Source of the DNA: Blastococcus colisei | GTDB taxonomy: Bacteria; Actinomycetota; Actinomycetes; Mycobacteriales; Geodermatophilaceae | DNA length: 64,000 bases | Reading direction: 5' to 3' | Assembly (NCBI RefSeq): GCF_006717095.1 | Contig: NZ_VFQE01000001.1 | Coordinates: 62,001-126,000, forward strand | Shown here: positions 1 to 64,000 of the stretch, piece by piece | How the letters are laid out: each line of letters begins with the position of its first letter | How positions within the stretch are numbered: the stretch's first letter is position 1 | Program-made: the position numbers and the translations under genes | Notes under the pieces: generated by a model | Databases searched by the model: none | Seen by the model: only the letters and a program-made list of their open reading frames with translations | Told to the model about the DNA's origin: nothing

Positions 1-328
1 CCAGCAGCTCCCGGGGCCGCGGCAGCGGGCCGCGGTTGACGCGGACACGGTTCGCGCGGCCCGGGTTGATCTCGATCTCGACCAGCAGCTCCCGGTCCCC
101 GCTGCGCAGCGCGGCCCGGACCACGGCCTGGCTGTCGCCGTGCCGGACCATCGGGGCGTCGCTGGACACCCGGTGACTGCTCATCGTGGCCAGGTAGCCG
201 ACGGCCTCGACGAGGTTGGTCTTGCCCTCGCCGTTGCGGCCGACGAACACCGTGGGGCCGGGGCCGAGCGCGAGGTCGACCCGCTCCCAGCTGCGGAACG
301 ACCCCAGTTGCAGGTGCCGGACGTACAC
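1..328 (-). CDS. recF: DNA replication/repair protein RecF, N-terminal part
   Basis: RecF is an SMC-like ATPase that loads RecA at single-strand gaps. Only the first 109 codons are in the window; the gene runs off the left edge. The translation starts with the family opening [14 protein letters not shown] and contains a Walker A loop, [13 protein letters not shown], near residues 30-42, where RecF proteins carry it. I chose the GTG at 328 because it gives the usual RecF beginning; a GTG at 343 would add five residues. The gene lies downstream of gnd and dnaN on the same strand, as in other actinomycetes. Seen: start and P-loop. Inferred: the rest of the protein. Confidence 0.93.
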
Positions 329-348
329 CTCAGCCCACGGCACCCGTG

Positions 349-368
349 GCGTTTATGGCCATAAACGC
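349..368. repeat. 20-bp perfect palindrome GCGTTTATGGCCATAAACGC
   Basis: A perfect 20-base palindrome between the gnd stop and the recF start. Its 12-base core TTATGGCCATAA recurs at 63619-63630 with similar flanks (GCGTTTATGGCCATAA then a nearby GCCGC and TGAG), so it is a dispersed repeat rather than a chance palindrome. A possible protein-binding site or small repeated extragenic element; function unknown. Confidence 0.6.
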
Positions 369-388
369 CGCTGAGAGGTGTCGGCGGG

Positions 389-1321
<933 letters not shown>

Positions 1322-1425
1322 GACGGCGTCCCCTCTCGGCGTTCTGTCCTGGTCGGTGGTTCGCGAAGTGGCTCAATCGTGCTGGCTCGCCGGGAGTTGC
1401 GCGAAAGGGAGCCGGCTCCGGCGGC

Positions 1426-2586
1426 TCAGCCGGGCAGCCGCACCGGCATGATCAGGTAGCGGTAGCTCCCGCTGCGCTCGGCCGGCTTCTCCGGCCGGCC
1501 GTCGTCGGCGGCCGGCTCCTCGACGCCGGAGAGCACGGCCGGCTTGAGCGGGCTGGTGAAGTCCATCCGCGCCCGCTCGCTGTGCACCGCGGCCAGTCCG
1601 TCGAGCAGGAACGTCGGGTTGAAGCCGATGGTCAGCGGCTCGCCGTCGAACTCGACGTCGCAGCGCTCCTCGGCCTGCCCCTCCTCGTCGCTGCCGCCGG
1701 CGCGCAGGGTGACCTGCCCGGGGGTGAACTCGCAGCGCAGCGGCGTGCCGCGCTCGGCTACCAGGGCCACGCGCTTGGCGGCGTCGGTGAACAGTCCCAC
1801 CGGCAGCGTGGCGTGCGAGTTCGACTCGTTGGGCATGATCGCGCGGTACTTCACGAACTCCGCGTCGAGCAGGCGCGTCGTCGTCTGCCGGTCCTTGCCC
1901 GACAGGCCGAGGATCCCCTCGCCGGAGCTGCCGGACGCCAGCGAGAGCACGATCTCCGGCCCGCTGGTCAGCGTCTTGGCCGCGTCGGCCAGGGTGCGGG
2001 CGGGCACGAGGACCGCGGCGGACACCCCCGGGGTCTCCGGCCGCCAGGCGAACTCGCGCACCGCCAGCCGGTACCGGTCGGTGGCGGCCAGGGTGATCAG
2101 GTCGTCCTCGATCTCCAGCCGGACGCCGGTGAGCATCGGGAGGGTGTCGTCGCGGCCTGCGGCCACGGCCACCTGGCCGACCGCCTCGGCGAAGACGTCG
2201 CTGTCGACCAGCCCGGCCGACGACGGCATCGACGGCAGGGAGGGATAGTCCTCGACCGGCAGCGTCGGCAGGCTGAAGCGGGCGTTGCCGCAGGTGATCG
2301 ACAGCCGCGGACCCTCGGCCGTGATGTCCACCTGGTGCGGCGGTAGCGCCCGGGTGATCTCCGCGAGCAGCCGGCCCGGTACGAGGACGCGGCCGGCCTC
2401 GGTGGCGTTCACGTCGACCTCGGCGCGGGCGGACACCTCGTAGTCGAACCCGGAGACCGACAGCTGGTTCCCGTCGACCTCGAGCAGGATCCCGGCCAGG
2501 ACCGGCACGGAGGGACGCGGCGGCAGGCTGCGTGCCGTCCAGGCGACGGCGTCGGCGAGCACCTCACGTGCCACCCGGAACTTCAT
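1426..2586 (-). CDS. dnaN: DNA polymerase III beta sliding clamp
   Basis: The ring-shaped processivity clamp that tethers DNA polymerase III and repair polymerases to DNA. The product has 386 residues, the usual length for three repeated clamp domains. The N-terminus MKFRVAREVLADAVAW and internal segments such as RPSVPVLAGILLEV and VLVPARTLADAAKTL match actinobacterial DnaN; the C-terminus ends YLIMPVRLPG, the family's closing motif. I chose ATG 2586 because it gives the standard MKFR start; an in-frame GTG lies four codons upstream at 2598. The gene is directly downstream of the oriC spacer and reads in the same direction as dnaA. Confidence 0.97.
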   Translation of the reverse strand: MKFRVAREVLADAVAWTARSLPPRPSVPVLAGILLEVDGNQLSVSGFDYEVSARAEVDVNATEAGRVLVPGRLLAEITRALPPHQVDITAEGPRLSITCGNARFSLPTLPVEDYPSLPSMPSSAGLVDSDVFAEAVGQVAVAAGRDDTLPMLTGVRLEIEDDLITLAATDRYRLAVREFAWRPETPGVSAAVLVPARTLADAAKTLTSGPEIVLSLASGSSGEGILGLSGKDRQTTTRLLDAEFVKYRAIMPNESNSHATLPVGLFTDAAKRVALVAERGTPLRCEFTPGQVTLRAGGSDEEGQAEERCDVEFDGEPLTIGFNPTFLLDGLAAVHSERARMDFTSPLKPAVLSGVEEPAADDGRPEKPAERSGSYRYLIMPVRLPG

Positions 2587-3605
2587 CTCTCGACCCACCC
2601 CAGCTCAGCTTCGGCGTCCCTCTCGCGGGAACGGCCCTCGTGCACCGGCAGGTGGGCGCAGGTGCGTCCGGTGCCGGTGCGGTGCTCATCGTGCCTGCTG
2701 CGGTCCCCCCGGGGGAAACCCCGGTCCCTCGATGAGCTGTTACGCCTCTTCCGGCGCAGGCTCCCCACTCCGATCTGCTGCCCGCCGGTGCGGGTCTCGT
2801 GCCTGGCTTCGTGTCTGGGTCAGGGCTCGGGGCTGCGCTCCGGAACGGAGCTTCCCCACCCAGAGTGTGGTTCGAGAATCTCCGAGATAACTCCCTCATC
2901 CTCGTCATCACACGTGTGGAAGCTGGGGATCGAGGCCGTTCGTGCAGGTCAGGTCCCGACCACGGCTGTTGGCCGATTGTGGGCGGTCACCGTCGACCTG
3001 TTGTCGACACGTGGACATCTCGACGGTTGTTCACCGTCGTCGGTCGGCGTCCACCCCTTGTCCCCCGTGTCTCCCTGCTGGATCCCCAGGTCGTGCCCAG
3101 CCCGACGGCGACGGCGATCGGTCCTCCGGGACCGGGATCGGGGCATGTTCGCCATACCTGCAGGTCAGGGCGGGATTCAGGGACGGATCGGCGTCGGCGG
3201 CAGCACGGTCGGCCGACGGGCTTCGGTGACCAGCGGTGACCCGTCGGGCACGAGATCTCCCCAACCTGTGCACATCCCTGGGGACAACTTCTCGACGAGT
3301 CGACGCGGATCACCGACCGGCCACCGGCAGCTACCGCCCCGGACGAGGGCTCCGGGGGTGTCGACTTCTTTCCACGGCTGTGGACAACCCAGTGGGAAAC
3401 AACTCCGACGTCCTCCGGACGACACCGCGGCCAACAACTTCGTCGTCCTCCGGACGACACCGCGGCCAGGGCGATGGCTCCGAGCCAGCCGGGGACGGCA
3501 CCCGTCGCGCCGAGTGGGCCCGGAGGGTCCGCGCAGGCGCGACTCAACGGCTCAGCGGGCTGGGGGACGGCAATTGGAGGCGGCGCGGTCCGGAGGACCG
3601 CAGTG
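2587..3605. other. Replication origin (oriC) candidate, dnaA-dnaN spacer
   Basis: A 1.0 kb non-coding spacer between dnaA and dnaN, the usual actinobacterial oriC position. It holds one exact DnaA box, TGTGGACAA at 3379-3387 (reverse of TTGTCCACA), and looser boxes: TTGTCGACA 3001-3009, TTGTTCACC 3027-3035, TTGTCCCCC 3058-3066, TGTGCACAT 3267-3275 and TGGGGACAA 3279-3287. It also holds a 35-bp tandem duplication (3398-3468) and, next to dnaA, a repeat-family-B element. The stretch at 2860-2930 is relatively AT-richer and may be part of an unwinding region. Open frames on both strands here show no recognisable protein. The origin assignment is inferred from position and boxes. Confidence 0.8.
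3398..3468. repeat. 35-bp tandem duplication in the origin spacer
   Basis: Two adjacent near-identical units with a period of 35 bp. Each contains CGTCCTCCGGACGACACCGC followed by GGCCA, and is preceded by AACAACT. Each unit carries the small inverted repeat GTCC-TCC-GGAC. The pair starts 10 bases after the exact DnaA box at 3379-3387, so it may be part of the origin's spacing architecture or a slippage product. Confidence 0.65.
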
Positions 3606-3608
3606 TCA
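3511..3608. repeat. Dispersed repeat family B, copy 1 (3' of dnaA)
   Basis: About 98 bp sharing blocks in the same order with 14415-14515: CGAGTGGGCCC, a GGAGG-GTCCGCGCAGG block, CGACTCA-CGGCTCA, a GGACGGCA-like block, and a terminal hairpin. The hairpin here is GCGGTCC-GGA-GGACCGC (3585-3601); in the other copy it is GCGATCC-GGA-GGATCGC, so the stem changed in compensating fashion. The element abuts and overlaps the dnaA stop codon, and the hairpin could act as its terminator. Confidence 0.65.
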
Positions 3609-5345
3609 TTGCCTTGCGCGGCTCTTGATGCGGGCCGTGAGCTCGGTGACCTGCGTGTAGGTCGCCCGCCGCTCGCTCATCAGGTTGGTGATCTTCTTGA
3701 CCGCGTGCATGACGGTCGTGTGGTCCTTGCCGCCGAAGGATGCACCGATCCGCGGCAGCGACAGCTCGGTCAGCTCGCGGCAGAGGTACATCGCGATCTG
3801 GCGCGCGTTGACGAGCGTCCGGCTGCGGTTGGAGCCCTGGAGCTCCTCCATCGTCACCGAGAAGTACTCCGCGGTGGCGGCCATGATGATCGCCGCGGTG
3901 ATCTGCGGCCCCTGCTCGTCGCTGATCAGGTCCTTGAGCACCAGCTCGGCCAGCGGCAGGTCGACCTGCTGCTTGTTGAGGCTGGCAAACGCGGTCACGC
4001 GGATCAGCGCGCCCTCGAGCTCCCGGATGTTGGTCTGCACCTTGCTGGCGATGAACTCCAGGACGGCGTCGGGGACCTGCAGCCGCTCGCCCCACGCCTT
4101 CTTGCGCAGGATGGCGATGCGGGTCTCGAGATCGGGCGCCTGGACGTCGGTGATCAGACCCCACTCGAACCGGGTGCGCAGCCTGTCCTCCAGCGTCGTC
4201 AGCTTCTTCGGCGCACGGTCGGAGGTGATGACGATCTGCTTGCTGGCGTTGTGCAGCGTGTTGAACGTGTGGAAGAACTCCTCCTGCGTGCGCTCGGCCC
4301 GCTCGAGGAACTGGATGTCGTCGATCAGCAGGAAGTCGATGTCCCGGTAGCGACGGCGGAAGTCCTCGGCCCGGCCGGAGTGCACGAGATTGATGAACTC
4401 GTTGGTGAACTCCTCGGTGCTGACGTAGCGCACCTTCACGTTCGGGAACATCCGCGCCGCGTAGTGCCCGATCGCGTGCAACAGGTGGGTCTTGCCCAGG
4501 CCGGACTCGCCGTAGATGAACAAGGGGTTGTAGGCGCGGGCCGGTGCCTCGGCCACGGCCACCGCCGCGGCATGGGCGAACCGGTTGCTGTTGCCGATGA
4601 CGAAACTGTCGAAGACGTACTTGGGGTTCAACCCGGGGTCCAGGCCGGCCGGGCGGCCGGAGTCGGGACGGCGACCCCGCCCTGCCCCGCCGGCGGGAGA
4701 ACCACGCCGGTCCCCGCCGGCCGGACCGTCGAGGTCGAAGGGCAGGACGTCGGCGGATCGACCGTCGCCGGCCCCGCCCCAGTCACGGCTCGGCTCCGAG
4801 CCCCACGTCGTGGTGGCCCAGTCCTCCGGGGCGCCACGGTCGACCGGCGCCCGGTCGGCCGGGCGGAGCTCGCGCACCTCGGAGTCGGCGCGCACCGGTC
4901 GCTCGTCGGAGCCGTCCCGGTCCCAGGGCGCGGACCCGACCACATCGGTCCGGACGCCGAAGGCGCTCCGGCCGTCGTCGGCGCGGTCGCGGCTGGCGCG
5001 GTCCTCCTCGGCGCGCTGCACCTCGGCCGCCGTCCACGGTCGCCGGGTGGGTTCCTCGTCGCGCGGCTCCGACCGGGGCTCGGCCGGTGCGTCCTCCAGC
5101 TGGACGGCGACGCGGATGTCGCGGCCGAACTGCTCGGACAGCGCCTCGGCGAGCACCCGGCGCATGCGGGACTCCAGCACGGTCTGGGTGAACTCGTTGG
5201 GAGCGGCGAGGACGGCGGTGTCCTCGACCAGACCCAGTGGGCGGGTCAGGTTGAGCATCGCGTTCTGCTGAGGGGACAGGCTCGTCGCCAGCCGCTCGCG
5301 GATCTGGTCCCAGACGGTCGCCAGGTCCAGCGTGGCATCGGCCAT
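3606..5345 (-). CDS. dnaA: Chromosomal replication initiator protein DnaA
   Basis: Binds DnaA boxes at oriC, opens the duplex and recruits the DnaB helicase. The product has 579 residues, long for DnaA because domain II is an extended charged and Gly/Pro-rich linker (about residues 95-235), typical of actinomycetes. Domain I starts [15 protein letters not shown]. The AAA+ domain has Walker [14 protein letters not shown] (about 278) and Walker [11 protein letters not shown]. Domain IV ends with the DNA-binding signature [16 protein letters not shown] (about 535-550). ATG 5345 is preceded by a strong GGGGAGGAA ribosome site. DnaA boxes on both sides of the gene suggest autoregulation. Confidence 0.98.
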
Positions 5346-6020
5346 GCCGTTTCTTCCTCCCCATCGGTGTCGACCCCGGTGCCCGTCCGTCCTCCGGCGT
5401 CCTCGGCACCTCTCGGCGCCCCGGTGGTCCCCTGGTGGGACCAGCCGCTGTGGATGCGCTGACGCATGTGTTCCACACCGGTGTCCACAGGCTGTGCACG
5501 GTCGACGACAGCTGCTGCCGGATCGCCCGCCGGATCCGGTGCCGATCGGCATCGCTGCAGGTCGAGGGCCGGTTGTGACGGAAGAACAGACGGTTCGATG
5601 GTCGGCTGACCGACGGGGTCGGCCCACGCGCCGTGACCCTGACGTCCGACGCGGAGCGACGGCGACGCTAACAGCCCCATCCACAGCCCGGCAACGCTCG
5701 GGCGGCCCGCCCGGGCGCGTCGGCTTCGGCGTGCCGCCACCACCGGAGGCCGCCCCGGGTGGACCATCGATGGTCGGGATGCGCCCGGTCTCCGGCCTCG
5801 GCGCTTCCTCGGTTATGCTGGCTGGAGTCTGTGGACGGTTCCGGCCGCCTCCTCCACCCTCGCGGTACGGCCGTGCAGGTGGGGAGCGGGGTGTGCCGTT
5901 CCGCAGTGACCAGCTTCCGGGGTCGTCGGGATGCGGCACGTCGCCGTCCTTCCTGACCCCCCGCGCGCGTCCGCCCACCGGCGGGTGCGCACCGCCGATG
6001 CCGTGTAGTGGGAGTACCTC
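5346..6020. promoter_or_regulatory. Divergent dnaA-rpmH spacer with DnaA-box-like sites
   Basis: A 675-bp spacer between dnaA (minus) and rpmH (plus) with no supported gene. DnaA-box-like sequences cluster near dnaA: TGTTCCACA 5469-5477, GTGTCCACA 5481-5489 and a TGTGGATGC near 5450, plus ATCCACAG near 5670 and TGTGGACGG 5830-5838. They fit DnaA autoregulation and possibly accessory origin function. A -10-like TATGCT around 5813-5818 is a candidate rpmH promoter with a leader of roughly 200 bases. The sites are seen; the roles are inferred from other actinomycetes. Confidence 0.55.
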
Positions 6021-6158
6021 GTGAGCAAGCGCACGTTCCAGCCGAACAACCGCCGACGGTCGAAGACCCACGGCTTCCGGCTGCGGATGCGGACCCGCGC
6101 GGGCCGGGCGATCCTCGCCGGTCGTCGGCGCAAGGGTCGCGAGAAGCTCTCCGCCTGA
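6021..6158 (+). CDS. rpmH: 50S ribosomal protein L34
   Basis: A 45-residue basic protein of the large ribosomal subunit. The translation [18 protein letters not shown], followed by [13 protein letters not shown] and [14 protein letters not shown], matches L34 over its whole length. The start is GTG with a GGAG ribosome site 7 bases upstream. It is the first gene of the plus-strand series rpmH-rnpA-yidD-yidC-khpB-rsmG, an order conserved in most bacteria next to dnaA. Confidence 0.97.
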
Positions 6159-6159
6159 C

Positions 6160-6582
6160 GTGCTGCCCGCGCAGGCACGCCTGCGCCGGCGTCCGGAGTT
6201 CACCGCGGTCGTCCGGTCCGGCAGGCGCGCCGGGCGGCCGACCATGGTGCTCCATTACCTCTCCGAACGGCCCGAGCAGGCCGCCGGTTCTCGGACGTCG
6301 CGGGCGGCGACAGGCGGTAACCCTGTGTCCCCCGACGCGGCCCCGCCCGGCGCCCGGGCAGGTTTCGTCGTCGGCAAGGCCGTCGGCAACTCGGTGGTCC
6401 GCCACCGCGTGACCCGGCGGCTGCGAGCCGTGGTGCGCGAGGAGCTGCACCGGCTCCCCCCGACCGCCGACCTCGTCGTCCGGGCGCGACCGGAGGCCGG
6501 AACCGCGACGTCCGAGCTGTTGCGCCGTGACCTGGTGTCCGGCCTGGACCGCCTGCTGGGCGAGCGGGTCCGGCACCGATGA
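6160..6582 (+). CDS. rnpA: Ribonuclease P protein component
   Basis: The basic protein cofactor of RNase P, which removes tRNA 5' leaders. It has 140 residues and starts [13 protein letters not shown]. The signature helix reads [21 protein letters not shown] (about residues 68-88), carrying the conserved RNR-like basic motif. Between the first strand and this helix is a Gly/Pro/Ala-rich insertion (about residues 38-66). The GTG start lies one base after the rpmH stop, so the two are tightly coupled; the end overlaps yidD by four bases. Confidence 0.93.
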
Positions 6583-6950
6583 TGCGGCGCGCCCTCCTCG
6601 CGGCCATCCGCTTCTACTCGCGGGCGATCAGTCCGGCCCTGCCGCCGCGGTGCCGCTTCTACCCGACCTGCAGCGCCTATGCCGCCGAGGCCGTGGAGCG
6701 GCACGGGGCAGCGCGCGGAACCTGGCTCGCGCTGCGTCGGCTGGCGAAGTGCGCGCCGTGGCATCCCGGCGGGGTGGACTTCGTGCCCGGCGCTCGCGAG
6801 TCGTCCGGAACCGCAGAGGTCAGCCACTCGTCGAGCACTGCAGAGTCGCCAGCGCCGGTACACGGCGGCGGACTCTCAGCCGCCCGCCGTCCCCATCCAG
6901 CCGCCCCGCCGGACCTCCGCCGGGCGAACGAGGAGTCCTCCGTTGCTTGA
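6579..6950 (+). CDS. yidD: Membrane protein insertion efficiency factor YidD
   Basis: A small cytoplasmic-face protein thought to help membrane-protein insertion alongside YidC. The core (residues 1-75) shows the family pattern: [26 protein letters not shown] and [19 protein letters not shown], with the conserved Cys residues in YPTCSAY and KCAPWHPGG. It is 123 residues long because of a Ser/Ala/Pro-rich tail of about 45 residues that looks unstructured. The ATG overlaps the rnpA stop (ATGA), and the tail overlaps the start of yidC by 8 bases. Confidence 0.93.
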
Positions 6951-8004
6951 CTGGCTGTACACCGCCATCTCCTGGGTGATGGCGCGGTGGCACTCGCTGT
7001 GGGACATGGTCTTCGGCAATCCGCCGGCCGAGACGGCGCTGGGTGGGCTGTCGTGGGTGCTGGCGATCGTCTTCCTCGTCGTGACGATCCGGGTGATCCT
7101 CTTCCCGCTGTTCGTGAAGCAGATCAAGTCGCAGCGGGCGATGCAGGAGCTCCAGCCGGAGCTCGCCAAGCTGCGCAAGCAGTACGGCAGCGACCGGCAG
7201 GGGATGGCGGTGGCCCAGCAGGCGCTCATGAAGGAGCGCAACGTCAACCCCCTGGCCGGGTGCTTGCCGATCCTGCCGCAGATCCCGGTGTTCTTCGCGC
7301 TGTTCCACGTCCTGCGCCGGCTCGCCCCGGACAAGGAGGGGCTCTACAGCTGGTCGGACGAGCTCACCGACCAGGCGGCCCGCGCTCAGCTCTTCGGTGC
7401 GCCGATCTCTGCGTCGTTCAACATGGACGGCGCCAAGGAAGCCGCGATCCTCGACATCGAGGGCGTCACCTACACGAACATCTACATCGTCGCGTTCGTG
7501 CTGATCGTGATCATGTGCTTCACGACGTACTACACGCAGAAGCAGATCATGAAGCGCTCCGGCCCGGTCGAGGGCCAGGCGGCGATGGTGCAGAAGATCC
7601 TGCTGTACGTCATGCCGGCCGGTCTGTTCGTCTCGGGCTTCCTCTTCCCGATCGGCGTCCTCCTCTACTGGTTCACCAACAACCTGTGGACGCTGGGCCA
7701 GCAGTTCTTCATCCTGCGCAAGATGCCCCCGCCCGGATCCGACGCCGCCAAGGCCAAGGCCGCTGCCGAGAAGCCGGTCATCGACCCGAAGACGCTCGCG
7801 CCCAAGCCCGGCGCCAAGCCGGTCCGCCCCAAGAGCGGCCGGCCGGCCACCCCGCCGGCTGCCGACGCGGCTCCCGCGGCTCCGGACGCCCCGTCGGCCG
7901 ACGGCGGCTCGGGTAACGGACAGCCGCCAGGGAAGCAGTCGCCCGGGGGCGCCACCAAGGCCGGCCAGTCGCCGCCGAACCGGGGTAAGCGCAAGCGCCG
8001 CTGA
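6943..8004 (+). CDS. yidC: Membrane protein insertase YidC/Oxa1
   Basis: Inserts and folds inner-membrane proteins, alone or with SecYEG. The product has 353 residues. A first membrane segment [20 protein letters not shown] (about residues 29-48) leads into the conserved [20 protein letters not shown], then three more hydrophobic segments and the motif [15 protein letters not shown]. The tail (from about 265) is a long Lys/Pro/Ala-rich cytoplasmic extension ending GKRKRR. I chose TTG 6943 because it has an AGGAG site and gives the standard [11 protein letters not shown] start; longer frames upstream only read through yidD. Confidence 0.95.
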
Positions 8005-8080
8005 CCGGCCCCGGCGTCCTGACCGACGCCCTCGACCACCGGGTTCGCCCGGCCGCCCGCACCGACCTGGGAGGAACCCC

Positions 8081-8737
8081 GTGAGTGCCCCGCAGCAGCC
8101 CGAGTCCACGCTGACCGCCGAAGCGACCAGTGACGCCGTCCTGAGCCCTCCGGGGGCGGACGCGGCGTCCGCCGACCCGGCCCTCCCCGACGCGGACGCC
8201 GCCAGCGACGACGCCGTCGTGGAGCCCGTGGCCGGCGGGACGGATGAGGCTGATGAGGATGACGACGAGGACGGCGCCGACCTGTTGGTCCGCGAGGGCG
8301 ACGTGGCCGGCGACTATCTCGAGCGCCTCCTGGACATCCTCGACAAGGACGGCGACATCGACCTCGACGTCGAGGGCGACCGTGCCTCGGTCGCCATCGT
8401 CGGCGGCAAGCTGACCGACCTGATCGGGCCCGACGGTGCGACCCTCGAGGCGCTCCAGGAGCTCACCCGCCTCGCCGTGGCTCAGTCCACCGGCGTGCGC
8501 AGCCGGCTCATGCTCGACATCGGCGAGTTCCGGGCGAGGCGTCGGGCCGACCTCACGGCGCTGGCCGGGGACACCGCGCGCCGTGTCGCCGCCAGCGGTC
8601 AGCCGGAGCGGCTGTCCCCGATGAACCCGTTCGAGCGCAAGGTCGTCCACGACGTCATCGCCTCGGTCTCGGGCGTGTACAGCGAGTCCGAGGGCGAGGA
8701 GCCGAACCGTCGTGTCGTGGTCCTGCCCGACAAGTGA
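8081..8737 (+). CDS. khpB: RNA-binding protein KhpB (Jag/SpoIIIJ-associated)
   Basis: A KH plus R3H domain RNA-binding protein encoded beside YidC in most bacteria. It has 218 residues. Residues 1-70 are an Ala/Asp/Glu-rich, probably disordered region with an acidic run (DEADEDDDEDGAD). The KH-type domain spans about 75-145 and includes IGPDGATLEALQELTRLAV. The R3H domain spans about 148-210, with RRRADLTALAGDTARRV and MNPFERKVVHDVIA. The GTG start has a GGGAGGAA site. The acidic N-terminus replaces the Jag_N domain of Firmicutes. Confidence 0.92.
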   Translation: MSAPQQPESTLTAEATSDAVLSPPGADAASADPALPDADAASDDAVVEPVAGGTDEADEDDDEDGADLLVREGDVAGDYLERLLDILDKDGDIDLDVEGDRASVAIVGGKLTDLIGPDGATLEALQELTRLAVAQSTGVRSRLMLDIGEFRARRRADLTALAGDTARRVAASGQPERLSPMNPFERKVVHDVIASVSGVYSESEGEEPNRRVVVLPDK

Positions 8738-8820
8738 CCGTTCAGTGAGCCAGCCGGCGTGCTCACATGGGCGCAGCAGCGTTCGGGAAGGCAGGCGACG
8801 GGCGCCGGCGCGGAGTCGGC

Positions 8821-9507
8821 GTGAGTGAGCCTGCCTCGCTCGCCGGCGACGGCGCGCCACCCACCCCGGCGGTCGCCGAGCGGGTGTTCGGTCCTGCCCT
8901 GCACCTGGCGGAGCGGTACGTCGGGCACCTGGCGGCCGACGGCGTCGTCCGCGGGCTGATCGGCCCGCGCGAGGTACCGCGCCTGTGGGAGCGACACGTG
9001 CTCAACAGCGCCGCGGTGGCCGAGGCGGTGCCGCAGCGTGCGCGCGTCGTCGACGTCGGCAGCGGTGCGGGCCTGCCGGGCATCCCCCTCGGACTGGCCC
9101 GGCCGGACGTCGTCCTCACGCTGGTGGAGCCCATGGCGCGGCGGGTGGAGTTCCTCGACCAGACCCTGGGCGAGCTGAACACGCTGGCCGGGCCCGGCGG
9201 GCTCCCGTGGCGGGTGGTGCGCGGCCGCGCCGAGGAACGCTCCGTCGTGACCGCGGTCGGAGTGGTCGACGTCGTGACCGCCCGAGCGGTCGCTCCCCTA
9301 CCGCGCCTGGTCGGCTGGTGCCGTGGGCTGATGCGGCCCGGCGCCCAACTGATCGCACTGGTCGGCGCCCGAGCGCTGGAGGAGCTGCCGAGGATGCGAC
9401 CGGAACTGGAGGCGGCGGGCATGCGGGACATACATCCGCGGGCCGTCGGTGCGGACCTCGGGGGTGCTGCCACTACCGTGGTGGTCATGACACGCGGAGC
9501 ACGGTGA
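8821..9507 (+). CDS. rsmG: 16S rRNA (guanine-N7)-methyltransferase RsmG (GidB)
   Basis: Methylates G527 (E. coli numbering) of 16S rRNA using S-adenosylmethionine; loss gives low-level streptomycin resistance in several bacteria. The 228-residue product has the SAM-binding motif VVDVGSGAGLPGIPLGLARP (about residues 76-95) preceded by PREVPRLWERHVLNSAAV, both family signatures. I chose GTG 8821 because it has a nearby GGAG and an N-terminus like the mycobacterial protein; an ATG at 8767 would add 18 low-complexity residues. It immediately precedes the parS/parAB segment. Confidence 0.92.
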   Translation: MSEPASLAGDGAPPTPAVAERVFGPALHLAERYVGHLAADGVVRGLIGPREVPRLWERHVLNSAAVAEAVPQRARVVDVGSGAGLPGIPLGLARPDVVLTLVEPMARRVEFLDQTLGELNTLAGPGGLPWRVVRGRAEERSVVTAVGVVDVVTARAVAPLPRLVGWCRGLMRPGAQLIALVGARALEELPRMRPELEAAGMRDIHPRAVGADLGGAATTVVVMTRGAR

Positions 9508-9537
9508 CGGCACCCTCGCACCGAGCGTCCGTGCGCT

Positions 9538-9551
9538 GTTCCACGTGGAAC
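9538..9551. promoter_or_regulatory. parS centromere site
   Basis: GTTCCACGTGGAAC, a perfect palindrome flanked by T and A (TGTTCCACGTGGAACA). It matches the bacterial parS family (TGTTTCACGTGAAACA in other phyla) with C/G at the fourth positions. It lies between rsmG and parA, so ParB binding may also affect parAB expression. Confidence 0.9.
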
Positions 9552-9576
9552 AGGCACCGGCCCCGCGTGAAACGGC

Positions 9577-9590
9577 GTTCCACGTGAAAC
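9577..9590. promoter_or_regulatory. parS centromere site, mixed half-sites
   Basis: GTTCCACGTGAAAC, joining the variant left half seen elsewhere in this window to the classical right half. It is 26 bases from the perfect site; a further half-site, GCGTGAAAC, lies between them. It sits 40 bases before the parA start. Confidence 0.85.
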
Positions 9591-9629
9591 GGCTGTGCAC
9601 ATGAAGAAGGCATGGAGGAAGGACCCGCG

Positions 9630-10673
9630 ATGACCGACCCGGGCGAACGGCTGCGCAGCAGCCTCGCTGCCGACCAGTCGTCCTCCTCGTCCTCCGGCGG
9701 TGTCGTGGACTTCGACAGCCCGATCGCGATGGAGGCGCTCAGAGCCACGCGCGTGCTGCACGCGGCCGACCAGGATCCCTTCCCGGTGCCGAGCCGGATC
9801 CGCGTCATCACGATCGCCAATCAGAAGGGCGGCGTGGGCAAGACGACGTCCACGGTCAACCTCGGGGTGGCCCTGGCGCTCTACGGGCTGCGCACGCTGG
9901 TCATCGATCTCGACCCGCAGGGCAACGCCAGCACCGCCCTCGGCGTCGAGCACACCGTGGGCACCCCCTCGGTCTACGACGCCCTCGTCGGCGACAACTC
10001 CCTGGCCGAGGTCGTCCATCCGACGACGGCGAGTCCGAAGCTGCTCTGCGTGCCGGCCACGATCGACCTGGCCGGCGCCGAGATCGAGCTGGTCTCCGTC
10101 GTGGCCCGCGAGCACCGCCTGCGCCGGGCGATCGAGGCCTACGTCCACGAGCTGCCGCCCGACCAGCGTCCGCACTACGTGCTCATCGACTGCCCCCCCT
10201 CGCTCGGCCTGCTCACCCTCAACGCGCTCGTGGCCGGGGACGAGGTCCTCATCCCCATCCAGTGCGAGTACTACGCGCTGGAGGGGCTGGGGCAGTTGCT
10301 CAACAACATCGACCTGGTCCGGCAGCACCTGAACCCCGGGATCTCGGTCCGGACCATCCTGCTGACCATGTACGACGGGCGGACCAAGCTGGCCGACCAG
10401 GTGGCCGACGAGGTCCGCAACCATTTCGGCGACCTGGTCCTCCCGGCGGTGATCCCTCGCAACGTCCGGGTGTCCGAGGCGCCGGGGTACGGGCAGTCGG
10501 TGCTCACCTACGACCCCGGCTCCCGGGGCTCGACGAGCTATGTCGAGGCCGCCCGCCAGCTCGCCGAGCGCGGTGTCGACCTTCCTCCGCTCGAACGCTC
10601 GGGGATGGCCGGGGCCACCGTCGCTCCTCCGGTCGCCGCCCAGCAGGCGGTCAGTGCGCAGGACAGTCAGTGA
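9630..10673 (+). CDS. parA: Chromosome partitioning ATPase ParA (Soj)
   Basis: A Walker-type ATPase that binds DNA non-specifically and moves ParB-parS complexes apart during chromosome segregation. It has 347 residues. The deviant Walker [15 protein letters not shown] is at about residues 68-81, [10 protein letters not shown] follows at about 97, and [18 protein letters not shown] is the Walker B region. The first 55 residues are a Ser-rich extension. ATG 9630 is preceded by GGAGGAAGGA; an ATG 18 bases upstream lies inside that ribosome site. It forms an operon with parB (28-base gap). Confidence 0.97.
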
Positions 10674-10701
10674 GCAACCCACGGGTGAGCGGAGAGCGGT
10701 C

Positions 10702-11769
10702 ATGACGAAGCGTGGCGGTCTGGGCCGGGGCCTGGCGGCCCTCATCCCCACCAGCGCGCCGGAGGCGGAGCGTCCGTCCCCCGCGCCCGCTCCGTCGGAG
10801 CCGGCCGGTCCCGCTGTCGCGCTGGTGCCGCCGCCCGCCGCCGCCGAGCCGGCCGAGACGCCGGCCACTCCCGTCACCGTCCCGGCCTTCGGCACGCCGG
10901 TCTCCCCGGTGACACCTCCGTCGGAGGGCGCGATCGGCGTCCCCGGTGCGCAACTGCGCGAGGTGGCGGTGACCTCCGTCGTCCCGAACCCGAAGCAGCC
11001 GCGCCAGGTCTTCGACGACGAGGCGCTGGAGGAGCTCACCCACAGCGTCAAGGAGTTCGGGCTGCTGCAGCCGATCGTCGTCCGGGAGACTCCCCAGGAG
11101 GACGGCGGGGTCGCCTACGAGCTGATCATGGGCGAGCGCCGGCTGCGGGCCGCGCGGGCGGCCGGCCTGGAGACCGTCCCCGCCATCGTCCGCGACACCA
11201 CGGACGACGCGATGCTGCGGGACGCCCTCCTGGAGAACATCCATCGCGTCCAGCTCAACCCGCTGGAGGAGGCCGCTGCCTACCAGCAGCTCCTCGAGGA
11301 GTTCGGCGCCACCCACGAGGAGCTCGCCAGCCGGATCGGCCGGAGCCGCTCGCAGGTCACCAACACCATCCGGCTGATGAAGCTGCCGGTGAAGGTGCAG
11401 ACTCGCGTCGCCGCCGGGGTCATCTCCGCCGGGCACGCCCGGGCGCTGCTCGGGCTCGCGGACGCCGAGGCCCAGGACGCGCTCGCCACCCGCATCGTGG
11501 CCGAGGGCATGTCGGTCCGGGCCACCGAGGAAGCGGTGGCGACGGCTGCCGCCGAGCGGCCCGCCGCCAAGCGCCGGGCCCGCAACATCTCCGCCCCCGG
11601 CGTCGAGGAACTCGGATCCCGGCTCTCCGACCGGTTCGAGACCAGGGTCAAGATCCAGATCGGCCGCTCGAAGGGGAAGATCGTCGTCGAGTTCGGCTCG
11701 GTCGACGATCTGCAACGGATCATCGGCGTCATGGCTCCGGAGATCACCGGGCGCCGTCCGGAGGTCTGA
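10702..11769 (+). CDS. parB: Chromosome partitioning protein ParB
   Basis: A CTP-dependent DNA clamp that loads at parS and spreads along the origin region. It has 355 residues. [16 protein letters not shown] is the ParA-interacting N-terminus, followed by an Ala/Pro linker (about 17-75). The ParB/Srx CTPase core includes [18 protein letters not shown] and the C-motif [13 protein letters not shown]. The helix-turn-helix follows ([20 protein letters not shown]), then a C-terminal dimerisation domain containing [18 protein letters not shown] 10702 has GGAGAG five bases upstream. Five near-perfect target sites lie in this window. Confidence 0.97.
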
Positions 11770-11827
11770 GCCGCCCTCCCAGTGATGTGTCCGGGGTTAC
11801 GTCACGGACGAATCGTCGGCGCGAGGT

Positions 11828-11909
11828 TGATCAGGTTCCCTGATCAACAAGGGTCCTCCCTCACCGTCGACGGTGAGGGAGCACCACAAACGATCAGGGA
11901 ACCTGATCA
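11828..11909. repeat. Dispersed palindromic repeat family A, copy 1
   Basis: An 82-bp element with perfect 18-base inverted ends (TGATCAGGTTCCCTGATC and its complement) and an inner perfect palindrome (TCCCTCACCGTC/GACGGTGAGGGA). It lies between the convergent ends of parB and ddl, where it could serve both as a terminator. Related 76-bp copies are at 24406-24481 and 36674-36749. It contains no gene and no target duplication I can see. Confidence 0.8.
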
Positions 11910-11924
11910 CCGACCGGAACGGGG

Positions 11925-12920
11925 TCAGCGAAGGATGCCGGCCCGGCGAACGAGCAGGCCGGCGAGGACCTCGCCCAGCTCCAAGCCGGCGGCCTCCACC
12001 GACATCGGGAACATCGAGGTCTCGGTGAGGCCCGGAGAGACGTTCACCTCGAGGAAGTGCACCTCGCCGTCCGGGGAGACGATCGCGTCGGTCCGGGACA
12101 GGTCGGCCAGGCCGAGCGCCTGGTGGACCGTCACGGCCAGCGCGGCGGCACGCTCGGCGACGTCGTCCGCCACCCGGGCCGGCGCGTGGTACTCGGTGAG
12201 GCCGGGGGTGTACCTCGCGGTGTAGTCGAAGACCCCGGAGGCCGGGGCGATCTCGACCGCCGGCAGCGCCTGCGGCCCCTCCCCCAGATCGACGACGGAG
12301 ATCGCCAGCTCGACGCCGTCGACGTAGCGCTCGACCATGACCGTGTCGCCGTAGGCGAAGCAGCTGACCATCGCCGCGGGCAGCTCCTCGACGTTGCTCA
12401 CCTTCTGCACGCCGAGGGCGGAACCGCCCGAGGCCGGCTTCACGATCAGCGGCAGGCCGAGCCGGGCCACCATGAGGTCGAGGACCGCGCCGGCGCCCAG
12501 CTCCCGGAAGGTGCTGTGCGGCAGCGCCACCCAGTCCGGCGTCGCGGCACCGGCAGCCCGCACCACGGACTTGGCCGCCGGCTTGTCCCACGCCAGCCGG
12601 CAGGCGGCGGCCGGCGAACCGACGTAGGCGACGCCGGCCAGGTCCAGGACGGCCCGCAGGGCGCCGTCCTCCCCCGTGGCGCCGTGCAGGGCGATGAAGA
12701 CGGCGTCGGCCGGGGCGGCCGCCAGGCCCGGGAGCAGGTCGGCGTCCGCGTCGCGGATCTCGGCGTCGACCCCGGCCCTGACCAGCTCTTCCCACACCTG
12801 GGTCCCCGACGAGAGACTGACCTCGCGCTCGAAGGTCAGGCCTCCACTGAGGACGACGGCGCGCAGGCCCGAGGGACCGGCGGCATCGGATTCGGGGGAA
12901 GTGGCCGTCGACTCCGTCAT
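11925..12920 (-). CDS. ddl: D-alanine--D-alanine ligase family protein
   Basis: An ATP-grasp enzyme that joins two D-alanines for peptidoglycan precursors. It has 331 residues. The N-terminal domain starts AVVLSGGLTFEREVSLSSG, the Ddl glycine loop. FIALHGATGEDGAL follows, then the ATP-grasp core with PLIVKPASGGSALGVQKV (about 160-177), and a C-terminal metal site FLEVNVSPGLTETSMFP. ATG 12920 overlaps the stop of the upstream aminotransferase by four bases. It may be a second or divergent Ddl rather than the main one, since Ddl also occurs elsewhere in actinomycete genomes. Confidence 0.85.
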   Translation of the reverse strand: MTESTATSPESDAAGPSGLRAVVLSGGLTFEREVSLSSGTQVWEELVRAGVDAEIRDADADLLPGLAAAPADAVFIALHGATGEDGALRAVLDLAGVAYVGSPAAACRLAWDKPAAKSVVRAAGAATPDWVALPHSTFRELGAGAVLDLMVARLGLPLIVKPASGGSALGVQKVSNVEELPAAMVSCFAYGDTVMVERYVDGVELAISVVDLGEGPQALPAVEIAPASGVFDYTARYTPGLTEYHAPARVADDVAERAAALAVTVHQALGLADLSRTDAIVSPDGEVHFLEVNVSPGLTETSMFPMSVEAAGLELGEVLAGLLVRRAGILR

Positions 12921-14338
12921 GCCCGTCCGTCCTCGTAGGTATCGCTGTTGGCGGGCCCGACGATCGTCTCGGCGTCGTGGCCGGACTTGATCGCCCGGAA
13001 CGTACCGGTGTCGACGGGGTCGAACGTGGAATGCAGGTCGAGCTCGGCCTCGATGACGCGGGCCAGCCGGCGCACGCCCTCGCGGATCTGGTCGGGCTCG
13101 GGATAGCAGTAGGACAGCCGCATGTACTCCCGGCCGTTGCCGTCGGCGAAGAAACCGATGCCGGGCACGTAGGCCACGTGCGCGTTGACCGCGCGGGGCT
13201 GCATGAGCTTGGCGTCCAGCCCCGGCGGCAGCTTGAGCCAGACGTAGAAGCCGCCGTCGGGCCGGGTCCACGCGGTGCCCGCGGGCATGAGCGCGGCCAG
13301 CGACTCCAGGGTGGCGTCCCGGCGCTCGCGGTAGAGCTCGGTGAACAGCTTGATCTGCTCGCGCCAGGGCTGGGTGTCCAGGTACCGGGCGACGGCGTAC
13401 TGCGTCAGCGACGGCGGGCAGAGCACCTGCGCCTCGGTGGCCAGCACGAGCTTCTCCCGGACGGCGAGCGGTGCGAGCACCCAACCCACCCGCAGACCCG
13501 GTGAGAACGTCTTGGAGAAGGAGCCGAGGTAGATGACCCGCTGGTTGTTGCGGGCCCGCAGCGCACGCAACGGTTCGTGCTCGAATCCGAGCAGACCGTA
13601 GGGGTTGTCCTCGATGACGAGCAGGTCGAACTGCTCGGCGAGCGCCATGATCGCCTCGCGGCGCGGCTCCGACAGCGTGACGCCCGCCGGGTTGTGGAAG
13701 TTCGGCACCGTGTAGAGGAACTTCACGCGGTCGCCGTTGGCGCGGCAGTCGATGAGCGCTTCTTCCAGCGCCTCCGGGATCAGCCCGTGGTCATCCATCG
13801 CGACGTGCCGGACCCGGGCCTGGGCGGCCTGGAAGACGCCCAGGGCGCCGACATAGGAGGGACCCTCGGCCAGGATCACGTCACCGGGGTCGATGAAGAC
13901 GCGGGTCACCAGGTCCAGGCCCTGCTGGGAGCCGACGGTGACGACGACCTCGCTGGGCGAGGCATCGGTGATGCCCTCCAGGGCCATGACGTCGCAGATC
14001 CGCTCGCGCAGCCGTGGGTCGCCCTGACCCGACCCGTACTGCAGGGTCTGCGCGCCCATGCCGGAGACGAGCTCGCCGATCATCGAGCCCACCGCGTCCA
14101 GCGGGAGGGCGGTGACCGCAGGCATGCCGCCCGCCAGGGAGACGACCTCCGGTCGGCTCACGACGGAGAAGAGTGCCCGGATCTCCGAGCTCTTCATGCC
14201 GTGCGTGCGTGCTGCGTACCGGTCGGCCAGGGGATCGAGCCGCGGATGCCGCGGGACGACGTGGGGATGCGCACCGTGCGTCAGGTGCGTTCCCGGCTGA
14301 CCGGGACCGGCGGGTGAGCCGGGCGGGGTGGTGGGCAC
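12917..14338 (-). CDS. PLP-dependent aminotransferase (class I/II, 2-aminoadipate type)
   Basis: A fold-type I aminotransferase. It has 473 residues; the catalytic fold begins near MKSSEIRALFSVV (about residue 48), after a Pro/His-rich extension. SLAGGMPA, LQYGSGQGDPRLRERI, VTVGSQQGLDLVTRVF, YTVPNFHNPAGVTLS and the PLP lysine in GSFSKTFSPGLRVGW (about 280-294) are family motifs shared with LysN-like and MocR-domain aminotransferases. There is no N-terminal DNA-binding domain. It is translationally coupled to ddl (ATGA overlap), which suggests a link to cell-wall amino acids, but the substrate cannot be read from the sequence. The GTG 14338 start is uncertain. Confidence 0.88.
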   Translation of the reverse strand: MPTTPPGSPAGPGQPGTHLTHGAHPHVVPRHPRLDPLADRYAARTHGMKSSEIRALFSVVSRPEVVSLAGGMPAVTALPLDAVGSMIGELVSGMGAQTLQYGSGQGDPRLRERICDVMALEGITDASPSEVVVTVGSQQGLDLVTRVFIDPGDVILAEGPSYVGALGVFQAAQARVRHVAMDDHGLIPEALEEALIDCRANGDRVKFLYTVPNFHNPAGVTLSEPRREAIMALAEQFDLLVIEDNPYGLLGFEHEPLRALRARNNQRVIYLGSFSKTFSPGLRVGWVLAPLAVREKLVLATEAQVLCPPSLTQYAVARYLDTQPWREQIKLFTELYRERRDATLESLAALMPAGTAWTRPDGGFYVWLKLPPGLDAKLMQPRAVNAHVAYVPGIGFFADGNGREYMRLSYCYPEPDQIREGVRRLARVIEAELDLHSTFDPVDTGTFRAIKSGHDAETIVGPANSDTYEDGRA

Positions 14339-14414
14339 CTTCCGAGTGTAAGGACGGAACCTAGGCGGGCGAGCGTGCCGCCCGGATCAACTGGACTGCA
14401 CCGGGCCGTCGGCC

Positions 14415-14515
14415 CGAGTGGGCCCCGGAGGGGTCCGCGCAGGGACGACTCAGCGGCTCAACGCATCGAGGGAACGGCACCTGGCCGCGGTGCGATCCGG
14501 AGGATCGCATTGTCA
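14415..14515. repeat. Dispersed repeat family B, copy 2 (3' of cwlM)
   Basis: About 101 bp sharing ordered blocks with 3511-3608. It ends in the hairpin GCGATCC-GGA-GGATCGC (14492-14508) followed by ATTGTCA. As in copy 1 it lies just past the stop of a minus-strand gene. Stem sequence differs from copy 1 at paired positions, so pairing is preserved. Confidence 0.65.
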
Positions 14516-14524
14516 CAGCTCAGA

Positions 14525-15709
14525 TCACGGAGCCGGCAGCACGAAGGTGCCCGTGGGCGGATCTGCTTCTGCGGGCAGGTAGAGGCGCTGGACGGCGGCG
14601 AGGACAGCGGAGGCGATGGCGCTGCGGACGCGGGCGTCGAGGAGCAGCAGCCGGTCGACCGGGTGGGAGAGGTAGCCGCAGTCCAGGCGGACCGCCGGCA
14701 TCCGGGTCATCCGCAGGAGGTCCCACGTCTTGGGGTGCGAGCCGAGGTCGAGCATGCCGGTGCGGGCGAGGACCTCACGGCGGGCCAGGTTGGCGAACTG
14801 CTCGCCGACGGTGGACGAGGGGCCGGAACCCGTGCCGTAGTAGTAGCTGGCCACCCCGCGCGCGTGCTCGGAGCTGTGCGCGTCGAGGTGCAGGGCGATG
14901 AACAGGTCGGCGCGGGCGTCGTTCGCGAACGCGGTGCGCTCGGCCGGCGACGGGTTCTGGTGCCGGCCGCGGGTGAGGTAGACCGTCGCGCCGGCTGCGG
15001 CGAGCCGGCCCTCGATGCGCGAGGCGAGGTCGAAGACCAGGTCGGACTCGGTGGTCTCCCCCTCGGTGCAGCCGGCGTCCTCGCCGCCGTGCCCCGGATC
15101 GACCACGATGCGCCGGCCGATCAGGTGCGGCCCGCTCTCGACGAGGGAGGCGCTCTGCCGGAGGAGCTGCGGCCGCCCGCCGGTGACCTTGCGGCCCAAC
15201 TGGCGGAGGGCACGCAGGGTGGCCGGGCCGCAGGTGCCGTCGGCGGTGAGACCGTAGTCGCGCTGGAAGGCGCGGAGACCGGTCTCGGTCTCGGCGCCGA
15301 ACACCCCGTCGACCGGGCCGGCGTCGTAGCCGAGCTCGTGCACCCGCTCCTGCAGGCTGATCACGTCGTCCCCGCGGACCGGCCGCTCGGGGTCGTAGCG
15401 CAGCAGCCGGTCACCCAGTGACCAGCGGGCCTCGTTCAGCGCCCGGTAGGTCTCCTCGCCCACGCGCCCGTCCACGGACAGGCCACGGTTCTGCTGGAAA
15501 TGCCGGACCGCCAGTTCCGTCGCGTCGTCGAAGACCGCGGAGTCGAGCGCGACGTCGGGGAGCGTGGCCATGGCCTGCGGGGGGCGGGGAGTGGCGGCGC
15601 CGTCTCCGTCGGGCAGCAGGCCCAGGCTGCGGAGCGCCGTCTGTACGTCCGCGACGGCGGCCCCTCGGTCCCCGAGCCTCAGGATCTGCATACGGCTGTC
15701 GGTTCCCAT
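14525..15709 (-). CDS. cwlM: N-acetylmuramoyl-L-alanine amidase family protein, CwlM-like
   Basis: It has 394 residues: two peptidoglycan-binding repeats (about 8-85, LGDRGAAVADVQTALRSLG; and about 115-175, QERVHELGYDAGPVDGVFG) and an Amidase_3 domain (about 205-385) with VVDPGHGGEDAG, ESDLVFDLASRI and FIALHLDAHSS. There is no signal peptide, so it should stay cytoplasmic. In M. tuberculosis the protein at this position, CwlM, is a regulator of MurA rather than a lytic enzyme. The final motif reads LDCGYLSHP, with Asp where active amidases have Glu. ATG 15709 has a GGAG site seven bases upstream. Position next to trxA/trxB matches mycobacteria. Confidence 0.88.
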   Translation of the reverse strand: MGTDSRMQILRLGDRGAAVADVQTALRSLGLLPDGDGAATPRPPQAMATLPDVALDSAVFDDATELAVRHFQQNRGLSVDGRVGEETYRALNEARWSLGDRLLRYDPERPVRGDDVISLQERVHELGYDAGPVDGVFGAETETGLRAFQRDYGLTADGTCGPATLRALRQLGRKVTGGRPQLLRQSASLVESGPHLIGRRIVVDPGHGGEDAGCTEGETTESDLVFDLASRIEGRLAAAGATVYLTRGRHQNPSPAERTAFANDARADLFIALHLDAHSSEHARGVASYYYGTGSGPSSTVGEQFANLARREVLARTGMLDLGSHPKTWDLLRMTRMPAVRLDCGYLSHPVDRLLLLDARVRSAIASAVLAAVQRLYLPAEADPPTGTFVLPAP

Positions 15710-15811
15710 CACAGCTCCGCTGGGGAACTCGAAAACTCCGCCGTTCTCGTCATCGTGCCCCGATTGTCGTCCCTGTCGGACGGCGCGGCCCATCGGGGGC
15801 CACTCCAACGG

Positions 15812-15851
15812 CGTCGGGCCCATCCGTCCGGGTGGACGAATGGGCCCGACG
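15812..15851 (-). terminator. Hairpin terminator after trxA
   Basis: A long GC-rich stem, CGTCGGGCCCATTCGTCC pairing with GGACGGATGGGCCCGACG (one mismatch) around a short loop. It lies 107 bases after the trxA stop and before cwlM. No U-run follows, as is common in actinomycetes. Confidence 0.6.
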
Positions 15852-15958
15852 GTCACGCTCTGGAACGGCCACCCTTCAGGGGCCCGCGCCGAGCGTGCGA
15901 GAGAAAGGACCTCGTCCTCCTCACCCCTCGCAACTTGCGGCGAGCCTCGGGACGAGGC

Positions 15959-16285
15959 CTAGAGGTAGTCGGCGAGGTCGTTGAGGATCGCGCCCTTGGG
16001 CTTGGCGCCGATGATGCTCTTCACCGGCTTGCCACCCTGGAAGACCGTCATGGTCGGGATCGACATGACCTGGTAGTCGCGGGCGATCTGCGGGTTCTCG
16101 TCGATGTTGAGCTTGGCGATGGTCAGCTTGTCGCCGTGCTCGGCGGCGATCTCCTCGAGGACGGGGGCGACCATCTTGCAGGGGCCGCACCACTCCGCCC
16201 AGAAGTCCACGAGCACGGGCTTGTCGCTGCCCAGCACGTCGCTGGCGAAGCTGGTGTCGGTGACCGTCACGGTGTTGCCTGCCAT
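15959..16285 (-). CDS. trxA: Thioredoxin
   Basis: A small cytoplasmic disulfide reductant, 108 residues. The active site WAEWCGPCKM is at about 29-38, with the cis-proline region MSIPTMTVFQGG at about 75. It is recycled by the thioredoxin reductase encoded just upstream (74-base gap), and the two are likely transcribed together from the trxB promoter. The ATG has a GAGGGAGAA ribosome site. Confidence 0.97.
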   Translation of the reverse strand: MAGNTVTVTDTSFASDVLGSDKPVLVDFWAEWCGPCKMVAPVLEEIAAEHGDKLTIAKLNIDENPQIARDYQVMSIPTMTVFQGGKPVKSIIGAKPKGAILNDLADYL

Positions 16286-16359
16286 CGGTCGTTCTCCCTC
16301 TCGTTCGCTTGCTCGAAGTCCTGTGGGGTCAACCCGCAGGTGGGTGGTTGTATGCCCGC

Positions 16360-17370
16360 TCAGCGCTCGTCGAACGTCTCGGCGAGCCAGCGCTCGGCGT
16401 CGATCGCCGCGGCCGCGCCGGTGCCGGCCGAGGTGATGGCCTGCCGGTAGATGTGGTCGACGACGTCACCGCAGGCGAACACACCGTCGATGTTGGTGCG
16501 GGTGCTGGGGTGCTCGACCTGGATGTACCCCGCGTCGTCCAGCTTGAGCTGGCCGGCGAACAGTTCGCTGCGTGGGTCGTGCCCGATCGCGACGAACAGG
16601 CCGCTGACCGGCAGCGTCTCGGTGCTGCCGTTCTCGACGTCGCTGATCTGGACGCCGTCCACGGTGCTGTCACCGAGGACGTCGGTGACCTGCTTGCCCA
16701 GCGCCCAGCGGATCTTCTCGTTGTCCTGCGCCCGCTTCACCATGATCTTGGAGGCACGGAGCTCGTTGCGCCGGTGGACGACGGTGACGCTCTTGGCGAA
16801 GCGGGTGAGGAAGGTGGCCTCCTCCATCGCCGAGTCACCGCCACCGACCACGACGATGTCCTGGTCGCGGAAGAAGAAGCCGTCACAGGTCGCGCACGCC
16901 GAGACGCCGCGGCCCAGCAGGCGCTGCTCGTTCTCCAGCCCCAGGTACCGGTACTTGGACCCGGTGGCGACGATGACGGCGTGGGCGCGGTGGACCTCGC
17001 TGCCGACCTTGACGATCTTGGGCTCGGCGGTGAGGTCGACCTCGGTGACGTCGCGCGGCTCCAGCTGGGCGCCGAACTTCTCGGCCTGGGTTCGCATGTC
17101 GTCCATGAGCTGCGGACCCTGGATGCCCTCCGGGAAACCGGGGAAGTTCTCCACCTCGGTGGTGGTCATCAGCGCGCCGCCGAACTGCGAGCCCTCGAAC
17201 ACCAACGGGTGGAGGTTCGCTCGGGCGGCGTACGTGGCCGCGGTGTACCCGGCCGGTCCGGACCCGATGATGATCAGGTCGCGGATGCCGTCGTGCTCGG
17301 CGGGCGGGATCACGGGGTTCTCGATCTCGCCCGTCGTCACGGCGGGACCGGGGGTTGGGGAGTCAGTCAC
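16360..17370 (-). CDS. trxB: Thioredoxin-disulfide reductase
   Basis: An FAD enzyme that passes electrons from NADPH to thioredoxin. It has 336 residues from the chosen start. The FAD motif is [20 protein letters not shown] (about 32-51). The redox pair is in [13 protein letters not shown], the NADPH motif is [16 protein letters not shown], and [10 protein letters not shown] is the second FAD motif. I place the start at GTG 17370 because an upstream GTG at 17409 lies inside a SigR-type promoter and would not be in the transcript. The leader would then be only a few bases. Confidence 0.94.
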
Positions 17371-17379
17371 GGGCGGCAC

Positions 17380-17406
17380 AACGAGGATCGTAGGGGGAGC
17401 ATTCCC
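17380..17406 (-). promoter_or_regulatory. SigR/SigH-type promoter of trxB
   Basis: Reading on the minus strand, GGGAAT (17406-17401) is followed by exactly 18 bases and GTT (17382-17380). This is the consensus of actinobacterial disulfide-stress sigma factors (SigR of Streptomyces, SigH of Mycobacterium), known to drive trxB-trxA operons. The expected transcript start is 5-8 bases further, next to the GTG at 17370. Confidence 0.75.
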
Positions 17407-17457
17407 CACGGCCGGCGTCCAGAGGCTCGCCCGTCCCGGGGAGGACGGCGTCCTCCT

Positions 17458-19308
17458 TCAGCCGGCCGCCTGGACGGTGACCTCGGCGATGTCGGCCGAG
17501 AAGCCGCCCTCGCTGGGCACCAGGCCGGTGAACCAGACCAGCACGTACTGCCCGGTGACCGGCTCCTCGAAGACGAGCTGCGTCTCCTCCTGCAGCTCAC
17601 CTGCGGCGGCGACGTCGAAGGCGTCGACGCTCCCGCCCGCCGAGTCGGCGGTGCGGATCTCGACGGTGGCGCCGGGCGAGGTGCTGGTGACCGTGACCGC
17701 CCCGAGTTCCTGGGCGGAGCCCAGGTCGAGCAGCAGGCCTACGCCGTCCTTGAGGTTGCCGAAGGCCGGTGAGCCCCGGTACTCGTAGGTCGACCAGGAT
17801 GTCGCGGGGTCGCCGTCGAAGGCGAGCGGCACGTCGTCGGGATGGTCGGGGTCACCGTCGCCCTGGGGGTCGAACACGTCGCCGCCGACGATCGGAACGG
17901 CCGCGCCCGCCTCGACGGGGGAGCCGGTCTCCGAGCCCTGCGCGGGGGCACTCACCGACGGGGTCGAGCCAGGCGTCTCGTCCACCTCACCGGCCACCGA
18001 GATGACGCCCTTGCCGAACCACCACGCCAGCGCCACCACCACGAGCAGGGCGAGCAGTGGCAGGCCGAAGACCACGAGGCGGTGCCGCGTGGCCCCGTCC
18101 TCGTCGATGTCGTTCTCCCCGGTGAGGGGTTCCTCGTACCGGCCGTCGTATCCGTCGTACCCGTCGTCGAGCACGTCGAGCGGCTCGTCGTCGAAGCGAG
18201 TGGGCGGGGAAGGGAATGCCGACCCGGCGTAGGCACCGGCGGCCGGGGTGACGGAACCGGCCGCGATCGTGTCACCGCCGAGGGCACCGGGAGGGACGGC
18301 GGTGCCGGTGACCGGTCGCACCGGCGGGACCGGGGGCAGTGTCTGCGGGTTCAGGCGGACCGGCTCGCCGTCGGGCGCCACCTGGGGGCGCGCGGGCGCG
18401 TCGGGGTGGTCGGAGGCCTGATCGGGCCGGCGATCGCGCAGGCGACGCAACCAGCCGCTGTCGGTCTCCTCGGCCCGGGCCGCCGCCGACATCGGGCCCG
18501 AGCGGGAGCGCTCGGCCAGCAGCGAGGCCATGGCGGCCACGCTGGACAGACCCTGGCCGGGCTCGGTCGACCGGGCCCGGCGCACCAGCGCGACGAGGTC
18601 CGACGGTCCGGTGAGCCGACGCTGTCCGGGCTGAGCCGGGTCGAGGCCGGTCAGGCACGCCTCCAGCAGCGCGCCCAGCGCGGCGATGTCGCCGTCGATG
18701 GTCCCGGTGGCGGCGGGAACCGCTCGCAGGCCCACCAGCCCGTTGGGGCGCAGCACGACGTTGTCCGGGGTGAGCCCACCGACGGCGAGGCCGACCCGGT
18801 GCGCCTCGGCCACGCCCTCGGCCAGGCGGCGCAGCACGGTCCGGACCTCCCGGTCGGGCATGGGCCCGCGGGTGAGGCGCTCGGCCAGGGTCTCGCCGTC
18901 GATCCACTCGTTGACGACGTAGGCGGCGCTGCCGGCCGCCCCCCCACCCACGGTGTCGCCGCCCGGCCCACCCCCGATGCCTTCGGAGGCGTCGTAGACC
19001 ATCGCCAGGGCGGGAGTGGCCAGCCCGCCGGCGGTGAGGGCGCGGCTGATCCACGCGTGCGCGGCCTGGCCGGCCGGGGTGTGCACCCGGATGGCCACGT
19101 CGCGGTTGAGGACGCGGTCCTTGGCCCGCCAGCACTGGATGACGCCCGTCGGCGTCGGCTCGTCGGCGCCGATCTGGTCGAGCGGCCGGTAGCGGTCGGG
19201 AAGGCCGGTGGTCGTCGATGTCATCGACACTGTCGACCCCCTGTCCTGTTGCGGCCGCCGGCGCGTGCGCTCCGACGGTGGCGACGCATCCCCCGAGGGA
19301 TCGGTCAT
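17458..19308 (-). CDS. Membrane pseudokinase with extracellular discoidin-like domain
   Basis: It has 616 residues. Residues about 40-275 have a Ser/Thr-kinase-like fold, but key residues are lost: the VAIK lysine is Arg (DVAIRVHT), the catalytic HRD loop reads VGGLTPDNVV without His or Asp, and no DFG is visible. A Pro/Asp-rich linker follows, then one membrane helix at about 409-431 (LVVFGLPLLALLVVVALAWW) and an outer domain resembling a discoidin/F5-8C beta-sandwich (LAFDGDPATSWSTYEY). In M. tuberculosis these parts are fused to MurJ (MviN), where the phosphorylated pseudokinase binds FhaA. Here they form a separate gene whose ATG overlaps the murJ stop by four bases. Confidence 0.88.
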   Translation of the reverse strand: MTDPSGDASPPSERTRRRPQQDRGSTVSMTSTTTGLPDRYRPLDQIGADEPTPTGVIQCWRAKDRVLNRDVAIRVHTPAGQAAHAWISRALTAGGLATPALAMVYDASEGIGGGPGGDTVGGGAAGSAAYVVNEWIDGETLAERLTRGPMPDREVRTVLRRLAEGVAEAHRVGLAVGGLTPDNVVLRPNGLVGLRAVPAATGTIDGDIAALGALLEACLTGLDPAQPGQRRLTGPSDLVALVRRARSTEPGQGLSSVAAMASLLAERSRSGPMSAAARAEETDSGWLRRLRDRRPDQASDHPDAPARPQVAPDGEPVRLNPQTLPPVPPVRPVTGTAVPPGALGGDTIAAGSVTPAAGAYAGSAFPSPPTRFDDEPLDVLDDGYDGYDGRYEEPLTGENDIDEDGATRHRLVVFGLPLLALLVVVALAWWFGKGVISVAGEVDETPGSTPSVSAPAQGSETGSPVEAGAAVPIVGGDVFDPQGDGDPDHPDDVPLAFDGDPATSWSTYEYRGSPAFGNLKDGVGLLLDLGSAQELGAVTVTSTSPGATVEIRTADSAGGSVDAFDVAAAGELQEETQLVFEEPVTGQYVLVWFTGLVPSEGGFSADIAEVTVQAAG

Positions 19309-21347
19309 CCGCGCCCCTTCCGTTCCCTGAGCGCTGCCAGGGGCTCCCGGATCTCGGGGACGCGGGCGATCACGAGACCTGCGAGAGCCACGCCGCCGAT
19401 GACCACGGTACCGACCAGGACCGTCACGAGCGACCCTCCCGGGGACGTGCCGACGAGGTCGTCGGTCACGTTCCGGACAAGCAAGCCCACGGCGCCGGCG
19501 ACGACGGACACGGCGGTCACGCGCAGCAGTGGACCGAACGTCGCGCGCGTCCGCAGGCCGCCCAGCCGGCGGCGCAGGGCCACGTCACCGATCACCCAGC
19601 CCGCCACGTAGGTGATGCTCGTGACGAGCATCAGTCCGGCGACGACGTCCTCCGGCTCGACGACGGCGGGCACGAGCAGCAGCAGGGGAACGCGGACGGC
19701 GACCATGCCCAGCTGGATGAACGTCGGCGTCCGGGCGTCCTTCATCGCGTAGAAGACCCGCAGCTGCAGCAGCGTCACGGCCATCGGCAGCAGCCCGAAC
19801 GCGCCGATCGCCAGCGCCGTGCCGATCCCCTCGGCCTGCTCCGCCGTCGTGTTCCCGCGGGCGAAGGCCAGGACGCCGAGGGGCGCGCCGAGCACGGCCA
19901 GCAGCGCGGTGACCGGGAGCAGCCCGACGGCGGAGAGCCGGGTCCCCAGGGAGAGGTCCTCGATGACGGCGGGGGAGTCGTGCCGGGCGGCCGCCCGGCT
20001 CATCCGCGGCAGCAGGGCCGTGAGCAGCGCGACGCCGATGATCCCGTAGGGCATCTGGAACAGCAGGCTGGCGTTGGCGAAGGCCAGCGAGCCCAGTCCA
20101 CCCTCGCGCCCGGCCTCGTTGGCGATCCGCATGGCGACGGCGACCCCGATCGCACTGACCGCCGAGTACGCGATCACCCAGAGTCCCAGCGTGCCGGCCT
20201 CTCGGAGGCCGGTGTTCCGGAGCCCCCAGCGGGGGCGGAGCGGCACGCCCACCCCCCGCAGCAGGGGAAGCAGCACCAGGGCCTGCACGGCGATCCCGAG
20301 CGTGGTCCCGATGCCGAGCAGCCATACCTGGCCGGGCGTGATGGTGACCGGGGTGAGTGCGCCCGGACCGCTCGCGGCCAGGAAGAGCAGGCCGGTCGCG
20401 ATCACGACGACGTTGTTGAGCACCGGTGCCCACGCGGGTGGTCCGAAGACACCCCGGGAGTTGAGGATCGCCTGGGCCAGGGCGCCGATCCCGTAGAAGA
20501 CGATCTCGATCAGCAGGATGCGGGCCAGCCAGTTGGCCAGTTCCACCTGCTGCGGGTTGTCGACGATGCCGTAGAGCCGGGTCAGCAGCGGGGCTGCCAG
20601 GACGGCCAGCGCGGTCACCACGACGAGCCCGCTGATGGCGAGCGTGCTCAGCCGCTGCGCGTACGCGGTGCCGCCGTCCCGGTCGCGTTCCTGGGCGTGC
20701 ACCAGCAGCGGGACGACGACGGACGCGAGCACGCCGCCGAGCAGCAGCTCGTAGACGATGTTCGGCAGCGTGTTCGCGGTGTTGTAGGCGTCCCCGACAA
20801 GGTTCACGCCCAGCGCCGCGACGAGCACCATGGTCCGCAGCAGGCCGGTGATGCGGGAGACCAGCGTGGCGACCGCCATCGTGCCGGCGGCGCGCAGGAT
20901 CCCGCCGGCCGCGCCGGCCGTACCTTCCCGCTCGTCGGCCTCCTCCTCGGTCTCGGCCACCGGTCCGCGCGGAACGGGCGGCAGGACCGTGATCACCTGG
21001 GTGTGGCTGTCGTCGGCGGCCGGCACCCAGCGGTTGCGCAGCGGCGGCAACGGCGGCACGGGAGGCCGCGGTGGGGCGGGCGGTCGCGAGGTGACCGGCG
21101 GCAGGAGCGGCGGTGATTCCGGCGGTGATTCCGGCGGTGGTTCCGGCGTCAGGGCACGGGATGCCGGATCCGCGAACGGCGCCGAGGGCGGAGGCGCGGC
21201 CCGGTAGGGCGGCGGCGGGAGGGCCGTGCCACCGGCGCGGCGCGAGCGGGCCGGCGGAGGAACCGGTGGCCGGCCGGCGCGGACGTCGTCGGCGCGGCGT
21301 TCACGCTCCGGGGCGTCCGGGCGCTCGTCCTCCGGGCCTGCCCTCAC
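19305..21347 (-). CDS. murJ: Lipid II flippase MurJ (MviN)
   Basis: A MOP-family polytopic protein that moves lipid II across the membrane for peptidoglycan synthesis. It has 680 residues. Residues 1-145 are a cytoplasmic Pro-rich tail (runs such as PEPPPESPPESPPLLPP). The transporter starts near AAGTMAVATLVSRITGLLRT (about 148) and shows the LVGDAYNTANTLPNIVYELL motif, followed by about 14 hydrophobic segments. I chose GTG 21347 because it overlaps the upstream stop as GTGA; longer frames only read through that gene. It is coupled downstream to the pseudokinase gene. Confidence 0.93.
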   Translation of the reverse strand: MRAGPEDERPDAPERERRADDVRAGRPPVPPPARSRRAGGTALPPPPYRAAPPPSAPFADPASRALTPEPPPESPPESPPLLPPVTSRPPAPPRPPVPPLPPLRNRWVPAADDSHTQVITVLPPVPRGPVAETEEEADEREGTAGAAGGILRAAGTMAVATLVSRITGLLRTMVLVAALGVNLVGDAYNTANTLPNIVYELLLGGVLASVVVPLLVHAQERDRDGGTAYAQRLSTLAISGLVVVTALAVLAAPLLTRLYGIVDNPQQVELANWLARILLIEIVFYGIGALAQAILNSRGVFGPPAWAPVLNNVVVIATGLLFLAASGPGALTPVTITPGQVWLLGIGTTLGIAVQALVLLPLLRGVGVPLRPRWGLRNTGLREAGTLGLWVIAYSAVSAIGVAVAMRIANEAGREGGLGSLAFANASLLFQMPYGIIGVALLTALLPRMSRAAARHDSPAVIEDLSLGTRLSAVGLLPVTALLAVLGAPLGVLAFARGNTTAEQAEGIGTALAIGAFGLLPMAVTLLQLRVFYAMKDARTPTFIQLGMVAVRVPLLLLVPAVVEPEDVVAGLMLVTSITYVAGWVIGDVALRRRLGGLRTRATFGPLLRVTAVSVVAGAVGLLVRNVTDDLVGTSPGGSLVTVLVGTVVIGGVALAGLVIARVPEIREPLAALRERKGRG

Positions 21348-23719
21348 ACCGGGCTCCGGTTGGGCGACGGCTGCAGCGCGGCGCCCTCGGGACCGCCGGC
21401 AGCTCCGCCGTCCGCCGCCGCGCGGCGCCGCCGCAGCACGAACGTGACCAGCCGGCGCAGGAAGAGCAGGCCGAGCAGTGCCGCCGCCCCGATGGTGATG
21501 ATCAGCGAGATCGACCCGTACGCCGTGCTCTTGACCTGGAGGGAGATCTCCTCGCCGAGGGGACGCCCGCCCGGCGTCGTCAGCTGGGCGCGGACGGCGA
21601 ACCCGCCGGCCTGCCGCACCTCGGTGGGCACCTGGATGGTGGAGCGCTGACCGGGAGCCAGGATCTGCGGCTCGATCTCGCCGATGGACAGTCCGCGGCT
21701 GCCACGGGTGCGGACGTCGAGCAGCACCTGGACGGTCATCGGGAGGTCGTTGCGCACGGTGAGCACGAGCGGGGCGTCGCTGGAGCCGAGACTGTAGGTC
21801 CCGTCGGCCGGTGCCAGCAGGGTCACCTGGCTGCCCAGCCGGTCCAGCGTCGTGCGCAGGGCCGCCGCCACCTCCCGGAAGTCCTCGGGTTCGTCCCGTC
21901 GCGTGGCCGAGGCCGCGCGCGAGATCGCCGCGTCGTAGCTGCGCAGGGCGATCTCGTCGTCGCCGACGACGGCGCCGGCCAGTTCCTCGCGGATCGCGGT
22001 GGCGGCCACGACGTCGGCCAGACCGGCGGGGTCGAGGGCGGGACCGTCCGTCGCGTCCAGCAGGTCCCCGGCGGGCGCCGGGGCGGTCGCGGACAGCTCG
22101 GCGAGCGTGGCCGCGCGCAGCCACGGCAGGCTCGCGGTGTCGGCCATCATCGCCCCGGCACCCTCGGGACCGGCGTCCACCTCGCGCGGTGGCGCGACCA
22201 GGACGGTCTGCTCGGTGCCGGCCGGGGCCTGGGTGTTCAGGACCGCGAGCTCGGCCAGGTAGCGCTGCTCGGCCATACGGGCTCCACCCGCGGCCTGCTC
22301 GGCCGCGCCCACGAGCCCGGAGAGGGTGGAGTCGGCGACCAGGGCGTCCAGCGGTCCGACCGTGGTGGCGACGGTGGTCCGTGCGGCGGCGGTGGTGTCC
22401 GCGAGACCGGCCGCGTCATCGCCGTCGGACAGCCCGCCCGATCCCAGGACGACCGTTCCGACGCCTCCGGCCTGGAGGACGGGCACGGTGTCGGGGCGCA
22501 GCGAGCCGCCGGCTGCCCACAGGAGGTCGGTGCGCGGTTCCACGTCGAGGGCGTCGGCGAGGATCGCCGCCCCGGCGCCGTCCCCCGATTCGTCGGTGTC
22601 CGGAGCCGAGGCCGGCGCACCGTCGGCGGTGGCTGCGGCGCCGTCCTCGCGCAGGGTGCTGCCCGGCGGATCCTGGGCGGTGCCCTCGGGGGTGCCGGGA
22701 AGGCTGCGGGTGAGGACGGCGGGCACCCCGGCGCCGGTGAGGGCGTCGGCGTCGGCGTCCCCGTAGGGCAGGGCGACGACCGGGTGGACGGCGGCGACCT
22801 CGCGCAGCCGCTCGATGAACGCCGCGGCCTCCTCCGTGCCCGTGCCCGGCCGGCCGTCGACTTCGTAGGGCCCCGCCGCCATGAGCTGGAGCTCCTCGAC
22901 GAGGGCCGGGTCGATCGCCAGGGCCACCTGGAGTGCCGGCGCGACCGGCGTCCCGTCCCCGTTCACCCCGCCAGGGAGCCGCTCGATCACCGCCAGTGCC
23001 CGGTCGAGCCGTCCGCCGCTGCTGACCGACTCCGCGAGCCCGTCGTCCCGGAAGCCGCCGGAGGCGGTGCGGTGCGAGGACTCGACGATGGGCCACAGCC
23101 AGGCGACGGCGGTCCGGGCGGTGGGCGCGGCGGACTGCTGGACGACGTAGGTGGACAGCTCGCCCACCCTGCGCTGCTCCAGGCGGTCGACTGCGCCGTT
23201 GACGTTGATCAGCACCGGATAGGCGCCGTCCTCGGTGAGCCGCAGCTCCTCGGAGGGCACGGTGTAGCTGAAGGCGAGCTCCTCGCCGGGCGCGAGCTGG
23301 CCCGGCACGGGCTGGAACGGCGCCAGCACGGCGGTCGCCGGATCGGGATCCCGCTGGTCGGCGGCCAGCTCGGCGCGGGTGGTGAGCACGTCCCCGCGCT
23401 GCAGTCGCATGCTGAGATCGGTGATGGTCGTCGACCCGGTGTTGGTGAGCGCCCCGGTGACGGTGACCGGCGAGCCGGGGGTGATGGTGCGCGGCTCGAA
23501 GCGGCCGACCTCGATGCTGACCGGCCGGTCGGGATCGGTCGCGTCCTCCTCCGCAGCGGCCGGGGTCCCCGGGGCGACCGGGGTCTCCGGGGCGGCCAGC
23601 ACGGGCATCGGGACCGGAGCGGCTCCGGCGGATGCCGCCGGCCCCCCGAGCACACCGAGACCGAGCGCCGTGGCGAACAAGGGGGCGACGATGGCGTGCG
23701 GCAGCGCCGTCCGGGTCAT
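21344..23719 (-). CDS. DUF6049 family secreted membrane-anchored protein
   Basis: A 791-residue exported protein of unknown function whose equivalent lies next to murJ in mycobacteria (Rv3909 position). It has an N-terminal signal peptide (MTRTALPHAIVAPLFATALG then Ala-rich to about residue 35), large extracellular beta-rich domains with phrases such as GSPVTVTGALTNTGSTTI, and a C-terminal membrane helix (about 735-755, LIITIGAAALLGLLFL) with a basic tail. ATG 23719 has an excellent GAGGAGGGA ribosome site. The GTGA overlap with murJ suggests it works in the same envelope process. No catalytic motif was recognised. Confidence 0.85.
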   Translation of the reverse strand: MTRTALPHAIVAPLFATALGLGVLGGPAASAGAAPVPMPVLAAPETPVAPGTPAAAEEDATDPDRPVSIEVGRFEPRTITPGSPVTVTGALTNTGSTTITDLSMRLQRGDVLTTRAELAADQRDPDPATAVLAPFQPVPGQLAPGEELAFSYTVPSEELRLTEDGAYPVLINVNGAVDRLEQRRVGELSTYVVQQSAAPTARTAVAWLWPIVESSHRTASGGFRDDGLAESVSSGGRLDRALAVIERLPGGVNGDGTPVAPALQVALAIDPALVEELQLMAAGPYEVDGRPGTGTEEAAAFIERLREVAAVHPVVALPYGDADADALTGAGVPAVLTRSLPGTPEGTAQDPPGSTLREDGAAATADGAPASAPDTDESGDGAGAAILADALDVEPRTDLLWAAGGSLRPDTVPVLQAGGVGTVVLGSGGLSDGDDAAGLADTTAAARTTVATTVGPLDALVADSTLSGLVGAAEQAAGGARMAEQRYLAELAVLNTQAPAGTEQTVLVAPPREVDAGPEGAGAMMADTASLPWLRAATLAELSATAPAPAGDLLDATDGPALDPAGLADVVAATAIREELAGAVVGDDEIALRSYDAAISRAASATRRDEPEDFREVAAALRTTLDRLGSQVTLLAPADGTYSLGSSDAPLVLTVRNDLPMTVQVLLDVRTRGSRGLSIGEIEPQILAPGQRSTIQVPTEVRQAGGFAVRAQLTTPGGRPLGEEISLQVKSTAYGSISLIITIGAAALLGLLFLRRLVTFVLRRRRAAADGGAAGGPEGAALQPSPNRSPV

Positions 23720-23794
23720 CGTCCCTCCTCGCTGACGCTCGTCGGCCCTCCGACCCGGAGCCGGGCTCTGCCTATCGTGACCTCGCAAGCTCGG

Positions 23795-24271
23795 TCAGGC
23801 GCTGTCGGCCAGCAGCGCGGGTGCCCGCTCGACCAGTGCGCGTTCGTCGGCGTAGGCCAGGCGGCCGCTCAGCTCCTCCAGGGGCACCCAGGCGACCTCC
23901 GTCACCTCGACGTCGGCGTCGGAGAGCGCGCCGCCGATGGCGCGGAGCAGGAAGTGGTGCACGGTCTTGTGCACCCGGCGGCCGTCGGCGACGAACCAGA
24001 AGTCGATGATCCCCAGCGGAGCGACGACCTCACCGATGATCCCGGTCTCCTCCGCCACCTCGCGGACGGCGGTGTCCTCGGGCGTCTCGCCGGCCTCGAT
24101 GTGCCCCTTGGGCAGCGACCACAGCAACCGGCCACGGCGGTCGGTCCGGCCGATCAGGGCGGCGCGCGGCCCGGTCACCCCGTCGTCGGCCACCACCAGG
24201 CCCCCGGCAGAGGTCTCGTCGACCCGGCGGAGCCGGCGGCCGGGGCGCCCACGCCCGCCCGTCCCAGCCAT
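23795..24271 (-). CDS. NUDIX hydrolase (MutT-like)
   Basis: A 158-residue hydrolase of nucleoside diphosphates linked to another group. The Nudix box is complete: [20 protein letters not shown] then TGI (about 72-95), preceded by LLWSLPKG. The substrate is not visible; the gene in this place in mycobacteria is called mutT4. The ATG at 24271 has no ribosome site, but TACCCT lies six bases upstream, so the mRNA is probably leaderless. It starts the minus-strand block DUF6049-murJ-pseudokinase, with a 75-base gap. Confidence 0.9.
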
Positions 24272-24405
24272 GCCAGGAGGGTAGCGCGAGTCCGGCGACA
24301 GCCCCGGGAGCATCGCAGCGAGGAACGAGTGAGGAGCGGACCGGGGCGCGGAGCCGGACCGGTGCCGTAGCCGTGGACGGTTCCGCGAACATCGCATGCG
24401 CTGAT

Positions 24406-24481
24406 GATCAGGTCACCTGGTCATTCTGGGTCCTCCCTCACCGTCGACAGTGCGGGAGGACCCGGAACGCTGAGGTAGGAC
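24406..24481. repeat. Dispersed palindromic repeat family A, copy 2
   Basis: A 76-bp element: GATCAGGTCACCTGGTC, then an imperfect stem GGGTCCTCCCTCACCGTCGA / GACAGTGCGGGAGGACCC, then GGAACG and a CTGAGGTAGGAC end. It is the same length as the copy at 36674-36749. Unlike the other two, it lies in a divergent spacer (NUDIX gene on one side, cca on the other), 70 bases before the cca start, so it cannot be serving as a 3' terminator for either. Confidence 0.75.
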
Positions 24482-24550
24482 GGCGGTCAGGCGGACTGGC
24501 GTACGGAGCCGGACCAGCGGCGCATCGCCGTCGCACTACTCTGGCTGGTC

Positions 24551-26038
24551 GTGTCCGCCACCCCTTCGAGTCCTCCTGACCTGCCACCGGTCCCGGCGGC
24601 CGTGCAGGAGACCGTGCGGGAGCTCGTCGACCTCTCCCCCGTCCTCGCCGACATCGGGGTGCGCTTCACCGCCGCCGGGTTCGAGGTCCACCTCGTGGGC
24701 GGCTCGGTGCGCGACGCGCTGCTGGCGGCGGGCTCGAGCGGGTCGCGGATCCCCGGCGACCTGGACCTCACCACCGACGCGCGCCCCGAGCAGATCCTGG
24801 AGCTGCTGTCGGGCTGGGCCGGTTCCACGTGGAACACCGGGATCGCCTTCGGCACGGTGGGCGCCGAGATCCGGGGCGTGCGCGTGGAGATCACCACGTT
24901 CCGGGCCGATCGCTACGACCGTGAGTCCCGCAATCCCGAGGTCGCCTGGGGCGGGTCCCTCGTCGACGACCTCGTCCGGCGCGACTTCACGGTCAACGCC
25001 ATGGCTGTCTCCCTCGGGCCCGATCGGACGGTCACCGACCCCTTCGGCGGGCTGGGGGACCTGCTGGCCGGGCGGCTGCGCACCCCCGGCTCCGCGGCGG
25101 ACTCCTTCGCCGACGACCCGCTCCGCATGCTGCGGGCGGTGCGGTTCGTCGCCCAGCTGGGGCTCACGCCGGTCGACGAGGTGGTCGAGGCGATGACCGC
25201 GATGTCCGGTGAGCTGGCCCGGATCACCCCGGAGCGGGTGCAGGCCGAGCTCTCCAAGACGATGCTGCAGGACGCCCCCCGGGCGGCGTTGCAGCTCTTC
25301 GTCGCGACCGGCCTGGCCGACGTGGTGCTGCCGGAGCTGTCGGCCCTCCGGATGGAGATCGACGAGCACCACCAGCACAAGGACGTCTACACCCACTCGC
25401 TGACCGTGCTCGACCAGGCGATCGCGCTGGAGAAGGCGGATGCAGAGGCGCAGTCCCCGGATCTCGTCCTGCGCCTGGCGGCGCTGCTGCACGACATCGG
25501 CAAGCCGGCCACCCGCCGGCACGAGCCGCGGGGGCGCGTCTCCTTCCACCACCACGAGGTCGTCGGCGCCAAGCTGGTGCGCAAACGGCTGACCGCGCTG
25601 CGGTACCCGAAGGAGGTCGTCGAGGCGGTCGCCCGGCTGACCTTCCTGCACCTGCGCTTCCACGGGTACGGGACCGGGGAGTGGACCGACTCCGCCGTCC
25701 GCCGGTACGTCACCGACGCCGGTGACCTGCTGCCCCGCCTGCACAAGCTGGTCCGCTCCGACTCGACGACCCGCAACCGGAAGCGAGCGGCGGTGCTGTC
25801 GGCCACCTACGACTCCCTGGAGCAGCGGATCCGCGAGATCTCCGAGCAGGAGGACCTGGCTCGCGTGCGGCCGGATCTCGACGGGAACGCGATCATGCAG
25901 CTCCTCGGGATCGGCCCCGGTCCGGAGGTGGGCGAGGCCTGGCGTTTCCTCAAGGACCTCCGCCTGGAGCGTGGTCCGCTCGACCCGGACGAGGCCGAGG
26001 CCGCGCTCCTCGAGTGGTGGGCGAACCGGCAGGCGTGA
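24551..26038 (+). CDS. cca: CCA-adding tRNA nucleotidyltransferase
   Basis: Adds or repairs the 3'-CCA of tRNAs. It has 495 residues, a class II nucleotidyltransferase with an HD domain. The head motif VHLVGGSVRDALL is near residue 55-67, and GDLDLTTDARPEQIL carries the metal-binding Asp residues. RRDFTVNAMAV is motif B, and DPLRMLRAVRFVAQLG is the next conserved region. The HD domain has LAALLHDIGKPATR and FHHHEVVGAK. GTG 24551 follows TACTCT by eight bases, so it is probably leaderless. A parS site lies within the coding sequence. Mycobacterial annotations name this position pcnA. Confidence 0.94.
   Translation: MSATPSSPPDLPPVPAAVQETVRELVDLSPVLADIGVRFTAAGFEVHLVGGSVRDALLAAGSSGSRIPGDLDLTTDARPEQILELLSGWAGSTWNTGIAFGTVGAEIRGVRVEITTFRADRYDRESRNPEVAWGGSLVDDLVRRDFTVNAMAVSLGPDRTVTDPFGGLGDLLAGRLRTPGSAADSFADDPLRMLRAVRFVAQLGLTPVDEVVEAMTAMSGELARITPERVQAELSKTMLQDAPRAALQLFVATGLADVVLPELSALRMEIDEHHQHKDVYTHSLTVLDQAIALEKADAEAQSPDLVLRLAALLHDIGKPATRRHEPRGRVSFHHHEVVGAKLVRKRLTALRYPKEVVEAVARLTFLHLRFHGYGTGEWTDSAVRRYVTDAGDLLPRLHKLVRSDSTTRNRKRAAVLSATYDSLEQRIREISEQEDLARVRPDLDGNAIMQLLGIGPGPEVGEAWRFLKDLRLERGPLDPDEAEAALLEWWANRQA
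24822..24835. promoter_or_regulatory. parS centromere site inside cca
   Basis: GTTCCACGTGGAAC, a perfect palindrome in the coding sequence of cca (encoding Ser-Thr-Trp-Asn). It is identical in core to the site before parA and lies about 21 kb from the origin spacer. Confidence 0.85.
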
Positions 26039-26090
26039 GCCCTCGCGTGCCGGACTCCAGGACCGGCCGGTCCGTGCCGACAATCGGACC

Positions 26091-27107
26091 GTGGACCCGT
26101 TCGACCCTGCCGAGCGCGACCCGGTGAGCGGCGACGGTCCGAGCCCGCCGAGCGGCCGGGTGCCGCAGTGGGTCCTGGACGAGGCCGCGGGTCTGCGCGT
26201 GGAGCCCATGCCGTGGCGCAGTCCCGGCCCGCCGCCCCCTCCTCCGCGGCGCCGCGGTCGCAGGACGCTGCGCGCGCTGCTCGTCGTGCCGCTGGTCGTC
26301 CTCCTCAGCCTCACGGCCGCCGTCCTGGTGGGTCCCAGCACGTGGCCGTGGTCACCGGTGGACCCCGACGTCCCCGCGGCCGGTTCGACCGCCGTGCCCA
26401 CGGCGACCCCGCCGACGCCCACCTCCCCGCCGGACCGCCCGACGGCCGGCCGGGAGGCCGCCCGTACCCCGCTGGGCACGCCGCCGCCCGCTCCGCCCGA
26501 GGGCGGGGCGCACGGCTTCATCGCCGTCCAGCCCGACGGCGTCACCCCCGTGGCCTACGACCCCTGCCGGCCCGTGCACTACGCGATCCGCCCGGACAAC
26601 GCGCCCCCCGGTGGGGAGGAGGCGGTGCACGCGGCGTTCGCCCGGCTCGCGGAGGTGACGGGCCTGCGGTTCGTCCACGACGGCAGCAGCGCCGAGCCGA
26701 GCACCCTCGACCGGCGGATCTTCCAGCCGGAGACCTACGGGGACCGCTGGGCGCCGGTGCTCGTCGCCTGGGAGACCGAGGAGCAGAACCCCGCGCTGGT
26801 CGGGGACACCGTCGGTCAGGCCGGCAGTGTCGCAGTGTCCCTGGGCGACGGCCCGCAGGTCTTCGTGACGGGCACGGTGTCCCTCGACGCCGACCGGATG
26901 CCGGAGATCCTGGCCTTCCGCGGCGGTGCCCAGACCGCGCGGGCGATCATCCTGCACGAGCTCGGCCACCTCGTCGGGCTGGGCCACGTCGAGGACGACC
27001 AGCAGCTGATGTACCCCGAGGCGCGGCGCGAGGTCCCGGACTTCGCCCCGGGGGACCTGACCGGCCTGGCCGTCCTGGGCAGGGGGCCCTGCGTCCCCGA
27101 GCTCTGA
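26091..27107 (+). CDS. Matrixin-like zinc metalloprotease, membrane-anchored
   Basis: It has 338 residues. A cytoplasmic N-terminus (about 1-60) is followed by one membrane helix (about 66-85, LLVVPLVVLLSLTAAVLV) and a Pro/Thr-rich spacer, then a catalytic domain outside the cell. The zinc motif HELGHLVGLGH (about 287-297) is the HExxHxxGxxH signature of metzincins, and the QLMYPEA turn supplies a Met-turn-like element. YDPCRPVHYAIRP and the terminal GPCVPEL contain a likely disulfide pair. GTG 26091 follows GACAAT by six bases, suggesting a leaderless start. The physiological substrate is unknown. Confidence 0.85.
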   Translation: MDPFDPAERDPVSGDGPSPPSGRVPQWVLDEAAGLRVEPMPWRSPGPPPPPPRRRGRRTLRALLVVPLVVLLSLTAAVLVGPSTWPWSPVDPDVPAAGSTAVPTATPPTPTSPPDRPTAGREAARTPLGTPPPAPPEGGAHGFIAVQPDGVTPVAYDPCRPVHYAIRPDNAPPGGEEAVHAAFARLAEVTGLRFVHDGSSAEPSTLDRRIFQPETYGDRWAPVLVAWETEEQNPALVGDTVGQAGSVAVSLGDGPQVFVTGTVSLDADRMPEILAFRGGAQTARAIILHELGHLVGLGHVEDDQQLMYPEARREVPDFAPGDLTGLAVLGRGPCVPEL

Positions 27108-27114
27108 CCGGGGA

Positions 27115-28398
27115 TCAGGGCCGGCGGGTGAGGTGCCGGTACGTGACCGCCGCCACCAGGTAGCCGGCCGCGACGGCCACCGGCACGAGCGAGGAGATGC
27201 CGGACTCCGGCAGGGTGACGGCGCCCAGCACGAGGGCGAGCACGAACGTCATGTTGAAGAGCGTGTCGTACACCGAGAAGACCCTGCCCCGGTAGTCGTC
27301 CTCGACCGTCTCCTGGAGCGTGCTGTCGACGCAGATCTTGACCGCCTGGGCCACGAAACCCAGCAGCAGCCCGACCAGGACGACGACGCCGGGCTCGAAC
27401 CACAGGCCGAGCGCCACCTGGGCTCCGGCAGCGCCGGTGAGCGCGGCCGGGACCCAGCGGCGGGTCCCGATGCGTCGCACGACCGGGGGCGTGACGACGG
27501 CGGCGAGGAGCGTGCCGAGGGCGGCGGCGGCCACGACCTGGCCGAGCCCGAGGATGCCGCCCGGGAACAGGCCGCCCTCGGCCGGGAAGGTGTTGCGGTA
27601 GACGAGCAGCGTCATGAGCGTGAAGACGCCGTAGCAGAGCCGGTGCAGGCCGATCGCGATCAGGGCGGCGGCCGCCGGTGGAATGGCGGCCACGTGCCGC
27701 GCACCGGCCACCAGGCCGAGCAGGGTGTCCCGAGCACCGGCGCGCAGGGACTGGTGGGCGGTGACCATGTGGTCGGGCCCCAGATGGGCGCGGGAGAAGC
27801 CGCTGACGACGGCTGACGCGGCGAGGTACGGGATACCGGCCGCGAGCGCCGTCGCGGCGTATCCGGGGTTCCCGGAGCCGGTCGCCTCCAGCACCAGGAT
27901 CGCCACCGCTCCCCCGGCGACCGTGGACACCCCGCCGGCCGTCGTGGACAGCGCGTTGGCCGGGACCAGCGAGGCCTCGTCGGTGGTGTGCGGCAGCCCC
28001 GCGGACAGCGCGGACAGCACGAACCGGTTGACCGAGAAGACCGCGAGGCCGGCCGTGTAGAAGCCGGCGCCCTCGACGCCACCGAGGATCAGGACGGCGA
28101 CGACGGCCACCAGCCCGGCCCGGATCACGTTGGCACGCAGCAGCACCTGGCGTCGGCTCCACCGGTCCAGCCAGACGCCGGCGAAGGGACCCACGAGGGA
28201 GTAGGGGAGGAGCAGGACGGCGAAACCGGCCGCGATGTCGAGGGGGTCGGCGGCCCGCTGCGGGTTGAACAGCACGGTGCCGGCGAGCGCGGCCTGGAAG
28301 ACGCCGTCCCCGAACTGGGAGAACAGCCGGGTGCCCAGCAGGCGGCGGAAGTCGCGACGGCGGAGCACGTGCCGGACGCTCGTCTCCACCTGCGGCAC
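27115..28398 (-). CDS. MFS transporter
   Basis: A 427-residue membrane protein with about 12 hydrophobic segments. The cytoplasmic loop GVWLDRWSRRQVLLRANVIR (about 73-92) is the major-facilitator motif A. The substrate cannot be told; the sequence is close to drug-efflux-type MFS proteins, and the late loop QETVEDDYRGRVFSVYDTLF is common in that group. GTG 28398 follows TAGGGT by six bases, a leaderless arrangement. It converges with the metalloprotease gene (7-base gap) and is divergent from the YqgE/AlgH gene. Confidence 0.87.
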   Translation of the reverse strand: MPQVETSVRHVLRRRDFRRLLGTRLFSQFGDGVFQAALAGTVLFNPQRAADPLDIAAGFAVLLLPYSLVGPFAGVWLDRWSRRQVLLRANVIRAGLVAVVAVLILGGVEGAGFYTAGLAVFSVNRFVLSALSAGLPHTTDEASLVPANALSTTAGGVSTVAGGAVAILVLEATGSGNPGYAATALAAGIPYLAASAVVSGFSRAHLGPDHMVTAHQSLRAGARDTLLGLVAGARHVAAIPPAAAALIAIGLHRLCYGVFTLMTLLVYRNTFPAEGGLFPGGILGLGQVVAAAALGTLLAAVVTPPVVRRIGTRRWVPAALTGAAGAQVALGLWFEPGVVVLVGLLLGFVAQAVKICVDSTLQETVEDDYRGRVFSVYDTLFNMTFVLALVLGAVTLPESGISSLVPVAVAAGYLVAAVTYRHLTRRP

Positions 28399-28481
28399 GC
28401 GATCACCCTAGGTGGGCAGGGAATCCGCGGACCGAGAGCGATCGACCGCCGCCCGCGCACGGTTGGGGCACACTTGTCGGG

Positions 28482-29147
28482 ATGACACCGGTGCCCTCGT
28501 CGTCCGACCCCGAGTCCGGCCCGCCCGCGCGGCCCGCGACCGGTCGACGCGCGCCCACGGTCCCCGCGCTGGCGATCGGCTGCCTCGACGACGTCCGTCC
28601 GGGGGCCCTGCTCGTGGCGATGCCGGCGCTCACCGATCCCACCTTCGCCGGCACGGTGGTCTACGTGCTCGACCACTCCGAGAGCGGCACGCTGGGCGTC
28701 GTCCTCGGCCGTCCCAGCGAGGTGGAGATCCGGGACGTGCTGCCCGGATGGTGCGATCTCGCCGTCGCGCCCGGCGTGTTCCACGTGGGCGGGCCGTGCG
28801 AGACGGACACGGCGTTGTGCCTGGCCATCTCCTCGGCCACCGTGGCCGAGGGCGACGGCCCGCTGCGGCGGGTGGCCGGCGACGTCCACCTGGTCGACCT
28901 CGACCGCGATCCGGCCGACCTGCAGGAGGAACTGACCGGGTTGCGGGTCTTCGCCGGCTACGCCGGCTGGTCGGCCGGGCAACTCGCCGGTGAGTTGGCC
29001 GAGGGAGCGTGGGCGTGCGTGCCCGGCCTGCCGGAGGACGTGCTCTGCCAGGCCTCGGGTCCCGAGCTCTGGCGCACGGTGCTCGGCCGGCAGACCGGCC
29101 GCCTCGCCGTGCTCTCGACTGCCCCAGCAGACCCATCCGTCAACTGA
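28482..29147 (+). CDS. YqgE/AlgH family protein
   Basis: A 221-residue member of the UPF0301 (DUF179) family, known as AlgH in Pseudomonas; its biochemical role is unsettled. Family phrases are RPGALLVAMPALTDPTFAGT (about 43-62), VVYVLDHSESGTLGVVLGRP, HVGGPCETDTALCL and VFAGYAGWSAGQLAGELAEG. The first 35 residues are a Pro/Ser-rich extension. It is followed by a strong terminator. The same gene lies near this place in mycobacteria. Confidence 0.92.
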   Translation: MTPVPSSSDPESGPPARPATGRRAPTVPALAIGCLDDVRPGALLVAMPALTDPTFAGTVVYVLDHSESGTLGVVLGRPSEVEIRDVLPGWCDLAVAPGVFHVGGPCETDTALCLAISSATVAEGDGPLRRVAGDVHLVDLDRDPADLQEELTGLRVFAGYAGWSAGQLAGELAEGAWACVPGLPEDVLCQASGPELWRTVLGRQTGRLAVLSTAPADPSVN

Positions 29148-29186
29148 GGGTGCCCGGAACGCTCCGGATCTGGTAGGAAGAACGCG

Positions 29187-29221
29187 GGAGAGGGCGGTCT
29201 GGGGAAGAGGCCGCCCTCTCC
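29187..29221 (+). terminator. Rho-independent terminator
   Basis: An 11-base perfect stem GGAGAGGGCGG / CCGCCCTCTCC followed by TGACGTCTTTT. It ends the YqgE/AlgH transcript and may also act on the converging lipoprotein gene. Confidence 0.8.
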
Positions 29222-29274
29222 TGACGTCTTTTCGACGGCGTGCGGCTGCTCGGAGCGCCCCGCTGGTCCCCCGC

Positions 29275-30048
29275 TCAGATGCCCAGCGTCGCCGCGACGT
29301 CCGGGTGCTCGGCCGTCGTGGCCGTCTCCTCGTCGGCCGGTAGGTCGATCCGGCGCATGCCGTGCTCGGAGAGGGTGATGGTGACGTCGAACCCGGCGTC
29401 GGCCACCGTGGTGACGAACTGGGTCAGCAGGTCGTCGGATGCGTCGACCGCGACGATCCGGTCGCCGGGCGCTCCGAAGAGGGTGGCCAGCCGGCTGTCG
29501 ATGGAGCGTTGGCCCTCCCACGTGTAGCCGCCGTCGAGGAAGGCCCGCGGGTCGTCGGCCCGCCGCGCCGACAGGTTCAGCAGCATCTCGGTGAGCACGT
29601 CGACCAGCAGCGGGACGCCGTCCCCGGTGCCGGTGGTGACCGGTCGACTCAGGTAGACCGCCTCGGGGGCACCGCTCTCGGCGAGGGCGTCGGCCAGGCC
29701 GGGGACGTCACCGACCCAGACCTCCTCGGGCGTGAAGAACAGGGTGCGCACGTCGTCGGCCCGGCCGTCGTCGAAGCTGGTGACCGCCTGCGCCCGGCCG
29801 ACCGCGTTGCGGAAGTCGACGGAGCCGGTGAGCGTGAGCAGCTCGCCCTCGCCGTAGGGCGCGGTGACGACGAAGTCCGCGCCGCCGCGCTGCTGGTTGC
29901 GCTGCAGGAGCGTGGAGAGGGTCTGCGCTTCCTCCTCCGTCACCGGGTCGCCGGCAGTGCGGTCCGTCCCGATGTCGGCGGTGCACCCGGTGACCAGCGC
30001 CAGTGCCAGCCCCGCCGCGAGGAGCGGGCGGCGGGCGCGGGGAGGCAT
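29275..30048 (-). CDS. LppX/LprAFG-type lipoprotein
   Basis: A 257-residue predicted lipoprotein. The signal MPPRARRPLLAAGLALALVT ends at a lipobox, LVTGC (Cys about 22), so it should be lipid-anchored outside the membrane. The body (GSVDFRNAVGRAQAVTSF, DVRTLFFTPEEVWVGD) resembles the LppX_LprAFG fold, which in mycobacteria binds and carries lipids or lipoglycans. No ribosome site is seen, but TACGCT lies seven bases upstream of the ATG, so it is likely leaderless. It stands alone between two terminator hairpins. Confidence 0.8.
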   Translation of the reverse strand: MPPRARRPLLAAGLALALVTGCTADIGTDRTAGDPVTEEEAQTLSTLLQRNQQRGGADFVVTAPYGEGELLTLTGSVDFRNAVGRAQAVTSFDDGRADDVRTLFFTPEEVWVGDVPGLADALAESGAPEAVYLSRPVTTGTGDGVPLLVDVLTEMLLNLSARRADDPRAFLDGGYTWEGQRSIDSRLATLFGAPGDRIVAVDASDDLLTQFVTTVADAGFDVTITLSEHGMRRIDLPADEETATTAEHPDVAATLGI

Positions 30049-30150
30049 GCTGTGCAGCGTAGAGAAAGGATCCCCCGGCCCCCGCCACTCGCACGCTCGC
30101 GGCGGGTCCTTGCAGGGCGGTCGCCTGAAGGCATCCGGGACCTGGGACGA

Positions 30151-30192
30151 CGCACGGGCCCGCGTCCTCCGGAGAGGACACGGGCCCGTGCG
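30151..30192 (-). terminator. Terminator of padR-ino1
   Basis: An 18-base stem with one mismatch, CGCACGGGCCCGTGTCCT pairing with AGGACGCGGGCCCGTGCG, 14 bases after the ino1 stop. Confidence 0.8.
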
Positions 30193-30205
30193 GATCGTCT
30201 GGAGT

Positions 30206-31285
30206 TCAGCGCTCGATGTCGCCCTTGATGAACGCCTCGACGGCGTCGCGGGCCGCGCTGTCGTCGTACTGCACCGGCGGGCTCTTCATGAAGTACGACG
30301 ACGCCGACAGGATCGGGCCGCCGATGCCGCGGTCCTTGGCGATCTTCGCGGCGCGGACCGCGTCGATGATGATCCCGGCGGAGTTCGGGGAGTCCCAGAC
30401 CTCGAGCTTGTACTCCAGGTTCAGCGGGACGTCGCCGAACGCGCGGCCCTCGAGACGCACGTAGGCCCACTTGCGGTCGCTCAGCCACGGCACGTGGTCC
30501 GACGGGCCGATGTGCACGTTGCCGACGCCCATGTCGCGGTCGACCTGGCTGGTGACCGACTGGGTCTTGGAGATCTTCTTGGACTCCAGGCGCTCGCGCT
30601 CGAGCATGTTCTTGAAGTCCATGTTGCCGCCGACGTTGAGCTGCATGGTGCGGTCGAGCTGGACGCCGCGGTCCTCGAACAGCTTGGCCAGCACGCGGTG
30701 GGTGATGGTGGCGCCGACCTGGCTCTTGATGTCGTCACCGACGATCGGCACGCCCGCGGCGGTGAACTTGTCCGCCCACTCCTTGGTGCCGGCGATGAAG
30801 ACCGGCAGGGCGTTGACGAACGCGACGCCGGCGTCCAGCGCCGCCTGGGCGTAGAACTCCGCGGCGTGCTGGGAGCCGACGGGCAGGTAGCAGACGAGGA
30901 CGTCGGCGCCGGACTCGCGCAGGGCTGCGACCATGTCGACCGGCTGCTCGTCGGACTCCTCGACCATCTCGCGGTAGTACTTGCCGAGCCCGTCGAGGGT
31001 CGTGCCGCGCTGGACCGTGACGCCGAGCGGCGGAACGTCGCAGATCTTGATCGTGTTGTTCTCGCTGGCGACGATGGCCTCGGAGAGGTCGCGGCCGACC
31101 TTCTTGGCGTCCACGTCGAACGCGGCGACGAACTCGACGTCGGAGACGTGGTACTCGCCGAAGCGGACGTGCATCAAGCCCGGCACCGACGAGGTCTCGT
31201 CCGCGTCCCGGTAGTACTCCACGCCCTGCACGAGCGAAGCAGCGCAGTTCCCGACGCCGACGATGGCGACCTTCACTGATCCCAT
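30206..31285 (-). CDS. ino1: Myo-inositol-1-phosphate synthase
   Basis: Converts glucose 6-phosphate to myo-inositol 1-phosphate with NAD+, the first step toward phosphatidylinositol and mycothiol in actinomycetes. It has 359 residues, the short actinobacterial form. [20 protein letters not shown] is the NAD motif (4-23). [40 protein letters not shown] and [14 protein letters not shown] are family signatures. ATG 31285 has GGAGAAGGAGAA upstream. It overlaps the end of padR by 13 bases, so the two are one transcript. Confidence 0.97.
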
Positions 31286-31938
31286 GGGTTCTCCTTCTCC
31301 CTGGACCCCTGGGGTCCGGTGGACGCGGACCGGTTGCGGTCCGCGGATGGCTGAGGAGGGCTGTCGGGCGCCGTTGTCGGACCCGTCGCCTCCCGGCGTT
31401 CGGTATCGATCAGTTCGTTCAGCCAGCGGACCTCCCGGTCCACCGACTCCAGCCCGTGGCGCTGCAGCTCGAGCGTGTAGCGGTCGAGCCGCTGCCGGGT
31501 CCTCGCCAGTGAGGCCCGGAGCCCCTCGCGCTGCTGTTCGACGGTGCGGCGGCGGCCCTCGAGGATCCGCAGTCGCACGTCGGCGGCGGTGTGCCGGAAG
31601 AAGGCCAGGCGGACGCCGAAGAGGCCGCCGTCGTCGTAGGCCTCCGGGCCGGTCTGGCTGACCAGCTCGTGGAAGCGTTCCTTGCCGTCGGCGGTGATCG
31701 TGTAGACCACCTTTCCGCGCCGGCCGGTGAGCGGCGGTGCGTCCGCCGGCAGCAGGGCGCGCGGATCGGGCTCGTCGGTGGAGATGAGCCCGGCCGCACG
31801 CATCCGCTTCAGCGCGGGATAGAGGGAGCCGTAGGAGATGCTGCGCATCCCCCCGAGCACCTCGGACAGCTGTTTGCGCAGCTCGTAGCCGTGCATCGGG
31901 GACTGGTGGAGCAGGCCGAGGATGGCGTACTCGAGCAT
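31273..31938 (-). CDS. PadR family transcriptional regulator
   Basis: A 221-residue regulator. The winged helix is residues 1-90 ([20 protein letters not shown], then [16 protein letters not shown] and [13 protein letters not shown]), followed by a long helical C-terminal part ([20 protein letters not shown]) typical of the subfamily with a dimerisation coiled coil. The last 40 residues are Ser/Pro/Asn-rich. ATG 31938 has GAGGGAGG. An inverted repeat at 31965-31983 is a likely autoregulatory operator, so the protein probably controls itself and ino1. Mycobacteria keep the same padR-ino1 order. Confidence 0.93.
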
Positions 31939-31964
31939 CCCGCCTCCCTCGGCCGGTGTTCGTG

Positions 31965-31983
31965 ATGTATCGAGACGATACAT
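31965..31983. promoter_or_regulatory. PadR operator candidate
   Basis: ATGTATCG-AGA-CGATACAT, a perfect 8-base inverted repeat of the ATGT/ACAT type bound by PadR proteins. It lies 27 bases before the padR start and 110 bases before the divergent DUF5318 gene. Confidence 0.75.
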
Positions 31984-32092
31984 TGAACCGATGGGTCATC
32001 CACAAGGGGAGGCGGCGCGGGCCGTCCGGCAGCAGAGGCATCCGTCGCCGTGAACCCGCCGCCGGGCACGCCCGGTGCGTACATTGGCCGCC

Positions 32093-32506
32093 GTGCCCGG
32101 ACGTCGATCCGTCGTGGACTACTCGCTGCAGCGGCGAGCCGTTCTCGCCGACGTGTACGCGGGCCGCACGGGTCTGTTCGAGGTCTGCGACGCCAGTCCC
32201 TACCTCTCCCGGGCGGCGAAGTACCACGGCGAGGCGACCTCGGTCGCCTGTCCGGTCTGCCGCAAGGAGCGCCTGACCCTGGTGAGCTACGTGTACGGCG
32301 ACCACCTCGGCCCGACCTCCGGCCAGGCGAAGACGGAGCCCGAGCTCGTCCGGATGGACGCCGCGCAGGAGGAGTTCACGGTGTACGCCGTCGAGGTGTG
32401 CCGCAGCTGCGGCTGGAACCACCTGGTCTCCTCGTACGTCCTTGGTGCCGAGCCCGTACCGGGGCAGCAACCCCGCAGGGGACGGCGCCGGGCGGCCACG
32501 GAGTAG
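32093..32506 (+). CDS. DUF5318 family zinc-ribbon protein
   Basis: A 137-residue actinobacterial protein of unknown function. Two Cys pairs, CPVC (about 53-56) and CRSCGW (about 103-108), could form one zinc ribbon. [11 protein letters not shown] and [20 protein letters not shown] are conserved segments. The C-terminus is basic ([10 protein letters not shown]). GTG 32093 follows TACATT by seven bases, suggesting a leaderless mRNA. Its conserved place between padR-ino1 and ponA in mycobacteria (Rv0049 position) hints at a cell-envelope link, but that is inference. Confidence 0.82.
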
Positions 32507-32682
32507 ATCCCGCCGCCAGGGCGTTCGTCCCGGCGGACCCCTCCGTCACAGCAGCCCCTGCCAGGGGCCGCTGGGCGGTGTCCTCCCCCGCTCCCACAGC
32601 TGAAGACGCCACGCTGGCGGTCGGTACACCGGCTCGCCGCTGAAGACTTGACGACAGAGAACTGTCAGAGAGGGGTTCCTTC

Positions 32683-35130
32683 GTGCCATCCCACGACGAG
32701 ACCTCGCCCGTCGCCCCGCGCGCCGGATCGGTCCGCCGTCCGCCGCCGGCACGGACGAGGAGCACCGGTGGGGGTGGCGGCCGCGGTTCCGGCCGTCCGC
32801 CCGCCGCGGGTCGTGCCCGTACGACGGCCGCCCGCTCGGGCAGCGGCACCCCGCAGCGCGCCGCCGGGAGTCGCCCGGCCGGCGGGCGGCCGGCGGCCAA
32901 GGGTGGCAGGCCCAAGGGCTCGAAGGGGACGCGGACGAGGAAGCAGACGCGCAACCGCAGGCTGAAGATCGCCGGGGGGCTGATGGCCGGCATGCTGGTC
33001 CTGCTGGGCGTCTTCGTCGGTGTGGTCTACGCCAGCACCGAGGTGCCGAGCCCCGACTCGATCACCACCTCCCAGACGACGGTCATCTACTACTCCGACG
33101 GCACCACCGAGATGGCCCGGCTCGGCGACGAGAACCGCACGAACGTCGCCCTGGAGCAGATCTCGGAGCCCGCGCAGAACGCCGTCCTCGCGGCGGAGAA
33201 CCGCAGCTTCTACTCCGACCCCGGGATCTCGCTGACCGGCATCGTCCGGGCCACGTGGAACAACCTCACCGGTGGCTCGACCCAGGGTGGTTCGACCATC
33301 ACCCAGCAGTACGTGAAGAACGCGATCCTGCAGAACTCCGAGCAGACGTTCAGCCGGAAGTTCCAGGAGCTGTTCCTGGCCATCAAGCTGGACAACAACT
33401 ACACGAAGAAGCAGATCCTCGAGAACTACCTCAACACCATCTACTACGGCCGCGGCGCCTACGGGATCGAGGCGGCGGCCAACACCTACTTCGGCGTCCC
33501 CGCCTCCGAGCTGACGGCGCAGCAGGGAGCGGTGCTCGCCGTCCTGATCCGGAGCCCATCCCGCTACGACCCCGAGGTCAGCCCCGAGGACGCGCAGGAC
33601 CGGTGGGCCGGTGTGCTCGACGCCATGGTCGAGGAGGGATGGATGACCGGCGAGGAGCGGGCGGCGTCGGTGTACCCGCCGGTCCTCCCCAAGGCCGCCT
33701 CGTCGCTGGGCATGCCCAGCGGCCCGGAGGGCCTGATCGTGGGCCGGGTCCTCGACGAGATGGAGAACGAGCACGGCTACGACGAGCAGCAGATCCGCGC
33801 CGGTGGCCTGCGGATCACGACCACGGTCGACCCGGCCATGCAGAACGCCGCGGTGACCGCGGTGAACGAGGTCATGACCGGCGAGCCCGAGGGGCTGCGC
33901 GAGGCGCTGGTCGCCCTCGATCCCCGCACCGGTGCGGTGAAGGCCTACTACGGCGGTGCGATCGGTGCCGGCGACGGCGCCATCGACTACGCCCGGGCCC
34001 AACGGCAGCCCGGCTCCTCGGTGAAGCCCTACGTGCTGGCCACGGCGCTCGAGCAGGGCATCAGCGTCACGGCCCGCCGGGACGGGAGCTCACCGCAGGA
34101 GTTCCCGGACCGCGAGGCCCCCGTGCGCAACTCCGGCGGCGTCTCCTGCGCGGCCTGCACCCTGCGCGAGGCCATCACCCAGTCGTTGAACACCACCTTC
34201 TACGGATTGGCCTACGAGGTCGGCCCGGAGAACGTGGCGGAGACCGCGCGCAAGGCGACCGGCCTGCCCGACGTCTGGGAGGAGGGGAGCCAGCTGTTGC
34301 TCGGCGTCCCGACGCTGGCCAACCCCACCACGGGGAACGTCGGCTCCTCGATCGGCATCGGTGAGTACGAGATGCGGCCGATCGACCAGGCCGTCGGATT
34401 CGCGACCTTCGCCAGCGGTGGCATCCAGCGGGACCCGTACTTCGTCGCACGGGTCGCCGACAACGAGGGCACGGTGCTGCTCGAGAACGCCGGCGACCCG
34501 GGAGAGCAGGTCATCGAGCCGGACATCGCCAACGACGTCAGCTACGCGCTCAAGGACGTCGCCTCCTACTCCCGTCGCGCCCTGGACGGCGGCCGGGAGG
34601 TCGCCAGCAAGACCGGTACCCAGGGGCTGAACGCCGAGGACAACTCCGACGCCTGGATGGTCGGGTACACGCCGTCCCTGTCGGCCGCCGTCTGGATGGG
34701 CAACGACAACCCGAACGACCCGATCGAGAACGCGCGGGGCCAGATCATCTACGGCTCCGGCCTCCCCGGCGCCATCTGGGAGCAGTTCATGAACACGGCT
34801 CTCGCCGGCACCCCCGAGGAGGAGCTCCCCGACCGGCCGATCATCGAGGGCGACACCGGCGAGGGCGTCCCCGAGCCCGAGCCGGAGCCGGAGCCCACGC
34901 CCGAGGCACCGGCGCCCACGCCGACGCCCACCCCGACCCCGACCCCGACCCCGACCCCGTCGGCGCCGCCCCCGCCCCCGCCCCCGCCCCCGGCCACGTG
35001 TGGCGAGGCTCCGCTGCCTGCGTGCGACGAGGAACAAGAGGATCCCCCCACCGAGGAGGGCGTCCCCGCACTTCCCGGCCAGCCGGACCAGGCGGGTCGG
35101 CCCGAGAACCCGGACGGCTCGAACGGCTGA
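32683..35130 (+). CDS. ponA: Class A penicillin-binding protein (transglycosylase/transpeptidase)
   Basis: Polymerises lipid II and cross-links the chains. It has 815 residues. A basic Gly/Arg/Pro-rich cytoplasmic tail (1-93) is followed by a membrane helix (about 94-117), then the GT51 domain with the catalytic Glu in AAENRSFYSDPGIS (about 168-181) and GGSTITQQYVKNA. The transpeptidase has the nucleophile SxxK in QPGSSVKPY (about 443-451), the SLN motif in ITQSLNTTFYG, and KTGTQG (about 644). The tail is a Pro/Glu stretch followed by a PT dipeptide run, then a Pro run and two Cys. The downstream gene starts 35 bases after the stop. Confidence 0.97.
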   Translation: MPSHDETSPVAPRAGSVRRPPPARTRSTGGGGGRGSGRPPAAGRARTTAARSGSGTPQRAAGSRPAGGRPAAKGGRPKGSKGTRTRKQTRNRRLKIAGGLMAGMLVLLGVFVGVVYASTEVPSPDSITTSQTTVIYYSDGTTEMARLGDENRTNVALEQISEPAQNAVLAAENRSFYSDPGISLTGIVRATWNNLTGGSTQGGSTITQQYVKNAILQNSEQTFSRKFQELFLAIKLDNNYTKKQILENYLNTIYYGRGAYGIEAAANTYFGVPASELTAQQGAVLAVLIRSPSRYDPEVSPEDAQDRWAGVLDAMVEEGWMTGEERAASVYPPVLPKAASSLGMPSGPEGLIVGRVLDEMENEHGYDEQQIRAGGLRITTTVDPAMQNAAVTAVNEVMTGEPEGLREALVALDPRTGAVKAYYGGAIGAGDGAIDYARAQRQPGSSVKPYVLATALEQGISVTARRDGSSPQEFPDREAPVRNSGGVSCAACTLREAITQSLNTTFYGLAYEVGPENVAETARKATGLPDVWEEGSQLLLGVPTLANPTTGNVGSSIGIGEYEMRPIDQAVGFATFASGGIQRDPYFVARVADNEGTVLLENAGDPGEQVIEPDIANDVSYALKDVASYSRRALDGGREVASKTGTQGLNAEDNSDAWMVGYTPSLSAAVWMGNDNPNDPIENARGQIIYGSGLPGAIWEQFMNTALAGTPEEELPDRPIIEGDTGEGVPEPEPEPEPTPEAPAPTPTPTPTPTPTPTPSAPPPPPPPPPATCGEAPLPACDEEQEDPPTEEGVPALPGQPDQAGRPENPDGSNG

Positions 35131-35165
35131 GCCGACCAACCCGCGCCATCCCGCACACTGATCGG

Positions 35166-36746
35166 GTGACCAGCACCTCCACGGACCCCTCCGGAACGTC
35201 TCCGGAGGGGTCCGTGCTCGTTCCACGTGGAACGGCCACCCCCGACGCCGTGGTGCCGGCTCGCCCGGACCGGGTGGTGCCCTCCTGGGTCGACCCGGTG
35301 GCCGCCCAGGCCAGCGAGGCGGTCGGCGGCCCCTGGGGCCGGCACGCGGTGACCGGCCGGGCGCACTTCTGGACGCCGCTGCGCATCTGCCTGCTGTTCG
35401 CCACGTGCGTCCTGGCCATCGCCTGGGCCAAGCAGGCCCCGTGCTCGGCCGGTGACTGGAGCGGCTCGCGCCAGTACACCCACTTCTGCTACTCCGACGC
35501 GGTGCCGCTGTTCGGGGGCTACGGCCTCGGGGAGGGCGCGCTGCCCTACCTGGACGCGCGCGTCGAATACCCCGTCCTGACCGGCGCCTTCATGGCGCTC
35601 GCCGCCGCCGGCGCGCGGCTGTACGCCCGCGCCGCCGAGGGGGTCGGCCTGCTGCCCGACGTCCCGCTGGTGCAGGGCTACACCGTGCTGACGTACCTGC
35701 TGCTGTCGGTGTGCGGGCTGCTCCTGGTGCGCGCGGTGCTCGGACTGGCCGGACGCCGGCCGTGGGACGCCGCCATGATCGGCTTCTCCCCCGTGCTGCT
35801 CGTGCACGCCTTCACCAACTGGGACCTGCTGGCTGTCGCGCTGGCCACCTTCGGGATGCTGGCCTGGGCGCGCTCCCGGCCGGTGCTGGCGGGCGTGCTG
35901 CTCGGTCTCGGCATCGCCGCGAAGTTCTACCCGCTGCTGCTGCTCGGCGTCCTCTTCGTCCTGTGCCTGCGGGCCGGCCGGTTGCGGGTCTGGGCCAAGA
36001 CGGTGACGGCCGCGGGCGTGGCATGGGCCGCGGTCAACCTGCCCGTGGCCGCTGTCGCTCCCGACAACTGGGCCTGGTTCTTCGTCTTCAGCCGGGAGCG
36101 GTCGGCCAATCCGGAGTCGATCTGGAACATCGCCCTGCACGTGACCGACCACCGCATCCTGGACGGACCACTGGCGGCCGGGCAGACGCCGTCGGTGCTG
36201 AACGCGGTCGTCACCGGCTGCCTGCTGGCGCTCGCGGCAGGGGTCGCCTGGCTCGCGCTGGCCGCCCCGGTCCGGCCGCGGGTGGCGCAGCTGGCCTTCC
36301 TGCTGGTCGCCGGGTTCCTGTTGCTGAACAAGGTCTGGAGTCCGCAGTTCTCGCTGTGGCTCCTGCCGCTGGCCGTGCTGGCGCGACCGCGGTGGCGCTC
36401 CCTGCTGCTCTGGCAGGCCACCGAGGTCCTGGTGTGGGGCGTGACGATGCTGCACTACCTCGGTACGGACAAGCGGGGCATCGAGGTCGAGTGGTTCTTC
36501 TTCGGCGTCCTGCTCCGCGACGCCGCCGTCCTCGTGCTCATGGCCCTGGTGGTCCGCGACGTGCTGCGTCCCGATGAGGACGTCGTCCGCACGACCTGGC
36601 CGGGCGTGGACGATCCCGCCGGTGGGGTCCTGGACCATGTGCGCGACCGGTGGGTGCTGCGATGGCGCGCCGGGATCAGGTCACCTGATCGTCGGGGGTC
36701 CCACCTCGGCGTCGACGGTGAGGGAGGACCCCGAACGGTGCGGTAG
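35166..36746 (+). CDS. Glycosyltransferase family 87-like membrane protein
   Basis: About 526 residues with 10 or more hydrophobic segments, such as LLFATCVLAIAWA, VLTYLLLSVCGLLLVRAVLG and LLLLGVLFVLCLRAG. The loop ARVEYPVLTGAFMAL carries the acidic residue expected for a GT-C polyprenyl-phosphate-mannose type enzyme. A homologue follows ponA1 in mycobacteria (Rv0051). The start is uncertain: GTG 35166 is followed by a perfect hairpin (35180-35216) and a parS site, so translation could begin at GTG 35214 or later. The last 25 codons are read from repeat copy A3, so the natural C-terminus may have been replaced. Confidence 0.82.
   Translation: MTSTSTDPSGTSPEGSVLVPRGTATPDAVVPARPDRVVPSWVDPVAAQASEAVGGPWGRHAVTGRAHFWTPLRICLLFATCVLAIAWAKQAPCSAGDWSGSRQYTHFCYSDAVPLFGGYGLGEGALPYLDARVEYPVLTGAFMALAAAGARLYARAAEGVGLLPDVPLVQGYTVLTYLLLSVCGLLLVRAVLGLAGRRPWDAAMIGFSPVLLVHAFTNWDLLAVALATFGMLAWARSRPVLAGVLLGLGIAAKFYPLLLLGVLFVLCLRAGRLRVWAKTVTAAGVAWAAVNLPVAAVAPDNWAWFFVFSRERSANPESIWNIALHVTDHRILDGPLAAGQTPSVLNAVVTGCLLALAAGVAWLALAAPVRPRVAQLAFLLVAGFLLLNKVWSPQFSLWLLPLAVLARPRWRSLLLWQATEVLVWGVTMLHYLGTDKRGIEVEWFFFGVLLRDAAVLVLMALVVRDVLRPDEDVVRTTWPGVDDPAGGVLDHVRDRWVLRWRAGIRSPDRRGSHLGVDGEGGPRTVR
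35180..35216 (+). terminator. Strong hairpin after ponA, inside the GT87 5' end
   Basis: A perfect 16-base stem (CACGGACCCCTCCGGA / TCCGGAGGGGTCCGTG) with a five-base loop, 50 bases past the ponA stop. It would end ponA transcription or attenuate read-through. If it is a terminator, the GT87 gene needs its own promoter and a later start. Confidence 0.6.
35220..35233. promoter_or_regulatory. parS centromere site
   Basis: GTTCCACGTGGAAC, perfect palindrome with flanking C and G, three bases after the hairpin at 35180-35216. About 32 kb from the origin spacer. Confidence 0.85.
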
Positions 36747-36749
36747 GAC
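36674..36749. repeat. Dispersed palindromic repeat family A, copy 3
   Basis: 76 bp: GATCAGGTCACCTGATC, an imperfect stem GGGGTCCCACCTCGGCGTCG / CGACGGTGAGGGAGGACCCC, then GAACGGTGCGGTAGGAC. It overlaps the last 24 codons of the GT87 gene and ends 6 bases before the stop of the convergent endonuclease IV-like gene. Confidence 0.75.
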
Positions 36750-36754
36750 GTGCG

Positions 36755-37579
36755 TCAGGTCAGGGCCGCCCGAAGAAGCTGGATCTCCTCGGCGTGGGAG
36801 GCGGCGTCGCCGGGGGTCTCGAGGACGACGGGGCAGTCCGCCGAACGGGCGACCTCGATCAGCAGCTCCACCGGGATCTCGCCGTCGGTCAGCGGGGCGT
36901 GCCGGTCGCGGCTGGAGCCGTGCGGGTCCCGGCTGTTGTTCAGGTGCACCAGATCCACCCGCCCGGTGATGGCCCGGACGTCGTCCACCGCGGTCGCGAG
37001 GTCCCAGCCCGCGGCCCACGCGTGGCACGTGTCGAGCACGAACCCGGCCCCGGACTCGCCGATCGCCTCCCACAGGCGGGCGATCGCATCGAGGTCGCGG
37101 GCCATGGCATTCCCGCCCCCGGCGGTGTTCTCGATGAACAGCGGCAGCGGGAAACCGCCGTCCTTCGCCTGGTAAGTGAAGGTCTTGCGCCAGTTGTCGA
37201 CGCCCACGGCCGGGTCGTCCGTGGCGAGCACGTGCCCGCCGTGCACGACCAGTCCGATCGCCCCGACGGCTGCGGCCGCCTGCGCGTGCTGGGCCAGCAG
37301 TTTCCGGCCCGGCACCCGGATCCGGTTGTTCGTCGACGCCACGTTGAGCATGTACGGCGCGTGGACGACCACGACGACGTCGCCCTGCAGGAGTGCATCG
37401 GCGTCCGGCCGCGGCTTCGGGCTCTTGTAGCTCTGCGGGTCGGTCAGGAAGATCTGCACGCCGTCGGCGTCCATCTCCGCTGCCCGGGCGAGCGGACCGC
37501 CGTCGTCGAGCTCGTCGTCCTCGGTCAGGCCGGGGCCCACGTGTACGCCGATCGGGTGTCGGGCGGGCGAGGGACTCAT
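36755..37579 (-). CDS. Endonuclease IV-like TIM-barrel protein
   Basis: A 274-residue protein of the AP endonuclease 2 / xylose isomerase-like barrel family, related to deoxyribonuclease IV, which nicks DNA at abasic sites. Likely metal ligands are spread as in the family: VHAPYMLNVAS (about 72-82), LVVHGGHVL, PLFIENTAG, FVLDTCHAWAAG, LVHLNNS, DRHAPLTDGEI and VVLETPGD. I start at ATG 37579, which follows TAGGGT by eight bases (leaderless); an upstream ATG would add 18 residues. Whether it acts on DNA or on sugars is not decided by sequence, but the metal-site pattern favours the nuclease. Confidence 0.85.
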   Translation of the reverse strand: MSPSPARHPIGVHVGPGLTEDDELDDGGPLARAAEMDADGVQIFLTDPQSYKSPKPRPDADALLQGDVVVVVHAPYMLNVASTNNRIRVPGRKLLAQHAQAAAAVGAIGLVVHGGHVLATDDPAVGVDNWRKTFTYQAKDGGFPLPLFIENTAGGGNAMARDLDAIARLWEAIGESGAGFVLDTCHAWAAGWDLATAVDDVRAITGRVDLVHLNNSRDPHGSSRDRHAPLTDGEIPVELLIEVARSADCPVVLETPGDAASHAEEIQLLRAALT

Positions 37580-37717
37580 GACGGCCGACCCTAGTTCTCC
37601 GACGAGATCAGGTTTAGCCGTAACCGTCATCACACATCATCGTTCTTGCAGCGTGACGGGGGTTACCCGCCGGTAGGCGGGTGGAGGTCCTCAGCGCACA
37701 TGGAGGTAGAGCAGACG

Positions 37718-38761
37718 ATGGCAACCGGTCGGATCCGTCGAACCGCGAGGCGCGGCGTCGCAGCCGCCGTCCTCGGCTGGCTGGGTGTGGCGGCCTTCTC
37801 GATCCTCGTGGCTCCCACCGCCGCGGCAGCCCCCTCGGCGACCATCGAGATCAGGAACCTGACACCCCCCGCGGCGAGCGTGGATCCGGGCGGCTCGGTC
37901 ACGTTCGTGAACAAGATCCCGCCGCAGGACAAGACCGGGATCACCCTGCCGCTCGTCGGCAGCCTGTCGGCCACGGTCTTCACCGACGTGTCCGTCAGCT
38001 TCTTCGGCCAGCAGCGGAGCCTGGCGCTGGACCAGAGCGCCTCGTGGACCTTCAGCGCGCCGGCCACCACCGGCACCATCACATACACGTACCGGATCGT
38101 GCCCCAGGCGGGCCTTGCCGTGGACGTGGCCGATCAGCTCATCACCACGGTGGCCTCGTCGCTCCCCGCGCTGCCCGCCCCCACGCCGTACGTCGTCCAG
38201 ACGATCGCGCCGGCGGTGCCGAACCTGCCCAGCCTGGGGCTGCCGCCGCTCCCCCAGGTCGACGTGCAATTGCCGCCCGGCCCCGTGCCGCCGGAGGGGC
38301 CCGAGCCACCGGTGCCGCCCGGCCCGGAGGGCCCGCCGGCTCCCGAGCCGCCTGGCGGAGACCCGCAGCAGCTGCCCGCGACGCCGGGTGACGCCTACGC
38401 CTACGACACCGGCTCCGGTGCTCCCCGGATGGCGCCGTCGGACGTCGTCGCCGCTGCGGCCTTCGACCCCTCGCGCTACTTCGTCCCCGGCCAGAGCCTC
38501 GGCGGGGCGGACCGCGCGGGCGGCGGTGGCGGATCCGGTGGTGTCGCGGGCAGCTACGACGGCGCTTCGGTGCCGGTGTTCGGCCAGCTCGCCGGCCTGG
38601 ACGGCGCCACCCTCGAGGAGGGGGACGCGGTGACCGAGGCCGCCTCGGAGAGGACTGCCACGCAGACCCTCCCCGCGGCCGCGCTGGCCGCCGTCATCGC
38701 CCTCGCGGCGGTCACCGCGGCGCTGGTCCGGACCCACCAGGCGTCCCGCGCCACCCGCTGA
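37718..38761 (+). CDS. Secreted, membrane-anchored Pro-rich protein of unknown function
   Basis: About 347 residues. A signal peptide with [20 protein letters not shown] (about 5-24) ends near APTAAAAP. A beta-rich domain (about 40-140, starting [20 protein letters not shown]) resembles a cupredoxin-type sandwich but shows no copper-ligand pattern. A Pro-rich spacer (about 165-230) follows, then Gly-rich stretches, and a C-terminal membrane helix ([18 protein letters not shown]) with a short basic end. I chose ATG 37718, which has GGAGG 11 bases upstream; ATG 37700 is also possible. No homologue with known function is recognised. Confidence 0.72.
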
Positions 38762-38772
38762 TCCGCGTCGCG

Positions 38773-38805
38773 GCGGCCGTCGTCCCCACGAGGGACGGCG
38801 GCCGC
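38773..38805 (+). terminator. Hairpin terminator
   Basis: A 14-base stem with one mismatch, GCGGCCGTCGTCCC / GGGACGGCGGCCGC, loop CACGA, 12 bases after the stop of the secreted protein gene and before rpsF. Confidence 0.75.
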
Positions 38806-38982
38806 GGTCGCGTCCGGGGCAACCCCTGTGGACGGCGCGGTCAGGGCACGCCCCATGCGCTGGTAGTCTCGTGGTGCGCGTTCCGGTTCTCGTCCGAGTT
38901 GGCCGGGGCGCGCGACGCATGTACGACCCTCCTGCTGCAGATGTGCTGCAGCCGCCGAGACCAGAGGAGGTGGGGTTTCTCC

Positions 38983-39270
38983 ATGCGCAATTACGAACTG
39001 ATGGTCATCCTCGACCCCGAGCTCGAGGAGCGGACGATCGCTCCCTCGCTCGACCGGTTCCTGACCGTCGTCACCAAGGCCGGTGGCACCGTCAAGACCG
39101 AGATCTGGGGCCGTCGTCGCCTGGCCTACGAGATCAAGAAGCAGGTCGAGGGCATCTACGCGATCGTCACGATCGAGTCCGAGCCCGCTGCGGTCGCCGA
39201 GCTGGACCGCCAGCTGAACCTGAACGAGTCGGTGCTCCGCACGAAGCTGATGCGCCCCGAGGTCCACTGA
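38983..39270 (+). CDS. rpsF: 30S ribosomal protein S6
   Basis: Small-subunit protein that pairs with S18. It has 95 residues beginning [16 protein letters not shown], with [17 protein letters not shown] and the C-terminal [10 protein letters not shown]. The ATG has a GAGGAGG ribosome site about 12 bases upstream. It heads the operon rpsF-ssb-rpsR-rplI, conserved in actinomycetes. A -10-like TAGTCT at 38864-38869 is a candidate promoter. Confidence 0.97.
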
Positions 39271-39272
39271 CC

Positions 39273-39761
39273 ATGGCCGGCGAAACCGTCATCACCGTCG
39301 TCGGCAACCTGACCGCCGATCCGGAGCTGCGCTTCACGCCGTCGGGCGCTGCCGTCGCCAACTTCACCGTGGCGTCGACCCCGCGCACCTTCGACCGCCA
39401 GTCGCAGGAGTGGAAGGACGGCGAGGCGCTGTTCCTCCGCTGCAACGTCTGGCGGCAGGCAGCGGAGAACGTGGCCGAGTCGCTGACCCGCGGCTCGCGG
39501 GTCATCGTCAGCGGCCGGCTCAAGCAGCGTTCCTTCGACACGAAGGAAGGCGAGAAGCGCACCGTCATCGAACTCGAGGTCGACGAGATCGGCCCGTCGC
39601 TGCGCTACGCCACCGCGAAGGTCACCAAGGCCTCCCGCGGTGAGGGTGGCGGCGGCTTCGGTGGCGGCGGAGGCGGCTTCTCCGGCGGCGGTGGCGGCGG
39701 GGGCGGTGCGAGCGACCCCTGGTCGACGCCTGCTGGTCCGTCCGACGAACCGCCCTTCTGA
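39273..39761 (+). CDS. ssb: Single-stranded DNA-binding protein
   Basis: Coats single-stranded DNA during replication, repair and recombination. It has 162 residues. The OB fold covers about 1-115, including [21 protein letters not shown] and [20 protein letters not shown] long Gly-rich linker (about 118-148) follows, and the acidic tail ends SDEPPF, the partner-binding tip. The start follows the rpsF stop by two bases. Actinomycetes often have a second SSB; this is the operon-encoded main one. Confidence 0.97.
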
Positions 39762-39799
39762 TTCTTTCCCGCAAACGTTCCTGTACCTGGAGAAACCCA

Positions 39800-40036
39800 G
39801 TGCCCAAGCCCCCCATCCGCAAGGTCAAGAAGAAGGTCTGCCAGTTCTGCAAGGACAAGGCGACCTACATCGACTACAAGGACACGACGCTGCTGCGGAA
39901 GTTCATCTCCGACCGCGGCAAGATCCGTGCCCGCCGCGTCAGCGGCAACTGCAGCCAGCACCAGCGTGACGTCGCCGTGGCCGTGAAGAACAGCCGCGAG
40001 ATGGCACTGCTGCCCTACACCTCGACGGCGCGCTGA
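39800..40036 (+). CDS. rpsR: 30S ribosomal protein S18, zinc-binding form
   Basis: A 78-residue S18 starting [24 protein letters not shown] (about 14-17) with Cys-51 and His-54 in GNCSQHQ gives the four-ligand C+ zinc form. Many actinomycetes also keep a zinc-free S18 expressed under zinc starvation; here the zinc form sits in the main operon. GTG start. Confidence 0.96.
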
Positions 40037-40038
40037 TC

Positions 40039-40494
40039 ATGAGCCAGATGAAGCTGATCCTCACGCAGGAGGTCACCGGTCTCGGGTCCTCCGGCGACAC
40101 CGTCGAGGTCAAGGGTGGCTACGGCCGCAACTACCTCCTGCCCCGCGGGCTGGCCATCCAGGCCACGCGAGGCGCGCAGAAGCAGGTCGAGTCGCTCCGC
40201 CGGGCGCGTGCCGCGCGCGACGTGCGCTCGCAGGAGGAGGCGACCGCCCTGGCCGGGCAGCTGTCCGGTCTCACGGTCCGCGTCCCGGCCCGCGCCGGTG
40301 CGGGTGGGCGCCTGTTCGGCCGCGTCACCACCGCCGACGTCGCCGCCGCGGTGACCGCCGCCGGCGGCCCGGCGCTCGACCGTCGCCGGATCGAGCTGCC
40401 CAGCAGCATCAAGACCACGGGCGAGCACACCGTCACCGTGCGGGTGCACCCCGAGGTCACGACCCGGTTGGCGATCGAGGTCGTCCCCGGCTGA
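40039..40494 (+). CDS. rplI: 50S ribosomal protein L9
   Basis: A two-domain large-subunit protein, 151 residues. The N-terminal domain carries MKLILTQEVTGLGSSGDTVE and GGYGRNYLLPRGLA, and a long helix (KQVESLRRARAARDVRSQEE) joins it to the C-terminal domain ending HPEVTTRLAIEVVPG. The start follows the rpsR stop by two bases. It ends the operon and is followed by a terminator. Confidence 0.97.
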   Translation: MSQMKLILTQEVTGLGSSGDTVEVKGGYGRNYLLPRGLAIQATRGAQKQVESLRRARAARDVRSQEEATALAGQLSGLTVRVPARAGAGGRLFGRVTTADVAAAVTAAGGPALDRRRIELPSSIKTTGEHTVTVRVHPEVTTRLAIEVVPG

Positions 40495-40515
40495 CGTCGG
40501 CCCACGCAGCACTGC

Positions 40516-40555
40516 CCGGAAGGGGCGTCGGACTCCGGTCCGGTGCCCCTTCCGG
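40516..40555 (+). terminator. Terminator of rpsF-ssb-rpsR-rplI
   Basis: Stem CCGGAAGGGGC / GCCCCTTCCGG, 11 perfect pairs enclosing a second small hairpin, 21 bases after the rplI stop. Confidence 0.8.
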
Positions 40556-41058
40556 CCGTTCCGGGGGCAGGGTGGCGCCATCAGCCCGCTGAGCCGCTCG
40601 TGAGCGCCCCGGGTCGGCGCGGCCGGCACTCGTGGACATCCCGGATGCACCGGCGCTGAGGGCGTCGGCGCTGTCCGGGAGCGCTGTGACACGTGGTGCG
40701 CGGCGCGAAAAATACTTCGGGACTTTCTCCCGTCCACAGCCGGTGCACGCCGTTCCTGCAGGTGACGGCGGGGAGGACGGCCGATGGCCACCGCATGTCC
40801 CCCGCCGTCTCCACATGTCGACAGGCGTGAATCCACCGACTTGTCCACAAGTTGTGCAGATCGACGTGCACACCGGTGTTGGACGGGCCCCCGTCCGGCT
40901 TCCTAACGTCCTCCTCAGCTGCCGCCGGGCGCCGAATCTGTCGGTGCCCGGCGCTAGCTTCGACCCGAACAGACGTTCGGTCCGGCGGTGCCCGCCGAAC
41001 TCCGGCTTCCCCACGGAGTGGTGGTGCGGGCGCGCCTGCGCGAGATGGAGGAAAACCC
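40556..41058 (+). promoter_or_regulatory. dnaB upstream region with DnaA-box-like sites and a hairpin
   Basis: About 500 bp without a supported gene. It holds an exact DnaA box TTGTCCACA at 40841-40849, followed directly by a looser inverted half (AGTTGTGCAGA), and related sites at 40731-40739 (CGTCCACAG) and about 40808-40816 (TCTCCACAT). An AT-richer stretch with GAAAAATACTT lies around 40707-40717. A 13-base stem hairpin sits at 40923-40953, followed by a -10-like TAGCTT (about 40955-40960) and the LexA-type box described separately. This suggests control of dnaB by DnaA and the SOS response; the sites are seen, the roles inferred. Confidence 0.55.
40965..40980. promoter_or_regulatory. LexA (SOS) box candidate upstream of dnaB
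   Basis: CCGAACAGACGTTCGG, with the Gram-positive LexA core GAAC-N4-GTTC inside a 6-base perfect inverted repeat. It lies 4 bases after a -10-like TAGCTT and 78 bases before the dnaB start, where a bound repressor would block transcription. Confidence 0.65.
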
Positions 41059-43674
41059 GTGGCGGTGGCCGACGACTTCAGCCGGCCCTCAGCGACGGCT
41101 CCGGCCTACGACCGGCAGCCGCCGCAGGACATCCCCGCCGAGCAGTCGGTGCTCGGCGGCATGCTGCTCAGCAAGGACGCGATCGCCGACGTCGTGGAGG
41201 CGCTCCAGGGTCCCGACTTCTACCGGCCCGCGCACCAGGTCATCTTCGACTGCATCCTCGACCTGTACGGCCGCGGTGAGCCGGCCGACGCCATCACCGT
41301 CGCCGCCGAGCTCAACCGCACCGACCAGCTGTCCAAGATGGGCGGCGCGGTCTACCTGCACACCCTCATCGCCTCCACGCCGACGGCGGCCAACGCCGGC
41401 TACTACGCAGCCATCGTGGCCGAGCAGGCCGTGCTGCGGCGGCTGGTGGAGGCCGGCACCCGCGTGGTGCAGCTGGGTTACGGCGCGGCCGGCGGCAAGG
41501 GCGACGTCGACGACATCGTCGACCGGGCGCAGCAGGAGATCTACGACGTCACCGAGAAGCGGATGAGCGAGGACTACTCCCGCCTCGAGGACATCCTCCA
41601 GCCGACCATGGACGAGCTGGACGCCATCGCGTCCCGGGGCGGCGTCAGCCGCGGCGTCCCCACCGGCATCCGCGACCTCGACGAGCTCACCAACGGCCTG
41701 CAGGCCGGCCAGATGGTCGTCATCGCCGCTCGACCCGGTGTGGGCAAGGCGCTCGCCCTCGACACCCCGATCGCCACACCCACCGGCTGGACGACGATGG
41801 GTGAGGTCGCCGTCGGTGACCAGGTGATCGGTTCCGACGGCCGGCCCACGGCCGTGGTCGCCGCCACCGACGTGATGGCCGACCGTCCCTGCTACGAGGT
41901 GCACTTCTCCGACGGCTCGGTGATCGTCGCCGATGCCCAGCACCAGTGGCTGACCGAGACCCGTGCCAGCCGGAAGTCCGCCCAGGCGGCCGCTACCGGC
42001 TACAACCGCTACCGGAACCAGCGCACCTTCGCCGAGGTCCGCACCACCGAGGAGATCGCGCGGACCGTCCGGTGCGCCACCAAGGACGCCCGCCTCAACC
42101 ACTCCGTCACCAACGCGCTGCCGCTGGCACTCCCAGAGGCCGACCTGCCCGTGCCGCCGTACGCCCTGGGCGTCTGGCTCGGCGACGGCACGTCCGCGGC
42201 CGCCCAGTACACGAGCGCGGACCCGGAGATCGCCGTCTACATCGAGGCGGAGGGGCTGCTCGTGGAGCCGACCGGCGTCGACCGGCGGTACTCGCTGCGG
42301 CTACCGGCACACGCGCCGGTCCAGCCCCGTCGCTGTCCGATGTGCGGCGAGTCGTTCGTCCCCCGTACGTCGCAGGTGCAGACGTGCGGAAAGGCCTGTG
42401 GTGCCACGCTCCGCCGCAGCGGAGGCGTCGGCCGTCAGGCCACCTGCCCCGACTGCGGTGGTCCCTCGTCCGGCATGGCGCAGTGCCAGTCCTGCCGCGA
42501 CGACCACGGCACGGTCAAGGCGCTCCTCCGCGGGCTCGGGGTGCTCGGCAACAAGCACATCCCGACCGCATACCTGCGGGCCTCCGTGGCGCAGCGGCGG
42601 GCGCTGCTGGCCGGCCTCCTCGACACCGACGGCACGGTCGCGCCGAGCGGCGTGGTCCAGTTCGGCGTCACCAGCCGCCGGCTGGCCGAGGACGCCCGTG
42701 AGCTCGTGGCCAGCTTGGGCTATCGCGTACGCATGACGACCAAGCGCGTGCGAGGTCGGACCGAGGACTCGTCGACCTGCTACACCCTGACGTTCAGCAC
42801 GGACGACGAGGTCTTCAAGCTCGAGCGCAAGAAGATGCTGCACAAGGAACGTGGCGCTCGGACGTTCACCGCCCGTGGCAGCAGGTTCATCACCGACGTG
42901 CGGTCGATCGCCAGCGTGCCCGTGCGCTGCATCGAGGTCGACGCGGAGGACCACCTCTTCCTCGCCGGGCGCAGCTTCATCCCGACGCACAACTCGACGC
43001 TCGGGCTCGACATCGCGCGCTCGGCGTCGGTGAAGCACCACCTGCCCGCCGCCATCTTCAGCCTGGAGATGAGCAAGCACGAGATCACCATGCGTCTGCT
43101 GTCTGCCGAGGCGAAAGTGCCGCTGCACCACATGCGCGCCGGCTCGCTGTCGGACGAGGACTGGTCGAAGCTGGCCCGCCGGATGGGCGAGATCGCCGAT
43201 GCGCCGCTCTACATCGACGACTCACCGAACATGACCATGATGGAGATCCGAGCCAAGGCGCGACGGCTCAAGCAGCGCAACGATCTCAAGCTCGTGGTCA
43301 TCGACTACCTGCAGCTGATGACCTCGGGAAAGCGGGTCGAGAGCCGTCAGCAAGAAGTGTCGGAGTTCTCGCGTGCGCTCAAGTTGCTGGCTAAGGAACT
43401 AGAAGTGCCAGTAATTGCGATGAGCCAGCTGAATCGCGGTTCTGAACAACGGCAAGACAAGAAGCCGATGCTTTCTGACCTTCGCGAATCCGGTTCAATC
43501 GAACAAGATGCGGATATGGTCATGATGATCCACCGAGAAGACATGTACGAAAAGGAGTCTCCGCGTGCCGGAGAGGCCGACATCATGCTGGTCAAGCACC
43601 GCAACGGCCCGACGGCGAACGTCACGGTCGCCTTCCAGGGCCACTACAGCCGCTTCGTGGACATGGCGAACTGA
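41059..43674 (+). CDS. dnaB: Replicative DNA helicase DnaB with an intein
   Basis: The hexameric replication-fork helicase. The precursor has 871 residues; removing a 415-residue intein (231-645) leaves a 456-residue DnaB. The N-terminal domain starts near PPQDIPAEQSVLGGMLLSKD. The RecA-like domain has Walker A ARPGVGK, split exactly from STLGLDIARS by the intein, then KLVVIDYLQLM (Walker B), VPVIAMSQLNRGSEQ, and DLRESGSIEQDADMVMMIHR. GTG 41059 has a GGAGGAAAA site. Codons at 43381-43560 have unusually low GC. Splicing must occur to make an active ATP site. Confidence 0.97.
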   Translation: MAVADDFSRPSATAPAYDRQPPQDIPAEQSVLGGMLLSKDAIADVVEALQGPDFYRPAHQVIFDCILDLYGRGEPADAITVAAELNRTDQLSKMGGAVYLHTLIASTPTAANAGYYAAIVAEQAVLRRLVEAGTRVVQLGYGAAGGKGDVDDIVDRAQQEIYDVTEKRMSEDYSRLEDILQPTMDELDAIASRGGVSRGVPTGIRDLDELTNGLQAGQMVVIAARPGVGKALALDTPIATPTGWTTMGEVAVGDQVIGSDGRPTAVVAATDVMADRPCYEVHFSDGSVIVADAQHQWLTETRASRKSAQAAATGYNRYRNQRTFAEVRTTEEIARTVRCATKDARLNHSVTNALPLALPEADLPVPPYALGVWLGDGTSAAAQYTSADPEIAVYIEAEGLLVEPTGVDRRYSLRLPAHAPVQPRRCPMCGESFVPRTSQVQTCGKACGATLRRSGGVGRQATCPDCGGPSSGMAQCQSCRDDHGTVKALLRGLGVLGNKHIPTAYLRASVAQRRALLAGLLDTDGTVAPSGVVQFGVTSRRLAEDARELVASLGYRVRMTTKRVRGRTEDSSTCYTLTFSTDDEVFKLERKKMLHKERGARTFTARGSRFITDVRSIASVPVRCIEVDAEDHLFLAGRSFIPTHNSTLGLDIARSASVKHHLPAAIFSLEMSKHEITMRLLSAEAKVPLHHMRAGSLSDEDWSKLARRMGEIADAPLYIDDSPNMTMMEIRAKARRLKQRNDLKLVVIDYLQLMTSGKRVESRQQEVSEFSRALKLLAKELEVPVIAMSQLNRGSEQRQDKKPMLSDLRESGSIEQDADMVMMIHREDMYEKESPRAGEADIMLVKHRNGPTANVTVAFQGHYSRFVDMAN
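41749..42993 (+). mobile_element. DnaB intein, class 3, with LAGLIDADG endonuclease and zinc-ribbon-like insert
   Basis: In-frame, 415 residues, inserted in Walker A between GVGK and STL. The first residue is Ala, not Cys or Ser. Trp is at position 67 (ADAQHQW), Cys at 394 (VRCIEVD) and Thr at 413 (PTHN), the WCT pattern of class 3 inteins with the same 19-residue Cys-Thr spacing as the phage Bethlehem type. The homing endonuclease motifs are ALGVWLGDGTS (about 139-149) and LLAGLLDTDGTV (about 285-296). Between them, residues 196-249 hold C196/C199-C213/C217 and C233/C236-C246/C249, two zinc-ribbon-like groups. The C-extein begins with Ser. GC content matches the host. Confidence 0.93.
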
Positions 43675-43691
43675 CCGGAGAGTGCAGCGCG

Positions 43692-44031
43692 ATCGACACC
43701 GACGTCCAGCAGGTGATAGATCGGGAACTGGCGCTGCTCGACCCCGCCGTTCGAACGGATGCCGACCGGGTGCGCGCGCTGCTGCACGTCGACTTGGTCG
43801 AGTACGGCGAATCGGGCCGCGTCTGGGACCGGGCGTCCATCACCGTGGCGACCAGCGTGTCCGGAGAACCGATCACCGCCGCAGGGATGCAGGCCCGCAG
43901 ACTGGGACCGGACACAGTGCTGCTGACCTATCGGTCCGAGTCGTCGGGACGACGGGCGGAGCTCGACGTGGATCCGCGTCCCGCTCTCGGGGTGGCTGCT
44001 GCTGTTCCACCAAGGGACGTCCTGCGACTGA
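43692..44031 (+). pseudogene. Frameshifted DUF4440 (SnoaL/NTF2-like) gene
   Basis: A DUF4440-type protein is readable in two frames. Frame 1 gives QQVIDRELALLDPAVRTDAD through LLTYRSESSGRR. At the GGG at 43954-43956 the family's ending continues in the next frame as RSSTWIRVPLSGWLLLFHQGT, stopping at 44031. Deleting one G would join them. The first frame alone runs on to 44108 with unrelated residues. The start is also odd: conserved residues extend upstream of the only start codon (GTG 43713) to an ATC at 43692, which has a GGAGAG site eight bases before it. Either decay or a sequencing error could explain this. Confidence 0.7.
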
Positions 44032-44152
44032 TCACCAGGCTCTCCCGTCCAGGGCTACTACGTCTCCACCGGTGGGCGCCGTGGTCGGTCGCCGGCTCGA
44101 CCGGCTGATCTGGCGGTCGGAGCCCAGCGAGGTGGGGGAGCAGTGAACGGCA

Positions 44153-44183
44153 GAGGCCCAGAACCATCGTGGTTCTGGGCCTC
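44153..44183. terminator. Bidirectional terminator
   Basis: A perfect 14-base stem GAGGCCCAGAACCA / TGGTTCTGGGCCTC with a TCG loop, between the DUF4440 remnant (plus) and the desaturase (minus). It lies 29 bases past the desaturase stop. Confidence 0.85.
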
Positions 44184-44212
44184 TCCGGTTCAACGAGGGC
44201 GCTGGGACTGGG

Positions 44213-45412
44213 TCAGGCGACGGCCCTGGACAGCTCGCGGCGGACCTTCTTGCCGCCCGTCGTCATGCGGACCAGCTTGATCACCTGCGCCGGGGCGTTC
44301 TTCGGCGTCGTCTCGGCGAGCCAGCCGTTGGGCAGCGACAGCCGGATGACCTTGTGCCAGGCGCTCGTGACCTGCTTGTACAGCGGCGCCGAGTGATAGG
44401 TCAGCCCGTAGCGGTCGAAGATGTCCTTCACCTTCGGGGCGATCTCGGCGTAGCGGTTGCTGGGGAGGTCGGGGAACAGGTGGTGCTCGACCTGGTGGCT
44501 CAGGTTGCCGGTCATGATGTGCATGGCCTTGCTGCCCGAGATGTTGGCCGAGCCCAGCATCTGGCGCAGGTACCACTCGCCGCGGGTCTCGCCGTCGATG
44601 GACTTCTTCTCGAAGGTCTCGACGCCCTCGGGGAAGTGCCCGCACATGATCACCGAGTGCGACCACAGGTTGCGCACCACGTTGGCGGTGAAGTTCGCCG
44701 CGAGCGTCGGCAGGAACGAGGGACCCGAGAGCACCGGGTGGACCACGTAGTCCTTGGTCGCCTGGTTGCGGATCTTCTTCAGCACCTGCTTGGCAGCGGC
44801 CCGGAACTCGGGGTTCTGCCGGCGCTTCTTCGTCGCCAGGTTCTTTCCCAGCTCGAGGTCGTACGCGGCTATCCCGTACTCGAAGAAGCAGGCGTTGACG
44901 AAGTTCCAGACCGGCTGCGCCAGGTACAGCGGGTGCCACTTCTGGTCCTCGTCGACGCGCATGATGCCGTAGCCGAGGTCGTTGTCCTTGCCGATCACGT
45001 TGGTGTACGTGTGATGCAACTCGTTGTGCGAGTGCTTCCACTGCGCGGCCGGGCTGGCCATGTCCCACTCCCACGTCGTGGAGTGAATCTTCGGGTCGCG
45101 CATCCAGTCCCACTGGCCGTGCAGGATGTTGTGCCCGATCTCCATGTTCTCGAGGATCTTGGCGACCGAGAGGCCGACCGTCCCGACGACCCACGCCGGC
45201 GGGAACATCGACACCAGCAGGGCGGCGCGGCTGCCCAGCTCCAGTTTGCGCTGGACGTCGATGACCTTGCGGATGTAGGCGGCGTCGGCCTCGCCGAGGC
45301 TGTCGCGGATCTCCTGGCGGATGGTGTCGAGCTCCTTGCCGATGATCTCGATGTCCTCGGCGGACAGGTGCGCGATCGGGTTGTCGTCGTGCTTCTTCTG
45401 CAGAACAGTCAT
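44213..45412 (-). CDS. Acyl-CoA fatty-acid desaturase (DesA3-like)
   Basis: An integral membrane di-iron desaturase that introduces a cis double bond in fatty acyl chains, probably delta-9 on stearoyl-CoA as in mycobacterial DesA3. It has 399 residues. The three histidine boxes are HNILH (about 94), HNELHH (about 132) and HQVEHH (about 308). Hydrophobic segments such as LLVSMFPPAWVVGTVGLSVA flank them. ATG 45412 has a GAGGAGC site. It lies 31 bases after the reductase gene that likely supplies its electrons. Confidence 0.93.
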   Translation of the reverse strand: MTVLQKKHDDNPIAHLSAEDIEIIGKELDTIRQEIRDSLGEADAAYIRKVIDVQRKLELGSRAALLVSMFPPAWVVGTVGLSVAKILENMEIGHNILHGQWDWMRDPKIHSTTWEWDMASPAAQWKHSHNELHHTYTNVIGKDNDLGYGIMRVDEDQKWHPLYLAQPVWNFVNACFFEYGIAAYDLELGKNLATKKRRQNPEFRAAAKQVLKKIRNQATKDYVVHPVLSGPSFLPTLAANFTANVVRNLWSHSVIMCGHFPEGVETFEKKSIDGETRGEWYLRQMLGSANISGSKAMHIMTGNLSHQVEHHLFPDLPSNRYAEIAPKVKDIFDRYGLTYHSAPLYKQVTSAWHKVIRLSLPNGWLAETTPKNAPAQVIKLVRMTTGGKKVRRELSRAVA

Positions 45413-45443
45413 GGTCTGAGCTCCTCGTCGGGGCGGTCAGGTG

Positions 45444-46541
45444 TCAGTGGTCGATGTCGCAGGCGCCGGCGGCGGCGCTGACGCAGGTCTGGATGAGCAC
45501 GCCGTCGCCGGGTGCGGCGACGGTCAGCTCGCCGTTGCGCAGGTCGCGGACGGCGCCCTCGCGCAGGGGCAGCACGCAGCCGTAGCAGATGCCCATGCGG
45601 CAGCCGCTCGGCATGAGGACGCCCGCCTCCTCGGCGGCGTCGAGGATCGGGGTCGCCCCGTCGGCCTCGAGCGTGGTGCCGTTCTTGGTGAAGTTCACGG
45701 TGCCGCCCTCGCCGGTCACGACGACCGAGGGGCGGAAGCGCTCGGTGTAGAGCCGGTCGGCGATGCCGGCGGCAGTCCAGTGCTCCTCCAGGGCCTCGAG
45801 CATCCCCACGGGCCCGCAGGCCCAGGTGGAGCGTTCGTGCAGGTCGGGCACCAGCTCGGCGATGGACCGGGCGTCGAGCATCCCGGCGCTGTCGGTGTGC
45901 TGCTCGATGAGCCGGATCCGGCCCTCGGCGGCCATCTGCCGCAGCTCGGCGCCGAAGACGACGTCGTCGGCGGTGGGGGCCGAGTGCACCAGGACGACGT
46001 CGGTGAGCTCCGGGTGGTTGCGGAGGATGCCCATGACCGGGGTGATGCCGGAGCCGGCGGTGACGAACAGCGCCTTGTCCGGGCGCTGGTCGGGCAGGCA
46101 GAACTCGCCGGCCGCCTGGTCGAGCCGGACGATCGTGCCCGGCTTCGCGCGGCGCACCAGGTGGTTGCTGACCTTCCCTCCAGGGATGGCCTTCACCGTG
46201 ACGCTGATGCAGCCGTCGGTCCGCGTGAGGTCGGACGTCAGCGAGTAGGCCCGCCACTGGCGGACGCCGTCGACGTCGATGCCGATGCGGATGTACTGGC
46301 CGGGCGTGTGCGGGCGCCAGCCGCGGCCGGGCCGGATCACGATGGTGGCGGCGTCGCGCGTCTCGTGGTGGATGGCCTCGATGCGGCCGCGCAGGTCGGC
46401 GCCCGAGCGGAGCGGGTCGACCAGGTCGAGGTAGTCGCTGGGGAGCAGGGGCGTGGTCACCAGCTCGGCGAACCTGAGCACCCGGTCGCGCAGGGCGACG
46501 CGCGGCGTGGCCGTGGTCGGGCTCGGGGCGGTGGTCGTCAT
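45444..46541 (-). CDS. Ferredoxin reductase-type oxidoreductase, partner of the desaturase
   Basis: A 365-residue flavoprotein: an FAD-binding beta barrel with WRAYSLTS (about 80-87), an NAD(P)H-binding domain with FVTAGSGITPVMGILR, and a C-terminal plant-type 2Fe-2S domain with the cysteines in GCRMGICYGC and a distant TCVS. In mycobacteria the homologous reductase (Rv3230c) feeds DesA3. ATG 46541 is chosen over an ATG six codons upstream. The region upstream is shared with the divergent PucR-type gene. Confidence 0.92.
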   Translation of the reverse strand: MTTTAPSPTTATPRVALRDRVLRFAELVTTPLLPSDYLDLVDPLRSGADLRGRIEAIHHETRDAATIVIRPGRGWRPHTPGQYIRIGIDVDGVRQWRAYSLTSDLTRTDGCISVTVKAIPGGKVSNHLVRRAKPGTIVRLDQAAGEFCLPDQRPDKALFVTAGSGITPVMGILRNHPELTDVVLVHSAPTADDVVFGAELRQMAAEGRIRLIEQHTDSAGMLDARSIAELVPDLHERSTWACGPVGMLEALEEHWTAAGIADRLYTERFRPSVVVTGEGGTVNFTKNGTTLEADGATPILDAAEEAGVLMPSGCRMGICYGCVLPLREGAVRDLRNGELTVAAPGDGVLIQTCVSAAAGACDIDH

Positions 46542-46608
46542 GCATAGAGGTTTGTCCAACCTGGCGGCCAGTTACCTGTGTGGCTGACGTGAATCGGGCG
46601 ATAGGTTC

Positions 46609-46623
46609 TGTTCCCTGCGAACA
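46609..46623. promoter_or_regulatory. Inverted repeat between desaturase operon and PucR gene
   Basis: TGTTC-CCTGC-GAACA, a perfect 5-base inverted repeat, immediately after a -10-like TAGGTT and 11 bases before the regulator's start. A second small palindrome, TGGCGGCCA (46562-46570), is near the reductase start. Candidate operators for the divergent pair. Confidence 0.45.
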
Positions 46624-46634
46624 AGAGGGGCGAC

Positions 46635-47855
46635 ATGGCGGACGACGAGCTCGGCATCCCGGACGCGGTGGCGGCAGCCATGCGGGACGAGCTGCCGTCG
46701 GTCGCGGAGCAGACCGTGGCCGCGATCGTCGTCGAGGTGCCCAGTTACGCCGACGCATTCGGCGGTGCGATGGGGCGCACGATCTCCAACGCCGTCCAGC
46801 TGGCCCTCGGCGGCTTCCTGGTGCTCGCCTCGGCCGGTGGCGGCGGGGACGCGAGCACGCCCATCCAGCCGGCGCTCGATGGCGCCTACGCGCTGGGACG
46901 CGGCGAGGCGCGCAGCGGGCGGTCGATGGACGCGCTGCTGGGCGCCTACCGCGTGGGTGCGCGGGTCTCCTGGCGGCACATGGCCGCCAGCGGCGTGCGC
47001 GCCGGGCTGACCGCCGAGCAGCTCGCCCGGTTCGCCGAGCTGGTCTTCGCCTACATCGACCAGCTCTCGGCAGCCAGTGTGGCCGGGCACAGCGACGAGC
47101 TGGCCACCAGCGGACGGGTCCGCGAGCGGTACCTGGAGCGCCTGGCCGACCAGCTGCTGGGCGGAGGGCCACGGCAGGACATGGTGGCGGCGGCCGAGCG
47201 GGCCGACTGGACGCCGCCGCGCACGCTGACCGCGGTCGTCCTCCCCGACGCACGGGTGCGCGGGGCGCTGACGTCGCTGGATCCCCGGACGCTCCGGTCC
47301 AGCGTGGAGGTACCCGGTCCGGTGACGTCCGGAGAGCTGGTGGTGCTGCTGGTGCCGGACGCCGAGGGGCGCTCGCGTCCGGCGCTGATGCGGTCCCTGC
47401 GCGAGGCGGAGGCCGTGGTGGGCCCCGCGCGACCGTGGGACGAGGTCGCCGGCTCCTACGCCAGGGCGCTGCGGGCGGTGGAGCTCGGCCTGACCGGCGA
47501 GAGCCCCGAGGCCCTGGACACCGAGACGCGGTTGACCGACCTCGTCCTGCGCGCCGACGAGAGCGCGCTGGCCGATCTCCGGGCCAGGGCCCTCGAGCCG
47601 CTGGCCGATCTCGGCGAGGGGGCACGGGAGAAGCTGACCGAGACCCTGCGATCGTGGCTGCTGCACCAGGGACGACGCGAGGCCGTGGCGGCGGAGCTCT
47701 TCGTCCATCCCCAGACCGTGCGCTACCGCATGGGGCAGCTGCGCGAGCTGTACGGGAAGCGACTCGAGGACCCCCGCACGGTGCTCGAGCTCACCCTGGC
47801 GCTGGGCGTCTCCGTGGGCGACGGGCTGACCCCGGGCAGGCTCCCTGGTCCATGA
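46635..47855 (+). CDS. PucR/CdaR-type helix-turn-helix regulator
   Basis: A 406-residue regulator. The C-terminal HTH_30 domain is clear: LTETLRSWLLHQGRREAVAA then LFVHPQTVRYRMGQLRELYG (about 335-378), as in PucR and CdaR proteins. The N-terminal half is helical (SMDALLGAYRVGARVSWRHM) and resembles the RsbRD-like sensor found in many actinobacterial PucR proteins. It is divergent from the reductase-desaturase pair, so it is the obvious candidate regulator, perhaps sensing lipid state; this is inference. ATG with GAGGGG. Confidence 0.88.
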   Translation: MADDELGIPDAVAAAMRDELPSVAEQTVAAIVVEVPSYADAFGGAMGRTISNAVQLALGGFLVLASAGGGGDASTPIQPALDGAYALGRGEARSGRSMDALLGAYRVGARVSWRHMAASGVRAGLTAEQLARFAELVFAYIDQLSAASVAGHSDELATSGRVRERYLERLADQLLGGGPRQDMVAAAERADWTPPRTLTAVVLPDARVRGALTSLDPRTLRSSVEVPGPVTSGELVVLLVPDAEGRSRPALMRSLREAEAVVGPARPWDEVAGSYARALRAVELGLTGESPEALDTETRLTDLVLRADESALADLRARALEPLADLGEGAREKLTETLRSWLLHQGRREAVAAELFVHPQTVRYRMGQLRELYGKRLEDPRTVLELTLALGVSVGDGLTPGRLPGP

Positions 47856-47862
47856 TCGCGGG

Positions 47863-48753
47863 ATGAGCGTCGACCTGGCTGCCGCCGCGGACTTCCTGGC
47901 GTCCTCTGCCCGCGTGCTGGACCGGCGCCGCTTGGACCTGCTGTTCGGCGAGGGGACTCCGGAGGCGGTGCTGGCCGCGGTCGACGGTTACCGCAATCCG
48001 GACGGCGGCTACGGGTGGGCCCTCGAACCCGATCTCCGCTCCCGCACCAGCCAGCCCGGCGGGGCGCTGCACGCCTTCGAGGTGTTCGCGGACCTGGCGC
48101 CGCGGGTCTCCGCCCGTGCCGTGGAGCTCTGCGACTGGCTGGACGCGGTGACGCTGCCCGACGGCGGCCTCCCGTTCGCCCTTCCGGTGCCTGATCCGGC
48201 CGCGTGCGCGCCGTTCTGGGTGTCCGCCGACCACGGGACGTCGTCCCTGCAGATCACGGCGGTCGTGGCGGCGGTCGGGCACCGGGTCGCGGCGGCGGAC
48301 CCGGCGGTCGCCGCGCATCCCTGGCTCGCACGGGCGACCGAGTACTGCTTGCGGGCGGTGCGCGAACTCGAGGCGGTACCGCACGCGATGGTGCTCGCGT
48401 TCGCCGCGCAGTTCCTCGATGCCGCCGCGCCGGCGTCGCCTGAGGCCGGCGGGCTCGTCGATGCGCTGCGCCCGCACGTGCCGGCGAACGGCTTGCTGCA
48501 CGTGGCCGGCGGTGCCGAGGACGAGTTCATGCGGCCGCTGGACTTCGCGCCGTTGCCGGGCGGCCCCGCGCGGTCGCTGTTCCCCGACGGAGTGGTCCAG
48601 GCGGAGCTCGACCGGCTCGCCGGCGGGCAGCAGCCGGACGGCGGCTGGGCCGTCGACTTCGGCAGCTTCTCCCCCGCCGCCACCCTCGAGTGGCGCGGGC
48701 ACCGGACGGTGCAGGCGCTGGTCCTGCTCCGCGCCAACGGCGTCCTCTCCTGA
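47863..48753 (+). CDS. Small alpha-toroid (prenyltransferase/squalene-cyclase-like) protein
   Basis: A 296-residue protein with repeats like those of terpene cyclases and prenyltransferases: NPDGGYGWALEP (about 45-56), LPDGGLPFALPVP and QQPDGGWAVDF (about 251-261), the last being a QW-like repeat. The DxDD motif of cyclases is not seen, so catalysis is doubtful. It starts eight bases after the PucR gene. The ATG follows CATGAT by six bases, so it may be leaderless. Function unknown. Confidence 0.7.
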   Translation: MSVDLAAAADFLASSARVLDRRRLDLLFGEGTPEAVLAAVDGYRNPDGGYGWALEPDLRSRTSQPGGALHAFEVFADLAPRVSARAVELCDWLDAVTLPDGGLPFALPVPDPAACAPFWVSADHGTSSLQITAVVAAVGHRVAAADPAVAAHPWLARATEYCLRAVRELEAVPHAMVLAFAAQFLDAAAPASPEAGGLVDALRPHVPANGLLHVAGGAEDEFMRPLDFAPLPGGPARSLFPDGVVQAELDRLAGGQQPDGGWAVDFGSFSPAATLEWRGHRTVQALVLLRANGVLS

Positions 48754-49022
48754 CCCGGGCCGAACTCATCCCGGGCTGCCATGCCCGTCACGGCCTCCCG
48801 CCAGGTTCGGCGGGCACCGTCTGATCCGGTGCGACCGAGAAGAGCACTTCGTACAGCTGCCGGGCTTCCGCGGCGAGCCGTGCCCGCTCGACTCGGCCAC
48901 CCACGACGGTGGCCGTCCTCGCGGTCGGCAGGCGTTCCTCCGCGCGCCCACTCCCGCGACGCTGATGCGTCGTCATCAGTCACGGGAGACGCTGATCCAC
49001 ACAGCACGTGTAGAGTTGGTGT

Positions 49023-49232
49023 ATGGCCCGGCTCCGCACGAACATCGAGATCGAGGACAGTTATGTCCGGACGATCATGGATCGCTACGGCGTCCGGACC
49101 AAGACGGAGGCCGTCGAACTGGCCCTGCGCAACCTTGCCGGCCAGCCGATGACGCGGGAGGAGGCTCTCGCGATGCGGGGGGCGCGGGCGATCGAGGAGC
49201 TCCCCGCTGACGTCGCGCCCGGCTCTGCGTGA
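49023..49232 (+). CDS. vapB: VapB-type antitoxin
   Basis: A 69-residue antitoxin. RTNIEIEDSYVRTIMDRYGV then RTKTEAVELALRNL is the ribbon-helix-helix pattern of VapB proteins of the DUF2191 kind; the acidic C-terminus would bind the toxin. ATG follows TAGAGT by six bases (leaderless). It overlaps vapC by four bases. The 269-base spacer before it (48754-49022) holds no gene I can support. Confidence 0.88.
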   Translation: MARLRTNIEIEDSYVRTIMDRYGVRTKTEAVELALRNLAGQPMTREEALAMRGARAIEELPADVAPGSA

Positions 49233-49639
49233 TCCTCGCGGACACGTCGGCCTGGGTGGAGTTCGACCGGGCCACGGGCAGCTCTGTCGATGACCGCGTC
49301 ACCGACCTGATCGCGTCCAGTGGGCCCCTGGCGGTCACCGAACCGGTCGTCATGGAGGTCGTCGCAGGAGCACGCGACGATGGGCGTGAGCGCGACCTGC
49401 GCCGCCTGTTGGCCCGCTTCCGTCCGCTTTCCTTCGACCCCGTCGCTGACTTCGAGTCGGCGGCGCGCATCTACCGGCGGTGCCGCAAGGCGGGGATCAC
49501 GCCGCGAGGAATGGTCGACTGCATGATCGCCGCCGTCGCCTGGCGTCGTGGCGCGGCGCTGCTCGCCTACGACGCGGACCTCGATCGGGTCGCGTCGGTC
49601 ATCGGGATCGACGTCGACCCGGCGTCCCTGCGGGCGTGA
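49229..49639 (+). CDS. vapC: VapC-type PIN-domain ribonuclease toxin
   Basis: A 136-residue PIN-domain RNase. Acidic residues of the site are visible: D in MILADTSAW (5), E in VVMEVVAGAR (about 42), D in GMVDCMIAA (about 98) and D in LLAYDADLDR (about 116-120). VapC toxins usually cut tRNA or 23S rRNA; the target is not predictable here. The GTG start overlaps vapB, so the pair is translationally coupled. Confidence 0.92.
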   Translation: MILADTSAWVEFDRATGSSVDDRVTDLIASSGPLAVTEPVVMEVVAGARDDGRERDLRRLLARFRPLSFDPVADFESAARIYRRCRKAGITPRGMVDCMIAAVAWRRGAALLAYDADLDRVASVIGIDVDPASLRA

Positions 49640-49654
49640 CGACGCCGAGGTCGC

Positions 49655-50260
49655 TCACGCGGGGCGGAGGATCGCGACCAGGAAGTCGGCGTCGGGTGTG
49701 AACGGGCGCAGGTCCCACGTGGCCAGCAGCAGGTCCGGTTCCCAGCCGACCGCCCGCGCGTCGGCGAGGAACTCGTCGAACTCGTACCCGCGGCCCGCAC
49801 CGAACCCGATGGCCGCCCGGCCCTCGGGCAGCAGGTGCGCCCGCATCCGGCGCAGCACCTCCCGTCGGGTGGAGGGCGCAAGGAAGGTCATGACGTTGCC
49901 GGCGCACACGATCGCGTCGAACGGCTCGGCGATGCCCTGCCCAGGGAGGTCGAGTTCGGCCAGGTCGCCGACCAGCCACCGACCGCCGGGATGCTGCTGC
50001 TGCGCCTCGGCGATCAGGGCCGGGTCGCCGTCCACGCCGACGATCTCGTGACCCGCGTCGACGAGGAACCCCGAGACCCGGCCCGTCCCGCACCCCGCGT
50101 CGAGCACCCGTGCGCCGCGCGTCAGCATCGCGTCGACCAGCCGGGCCTCGCCGGCCAGATCCATGCCCTGGGCGGCAAGGTCCTTGAATCGCTGGATGTA
50201 GGCGGTCGAATGCTCCGGGTTCTCCTGGATCATCCGCGTCCACATGCTCGGTTCGGTCAC
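49655..50260 (-). CDS. Class I SAM-dependent methyltransferase
   Basis: A 201-residue enzyme. VLDAGCGTGRVSGFLVDAGH (about 52-71) is the SAM glycine motif, VDGD follows, and FDAIVCAGNVMTFL is motif II. The acceptor is unknown. It converges with vapC and sits 10 bases after the end of the FAD-oxidase gene, with which it shares no clear pathway. GTG start; a -10-like TAGAAC lies six bases before it. Confidence 0.85.
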   Translation of the reverse strand: MTEPSMWTRMIQENPEHSTAYIQRFKDLAAQGMDLAGEARLVDAMLTRGARVLDAGCGTGRVSGFLVDAGHEIVGVDGDPALIAEAQQQHPGGRWLVGDLAELDLPGQGIAEPFDAIVCAGNVMTFLAPSTRREVLRRMRAHLLPEGRAAIGFGAGRGYEFDEFLADARAVGWEPDLLLATWDLRPFTPDADFLVAILRPA

Positions 50261-50269
50261 CGTTAGGTT

Positions 50270-51829
50270 CTACACGGGATCGATCAGGACGCCGGGGTTG
50301 AGGATCCCCGCCGGGTCCAGCGCCGCCTTCACCGACCGCAGCGCGACGGCGAACGGCTCGGGCCGCTGCCGGTCGTACCCGGGCCGGTGGTCGCGGCCGA
50401 TGGCGTGGTGGTGGGTGACCGTCGCACCCAGGCGGCCGAGAACCTCCATGGCCGCCGTCTTCACGTCGTCCCACATGGCCACCTCCGACCCGAGACGGCC
50501 GGCCGCGATCACCGTGAGGTACGGCGCCGCGCCGTCCGGGTAGACGTGGGTGAACCGGCAGTTGACCAGCCCCGGCGCCCCGGTGACCTCCTGCACGGCG
50601 GCGCCGATCTCTGCCTGCACCGTCGCGTAGACCTCCTCCACGCGGTCCCAGGTGCACGCCGTCTCGAACGTCTCGACGATCGCGCTCATCCGCGCCATCC
50701 CGTCGCGGACGTAGGGCATCCGCAGGAACGCCGAGCGCCAAGCCTCGGCCGCGCCGTCGCGAGCGCCGGCCCGCGCGGCGACGGCGCCGCCGTGCGCGTG
50801 GGCCAGGTCGGTCAGCTCCGCGAGCCGGCCCTCGACCGGGTGCACCGCCGACTCCACACCCAGCACCAGCACGCACTCCCCCGACGACGACGCCCCCGAG
50901 AGCGCCGCCTCCCCGGGATCGAGCAGGCGGCAGTTCGCCGGATACAGCCCTGCCTGCGCGATCTCCCGGACGGCGGCCGTCGCCGTCGTCATGTCCCGGA
51001 AGGTGACCGACGTCGATGCCTTGAACCGGGGCCGGTCCTGCAGCCGCATCCAGGCCTCGGTGACGACGCCGAGCGTGCCCTCCGAGCCGAGGAACAGCCG
51101 GTCCGGTGACGGGCCGGCGCCGGAGCCGGGCAGCCGCCACGACTCGCTCACCCCGGCCGGGGTGACGAACCGCATCGACTCGACCAGGTCGTCGATGTGG
51201 GTGTGCAGCGTCGCGAAGTGCCCGCCGGCGCGGGTGGCCAGCCAGCCGCCGAGCGTGGAGAACTCGAAGCTCTGCGGGAAGTGCCGCAGCGTCAGGCCGT
51301 GCGGGCGCACTTGCTCCTCGAGCACCGGTCCGAGCGCGCCGGCCTGGATCCGCGCCGCCCGGCTCACCGGGTCCACCTCGAGCACGCGGTCCAGCGCGGT
51401 CAGGTCCATCGAGAGCCAGGCGCGGTCGCCGCGGTACTCCACCCCGCCGACGACCGAGCTGCCGCCGCCGAAGGGAACGACCACGACCCCCGCCGACCCC
51501 GCCCAGTCCAGCAGCCGGACGACGTCGTCCTCCGTCACCGGGCAGGCCACCGCGTCGGGTGCGCCCGGGAGGTCGCCCGACAGCGCCCGGACGACGTCCC
51601 GGTAGGCCTTTCCGTACGTGTGCGAAGCCCGGACGGCGGGATCGGTGGTGACCGGAAGCGAGGACGGCGGCGCGAGGCGGGACACCGGCAGGGTCACGTC
51701 CTCGACCCGTGGCACGGCGCGGGGGCGGTCCGGCAACCCGGGGACGAGGCCGCCGAGCGCCACGCACTCGTCGTCGGACAGGGCCCGGTCCGTCGTCCCC
51801 CATCCCCACCAGGACCGTTCGGGTGTCAT
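50270..51829 (-). CDS. FAD-binding oxidase (alkyl-DHAP synthase-like)
   Basis: A 519-residue flavoprotein of the VAO/PCMH family. The FAD-binding segment contains GVVVVPFGGGSSVVGGVEY (about 112-130), LGGWLATRAGGHFATLHTHI, and FLGSEGTLGVVTEAWMRL. The C-terminal half ends AALDPAGILNPGVLIDP. The closest named relatives are alkyldihydroxyacetonephosphate synthases, which exchange an acyl for a fatty alcohol, but the same fold serves glycolate and lactate oxidation, so the substrate is left open. ATG 51829 overlaps the dinB stop (ATGA). Confidence 0.88.
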   Translation of the reverse strand: MTPERSWWGWGTTDRALSDDECVALGGLVPGLPDRPRAVPRVEDVTLPVSRLAPPSSLPVTTDPAVRASHTYGKAYRDVVRALSGDLPGAPDAVACPVTEDDVVRLLDWAGSAGVVVVPFGGGSSVVGGVEYRGDRAWLSMDLTALDRVLEVDPVSRAARIQAGALGPVLEEQVRPHGLTLRHFPQSFEFSTLGGWLATRAGGHFATLHTHIDDLVESMRFVTPAGVSESWRLPGSGAGPSPDRLFLGSEGTLGVVTEAWMRLQDRPRFKASTSVTFRDMTTATAAVREIAQAGLYPANCRLLDPGEAALSGASSSGECVLVLGVESAVHPVEGRLAELTDLAHAHGGAVAARAGARDGAAEAWRSAFLRMPYVRDGMARMSAIVETFETACTWDRVEEVYATVQAEIGAAVQEVTGAPGLVNCRFTHVYPDGAAPYLTVIAAGRLGSEVAMWDDVKTAAMEVLGRLGATVTHHHAIGRDHRPGYDRQRPEPFAVALRSVKAALDPAGILNPGVLIDPV

Positions 51830-53184
51830 GCGGACGTCCTCCAGTCGGGCGGGTCGGCGAGGTGGAGCAGCGGGTCGTCGGCGGAGAGCGTGCGCACCGG
51901 CCCGGGCGCCGTCAGCGGCCCCTCGAAGCGGACCGTGACGCGGCCCAGTCCGCGGCCCCACACCCAGCCGGCACCCAGTTCCTCGTGGCGGACGTCCTGG
52001 CCGGGCCACCAGCGCCGCTCGGCCGGCAGGTCCGCCGCGGGAGCCGCCTCCGGGGCGTCCTCGGCGGTGACCACGTCCGGCAGTGGTTCGTCCTCGGGAG
52101 CGAACAGGTCGCCCTGGGCGTAGACCGAGAGGCCGGAGACCCCGACGCCGAGCAGCCGCAGCCCGCCCTGGGTTCCCGCCTCCGCCAGCAGTCGACGGGC
52201 GGTGGCGGCGATGGTGCGGACGTCGTCGGTCGGCTGCGACAGCGTCTGCGAGCGGGTGAGCGTGGTGAAGTCGTAGCGGCGCAGCTTCAGGGTCACCGTG
52301 CGCCCCGAGAACGCCGCCGTGCGCAGCCGCTCCCCCACTCGCGCGGCCATCGAGTCGATCTCGCGCCCCAGCACGTCGAGATCGGTGAGGTCGCGCTCGA
52401 AGGTCTCCTCGTGCGACACCGACTTCACGCCGCGGTCGGGAACCACCGCACGGTCGTCCTCGGCCCGCGCCAGCGCGTACAGCCCCGCGCCGTGCGCCTT
52501 GCCGGCCAGCGCGACGAGATCGGTCAGCGACTTCGAGGCCAGGTCGCCCACCGTCTTCACGCCGATCTGGTGCAGCCGCTCCGCCGTCGCGGGGCCGACG
52601 CCGCCCAACCGGGTCACCGGCAGCGGGTGCAGCACCTCCAGCTCGCGGCCCGGCGCGACGACCACCAGCCCGTCGGGCTTCTGCAGGTCCGAGCCGATCT
52701 TCGCCATGAGCTTCGACGTCCCGATGCCCACCGACCCGGTCACTCCCCCGGTCGCCTCGGCGATCCGGCCCTTGAGCCGCCGGCCGATCTCCGTGACTCC
52801 ATCCACCGAGAGGTCGTGCCCCTCCGGGTGGGTGGGGGACGCGACAGCGAGGTCGACGTACGCCTCGTCCAGCGACGCCGGCTCCACCAGCGGGGACAGC
52901 TCGCGCAGCAGGGCCATGACGACGTCGGACGTCCGGCGGTAGGCGGCGAACCGGCCGCCGAGGAACGCCGTTCCCGACGGGCAGCGCCGGCGCGCCTCGG
53001 CCGTGGACATGGCCGAGCGGGCGCCGAACGCGCGTGCCTCGTAGGACGCAGTGGCGACGACGCCGCGCCCGCCGACCCCGCCGACGACGACGGGACGCCC
53101 GCGCAGCGACGGTTTGTCGCGCTGCTCGACGGCGGCGAAGAAGGCGTCGAGGTCGAGGTGCAGCACACTCGCCTCCCGCCGCAT
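51826..53184 (-). CDS. dinB: DNA polymerase IV (Y-family)
   Basis: A translesion polymerase. It has 452 residues. HLDLDAFFAAVEQRDKPSLR (about 8-27) and PASLDEAYVDL (about 101-111) hold the catalytic acidic residues. ATASYEARAFGARSAM and RLGGVGPATAERLHQIGVKT are further Y-family motifs. QGDLFAPE near the C-terminal half is a likely beta-clamp binding motif. A C-terminal extension (about 360-452) follows. ATG 53184 is chosen; a start 14 codons upstream is possible. No LexA box was found upstream. Confidence 0.93.
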   Translation of the reverse strand: MRREASVLHLDLDAFFAAVEQRDKPSLRGRPVVVGGVGGRGVVATASYEARAFGARSAMSTAEARRRCPSGTAFLGGRFAAYRRTSDVVMALLRELSPLVEPASLDEAYVDLAVASPTHPEGHDLSVDGVTEIGRRLKGRIAEATGGVTGSVGIGTSKLMAKIGSDLQKPDGLVVVAPGRELEVLHPLPVTRLGGVGPATAERLHQIGVKTVGDLASKSLTDLVALAGKAHGAGLYALARAEDDRAVVPDRGVKSVSHEETFERDLTDLDVLGREIDSMAARVGERLRTAAFSGRTVTLKLRRYDFTTLTRSQTLSQPTDDVRTIAATARRLLAEAGTQGGLRLLGVGVSGLSVYAQGDLFAPEDEPLPDVVTAEDAPEAAPAADLPAERRWWPGQDVRHEELGAGWVWGRGLGRVTVRFEGPLTAPGPVRTLSADDPLLHLADPPDWRTSA

Positions 53185-53316
53185 CCCCCGATGATCGCCC
53201 GTCCCGCCGACATGCCGTGTCGCCACCCCCGTTCACCCGACTGTGGATTTCCTTGCCCCGGCCGTGCCGCAACTGGGAATCTTCGCTCCCGGATCTTGGT
53301 CAGGAGGACGCACGGA

Positions 53317-53352
53317 GTGACAGCGGTCTTCCTCGTCATCGGTGCCGTCGGC
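53317..53352 (+). pseudogene. Possible 5' remnant of a small membrane-protein gene
   Basis: GTG 53317 has a strong AGGAGG site nine bases upstream and encodes MTAVFLVIGAVG, which looks like the start of an NfeD/OB-fold membrane protein. After about 12 codons the frame becomes Arg/Pro-rich and runs antisense to thiD, so the coding signal is lost. It could be a truncated gene left by a deletion. The rest of this 222-base spacer (53185-53406) shows nothing else clear. Confidence 0.3.
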
Positions 53353-53406
53353 GTCGATCGCCAGCCGCAGATGGGGCAGCTGCCGCCCACGCCCGCTCGC
53401 TGGAGG

Positions 53407-54228
53407 TCATGTCGGCCAGATGCCGGCGAAGTGGTGCACCGGGCCGTGTCCCGAACCGATGCCGAGACCGCGGCCGCCCTCCAGTGCCCGGTGCAGGTAG
53501 TCGCGGGCCTCCTCCACCAGCGGCAACCAGTCCGAGCTCCTCGACCGGGCGGCCAGCGCGGCGATCGCCGCGGACAGGGTGCACCCCGTTCCGTGCGTCG
53601 CCGTCGTCGCCACACGGGGGCGGCGCGTCGTCCAGACCCCGTCCCGGGTGGCGAGCACGTCCACGCTCTCTTCCCCGCCCAGATGGCCGCCTTTGAGCAG
53701 CACGGCGCGCGGTCCGAGGTCGAGCAGGGCGCGGGCCTGGTCGGGCAGGTCGTCGGCGTCGGTTCCCGGTTCGACGCCCAGGAGCACCGCGGCCTCGGGA
53801 GCATTCGGGGTGATCAGGTCCGCGAGCGGCAGTAGATCGGTACGGACGGCCGCCACCGCGTCCTCGTCGATCAGCCGGTCCCCGCTGGTCGCCACCATGA
53901 CCGGATCACAGACGACGGGTCCCGGGTGGCGCTCGGTCAGGACCGCGGCGACCTCGCGGACCACCTCCGCGGTGCCCAGCATGCCGAGCTTGGTGGCGTG
54001 GACCTCGACGTCGTCGAGCAGGGTGCGCAGCTGGAGGCCGACGAACTTGGCCGGCACGGGGTGGATCCCCGTGACGCCCCGCGTGTTCTGCGCGGTGAGG
54101 GCGGTCAGGACGGCAGTGCCGTAGACGCCGAGGGCGCTGAACGTCTTCAGGTCCGCCTGGATGCCGGCGCCGCCGCTGGGATCGCTGCCGGCCACGGTGA
54201 GCGCCGTGGGGGTGCGTCCGGCAGTCAT
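53407..54228 (-). CDS. thiD: Hydroxymethylpyrimidine/phosphomethylpyrimidine kinase
   Basis: Phosphorylates HMP and HMP-P for thiamine synthesis. It has 273 residues, ribokinase fold. TVAGSDPSGGAGIQADLKTF (about 11-30) binds the pyrimidine, VVCDPVMVATSGDRL follows, and THGTGCTLSAAIAALAA (about 212-228) holds the anion hole and catalytic Cys/Asp region. Its ATG overlaps the thiE stop (ATGA), so it is the last gene of thiM-thiE-thiD under one TPP riboswitch. Confidence 0.96.
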   Translation of the reverse strand: MTAGRTPTALTVAGSDPSGGAGIQADLKTFSALGVYGTAVLTALTAQNTRGVTGIHPVPAKFVGLQLRTLLDDVEVHATKLGMLGTAEVVREVAAVLTERHPGPVVCDPVMVATSGDRLIDEDAVAAVRTDLLPLADLITPNAPEAAVLLGVEPGTDADDLPDQARALLDLGPRAVLLKGGHLGGEESVDVLATRDGVWTTRRPRVATTATHGTGCTLSAAIAALAARSRSSDWLPLVEEARDYLHRALEGGRGLGIGSGHGPVHHFAGIWPT

Positions 54229-54887
54229 CGGATGGCGACCGGCGCCAGGGCTGCGCGGAGTAGTCGCGCCGCGGCCGCCGGATCGTCGGCTGCGCAGATG
54301 TCGGACACCACGCAGATCCCGTCGACACCGGTCGCGGCCACGGCGGCCGCTCGCGTGGCGTCGATCCCGCCGATCGCGACGGCGCAGAGCCCCCCGGCGC
54401 GGGCGAGGGAGGTCAGGTGGCCGACTGTGTCCAGCCCCAGGCCGGGACCCGCCTCCGGCTTGGTCGGTGTGGCCCAGACCGGGCTGAGACCGACGACGTC
54501 GACGGTTCCCGGCGGTAGCCGCAGGGCCTTCTCGAGGTCGTCGGCACTCTCCACCGACAGCCCGATCAGCCGGTCGGGCCCGAGCAGCGCTCGGACCTCG
54601 GCTGCCGGCAGGTCCTCCTGGCCGACGTGCACGCCGTCGGCGCCGGCCAGCAGGGCGACGTCCACGGCATCGTTGACGACGACCGACACGTCCGGTCGGT
54701 CGGCGACCGCGGCCTGGACCGCTCGGGTCAGCGCCAGCAGCTCACGCCGGGAGGCGACCTTGTCCCGGACCTGGACGGCGGTCACTCCGCCGGCCACCGC
54801 GGCACGGACGACATCGGCCACCGGCCGGGGGCGGCACAGTTCCGTGTCGGTGACCAGGTACAGCGTGAGGTCGAACGGCCGTCTCAC
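54225..54887 (-). CDS. thiE: Thiamine-phosphate synthase
   Basis: Joins HMP-pyrophosphate and thiazole phosphate to give thiamine phosphate. It has 220 residues, TIM barrel. [47 protein letters not shown] and [20 protein letters not shown] are family motifs, and [12 protein letters not shown] binds phosphate. GTG 54887 overlaps the thiM stop as GTGA. It lies between thiM and thiD in a salvage-type operon. Confidence 0.96.
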
Positions 54888-55696
54888 CCGGCGACCCGGA
54901 CGTCCGCCACGCGGAGGTCCGCGATGGCCAGGGCGTCCCCGTCCACCGCGTCGAGGGCGTCGAGCCACGCGGCGGCGAACGTGCCGGGCCCCGCGGCCGT
55001 CGCCGTCGCCCACTCGGCGGCCAGCGCGACGTGGGCGTGCGCGGCGGCCGCACCGGTCAACGGATCGTCGGTGACGGCGAGGTAGGCCGCCACCAGCGCA
55101 CCGAGCGCGCAGCCGGCGCCGGTCGTCCGCGTGAGCAGGACCGATCCGCCGCCGACGCGGACGATCCGGCGTCCGTCGGTGAGCAGGTCGACCTCACCAC
55201 TCACCGCGACCACACCCCCGGTGTGAAGGGCCAGTCCCACCGCCGCGGCGACCGCGTCGTCGGTGGCGGCGGTGCTGTCCACGCCGCGGCCGCCGGCGCC
55301 GGCTCCGGCGAGCGCCATGACCTCGGAGGCGTTGCCGCGGACGACGGTGGGACGCAGCGCCACCAGTTCAGCGGCGAGTTCCGTGCGGTAGGCCAGGCCG
55401 CCCACTGCGACCGGGTCGAGCACCCAGGGCGTTCCCGCCGTTCCGGCCGACCGGGCTGCGAGTCGCATCGCCTCGGCGGTGCGGCGGTGGACGGTGCCGA
55501 CGTTGACCAGCACGGCGGAGGCCACGGCGGCGAAGTCGCCGGCCTCCTCCGGGGCATCGACCATGGCCGGTGCCGCGCCCGCGGCGAGCAGCGCGTTGGC
55601 CGTGATCGCCTGCACGACGGTGTTCGTGAGGCAGTGCACCAGAGGTGCGTTCGCGCGCACTGCCTCGCGGGCAGCGTTGAGTTCGACGGCATCCAT
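54884..55696 (-). CDS. thiM: Hydroxyethylthiazole kinase
   Basis: Phosphorylates the thiazole alcohol for thiamine salvage. It has 270 residues. [21 protein letters not shown] (about 20-40), [34 protein letters not shown] and [20 protein letters not shown] are ThiM motifs. ATG 55696 has AAGGGATG upstream, at the 3' end of a TPP riboswitch. First gene of thiM-thiE-thiD; with thiE and thiD it makes a salvage pathway from thiazole and HMP. Confidence 0.96.
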
Positions 55697-55701
55697 GCCG
55701 G

Positions 55702-55782
55702 TGACATCCCTTCGCCAGTACCAACTGGAGCAGGTTCGACGGGTGTGTTCTCAGTCCCGGTCAGGACACCCCGTGCCACGTA
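55702..55782 (-). ncRNA. TPP riboswitch (thiM-thiE-thiD leader)
   Basis: On the minus strand the order is GGCACGGGGTGTCC, GACTGAGA, ACACACCC, GTCGAACCTGCTCCAG, TTGGTACTGGCGAAGGGA. These are the THI-element blocks: the CTGAGA loop, GAACCTG, and the terminal GCGwAGGGA. It ends just before the thiM start, so it probably hides the ribosome site when TPP is bound. Confidence 0.9.
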
Positions 55783-55856
55783 CGCCCCGAACGTAACAGC
55801 CGGGCGGGTGGCCGTGCTGCCCGGGCGAGGACGGGAACGACCGGCTAGCGTGCCGC

Positions 55857-55948
55857 CCGTACGCGGGAGCCCATCGGAATGGGCTGAGAGGGCGGCAGGG
55901 GTCGCCGACCGTTGGAACCTGTCCGGGTCATGCCGGCGTAGGGAGGCA
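55857..55948 (+). ncRNA. TPP riboswitch (alcohol dehydrogenase leader)
   Basis: CGCGGGAGCCC, GGGCTGAGAGGG, then GTTGGAACCTGTCCGGGTC, ATGCCGGCGTAGGGAGGC give an even closer match to the TPP aptamer consensus. The GGGAGG at the 3' end is also the ribosome site of the GTG at 55952, so ligand binding should sequester it. A -10-like TAGCGT at 55846-55851 is a candidate promoter. It points away from the thiM riboswitch, with about 75 bases between them. Confidence 0.9.
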
Positions 55949-55951
55949 GTT

Positions 55952-56962
55952 GTGCGTGCTGTGCGTTTCCACGGAGCGGGACGATCTGTGGTCGTCGAGG
56001 ACGTCCCGGGTCCTCGCCCGGGCCCCACGGAGGTGTTGATCGACGTCGCCGCCGCGGGGGTGTGCGGCACTGAGTTGCACTTCCTCGACGGGCTGCTGAC
56101 CCCGGCCCGGACCCCCATCACCCTGGGACACGAGGTGGCCGGCGTCGTCGCCGAGGTGGGCGACGGCGTCGAGGACGTCGCCGTGGGAGACCGCGTCGCG
56201 GTGCACTACCGGCATGCCTGCCACCGGTGCCGCTCGTGCCAGGCCGGGAACGACCACCTCTGTGACGCCCCGCTCGGGTTCCTCGCCTTCGCCAGCGACG
56301 GGGGATTCGCCGAGCAGGTCGTCGTCCCCGCCTCCGCAGTGGTCCGGGTGCCCGACGGGCTGGACCTCGCGGTCGCGGCCACGCTGTGCTGCAGCGGCAC
56401 CACGGCGCTGCACGCGGTGGGCGTGGCGGGGGTCCGGGCGGGCGCCGACGCCGTCGTCTACGGGACCGGGGGCGTCGGCCTGGCCCTCGTCCAGGTCCTC
56501 CGTGAGGCCGGGGCGCGGCCGATCGCCGTCGCCCGGGATCCCCAGCGGTTGCGGCTGGCGCGCGAGCTGGGAGCGGAGGTCACGGTGGACGGGAGCGGGG
56601 ACGTCGAGGCCCCGATCCGGGAGGCGACCGGCGGCGCCGGCGCCGACGTGGTCTTCGAGCTGGTCGGCACCAGGGAGACCAGCGCCGCCGCTCTGGCGTC
56701 CCTGGGCAAGCGGGGAACGCTGGTCTACGTCGGCTACAGCTTCGACACCGTGGAGATCAGTCCGCTCTCGCTCGTCGTTCCCGAGCAGCGGATCGTCACC
56801 TCGGTCGGCAACCGCCGCTCCGAGTTGGTCGAGGCGCTCGACCTGGGCGCCCGGGGCCTGCTGCGCACGACGGTGGACGAACATTTCCTCGACGACGCCC
56901 CGCGCGTCCTCGACGAGCTGCGCGCCGGCCGGATCGTCGGGAGAGCGGTGCTCCGCCCCTGA
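55952..56962 (+). CDS. Zinc-binding alcohol dehydrogenase under a TPP riboswitch
   Basis: A 336-residue medium-chain dehydrogenase. The catalytic zinc ligands are C in AGVCGTELHF (about 36) and GHEVAGVV (about 58). A structural-zinc loop with cysteines reads ACHRCRSCQAGNDHLC (about 88-103). YGTGGVGLALVQVL (about 170-183) is the NAD(P) motif. The substrate is unknown. GTG 55952 overlaps the riboswitch 3' end, which makes thiamine-linked control likely. The N-terminus MRAVRFHG fits the family. It is not a known thiamine-pathway enzyme, so the pairing is unusual. Confidence 0.92.
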   Translation: MRAVRFHGAGRSVVVEDVPGPRPGPTEVLIDVAAAGVCGTELHFLDGLLTPARTPITLGHEVAGVVAEVGDGVEDVAVGDRVAVHYRHACHRCRSCQAGNDHLCDAPLGFLAFASDGGFAEQVVVPASAVVRVPDGLDLAVAATLCCSGTTALHAVGVAGVRAGADAVVYGTGGVGLALVQVLREAGARPIAVARDPQRLRLARELGAEVTVDGSGDVEAPIREATGGAGADVVFELVGTRETSAAALASLGKRGTLVYVGYSFDTVEISPLSLVVPEQRIVTSVGNRRSELVEALDLGARGLLRTTVDEHFLDDAPRVLDELRAGRIVGRAVLRP

Positions 56963-57068
56963 CGATGCGCTCACGACGACGCGCCATCCGCCTATCCGGC
57001 CGACGAGCAGGGGCGATGGGTCGCTCGGCGCGCTGCCGAGGCCGTGACAGGTTCGGTGGTCGCGGCGC

Positions 57069-57689
57069 ATGAGCGTGATGGCGCAGGCGCGGGCCGAGCG
57101 CGAGGACCTGCTCGACCTGGTGGAGCGGCTCACCCCGGAGCAGTGGCGCACTCCGTCGCTGTGCGCGGGCTGGACGGTGCAGGACGTCGTCGCCCACGTG
57201 CTGAGCTACGACGAGCTCGGCCCACGGCAGCTGGCGGCTCGCTTCACCCGCGGTCTCTTCCTCGTCGACCGCACGAATGCGCTCGGTCTGTGCGAGTACG
57301 CCGTGCGCACTCCGGCTGAGCTGGTCGAGCTGCTCCGCGCCCACCTCACGCCGACGGGGCTGACCGCGGGCCTGGGCGGAGCGATCGCCCTCACCGACGG
57401 TCTCATCCACCAGCAGGACATCCGGCGCCCGCTGGGCGAGCCGCGGACCATCCCGGCGGAGCGGCTCGTGCCCGCGCTGCGCACCGCCCTGTTCGGCCCG
57501 GTGCTGCGCGGGGTGGTGCGCGTGCGCGACGTCCGGCTCGTGGCGACCGATCTGGACTGGGCGTTCGGTCGGGGGCCCGAGGTCCACGGCACCGCCGAGG
57601 CCCTCCTGATGGCCGTGGCGGGCCGGAGGGCGGTCGCCGACGAGCTCTCCGGGCCCGGACGGGCCCGGGTGGCGCAGCGGCTCGGTTGA
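57069..57689 (+). CDS. DinB-superfamily / mycothiol-dependent maleylpyruvate isomerase-like protein
   Basis: A 206-residue protein of the TIGR03083 type. It has the N-terminal four-helix pattern LLDLVERLTPEQWRTPSLCA then GWTVQDVVAHVLSYD (about 15-50), with the His in VAHVL as a likely metal ligand, another His in LIHQQDIRRPLG (about 117), and the C-terminal HGTAEALLMAVAGR. Such proteins often use mycothiol, whose inositol comes from Ino1. The precise reaction is unknown. The name DinB here refers to the fold, not DNA polymerase IV. Confidence 0.82.
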   Translation: MSVMAQARAEREDLLDLVERLTPEQWRTPSLCAGWTVQDVVAHVLSYDELGPRQLAARFTRGLFLVDRTNALGLCEYAVRTPAELVELLRAHLTPTGLTAGLGGAIALTDGLIHQQDIRRPLGEPRTIPAERLVPALRTALFGPVLRGVVRVRDVRLVATDLDWAFGRGPEVHGTAEALLMAVAGRRAVADELSGPGRARVAQRLG

Positions 57690-57737
57690 GCCCGGCCATC
57701 CCTTGCCGCTGTCGGCGGTTCCGCGCACTCTGGGCAG

Positions 57738-57992
57738 ATGGCGCACAGCGGCACGAGTGTGGGCACGGTCGTCCGATGGGACGGAAGCCAGGGCGCCGGC
57801 CTCATCGAGGCGCCGGATCTCCCGGGCGACTGCTGGGTGGAGGCAGCCGCGCTGGATCCCAGCGCCAACGGCGGTCTGCGCGCGGGACAGGTCGTCGAGG
57901 TGGAGTGGACCGAGACCGGGGCCGGTAGCCACCCCGTGCGTGCCGACCGCGTGACGCCACGGGACGACCTGCAGGCCACACCGGGCGCCTGA
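57738..57992 (+). CDS. Divergent cold-shock-domain-like protein
   Basis: An 84-residue protein patterned like a cold-shock domain: GTVVRWDGSQGAGLIEAPDL (about 9-28), WVEAAALDPSANGGLRAGQV, then EVEWTETGAGSHPVRADRV. The aromatic residues of RNP1 (KGFGFI) are replaced by QGAGLI and those of RNP2 by CWVEA, so nucleic-acid stacking would be weak. ATG follows CACTCT by six bases, probably leaderless. It is convergent with the helicase gene (24 bases). Function unknown. Confidence 0.65.
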   Translation: MAHSGTSVGTVVRWDGSQGAGLIEAPDLPGDCWVEAAALDPSANGGLRAGQVVEVEWTETGAGSHPVRADRVTPRDDLQATPGA

Positions 57993-58015
57993 CGCGCAGG
58001 GGACCACCCTGGAGA

Positions 58016-59758
58016 TCAGCCGTCGACCAGTGCCGCCGCGGGCAGCCAGTCGGCGTCGAGCAGCTCGGCGATCTCCCGGAGGGACGACGTGTCCGCGCCC
58101 GCGGCCGAGCCGCTGACTGCCAGCCGCTCCACCATCACGCGCGCCACCTGCTCCTCCACGGTGTCCTCGGCGAACGCGATCCGCCACGGCGAGGTCTTCC
58201 CGTCCCGGTGGGTGCGGCCGGTGACCTGACGGGCCTGGATGCCGGAGAACCGTGGCTGGTGGAAGAGCCCCACCCGCGGGGTGTCCGAGGCAGCCCGCCC
58301 GTCCGGCAGAGTCTCGCCGGCGTGCAGCGAGATGGACGCCGTCACGGTGAACACGCAGACCATCGCGTCGCCCCGCTGGAAGCGCAGCCGCTCGCGCTCG
58401 ACATCGAAGCGGTCCCTGCCGTAGATGCCGGCGACCGGGATGCCCGCGTCCAGCAGGGCCTCGCGGATCGGGTCGGCCGCCGTCTCGACGAACTCGACCG
58501 AGACCGCCACCTGGCGCTCGGCCTCCACCTGAGCCCGGACCCAGTCGACGGTGGCCTGCACCCGGATCAGCCCGGCCTTCTGGCGGAACCGCATGAGCGC
58601 GGCCCGGCCCTTCGCGCTCTGCCGCGCCTTGCGGGCCAGCTGCATCTCCGCCCGGAACTCCGACCACTCCGACTCGTAGGCGGCCCGCTCCGCGGGGGTC
58701 AGTGCCACCGGCGTGCCGGTCACCGACACCGGACCCCAGGGCGCCGGGCGGTGCAGCGTGGCGGGCGGGTCGGCGTCGGCCAGCCACGACTGCAGCCGCG
58801 TCAGGTCGGTGCGGCGGGCGTCGGCGTCCTCGGACCACTGCCAGCCGTAGCGGCCACGTTCCACGTGGAACCCGTGGGCCTCGAGCCGCTTCGGCAGGTC
58901 CGCCCACTCTCGGATCGACTCCCCGTGCCGGACGGCGAACTCCGGGGCCAGGTAGGGCAGCTCGAGCGGGGTGTGCGCGGGGGTGGCGGTGCAGGCCAGG
59001 ACGAACGGGGCGTCCTTGACCCGGCCTGCCCCGGACACTGCCTTCCAGTGCTTCCAGCGCTGGGTGGTGGTGTGCCGGACCATGTGCGCCTCGTCGGCGA
59101 CGACGACGTCGAACCGGAGCGTGGAGACCTTCGCCAGCCGGTCCCAGGTGGTCACGCACCAGCGGAGGCCGCCGTCGCCGAACCCGGCGATCGAGCGCGT
59201 CCAGTGCGGGATCGTGATGGCGGCCGGGCGGTCGGCGATCACCAGGACGGTCCGGACGTCGCGCTGCTCGGCGATCGCCTTCACCGCGAGGATCGCCGTC
59301 CCGGTCTTGCCCACGCCGGGGTCGTCACCGAGCAGGAACACCCGGCCGCCCGCTGCCGCGTGGGCGGCCACCACGTCGGCGCCGTCGCACTGCTGGTCCC
59401 GCGGCGTCATCGGCCGGGCCAGAGGGACCGCCCGCGGCTTCTCGTTGAGCTCGTCCTCCAGGAAGCGCTCGAACGTGTAGGGCGCCGGGTCGTAGGGTGC
59501 GAGCTCCGGTGGCAGGTCCGGGCCGACCCAGACGTGCGCCTGCAGGCCGGCGTGCCACACCGCTCCCGGCGCCGGCGCGCGGAACGGCACGGCGAGCACC
59601 CACACCCGCTCGCCCGGACCCGCGCTCGGAGTCTCCGGCGCCGGCTTCTTCGACCGCGCCGGTGCGGTGGCGCGCTTCGCGGTGGTGGTCGTCCTGCGGC
59701 TCGTCGTCCTGCTGCTCGTGCTGCGGCTGTTCTTGCTTCGGCGTGGCCGGCCTGGCAT
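58016..59758 (-). CDS. DEAH-type DNA/RNA helicase, SNF2-like
   Basis: A 580-residue superfamily 2 ATPase. A Lys/Thr/Arg-rich tail (1-45) is followed by a unique domain (about 50-130). Walker A is LLGDDPGVGKTGTAIL (about 142-157), Walker B is VVVADEAHM (about 221-229), motif III is LACTATPAHT, and the C-terminal domain has QVTGRTHRDGKTSPW (motif VI). Such stand-alone helicases resemble phage SNF2-like proteins. ATG 59758 has GAGGGGGAG. A parS site lies inside the coding sequence. No other phage gene is nearby. Confidence 0.83.
   Translation of the reverse strand: MPGRPRRSKNSRSTSSRTTSRRTTTTAKRATAPARSKKPAPETPSAGPGERVWVLAVPFRAPAPGAVWHAGLQAHVWVGPDLPPELAPYDPAPYTFERFLEDELNEKPRAVPLARPMTPRDQQCDGADVVAAHAAAGGRVFLLGDDPGVGKTGTAILAVKAIAEQRDVRTVLVIADRPAAITIPHWTRSIAGFGDGGLRWCVTTWDRLAKVSTLRFDVVVADEAHMVRHTTTQRWKHWKAVSGAGRVKDAPFVLACTATPAHTPLELPYLAPEFAVRHGESIREWADLPKRLEAHGFHVERGRYGWQWSEDADARRTDLTRLQSWLADADPPATLHRPAPWGPVSVTGTPVALTPAERAAYESEWSEFRAEMQLARKARQSAKGRAALMRFRQKAGLIRVQATVDWVRAQVEAERQVAVSVEFVETAADPIREALLDAGIPVAGIYGRDRFDVERERLRFQRGDAMVCVFTVTASISLHAGETLPDGRAASDTPRVGLFHQPRFSGIQARQVTGRTHRDGKTSPWRIAFAEDTVEEQVARVMVERLAVSGSAAGADTSSLREIAELLDADWLPAAALVDG
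58858..58871. promoter_or_regulatory. parS centromere site inside the helicase gene
   Basis: GTTCCACGTGGAAC, perfect palindrome (codes for part of GFHVERG on the minus strand). About 55 kb from the origin spacer, the most distant site in the window. Confidence 0.85.
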
Positions 59759-59824
59759 GGCTCTCCCCCTCGTCCCCGGCACGGTAGGCGGCGGCACCGA
59801 CGGAACGTCTGATGGAATCGCCGG

Positions 59825-60673
59825 GTGACCGACGACGAAGGGGACGACGAGCGTCTCGCCACGCGCACCGTGGGGGAGTCGGGGCCGCGGGTCGTCTTCG
59901 TGCACGGGCTGTTCGGTCAGGGCCGGAACTGGACCACGATCGCCAAGGGGCTGGCGGACGGCCATCGCGTGACCCTGGTGGACCTGCCCAACCACGGGCA
60001 CTCCCCGTGGACCGACCGGGTCGACTACCTCGACATGGCCGAGATGCTGGCCACGGAGTTCGAGCACCTGGGGGAGCCGGTCACGCTCGTCGGCCACTCG
60101 ATGGGCGGGAAGGTGGCGATGCAGCTCGCGCTGCGGCGCCCGGAACTGCTGCGCGCGCTGGTCGTCGTCGACATCGGGCCGGTCGAGTACCCGTTGACGG
60201 GCGGCCGCACCGACGACCCCGACGAGGAGGCCTCGCCGTTCGCCGCGTTCATCGCGGCCATGCGGGCGATGGACCTCGACGCGCTGACGACCCGCGCCGA
60301 TGCCGACGAGGCCCTGAAGACCGCCGTCCCCAGCCGGATGGTCCGCAGCTTCCTGCTGCAGAGCCTGGTGCGGGAGGGGGCGGACGGCGACGGGTGGTGC
60401 TGGCGGCTGAACCTGGAGCTGCTCGAGCGAGACCTCGGTGAGCTGCGCGGCTTCCCCGAGCCCCCGCCCGGGGCCACCTACGACGGCCCGGTCCTCTGGG
60501 TGGCGGGCGCGAACTCGACCTACGTGCTCGACGAGGACCGCCCGCACATGGACGCCCTCTTCCCCGCCACCCGGCTGGTCCGGATCAAGAACGCCGGCCA
60601 CTGGGTGCACTCCGAGCAACCCGAGGTCTTCCTCGCGACCGTGCGCCGGTTCCTCGACACCGTCGAGAGCTGA
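59825..60673 (+). CDS. Alpha/beta-fold hydrolase
   Basis: A 282-residue hydrolase. VVFVHGLFGQGRNW (about 23-36) is the oxyanion loop, VDLPNHGHSPWT follows, and GHSMGGKVAMQLAL (about 93-106) carries the nucleophile Ser. The last His is in NAGHWVHSEQPEVF (about 259). The sequence resembles YbfF/ABHD11-type esterases. No ribosome site is seen before GTG 59825. It is divergent from the helicase gene. Confidence 0.88.
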   Translation: MTDDEGDDERLATRTVGESGPRVVFVHGLFGQGRNWTTIAKGLADGHRVTLVDLPNHGHSPWTDRVDYLDMAEMLATEFEHLGEPVTLVGHSMGGKVAMQLALRRPELLRALVVVDIGPVEYPLTGGRTDDPDEEASPFAAFIAAMRAMDLDALTTRADADEALKTAVPSRMVRSFLLQSLVREGADGDGWCWRLNLELLERDLGELRGFPEPPPGATYDGPVLWVAGANSTYVLDEDRPHMDALFPATRLVRIKNAGHWVHSEQPEVFLATVRRFLDTVES

Positions 60674-60739
60674 CCGGCGGCGCGTGCGACCCCTGGTACC
60701 TTCCGCGAGCCCGCCGATCCGTACCGCCGAAGGATCCTC

Positions 60740-61513
60740 ATGCGTCTGCCCCGAGTCCTGGCCGCCGTCATCTCCGCGTCCAGCGCGGTCCTCGCCGTGG
60801 GAGCGCTCGGTATGGCGCCGGCCGCGGCCATCGCCAACGGCGTGGCGGCCGAGGAGGGGCAGTTCCCCTTCGCCGTGCAGCTGAAGCTGGACGACATCAT
60901 GCGGTCGGACGGGACGACGTACGACAGCGCGTGCTCCGGAGCCCTCATCTCTCCGACCTGGATCATGACCGCCGGGCACTGCTTCCACGACGGTGACCGC
61001 AACCGGGTGAGCGGTGCCCCCCGGTACGCGACCACCGCCCGCCTGGGTACCGCCAGCACCACCGATCCGGATGCCGGCGTGACCCGGACGGTCACGTGGG
61101 TCGAGCAGTCGAGCACGAACGACATCGCGGTCGCACGGCTCGACGCGCCGGTCGAGGGCATCACGCCGATCGCGCTGAACACGGCCAAACCGGCCAGGGG
61201 TCAGGTACTGACCTTCGCCGGATGGGGCGCCACCACCAGCGACGGCCCACCGAGCGAGCAGCTCTACTGGGGTCAGGTCTCGGTCAGCAGCGTCCGATCG
61301 ACGACGGTCCTGGTGAAGGGACACTGGCCGGCCAAGGACACCAGCGCCTGCCCGTACGACTCCGGGGCGCCGTACTTCACCGACAGCCCGACGCCGGCGC
61401 TCGTCTCCGTGGAGAGCGGCGGGCCGGCCTGTCCGCACCGGCAGCAGGAGACGACCGCCCGCGTCGACGTGGTCCTCCCGTGGGTGAACAGCGTCGTGAC
61501 CGACCTGTCCTGA
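60740..61513 (+). CDS. Secreted trypsin-like serine protease
   Basis: A 257-residue exported protease. A signal peptide (MRLPRVLAAVISASSAVLAV, ending near APAAA) is followed by a mature start IANGVAAEEGQFPFA, typical of trypsin-fold enzymes. The triad is H in TAGHC (about 80), D in TNDIAVARL (about 127) and S in CPYDSGAPYF (about 207), the last replacing the usual GDSGGP. Cysteines pair near the active-site loops. The ATG has an AAGGA site. A pro-peptide is very short or absent. Confidence 0.9.
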   Translation: MRLPRVLAAVISASSAVLAVGALGMAPAAAIANGVAAEEGQFPFAVQLKLDDIMRSDGTTYDSACSGALISPTWIMTAGHCFHDGDRNRVSGAPRYATTARLGTASTTDPDAGVTRTVTWVEQSSTNDIAVARLDAPVEGITPIALNTAKPARGQVLTFAGWGATTSDGPPSEQLYWGQVSVSSVRSTTVLVKGHWPAKDTSACPYDSGAPYFTDSPTPALVSVESGGPACPHRQQETTARVDVVLPWVNSVVTDLS

Positions 61514-61598
61514 CGGGGACTGACCGGCGCGAGGACGTCGTCGGCGAGCGCTGGACGCTGCCCACAGCGACTGCCGGGCCGGTCGATACCGTCCAGCG

Positions 61599-61934
61599 GT
61601 GACGGTCGCCCGCTCGGTCCTGCTGTTCGTGCTCGCCGCGATCGCCGAGATCGGCGGGGCCTGGCTGGTGTGGCAGGGCGTCCGGGAGCACCGCGGCTGG
61701 ATCTGGATCGGCGCCGGGGTGATCGCGCTGGGGCTCTACGGGTTCGTCGCGACGCTGCAGCCCGACGCGAACTTCGGCCGCATCCTCGCCGCGTACGGCG
61801 GCGTCTTCGTCGCCGGGTCGCTGCTGTGGGGCATGGTCGTGGACGGCTTCCGGCCCGACCGGTGGGACGTCGCCGGTGCGCTGATCTGCCTGGTCGGCGT
61901 CGCAGTGATCATGTACGCCCCGCGCGCCGCCTGA
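61599..61934 (+). CDS. YnfA (UPF0060) family small membrane protein
   Basis: A 111-residue protein with four membrane helices: [20 protein letters not shown] (about 6-25), [37 protein letters not shown] and [17 protein letters not shown]. The [11 protein letters not shown] motif marks the UPF0060/YnfA family, related to small multidrug transporters; the role is uncertain. GTG 61599 follows TACCGT by six bases (leaderless). Confidence 0.93.
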
Positions 61935-61977
61935 GATCAGGTCGCGGGAGGGGGCCGCGGCGGGTCAAGATCAGCGC

Positions 61978-63612
61978 ATGAGCGACCCCCGAGCCGGACA
62001 GCCCGCCCAGCCCAGCGACCTGGTCGACGTCCCCGCGCTCGTCAGCGCCTACTACACGGTCGAGCCCGATCCGGGCGAGCCGGCGCAGCAGGTGGTCTTC
62101 GGCACCTCCGGGCACCGGGGGTCCAGCTTCGACGCCGCCTTCAACGAGGCGCACATCCTGGCCACCACCCAGGCGATCTGCGAGTATCGGGCGCGGCAGG
62201 GGTTCGACGGCCCCCTGTTCATCGGCCGCGACACCCACGCGCTCTCCGAGCCGGCCTGGGCGACGGCGCTGGAGGTCCTCGTCGCCAACGACGTGACCGT
62301 GCTCGTCGACGCCGGAGAGCGCTACACGCCCACGCCGGCGGTCAGCCACGCCATCCTGGCCGCCAATCGCGGGAAGACGACCGGCCTGGCCGACGGCATC
62401 GTCGTCACCCCGTCGCACAACCCACCGCGGGACGGCGGCTTCAAGTACAACCCGCCGCACGGCGGCCCGGCCGACACCGACGCCACCGGCTGGATCGCCG
62501 GCCGGGCGAACGACCTGCTGCGGGCGGGGCTCAGCGGCGTCCGCAGGGTGCCCCTCGAGCAGGCCCGCCGCGCCGTCAGCGGATACGACTTCCTCGGCAG
62601 CTACGTCGACGACCTGCCGGACGTCGTCGACCTCGACGCCATCCGGAACGCGGGCGTGCGGATCGGCGCCGATCCCCTGGGCGGCGCCAGCGTCGACTAC
62701 TGGGCCGCGATCGCCGAGCGCCACCGCCTGGACCTCACGGTGGTCAACCCGCTGGTCGACCCCACCTGGCGGTTCATGACGCTGGACTGGGACGGCAGGA
62801 TTCGCATGGACTGCTCCTCCCCGTCGGCCATGGCGTCCCTGGTCGGCCGGAAGGACGAGTTCCAGATCGCCACCGGCAACGACGCCGACGCCGACCGCCA
62901 CGGCATCGTCACCCCCGACGCCGGGCTGATGAACCCCAACCACTTCCTCGGCGTCGCGATCGCGTACCTGCTCAGCCACCGGCCGGGCTGGCCCGCCGGA
63001 GCCGCCGTCGGCAAGACGCTCGTCTCGAGCTCGCTGATCGACCGGGTCGTGGCCGACCTCGGCCGCAGGCTGGTCGAGGTCCCGGTGGGCTTCAAGTGGT
63101 TCGTGCCCGGCCTGCTCGACGGGTCGGTCGGCTTCGGGGGCGAGGAATCGGCCGGCGCCTCGTTCCTGCGGCGGGACGGCGGCGTCTGGACGACGGACAA
63201 GGACGGCATCCTGCTGGCGCTGCTGGCCGGTGAGATCCAGGCCGTGACGGGCCGGTCCCCCTCGAAGCTGCACAAGCAGCTGACCGACCACTTCGGCGAG
63301 TCCGCCTACGCCCGGATCGACGCCCCGGCGAGCCGGGAGCAGAAGGCCGCGCTAGGCAAGCTGTCCCCCGACGACGTCACCGCGACGGAGCTCGCCGGCG
63401 AGCCGATCACCGCCAAGCTGACCCGAGCGCCGGGCAACGACGCCGCGATCGGCGGGCTCAAGGTGACGACGGAGAGCGCCTGGTTCGCCGCCCGCCCGTC
63501 GGGGACCGAGGACGTGTACAAGATCTACGCCGAGTCCTTCCGGGGCTCCGAGCACCTCGCGCAGGTGCAGGAGGAGGCCCGCGCCGTCGTGAGCACCGCG
63601 CTCGGCACCTGA
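61978..63612 (+). CDS. pgm: Phosphoglucomutase, alpha-D-glucose specific
   Basis: Interconverts glucose 1-phosphate and glucose 6-phosphate for glycogen, trehalose and cell-wall sugars. It has 544 residues, full length. [12 protein letters not shown] (about 40-51), [20 protein letters not shown] (about 138-157, phosphorylated Ser in the SHN motif), the metal loop [10 protein letters not shown] (about 300-309), [15 protein letters not shown] (about 390-404) and [18 protein letters not shown] near the C-terminus are all present. ATG follows CAAGAT by six bases. Confidence 0.97.
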
Positions 63613-63614
63613 CA

Positions 63615-63630
63615 GCGTTTATGGCCATAA
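63615..63630. repeat. Second copy of the TTATGGCCATAA palindrome repeat
   Basis: GCGTTTATGGCCATAA, sharing 16 bases with 349-368 but losing the right-hand AACGC arm. It overlaps the stop codon and last four codons of the DUF559 gene (Gln-Leu-Trp-Pro-stop) and lies 3 bases past the pgm stop, between two convergent genes. Confidence 0.6.
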
Positions 63631-64000
63631 CTGCCGCGTGAGGAGGGCCCGCATCCGGGCGACGACGGCATCCAGGTCGCGGAGGTCCGCGGCGCTCAGG
63701 CGGATGACGGTCCACCCGGCGGCTCGGAGCCGGGCGTATCGGACGTCGTCGCGCACGATCTGGTCGTCCTCGAAGTGGTACGCGCCCTCGTACTCGATGG
63801 CGATGCGAGCATCCGGGAACGCCAGGTCCACATGGATCGGACGTTCTCCACCGCAGACCTCGTACTGCGGAACGGGTTCCAGTCCGGCGAGGACGAGCGA
63901 CACCCGAACTCTCGACTCCGGTGCCGACTGCGCGCGGGGATCGACCAGGCCGACGGCCCGGCGGACCTTCGCGACGCCCCACTGTCCGGCGCCTGCCAGC
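63619..64000 (-). CDS. DUF559 domain endonuclease-like protein, C-terminal part
   Basis: Only the C-terminal 126 codons are in the window; the frame is open to the right edge, so the gene starts outside. VDLAFPDARIAIEYEGAYHF (about 57-76 of this part) and RYARLRAAGWTVIRLSAADL are the DUF559/Vsr-like nuclease fold, with the Asp and Glu residues expected at the metal site. An internal GTG at 63903 is not a credible start because homology continues upstream (AQSAPESRVRVSLVLAGL). The role in this organism is unknown. Its last four codons and stop are read from a dispersed palindrome. Confidence 0.82.
   Translation of the reverse strand, partial: LAGAGQWGVAKVRRAVGLVDPRAQSAPESRVRVSLVLAGLEPVPQYEVCGGERPIHVDLAFPDARIAIEYEGAYHFEDDQIVRDDVRYARLRAAGWTVIRLSAADLRDLDAVVARMRALLTRQLWP

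Follow-up and report, generated by a model that had tools for sequence, protein, structure and literature searches.

The DnaB helicase gene in the window (i.e., the whole 64,000-nucleotide stretch of Blastococcus colisei DNA that was analyzed) is interrupted by a class 3 intein, and the LAGLIDADG homing endonuclease of this intein holds eight cysteines arranged like two zinc ribbons. Sequence comparisons make it probable, at roughly 75%, that these cysteines are an accessory DNA-recognition module that also stabilizes the endonuclease fold. The module would help the endonuclease bind the intein-less dnaB P-loop sequence, and this binding would let the intein home. The eight Cys would form two zinc-ribbon or treble-clef-like units inside the endonuclease (i.e., between LAGLIDADG motif 1 and block D) and would stand apart from the splicing machinery; we infer zinc binding, contact with DNA, and cleavage by the endonuclease. 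Intein accessory domains are already known, and the zinc-ribbon version is provisionally a new one; among the papers listed in searches of the open-licence literature, none was found to describe an intein with such a zinc-ribbon module.

A class 3 intein in the P-loop of DnaB

The genome carrying the window (G000) comprises 5.16 Mb in 4 contigs. Pfam identifies ssb and then rplI upstream of dnaB, and by our own reading the frame between these two genes looks rpsR-like. Both the N-terminal and the C-terminal helicase domains of DnaB were found (Pfam) in the dnaB ORF, which is interrupted by the 415-aa intein (window positions 41749-42993). The intein splits Walker A between Lys and Ser (...ARPGVGK / STLGLD...), as members of the DnaB P-loop (DnaBi1) group do, and this position is called site b in the mycobacterial literature. 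These flanking exteins bear out the original prediction that Walker A of DnaB is split. The features are as follows.

41059..41748, + strand: DnaB N-extein, 230 aa, ending ...ARPGVGK (sequence; Pfam)
41059, + strand: presumed start codon GTG, assigned from GGAGG upstream
41749..41973, + strand: N-terminal part of the splicing domain (residues 1-75), comprising blocks A and B and carrying A1, C48, and W67 (sequence; phmmer)
41890..41892, + strand: C48, which pairs with the catalytic Cys in the redox switch described in PMC6195587; Cys in 178/178
42160..42189, + strand: LAGLIDADG motif 1 (block C), YALGVWLGDG, residues 138-147, predicted catalytic D146
42334..42399, + strand: zinc-ribbon-like unit 1, C-x2-C...C-x3-C, residues 196-217 (weak match to Pfam DZR_2, below the cut-off)
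42445..42495, + strand: zinc-ribbon-like unit 2, C-x2-C...C-x2-C, residues 233-249
42550..42585, + strand: what we take to be block D, NKHIPTAYLRAS, residues 268-279
42604..42633, + strand: LAGLIDADG motif 2 (block E), LLAGLLDTDG, residues 286-295, predicted catalytic D294
42886..42993, + strand: C-terminal part of the splicing domain (residues 380-415), comprising blocks F and G and carrying C394 (codon 42928-42930), F404, T413, H414, and N415
42994..43671, + strand: DnaB C-extein, 226 aa, from Ser+1 (STLGLD...), with the stop codon at 43672-43674 (sequence; Pfam)

By its sequence, the intein is a class 3 member, and splicing via a branched intermediate at the internal Cys is predicted. It carries Trp at block B:12 (W67), Cys at F:4 (C394), and Thr at G:5 (T413); position 1 is Ala instead of Cys, Ser, or Thr; the intein ends in H414-N415; and the nucleophile is Ser+1. 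All of the positions originally predicted (i.e., Ala1, Trp67, Cys394, and Thr413, with a Cys-Thr gap of 19) were right. In phmmer searches, the solved DnaB inteins 6rix and 6riy matched at E values of 1.6e-41 and 8.4e-41, and 6bs8/6own (the M. smegmatis DnaBi1 sequence) matched at 4.2e-39 for the whole protein; the matches cover the two splicing parts (approximately residues 1 to 81 and 378 to 415). W67, C394, T413, and C48 are each conserved in all 178 distinct DnaB P-loop inteins compared below. C48, which the original prediction did not mention, and C394 correspond to the two Cys of the redox switch in M. smegmatis DnaBi1.

Eight cysteines inside the endonuclease

The intein scores above the Pfam cut-offs for LAGLIDADG_3 (33.7 bits versus 22.5; residues 282 to 352, E = 4.5e-8) and Hom_end (25.9 bits versus 21.1), which identifies a LAGLIDADG homing endonuclease. 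The eight Cys (C196/C199, C213/C217, C233/C236, and C246/C249) lie between D146 and D294, in agreement with the four Cys pairs that had been predicted between the two LAGLIDADG motifs (residues 196-249). Since none of 200,000 shuffles of the intein produced four C-x2/3-C pairs within 55 residues, the cluster is not a product of chance. The net charge of the ribbon segment is +6.3 per 100 aa versus -6.7 for the N-terminal splicing part (n = 96); at +5.3, the second half of the endonuclease comes close to the ribbon segment. In a comparison of 30 family inteins, the dN/dS of the ribbons (0.25) lies between that of the splicing and LAGLIDADG segments (0.19 to 0.20) and that of the linker (0.32); the ribbons are therefore constrained, slightly less than the catalytic parts.

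The double zinc ribbon family DZR_2 matched at 13.2 bits with the whole intein and at 17.5 bits with the segment, both below the curated cut-off of 27, and 21 of 31 relatives' segments matched it at E <= 0.1 (best, 4.7e-5). Profile searches of Pfam, PHROGs, and PDB gave weak or partial matches at best, so that no curated family was assigned to the ribbons; the top match was phrog_1333. The profile of this family matched segment 184-250 at an E value of 1.1e-5, and hhalign gave 95% over 52 of 76 columns, which cover unit 1 and reach into the beginning of unit 2. One phrog_1333 member is Mycobacterium phage Juniper1 gp55 (L379:331-825), annotated as a WhiB transcription factor (E = 1.4e-72), in which a WhiB domain is followed by a Cys module matching the intein ribbons. 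Two PHROGs that bear the name HNH endonuclease are matched by this Cys module as well (3.6e-10 and 1.3e-4), and the segment of a relative weakly matches the first of them (0.0021). With tblastn, the segment of the window retrieved two weak phage records (E = 0.04 and 0.09), and the segment of a relative retrieved 45; among the 30 listed, the best E value was 5e-4 and the others ranged from 0.01 to 0.04.

Loss of the ribbons together with the endonuclease

The 203 loci that we compared represent 191 distinct inteins (identical ones counted once; four ORFs are partial), and exclusion of the 13 with other flanks left 178 DnaB P-loop inteins. L201-L203 are placeholders of 10 bases each and contributed nothing. 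All eight Cys are intact in 96 of the 124 inteins with both catalytic Asp, in 4 of the 44 in which an Asp is lost, and in none of the 10 mini-inteins (i.e., under 230 residues). With the mini-inteins excluded, the Fisher p for Cys versus Asp state is 6e-16, a value that ignores kinship among related rows. Pair tests were made on the DnaB extein tree with 175 of the 178 rows, and the values are means over 200 pairings; C-exteins were cut before the second DnaB intein site, as longer stretches could run into a second intein. Among 24 independent pairs differing in the endonuclease, the ribbons changed in the same direction in 17.4, in the opposite direction in 0.0, and not at all in 6.5 (median p, 1.5e-5). 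Exclusion of the mini-inteins (165 rows) gave 21 pairs with 13.9, 0.1, and 7.0, respectively (median p, 1.2e-4; range to 0.0064). Pairs started from ribbon differences behaved similarly, with 17.1 same, 0.1 opposite, and 9.8 unchanged among 27 pairs, and with 12.8, 0.1, and 10.1 among 23 pairs when mini-inteins were excluded (median p, 2.4e-4; range to 0.039). The splicing-domain tree, with only 4 supported pairs, has too little branch support for such a test. Point changes point the same way: in 103 undeleted slots, Cys point loss goes with Asp point loss (2/6 versus 1/97; p = 0.008). Because the Cys are lost with endonuclease integrity while W67, C394, T413, and C48 stay, the ribbons track the homing endonuclease rather than splicing.

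The association has exceptions in both directions. Four Asp-lost inteins still carry all eight Cys, and 27 of the 124 inteins with both Asp carry 0 to 4 of them; one more lacks a single Cys. Fourteen both-Asp inteins lack every ribbon Cys, and 12 of these have fewer than 75 residues between the two Asp. Since the shortest Asp-to-Asp stretch among viral relatives (best 80 of 549) is 77 residues counting both Asp, we think that the endonuclease core has already been cut in those 12. Alternatively, the ribbon-less both-Asp inteins may represent a DnaB endonuclease that works without ribbons. Partial forms also occur, with unit 2 alone in six rows and four Cys in another register in five rows.

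Distribution and mobility

At E <= 0.001, the intein search matched 205 of 397 genomes of the order, 124 of 394 of the class, and 28 of 198 in the phylum sample; these counts take in weaker, other inteins, and the three genome samples overlap. In the part of the phylum sample outside the class, no unbroken 1-415 match was found, and some matches consist of two flanking pieces. Among named genomes, the best 80 of 563 confirmed matches were analyzed (i.e., the strongest, a sample biased to full-length forms). The closest relatives in this sample are from Trujillonella, Blastococcus, and Geodermatophilus (84 to 86% identity), and full-length forms also occur in Rhodococcus, Nocardia, Mycobacterium, Kineococcus, Amycolatopsis, and others. 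All 80 follow a DnaB-type GK and end HN|S. The original prediction had pointed to related genera as the place to look for the same insert, and the full eight-Cys spacing was found in 78 of these 80. In 30 family inteins including that of the window, seven of the eight Cys are present in 30/30 and C196 in 29/30. A ribbon profile search of 61 genomes of the order, which scored at most 95 first-look candidates per genome, gave matches in 7, once each, in frames of 880 to 1291 aa and inside inteins that the intein search had already matched.

Ten of the 10 tested loci without this intein have an intact GK|S; four of these uninterrupted P-loops are from genomes of the window's own genus (G186, G261, G344, and G375). 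The C-extein pieces of 13 tested family genomes are 94 to 100% identical to that of the window. For G328, the extein falls with the window's genus and the intein with another genus. In AU tests, a same-genus clade was rejected on the intein tree (p-AU, 0.011), and the grouping of the intein was not rejected on the extein tree (p-AU, 0.106); in both cases the groups were chosen after the trees had been seen. Given the uninterrupted P-loops within the genus and the rejection of the same-genus clade by the intein tree, the intein looks mobile.

Two further observations concern other inteins. In two of the uninterrupted genomes (G261 and G344; L375-L378), the alignment to the C-extein is interrupted after about 173 residues by a gap of about 1.25 kb, which would fit a second intein at another DnaB site. 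In the genome carrying the window, a second intein (L002; G000:C1:2527115-2527300) interrupts a protein, presumably radical-SAM and Rv2578c-like, at a C-x3-C-x2-C motif. It begins with Cys and ends HN|C and is thus apparently a class 1 intein.

Contents of the slot between motif 1 and block D

Of 83 loci of viral relatives (the scan covered the best 80 of 549), 80 were analyzed, with L034, L356, and L357 left out. W, C, and T are present in 80/80. By our own patterns, 65 of the 80 slots contain no Cys-finger, 14 contain C-x3-H...C-x2-C, and one contains ribbons; a Cys-finger module is therefore not required by this enzyme type generally. Four inteins have FtsK-like flanks (L085-L087 and L178; host judged from the flanks alone), and the slot of L178 is short. 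The slot of L085 matches HTH_23 above the Pfam cut-off (25.5 versus 24.6 bits); HTH_23 stays under the cut-off in L086 and was not found by Pfam in L087. The slot of L032 looked HTH-like, and no model supports this assignment. Some inteins, DnaB and FtsK-like ones among them, have about 90 additional residues inserted between block B and LAGLIDADG motif 1 (L062, L063, L085-L087, L129, L134, and L178).

We read the slot in class 3 inteins as an exchangeable site for DNA recognition. A broader proposal, to which we give somewhat less than even odds, is that DNA-binding cassettes (i.e., double ribbon, single Cys/His finger, helix-turn-helix, or none) are swapped in this slot and retarget homing among P-loop genes. 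The ribbon cassette would then have made the DnaB lineage successful in Actinobacteria, and the mycobacterial DnaBi1 "sensor" inteins would be relics.

What the ribbons may do

Two roles for the Cys clusters had been offered at the outset, and they fared differently: guiding DNA binding by the endonuclease is favored by the co-loss and by the slot contents, whereas the evidence is against metal sensing by splicing as a conserved function. The premise of the latter, that zinc reversibly inhibits a mycobacterial class 3 DnaB intein, matches the portion of PMC7360933 consulted, in which zinc reversibly inhibits splicing of M. smegmatis DnaBi1 (an intein without a homing endonuclease) and inhibition of an equivalent M. 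leprae intein is described as well. This related precedent, together with purifying selection on the ribbon segment, would fit a built-in zinc site by which DnaB splicing senses metal. However, the intein in the published case has no endonuclease, and zinc binds there at the catalytic Cys (its ligands are C118, the V119 backbone, and the Y128 hydroxyl); no built-in zinc site is therefore needed. Moreover, the ribbons disappear with endonuclease decay while the checked splicing residues remain, and the ligand set is incomplete here, with C394 present and Tyr128 replaced by F404 (Phe in 30/30 of the family sample). We consider a metal-sensing site very unlikely and, given the co-loss with the endonuclease, reject it as the main function of the ribbons. 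According to the part of PMC6195587 consulted, a Cys48-Cys118 disulfide forms in the mycobacterial intein and C48 mutants fail to splice. Given C48 and C394, redox or zinc effects on splicing could occur without the ribbons, and zinc inhibition through C394, independent of the eight Cys, is possible.

Zinc ribbons are frequently structural, and a purely structural, zinc-stapled insert that makes no DNA contact would explain the co-loss equally well; the existence of one-ribbon forms also suits it. Such an insert nevertheless seems unlikely in view of three indirect indications: the basic charge of the segment, the other DNA-binding-type motifs that fill the same slot in some relatives, and the phage proteins with homologous Cys modules, which are named as a transcription factor and as HNH endonuclease. 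It is also conceivable, at very long odds, that the intein has been domesticated, with the endonuclease and ribbons binding the dnaB gene or its mRNA in autoregulation. The wide presence in Actinobacteria would accord with this, yet a homing cycle would be expected to produce just the patchy presence, the uninterrupted alleles within one genus, and the repeated decay to mini-inteins that are seen. An accessory DNA-recognition module of the endonuclease remains our preferred reading.

The analysis separates two ideas previously linked to each other, namely, the inhibition of DnaB splicing by zinc and the presence of a Cys-rich insert with a zinc-binding appearance. The inteins at this one site form a graded natural series (i.e., double ribbon, single ribbon, none, dead endonuclease, and mini-intein), which makes it possible to study the gain, exchange, and loss of DNA-recognition modules by homing endonucleases. 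The same series bears on the possible origin of the mycobacterial stress-responsive mini-inteins. The analysis also suggests a natural zinc-module scaffold for meganuclease specificity.

Comparison with known systems

The M. smegmatis and M. leprae DnaBi1 inteins (6bs8 and 6own are from M. smegmatis) share with the present intein the insertion site, the W/C/T set, C48, and the catalytic Cys. In contrast, the DnaBi1 type has neither endonuclease nor ribbons, M. smegmatis DnaBi1 being a 139-residue splicing core, and it has V119 and Y128 where I395 and F404 are found here. The Cys-pair module is common to the intein and phrog_1333/Juniper1 gp55; in the phage protein, however, it is joined to a WhiB domain, without an intein or a LAGLIDADG endonuclease.

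Parallels in architecture are TliVMA, PhoVMA, PI-TkoII, PI-PfuI, and the DRR of PI-SceI, which likewise combine HINT, a LAGLIDADG endonuclease, and an accessory module (PMC8966425, in the portion consulted, as for the next four statements). Two VMA-b inteins also occupy a P-loop site. In these two, the accessory domain follows the endonuclease and precedes the C-terminal HINT part, whereas the module described here is Cys rich and lies between the LAGLIDADG motifs. Intein accessory domains are diverse and include HTH folds, and grafting them altered cleavage; that of one intein lowered cleavage specificity and, when isolated, added no DNA affinity. Both mentions of zinc in that text refer to engineered nucleases. 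The phage homing endonucleases I-TevI, I-HmuI, and I-Bth0305I are GIY-YIG, HNH, and EDxHD enzymes instead of intein-nested LAGLIDADG enzymes, and according to the part of PMC3943268 consulted, small zinc or HTH modules extend their DNA contacts, as we propose for the ribbons of the DnaB intein.
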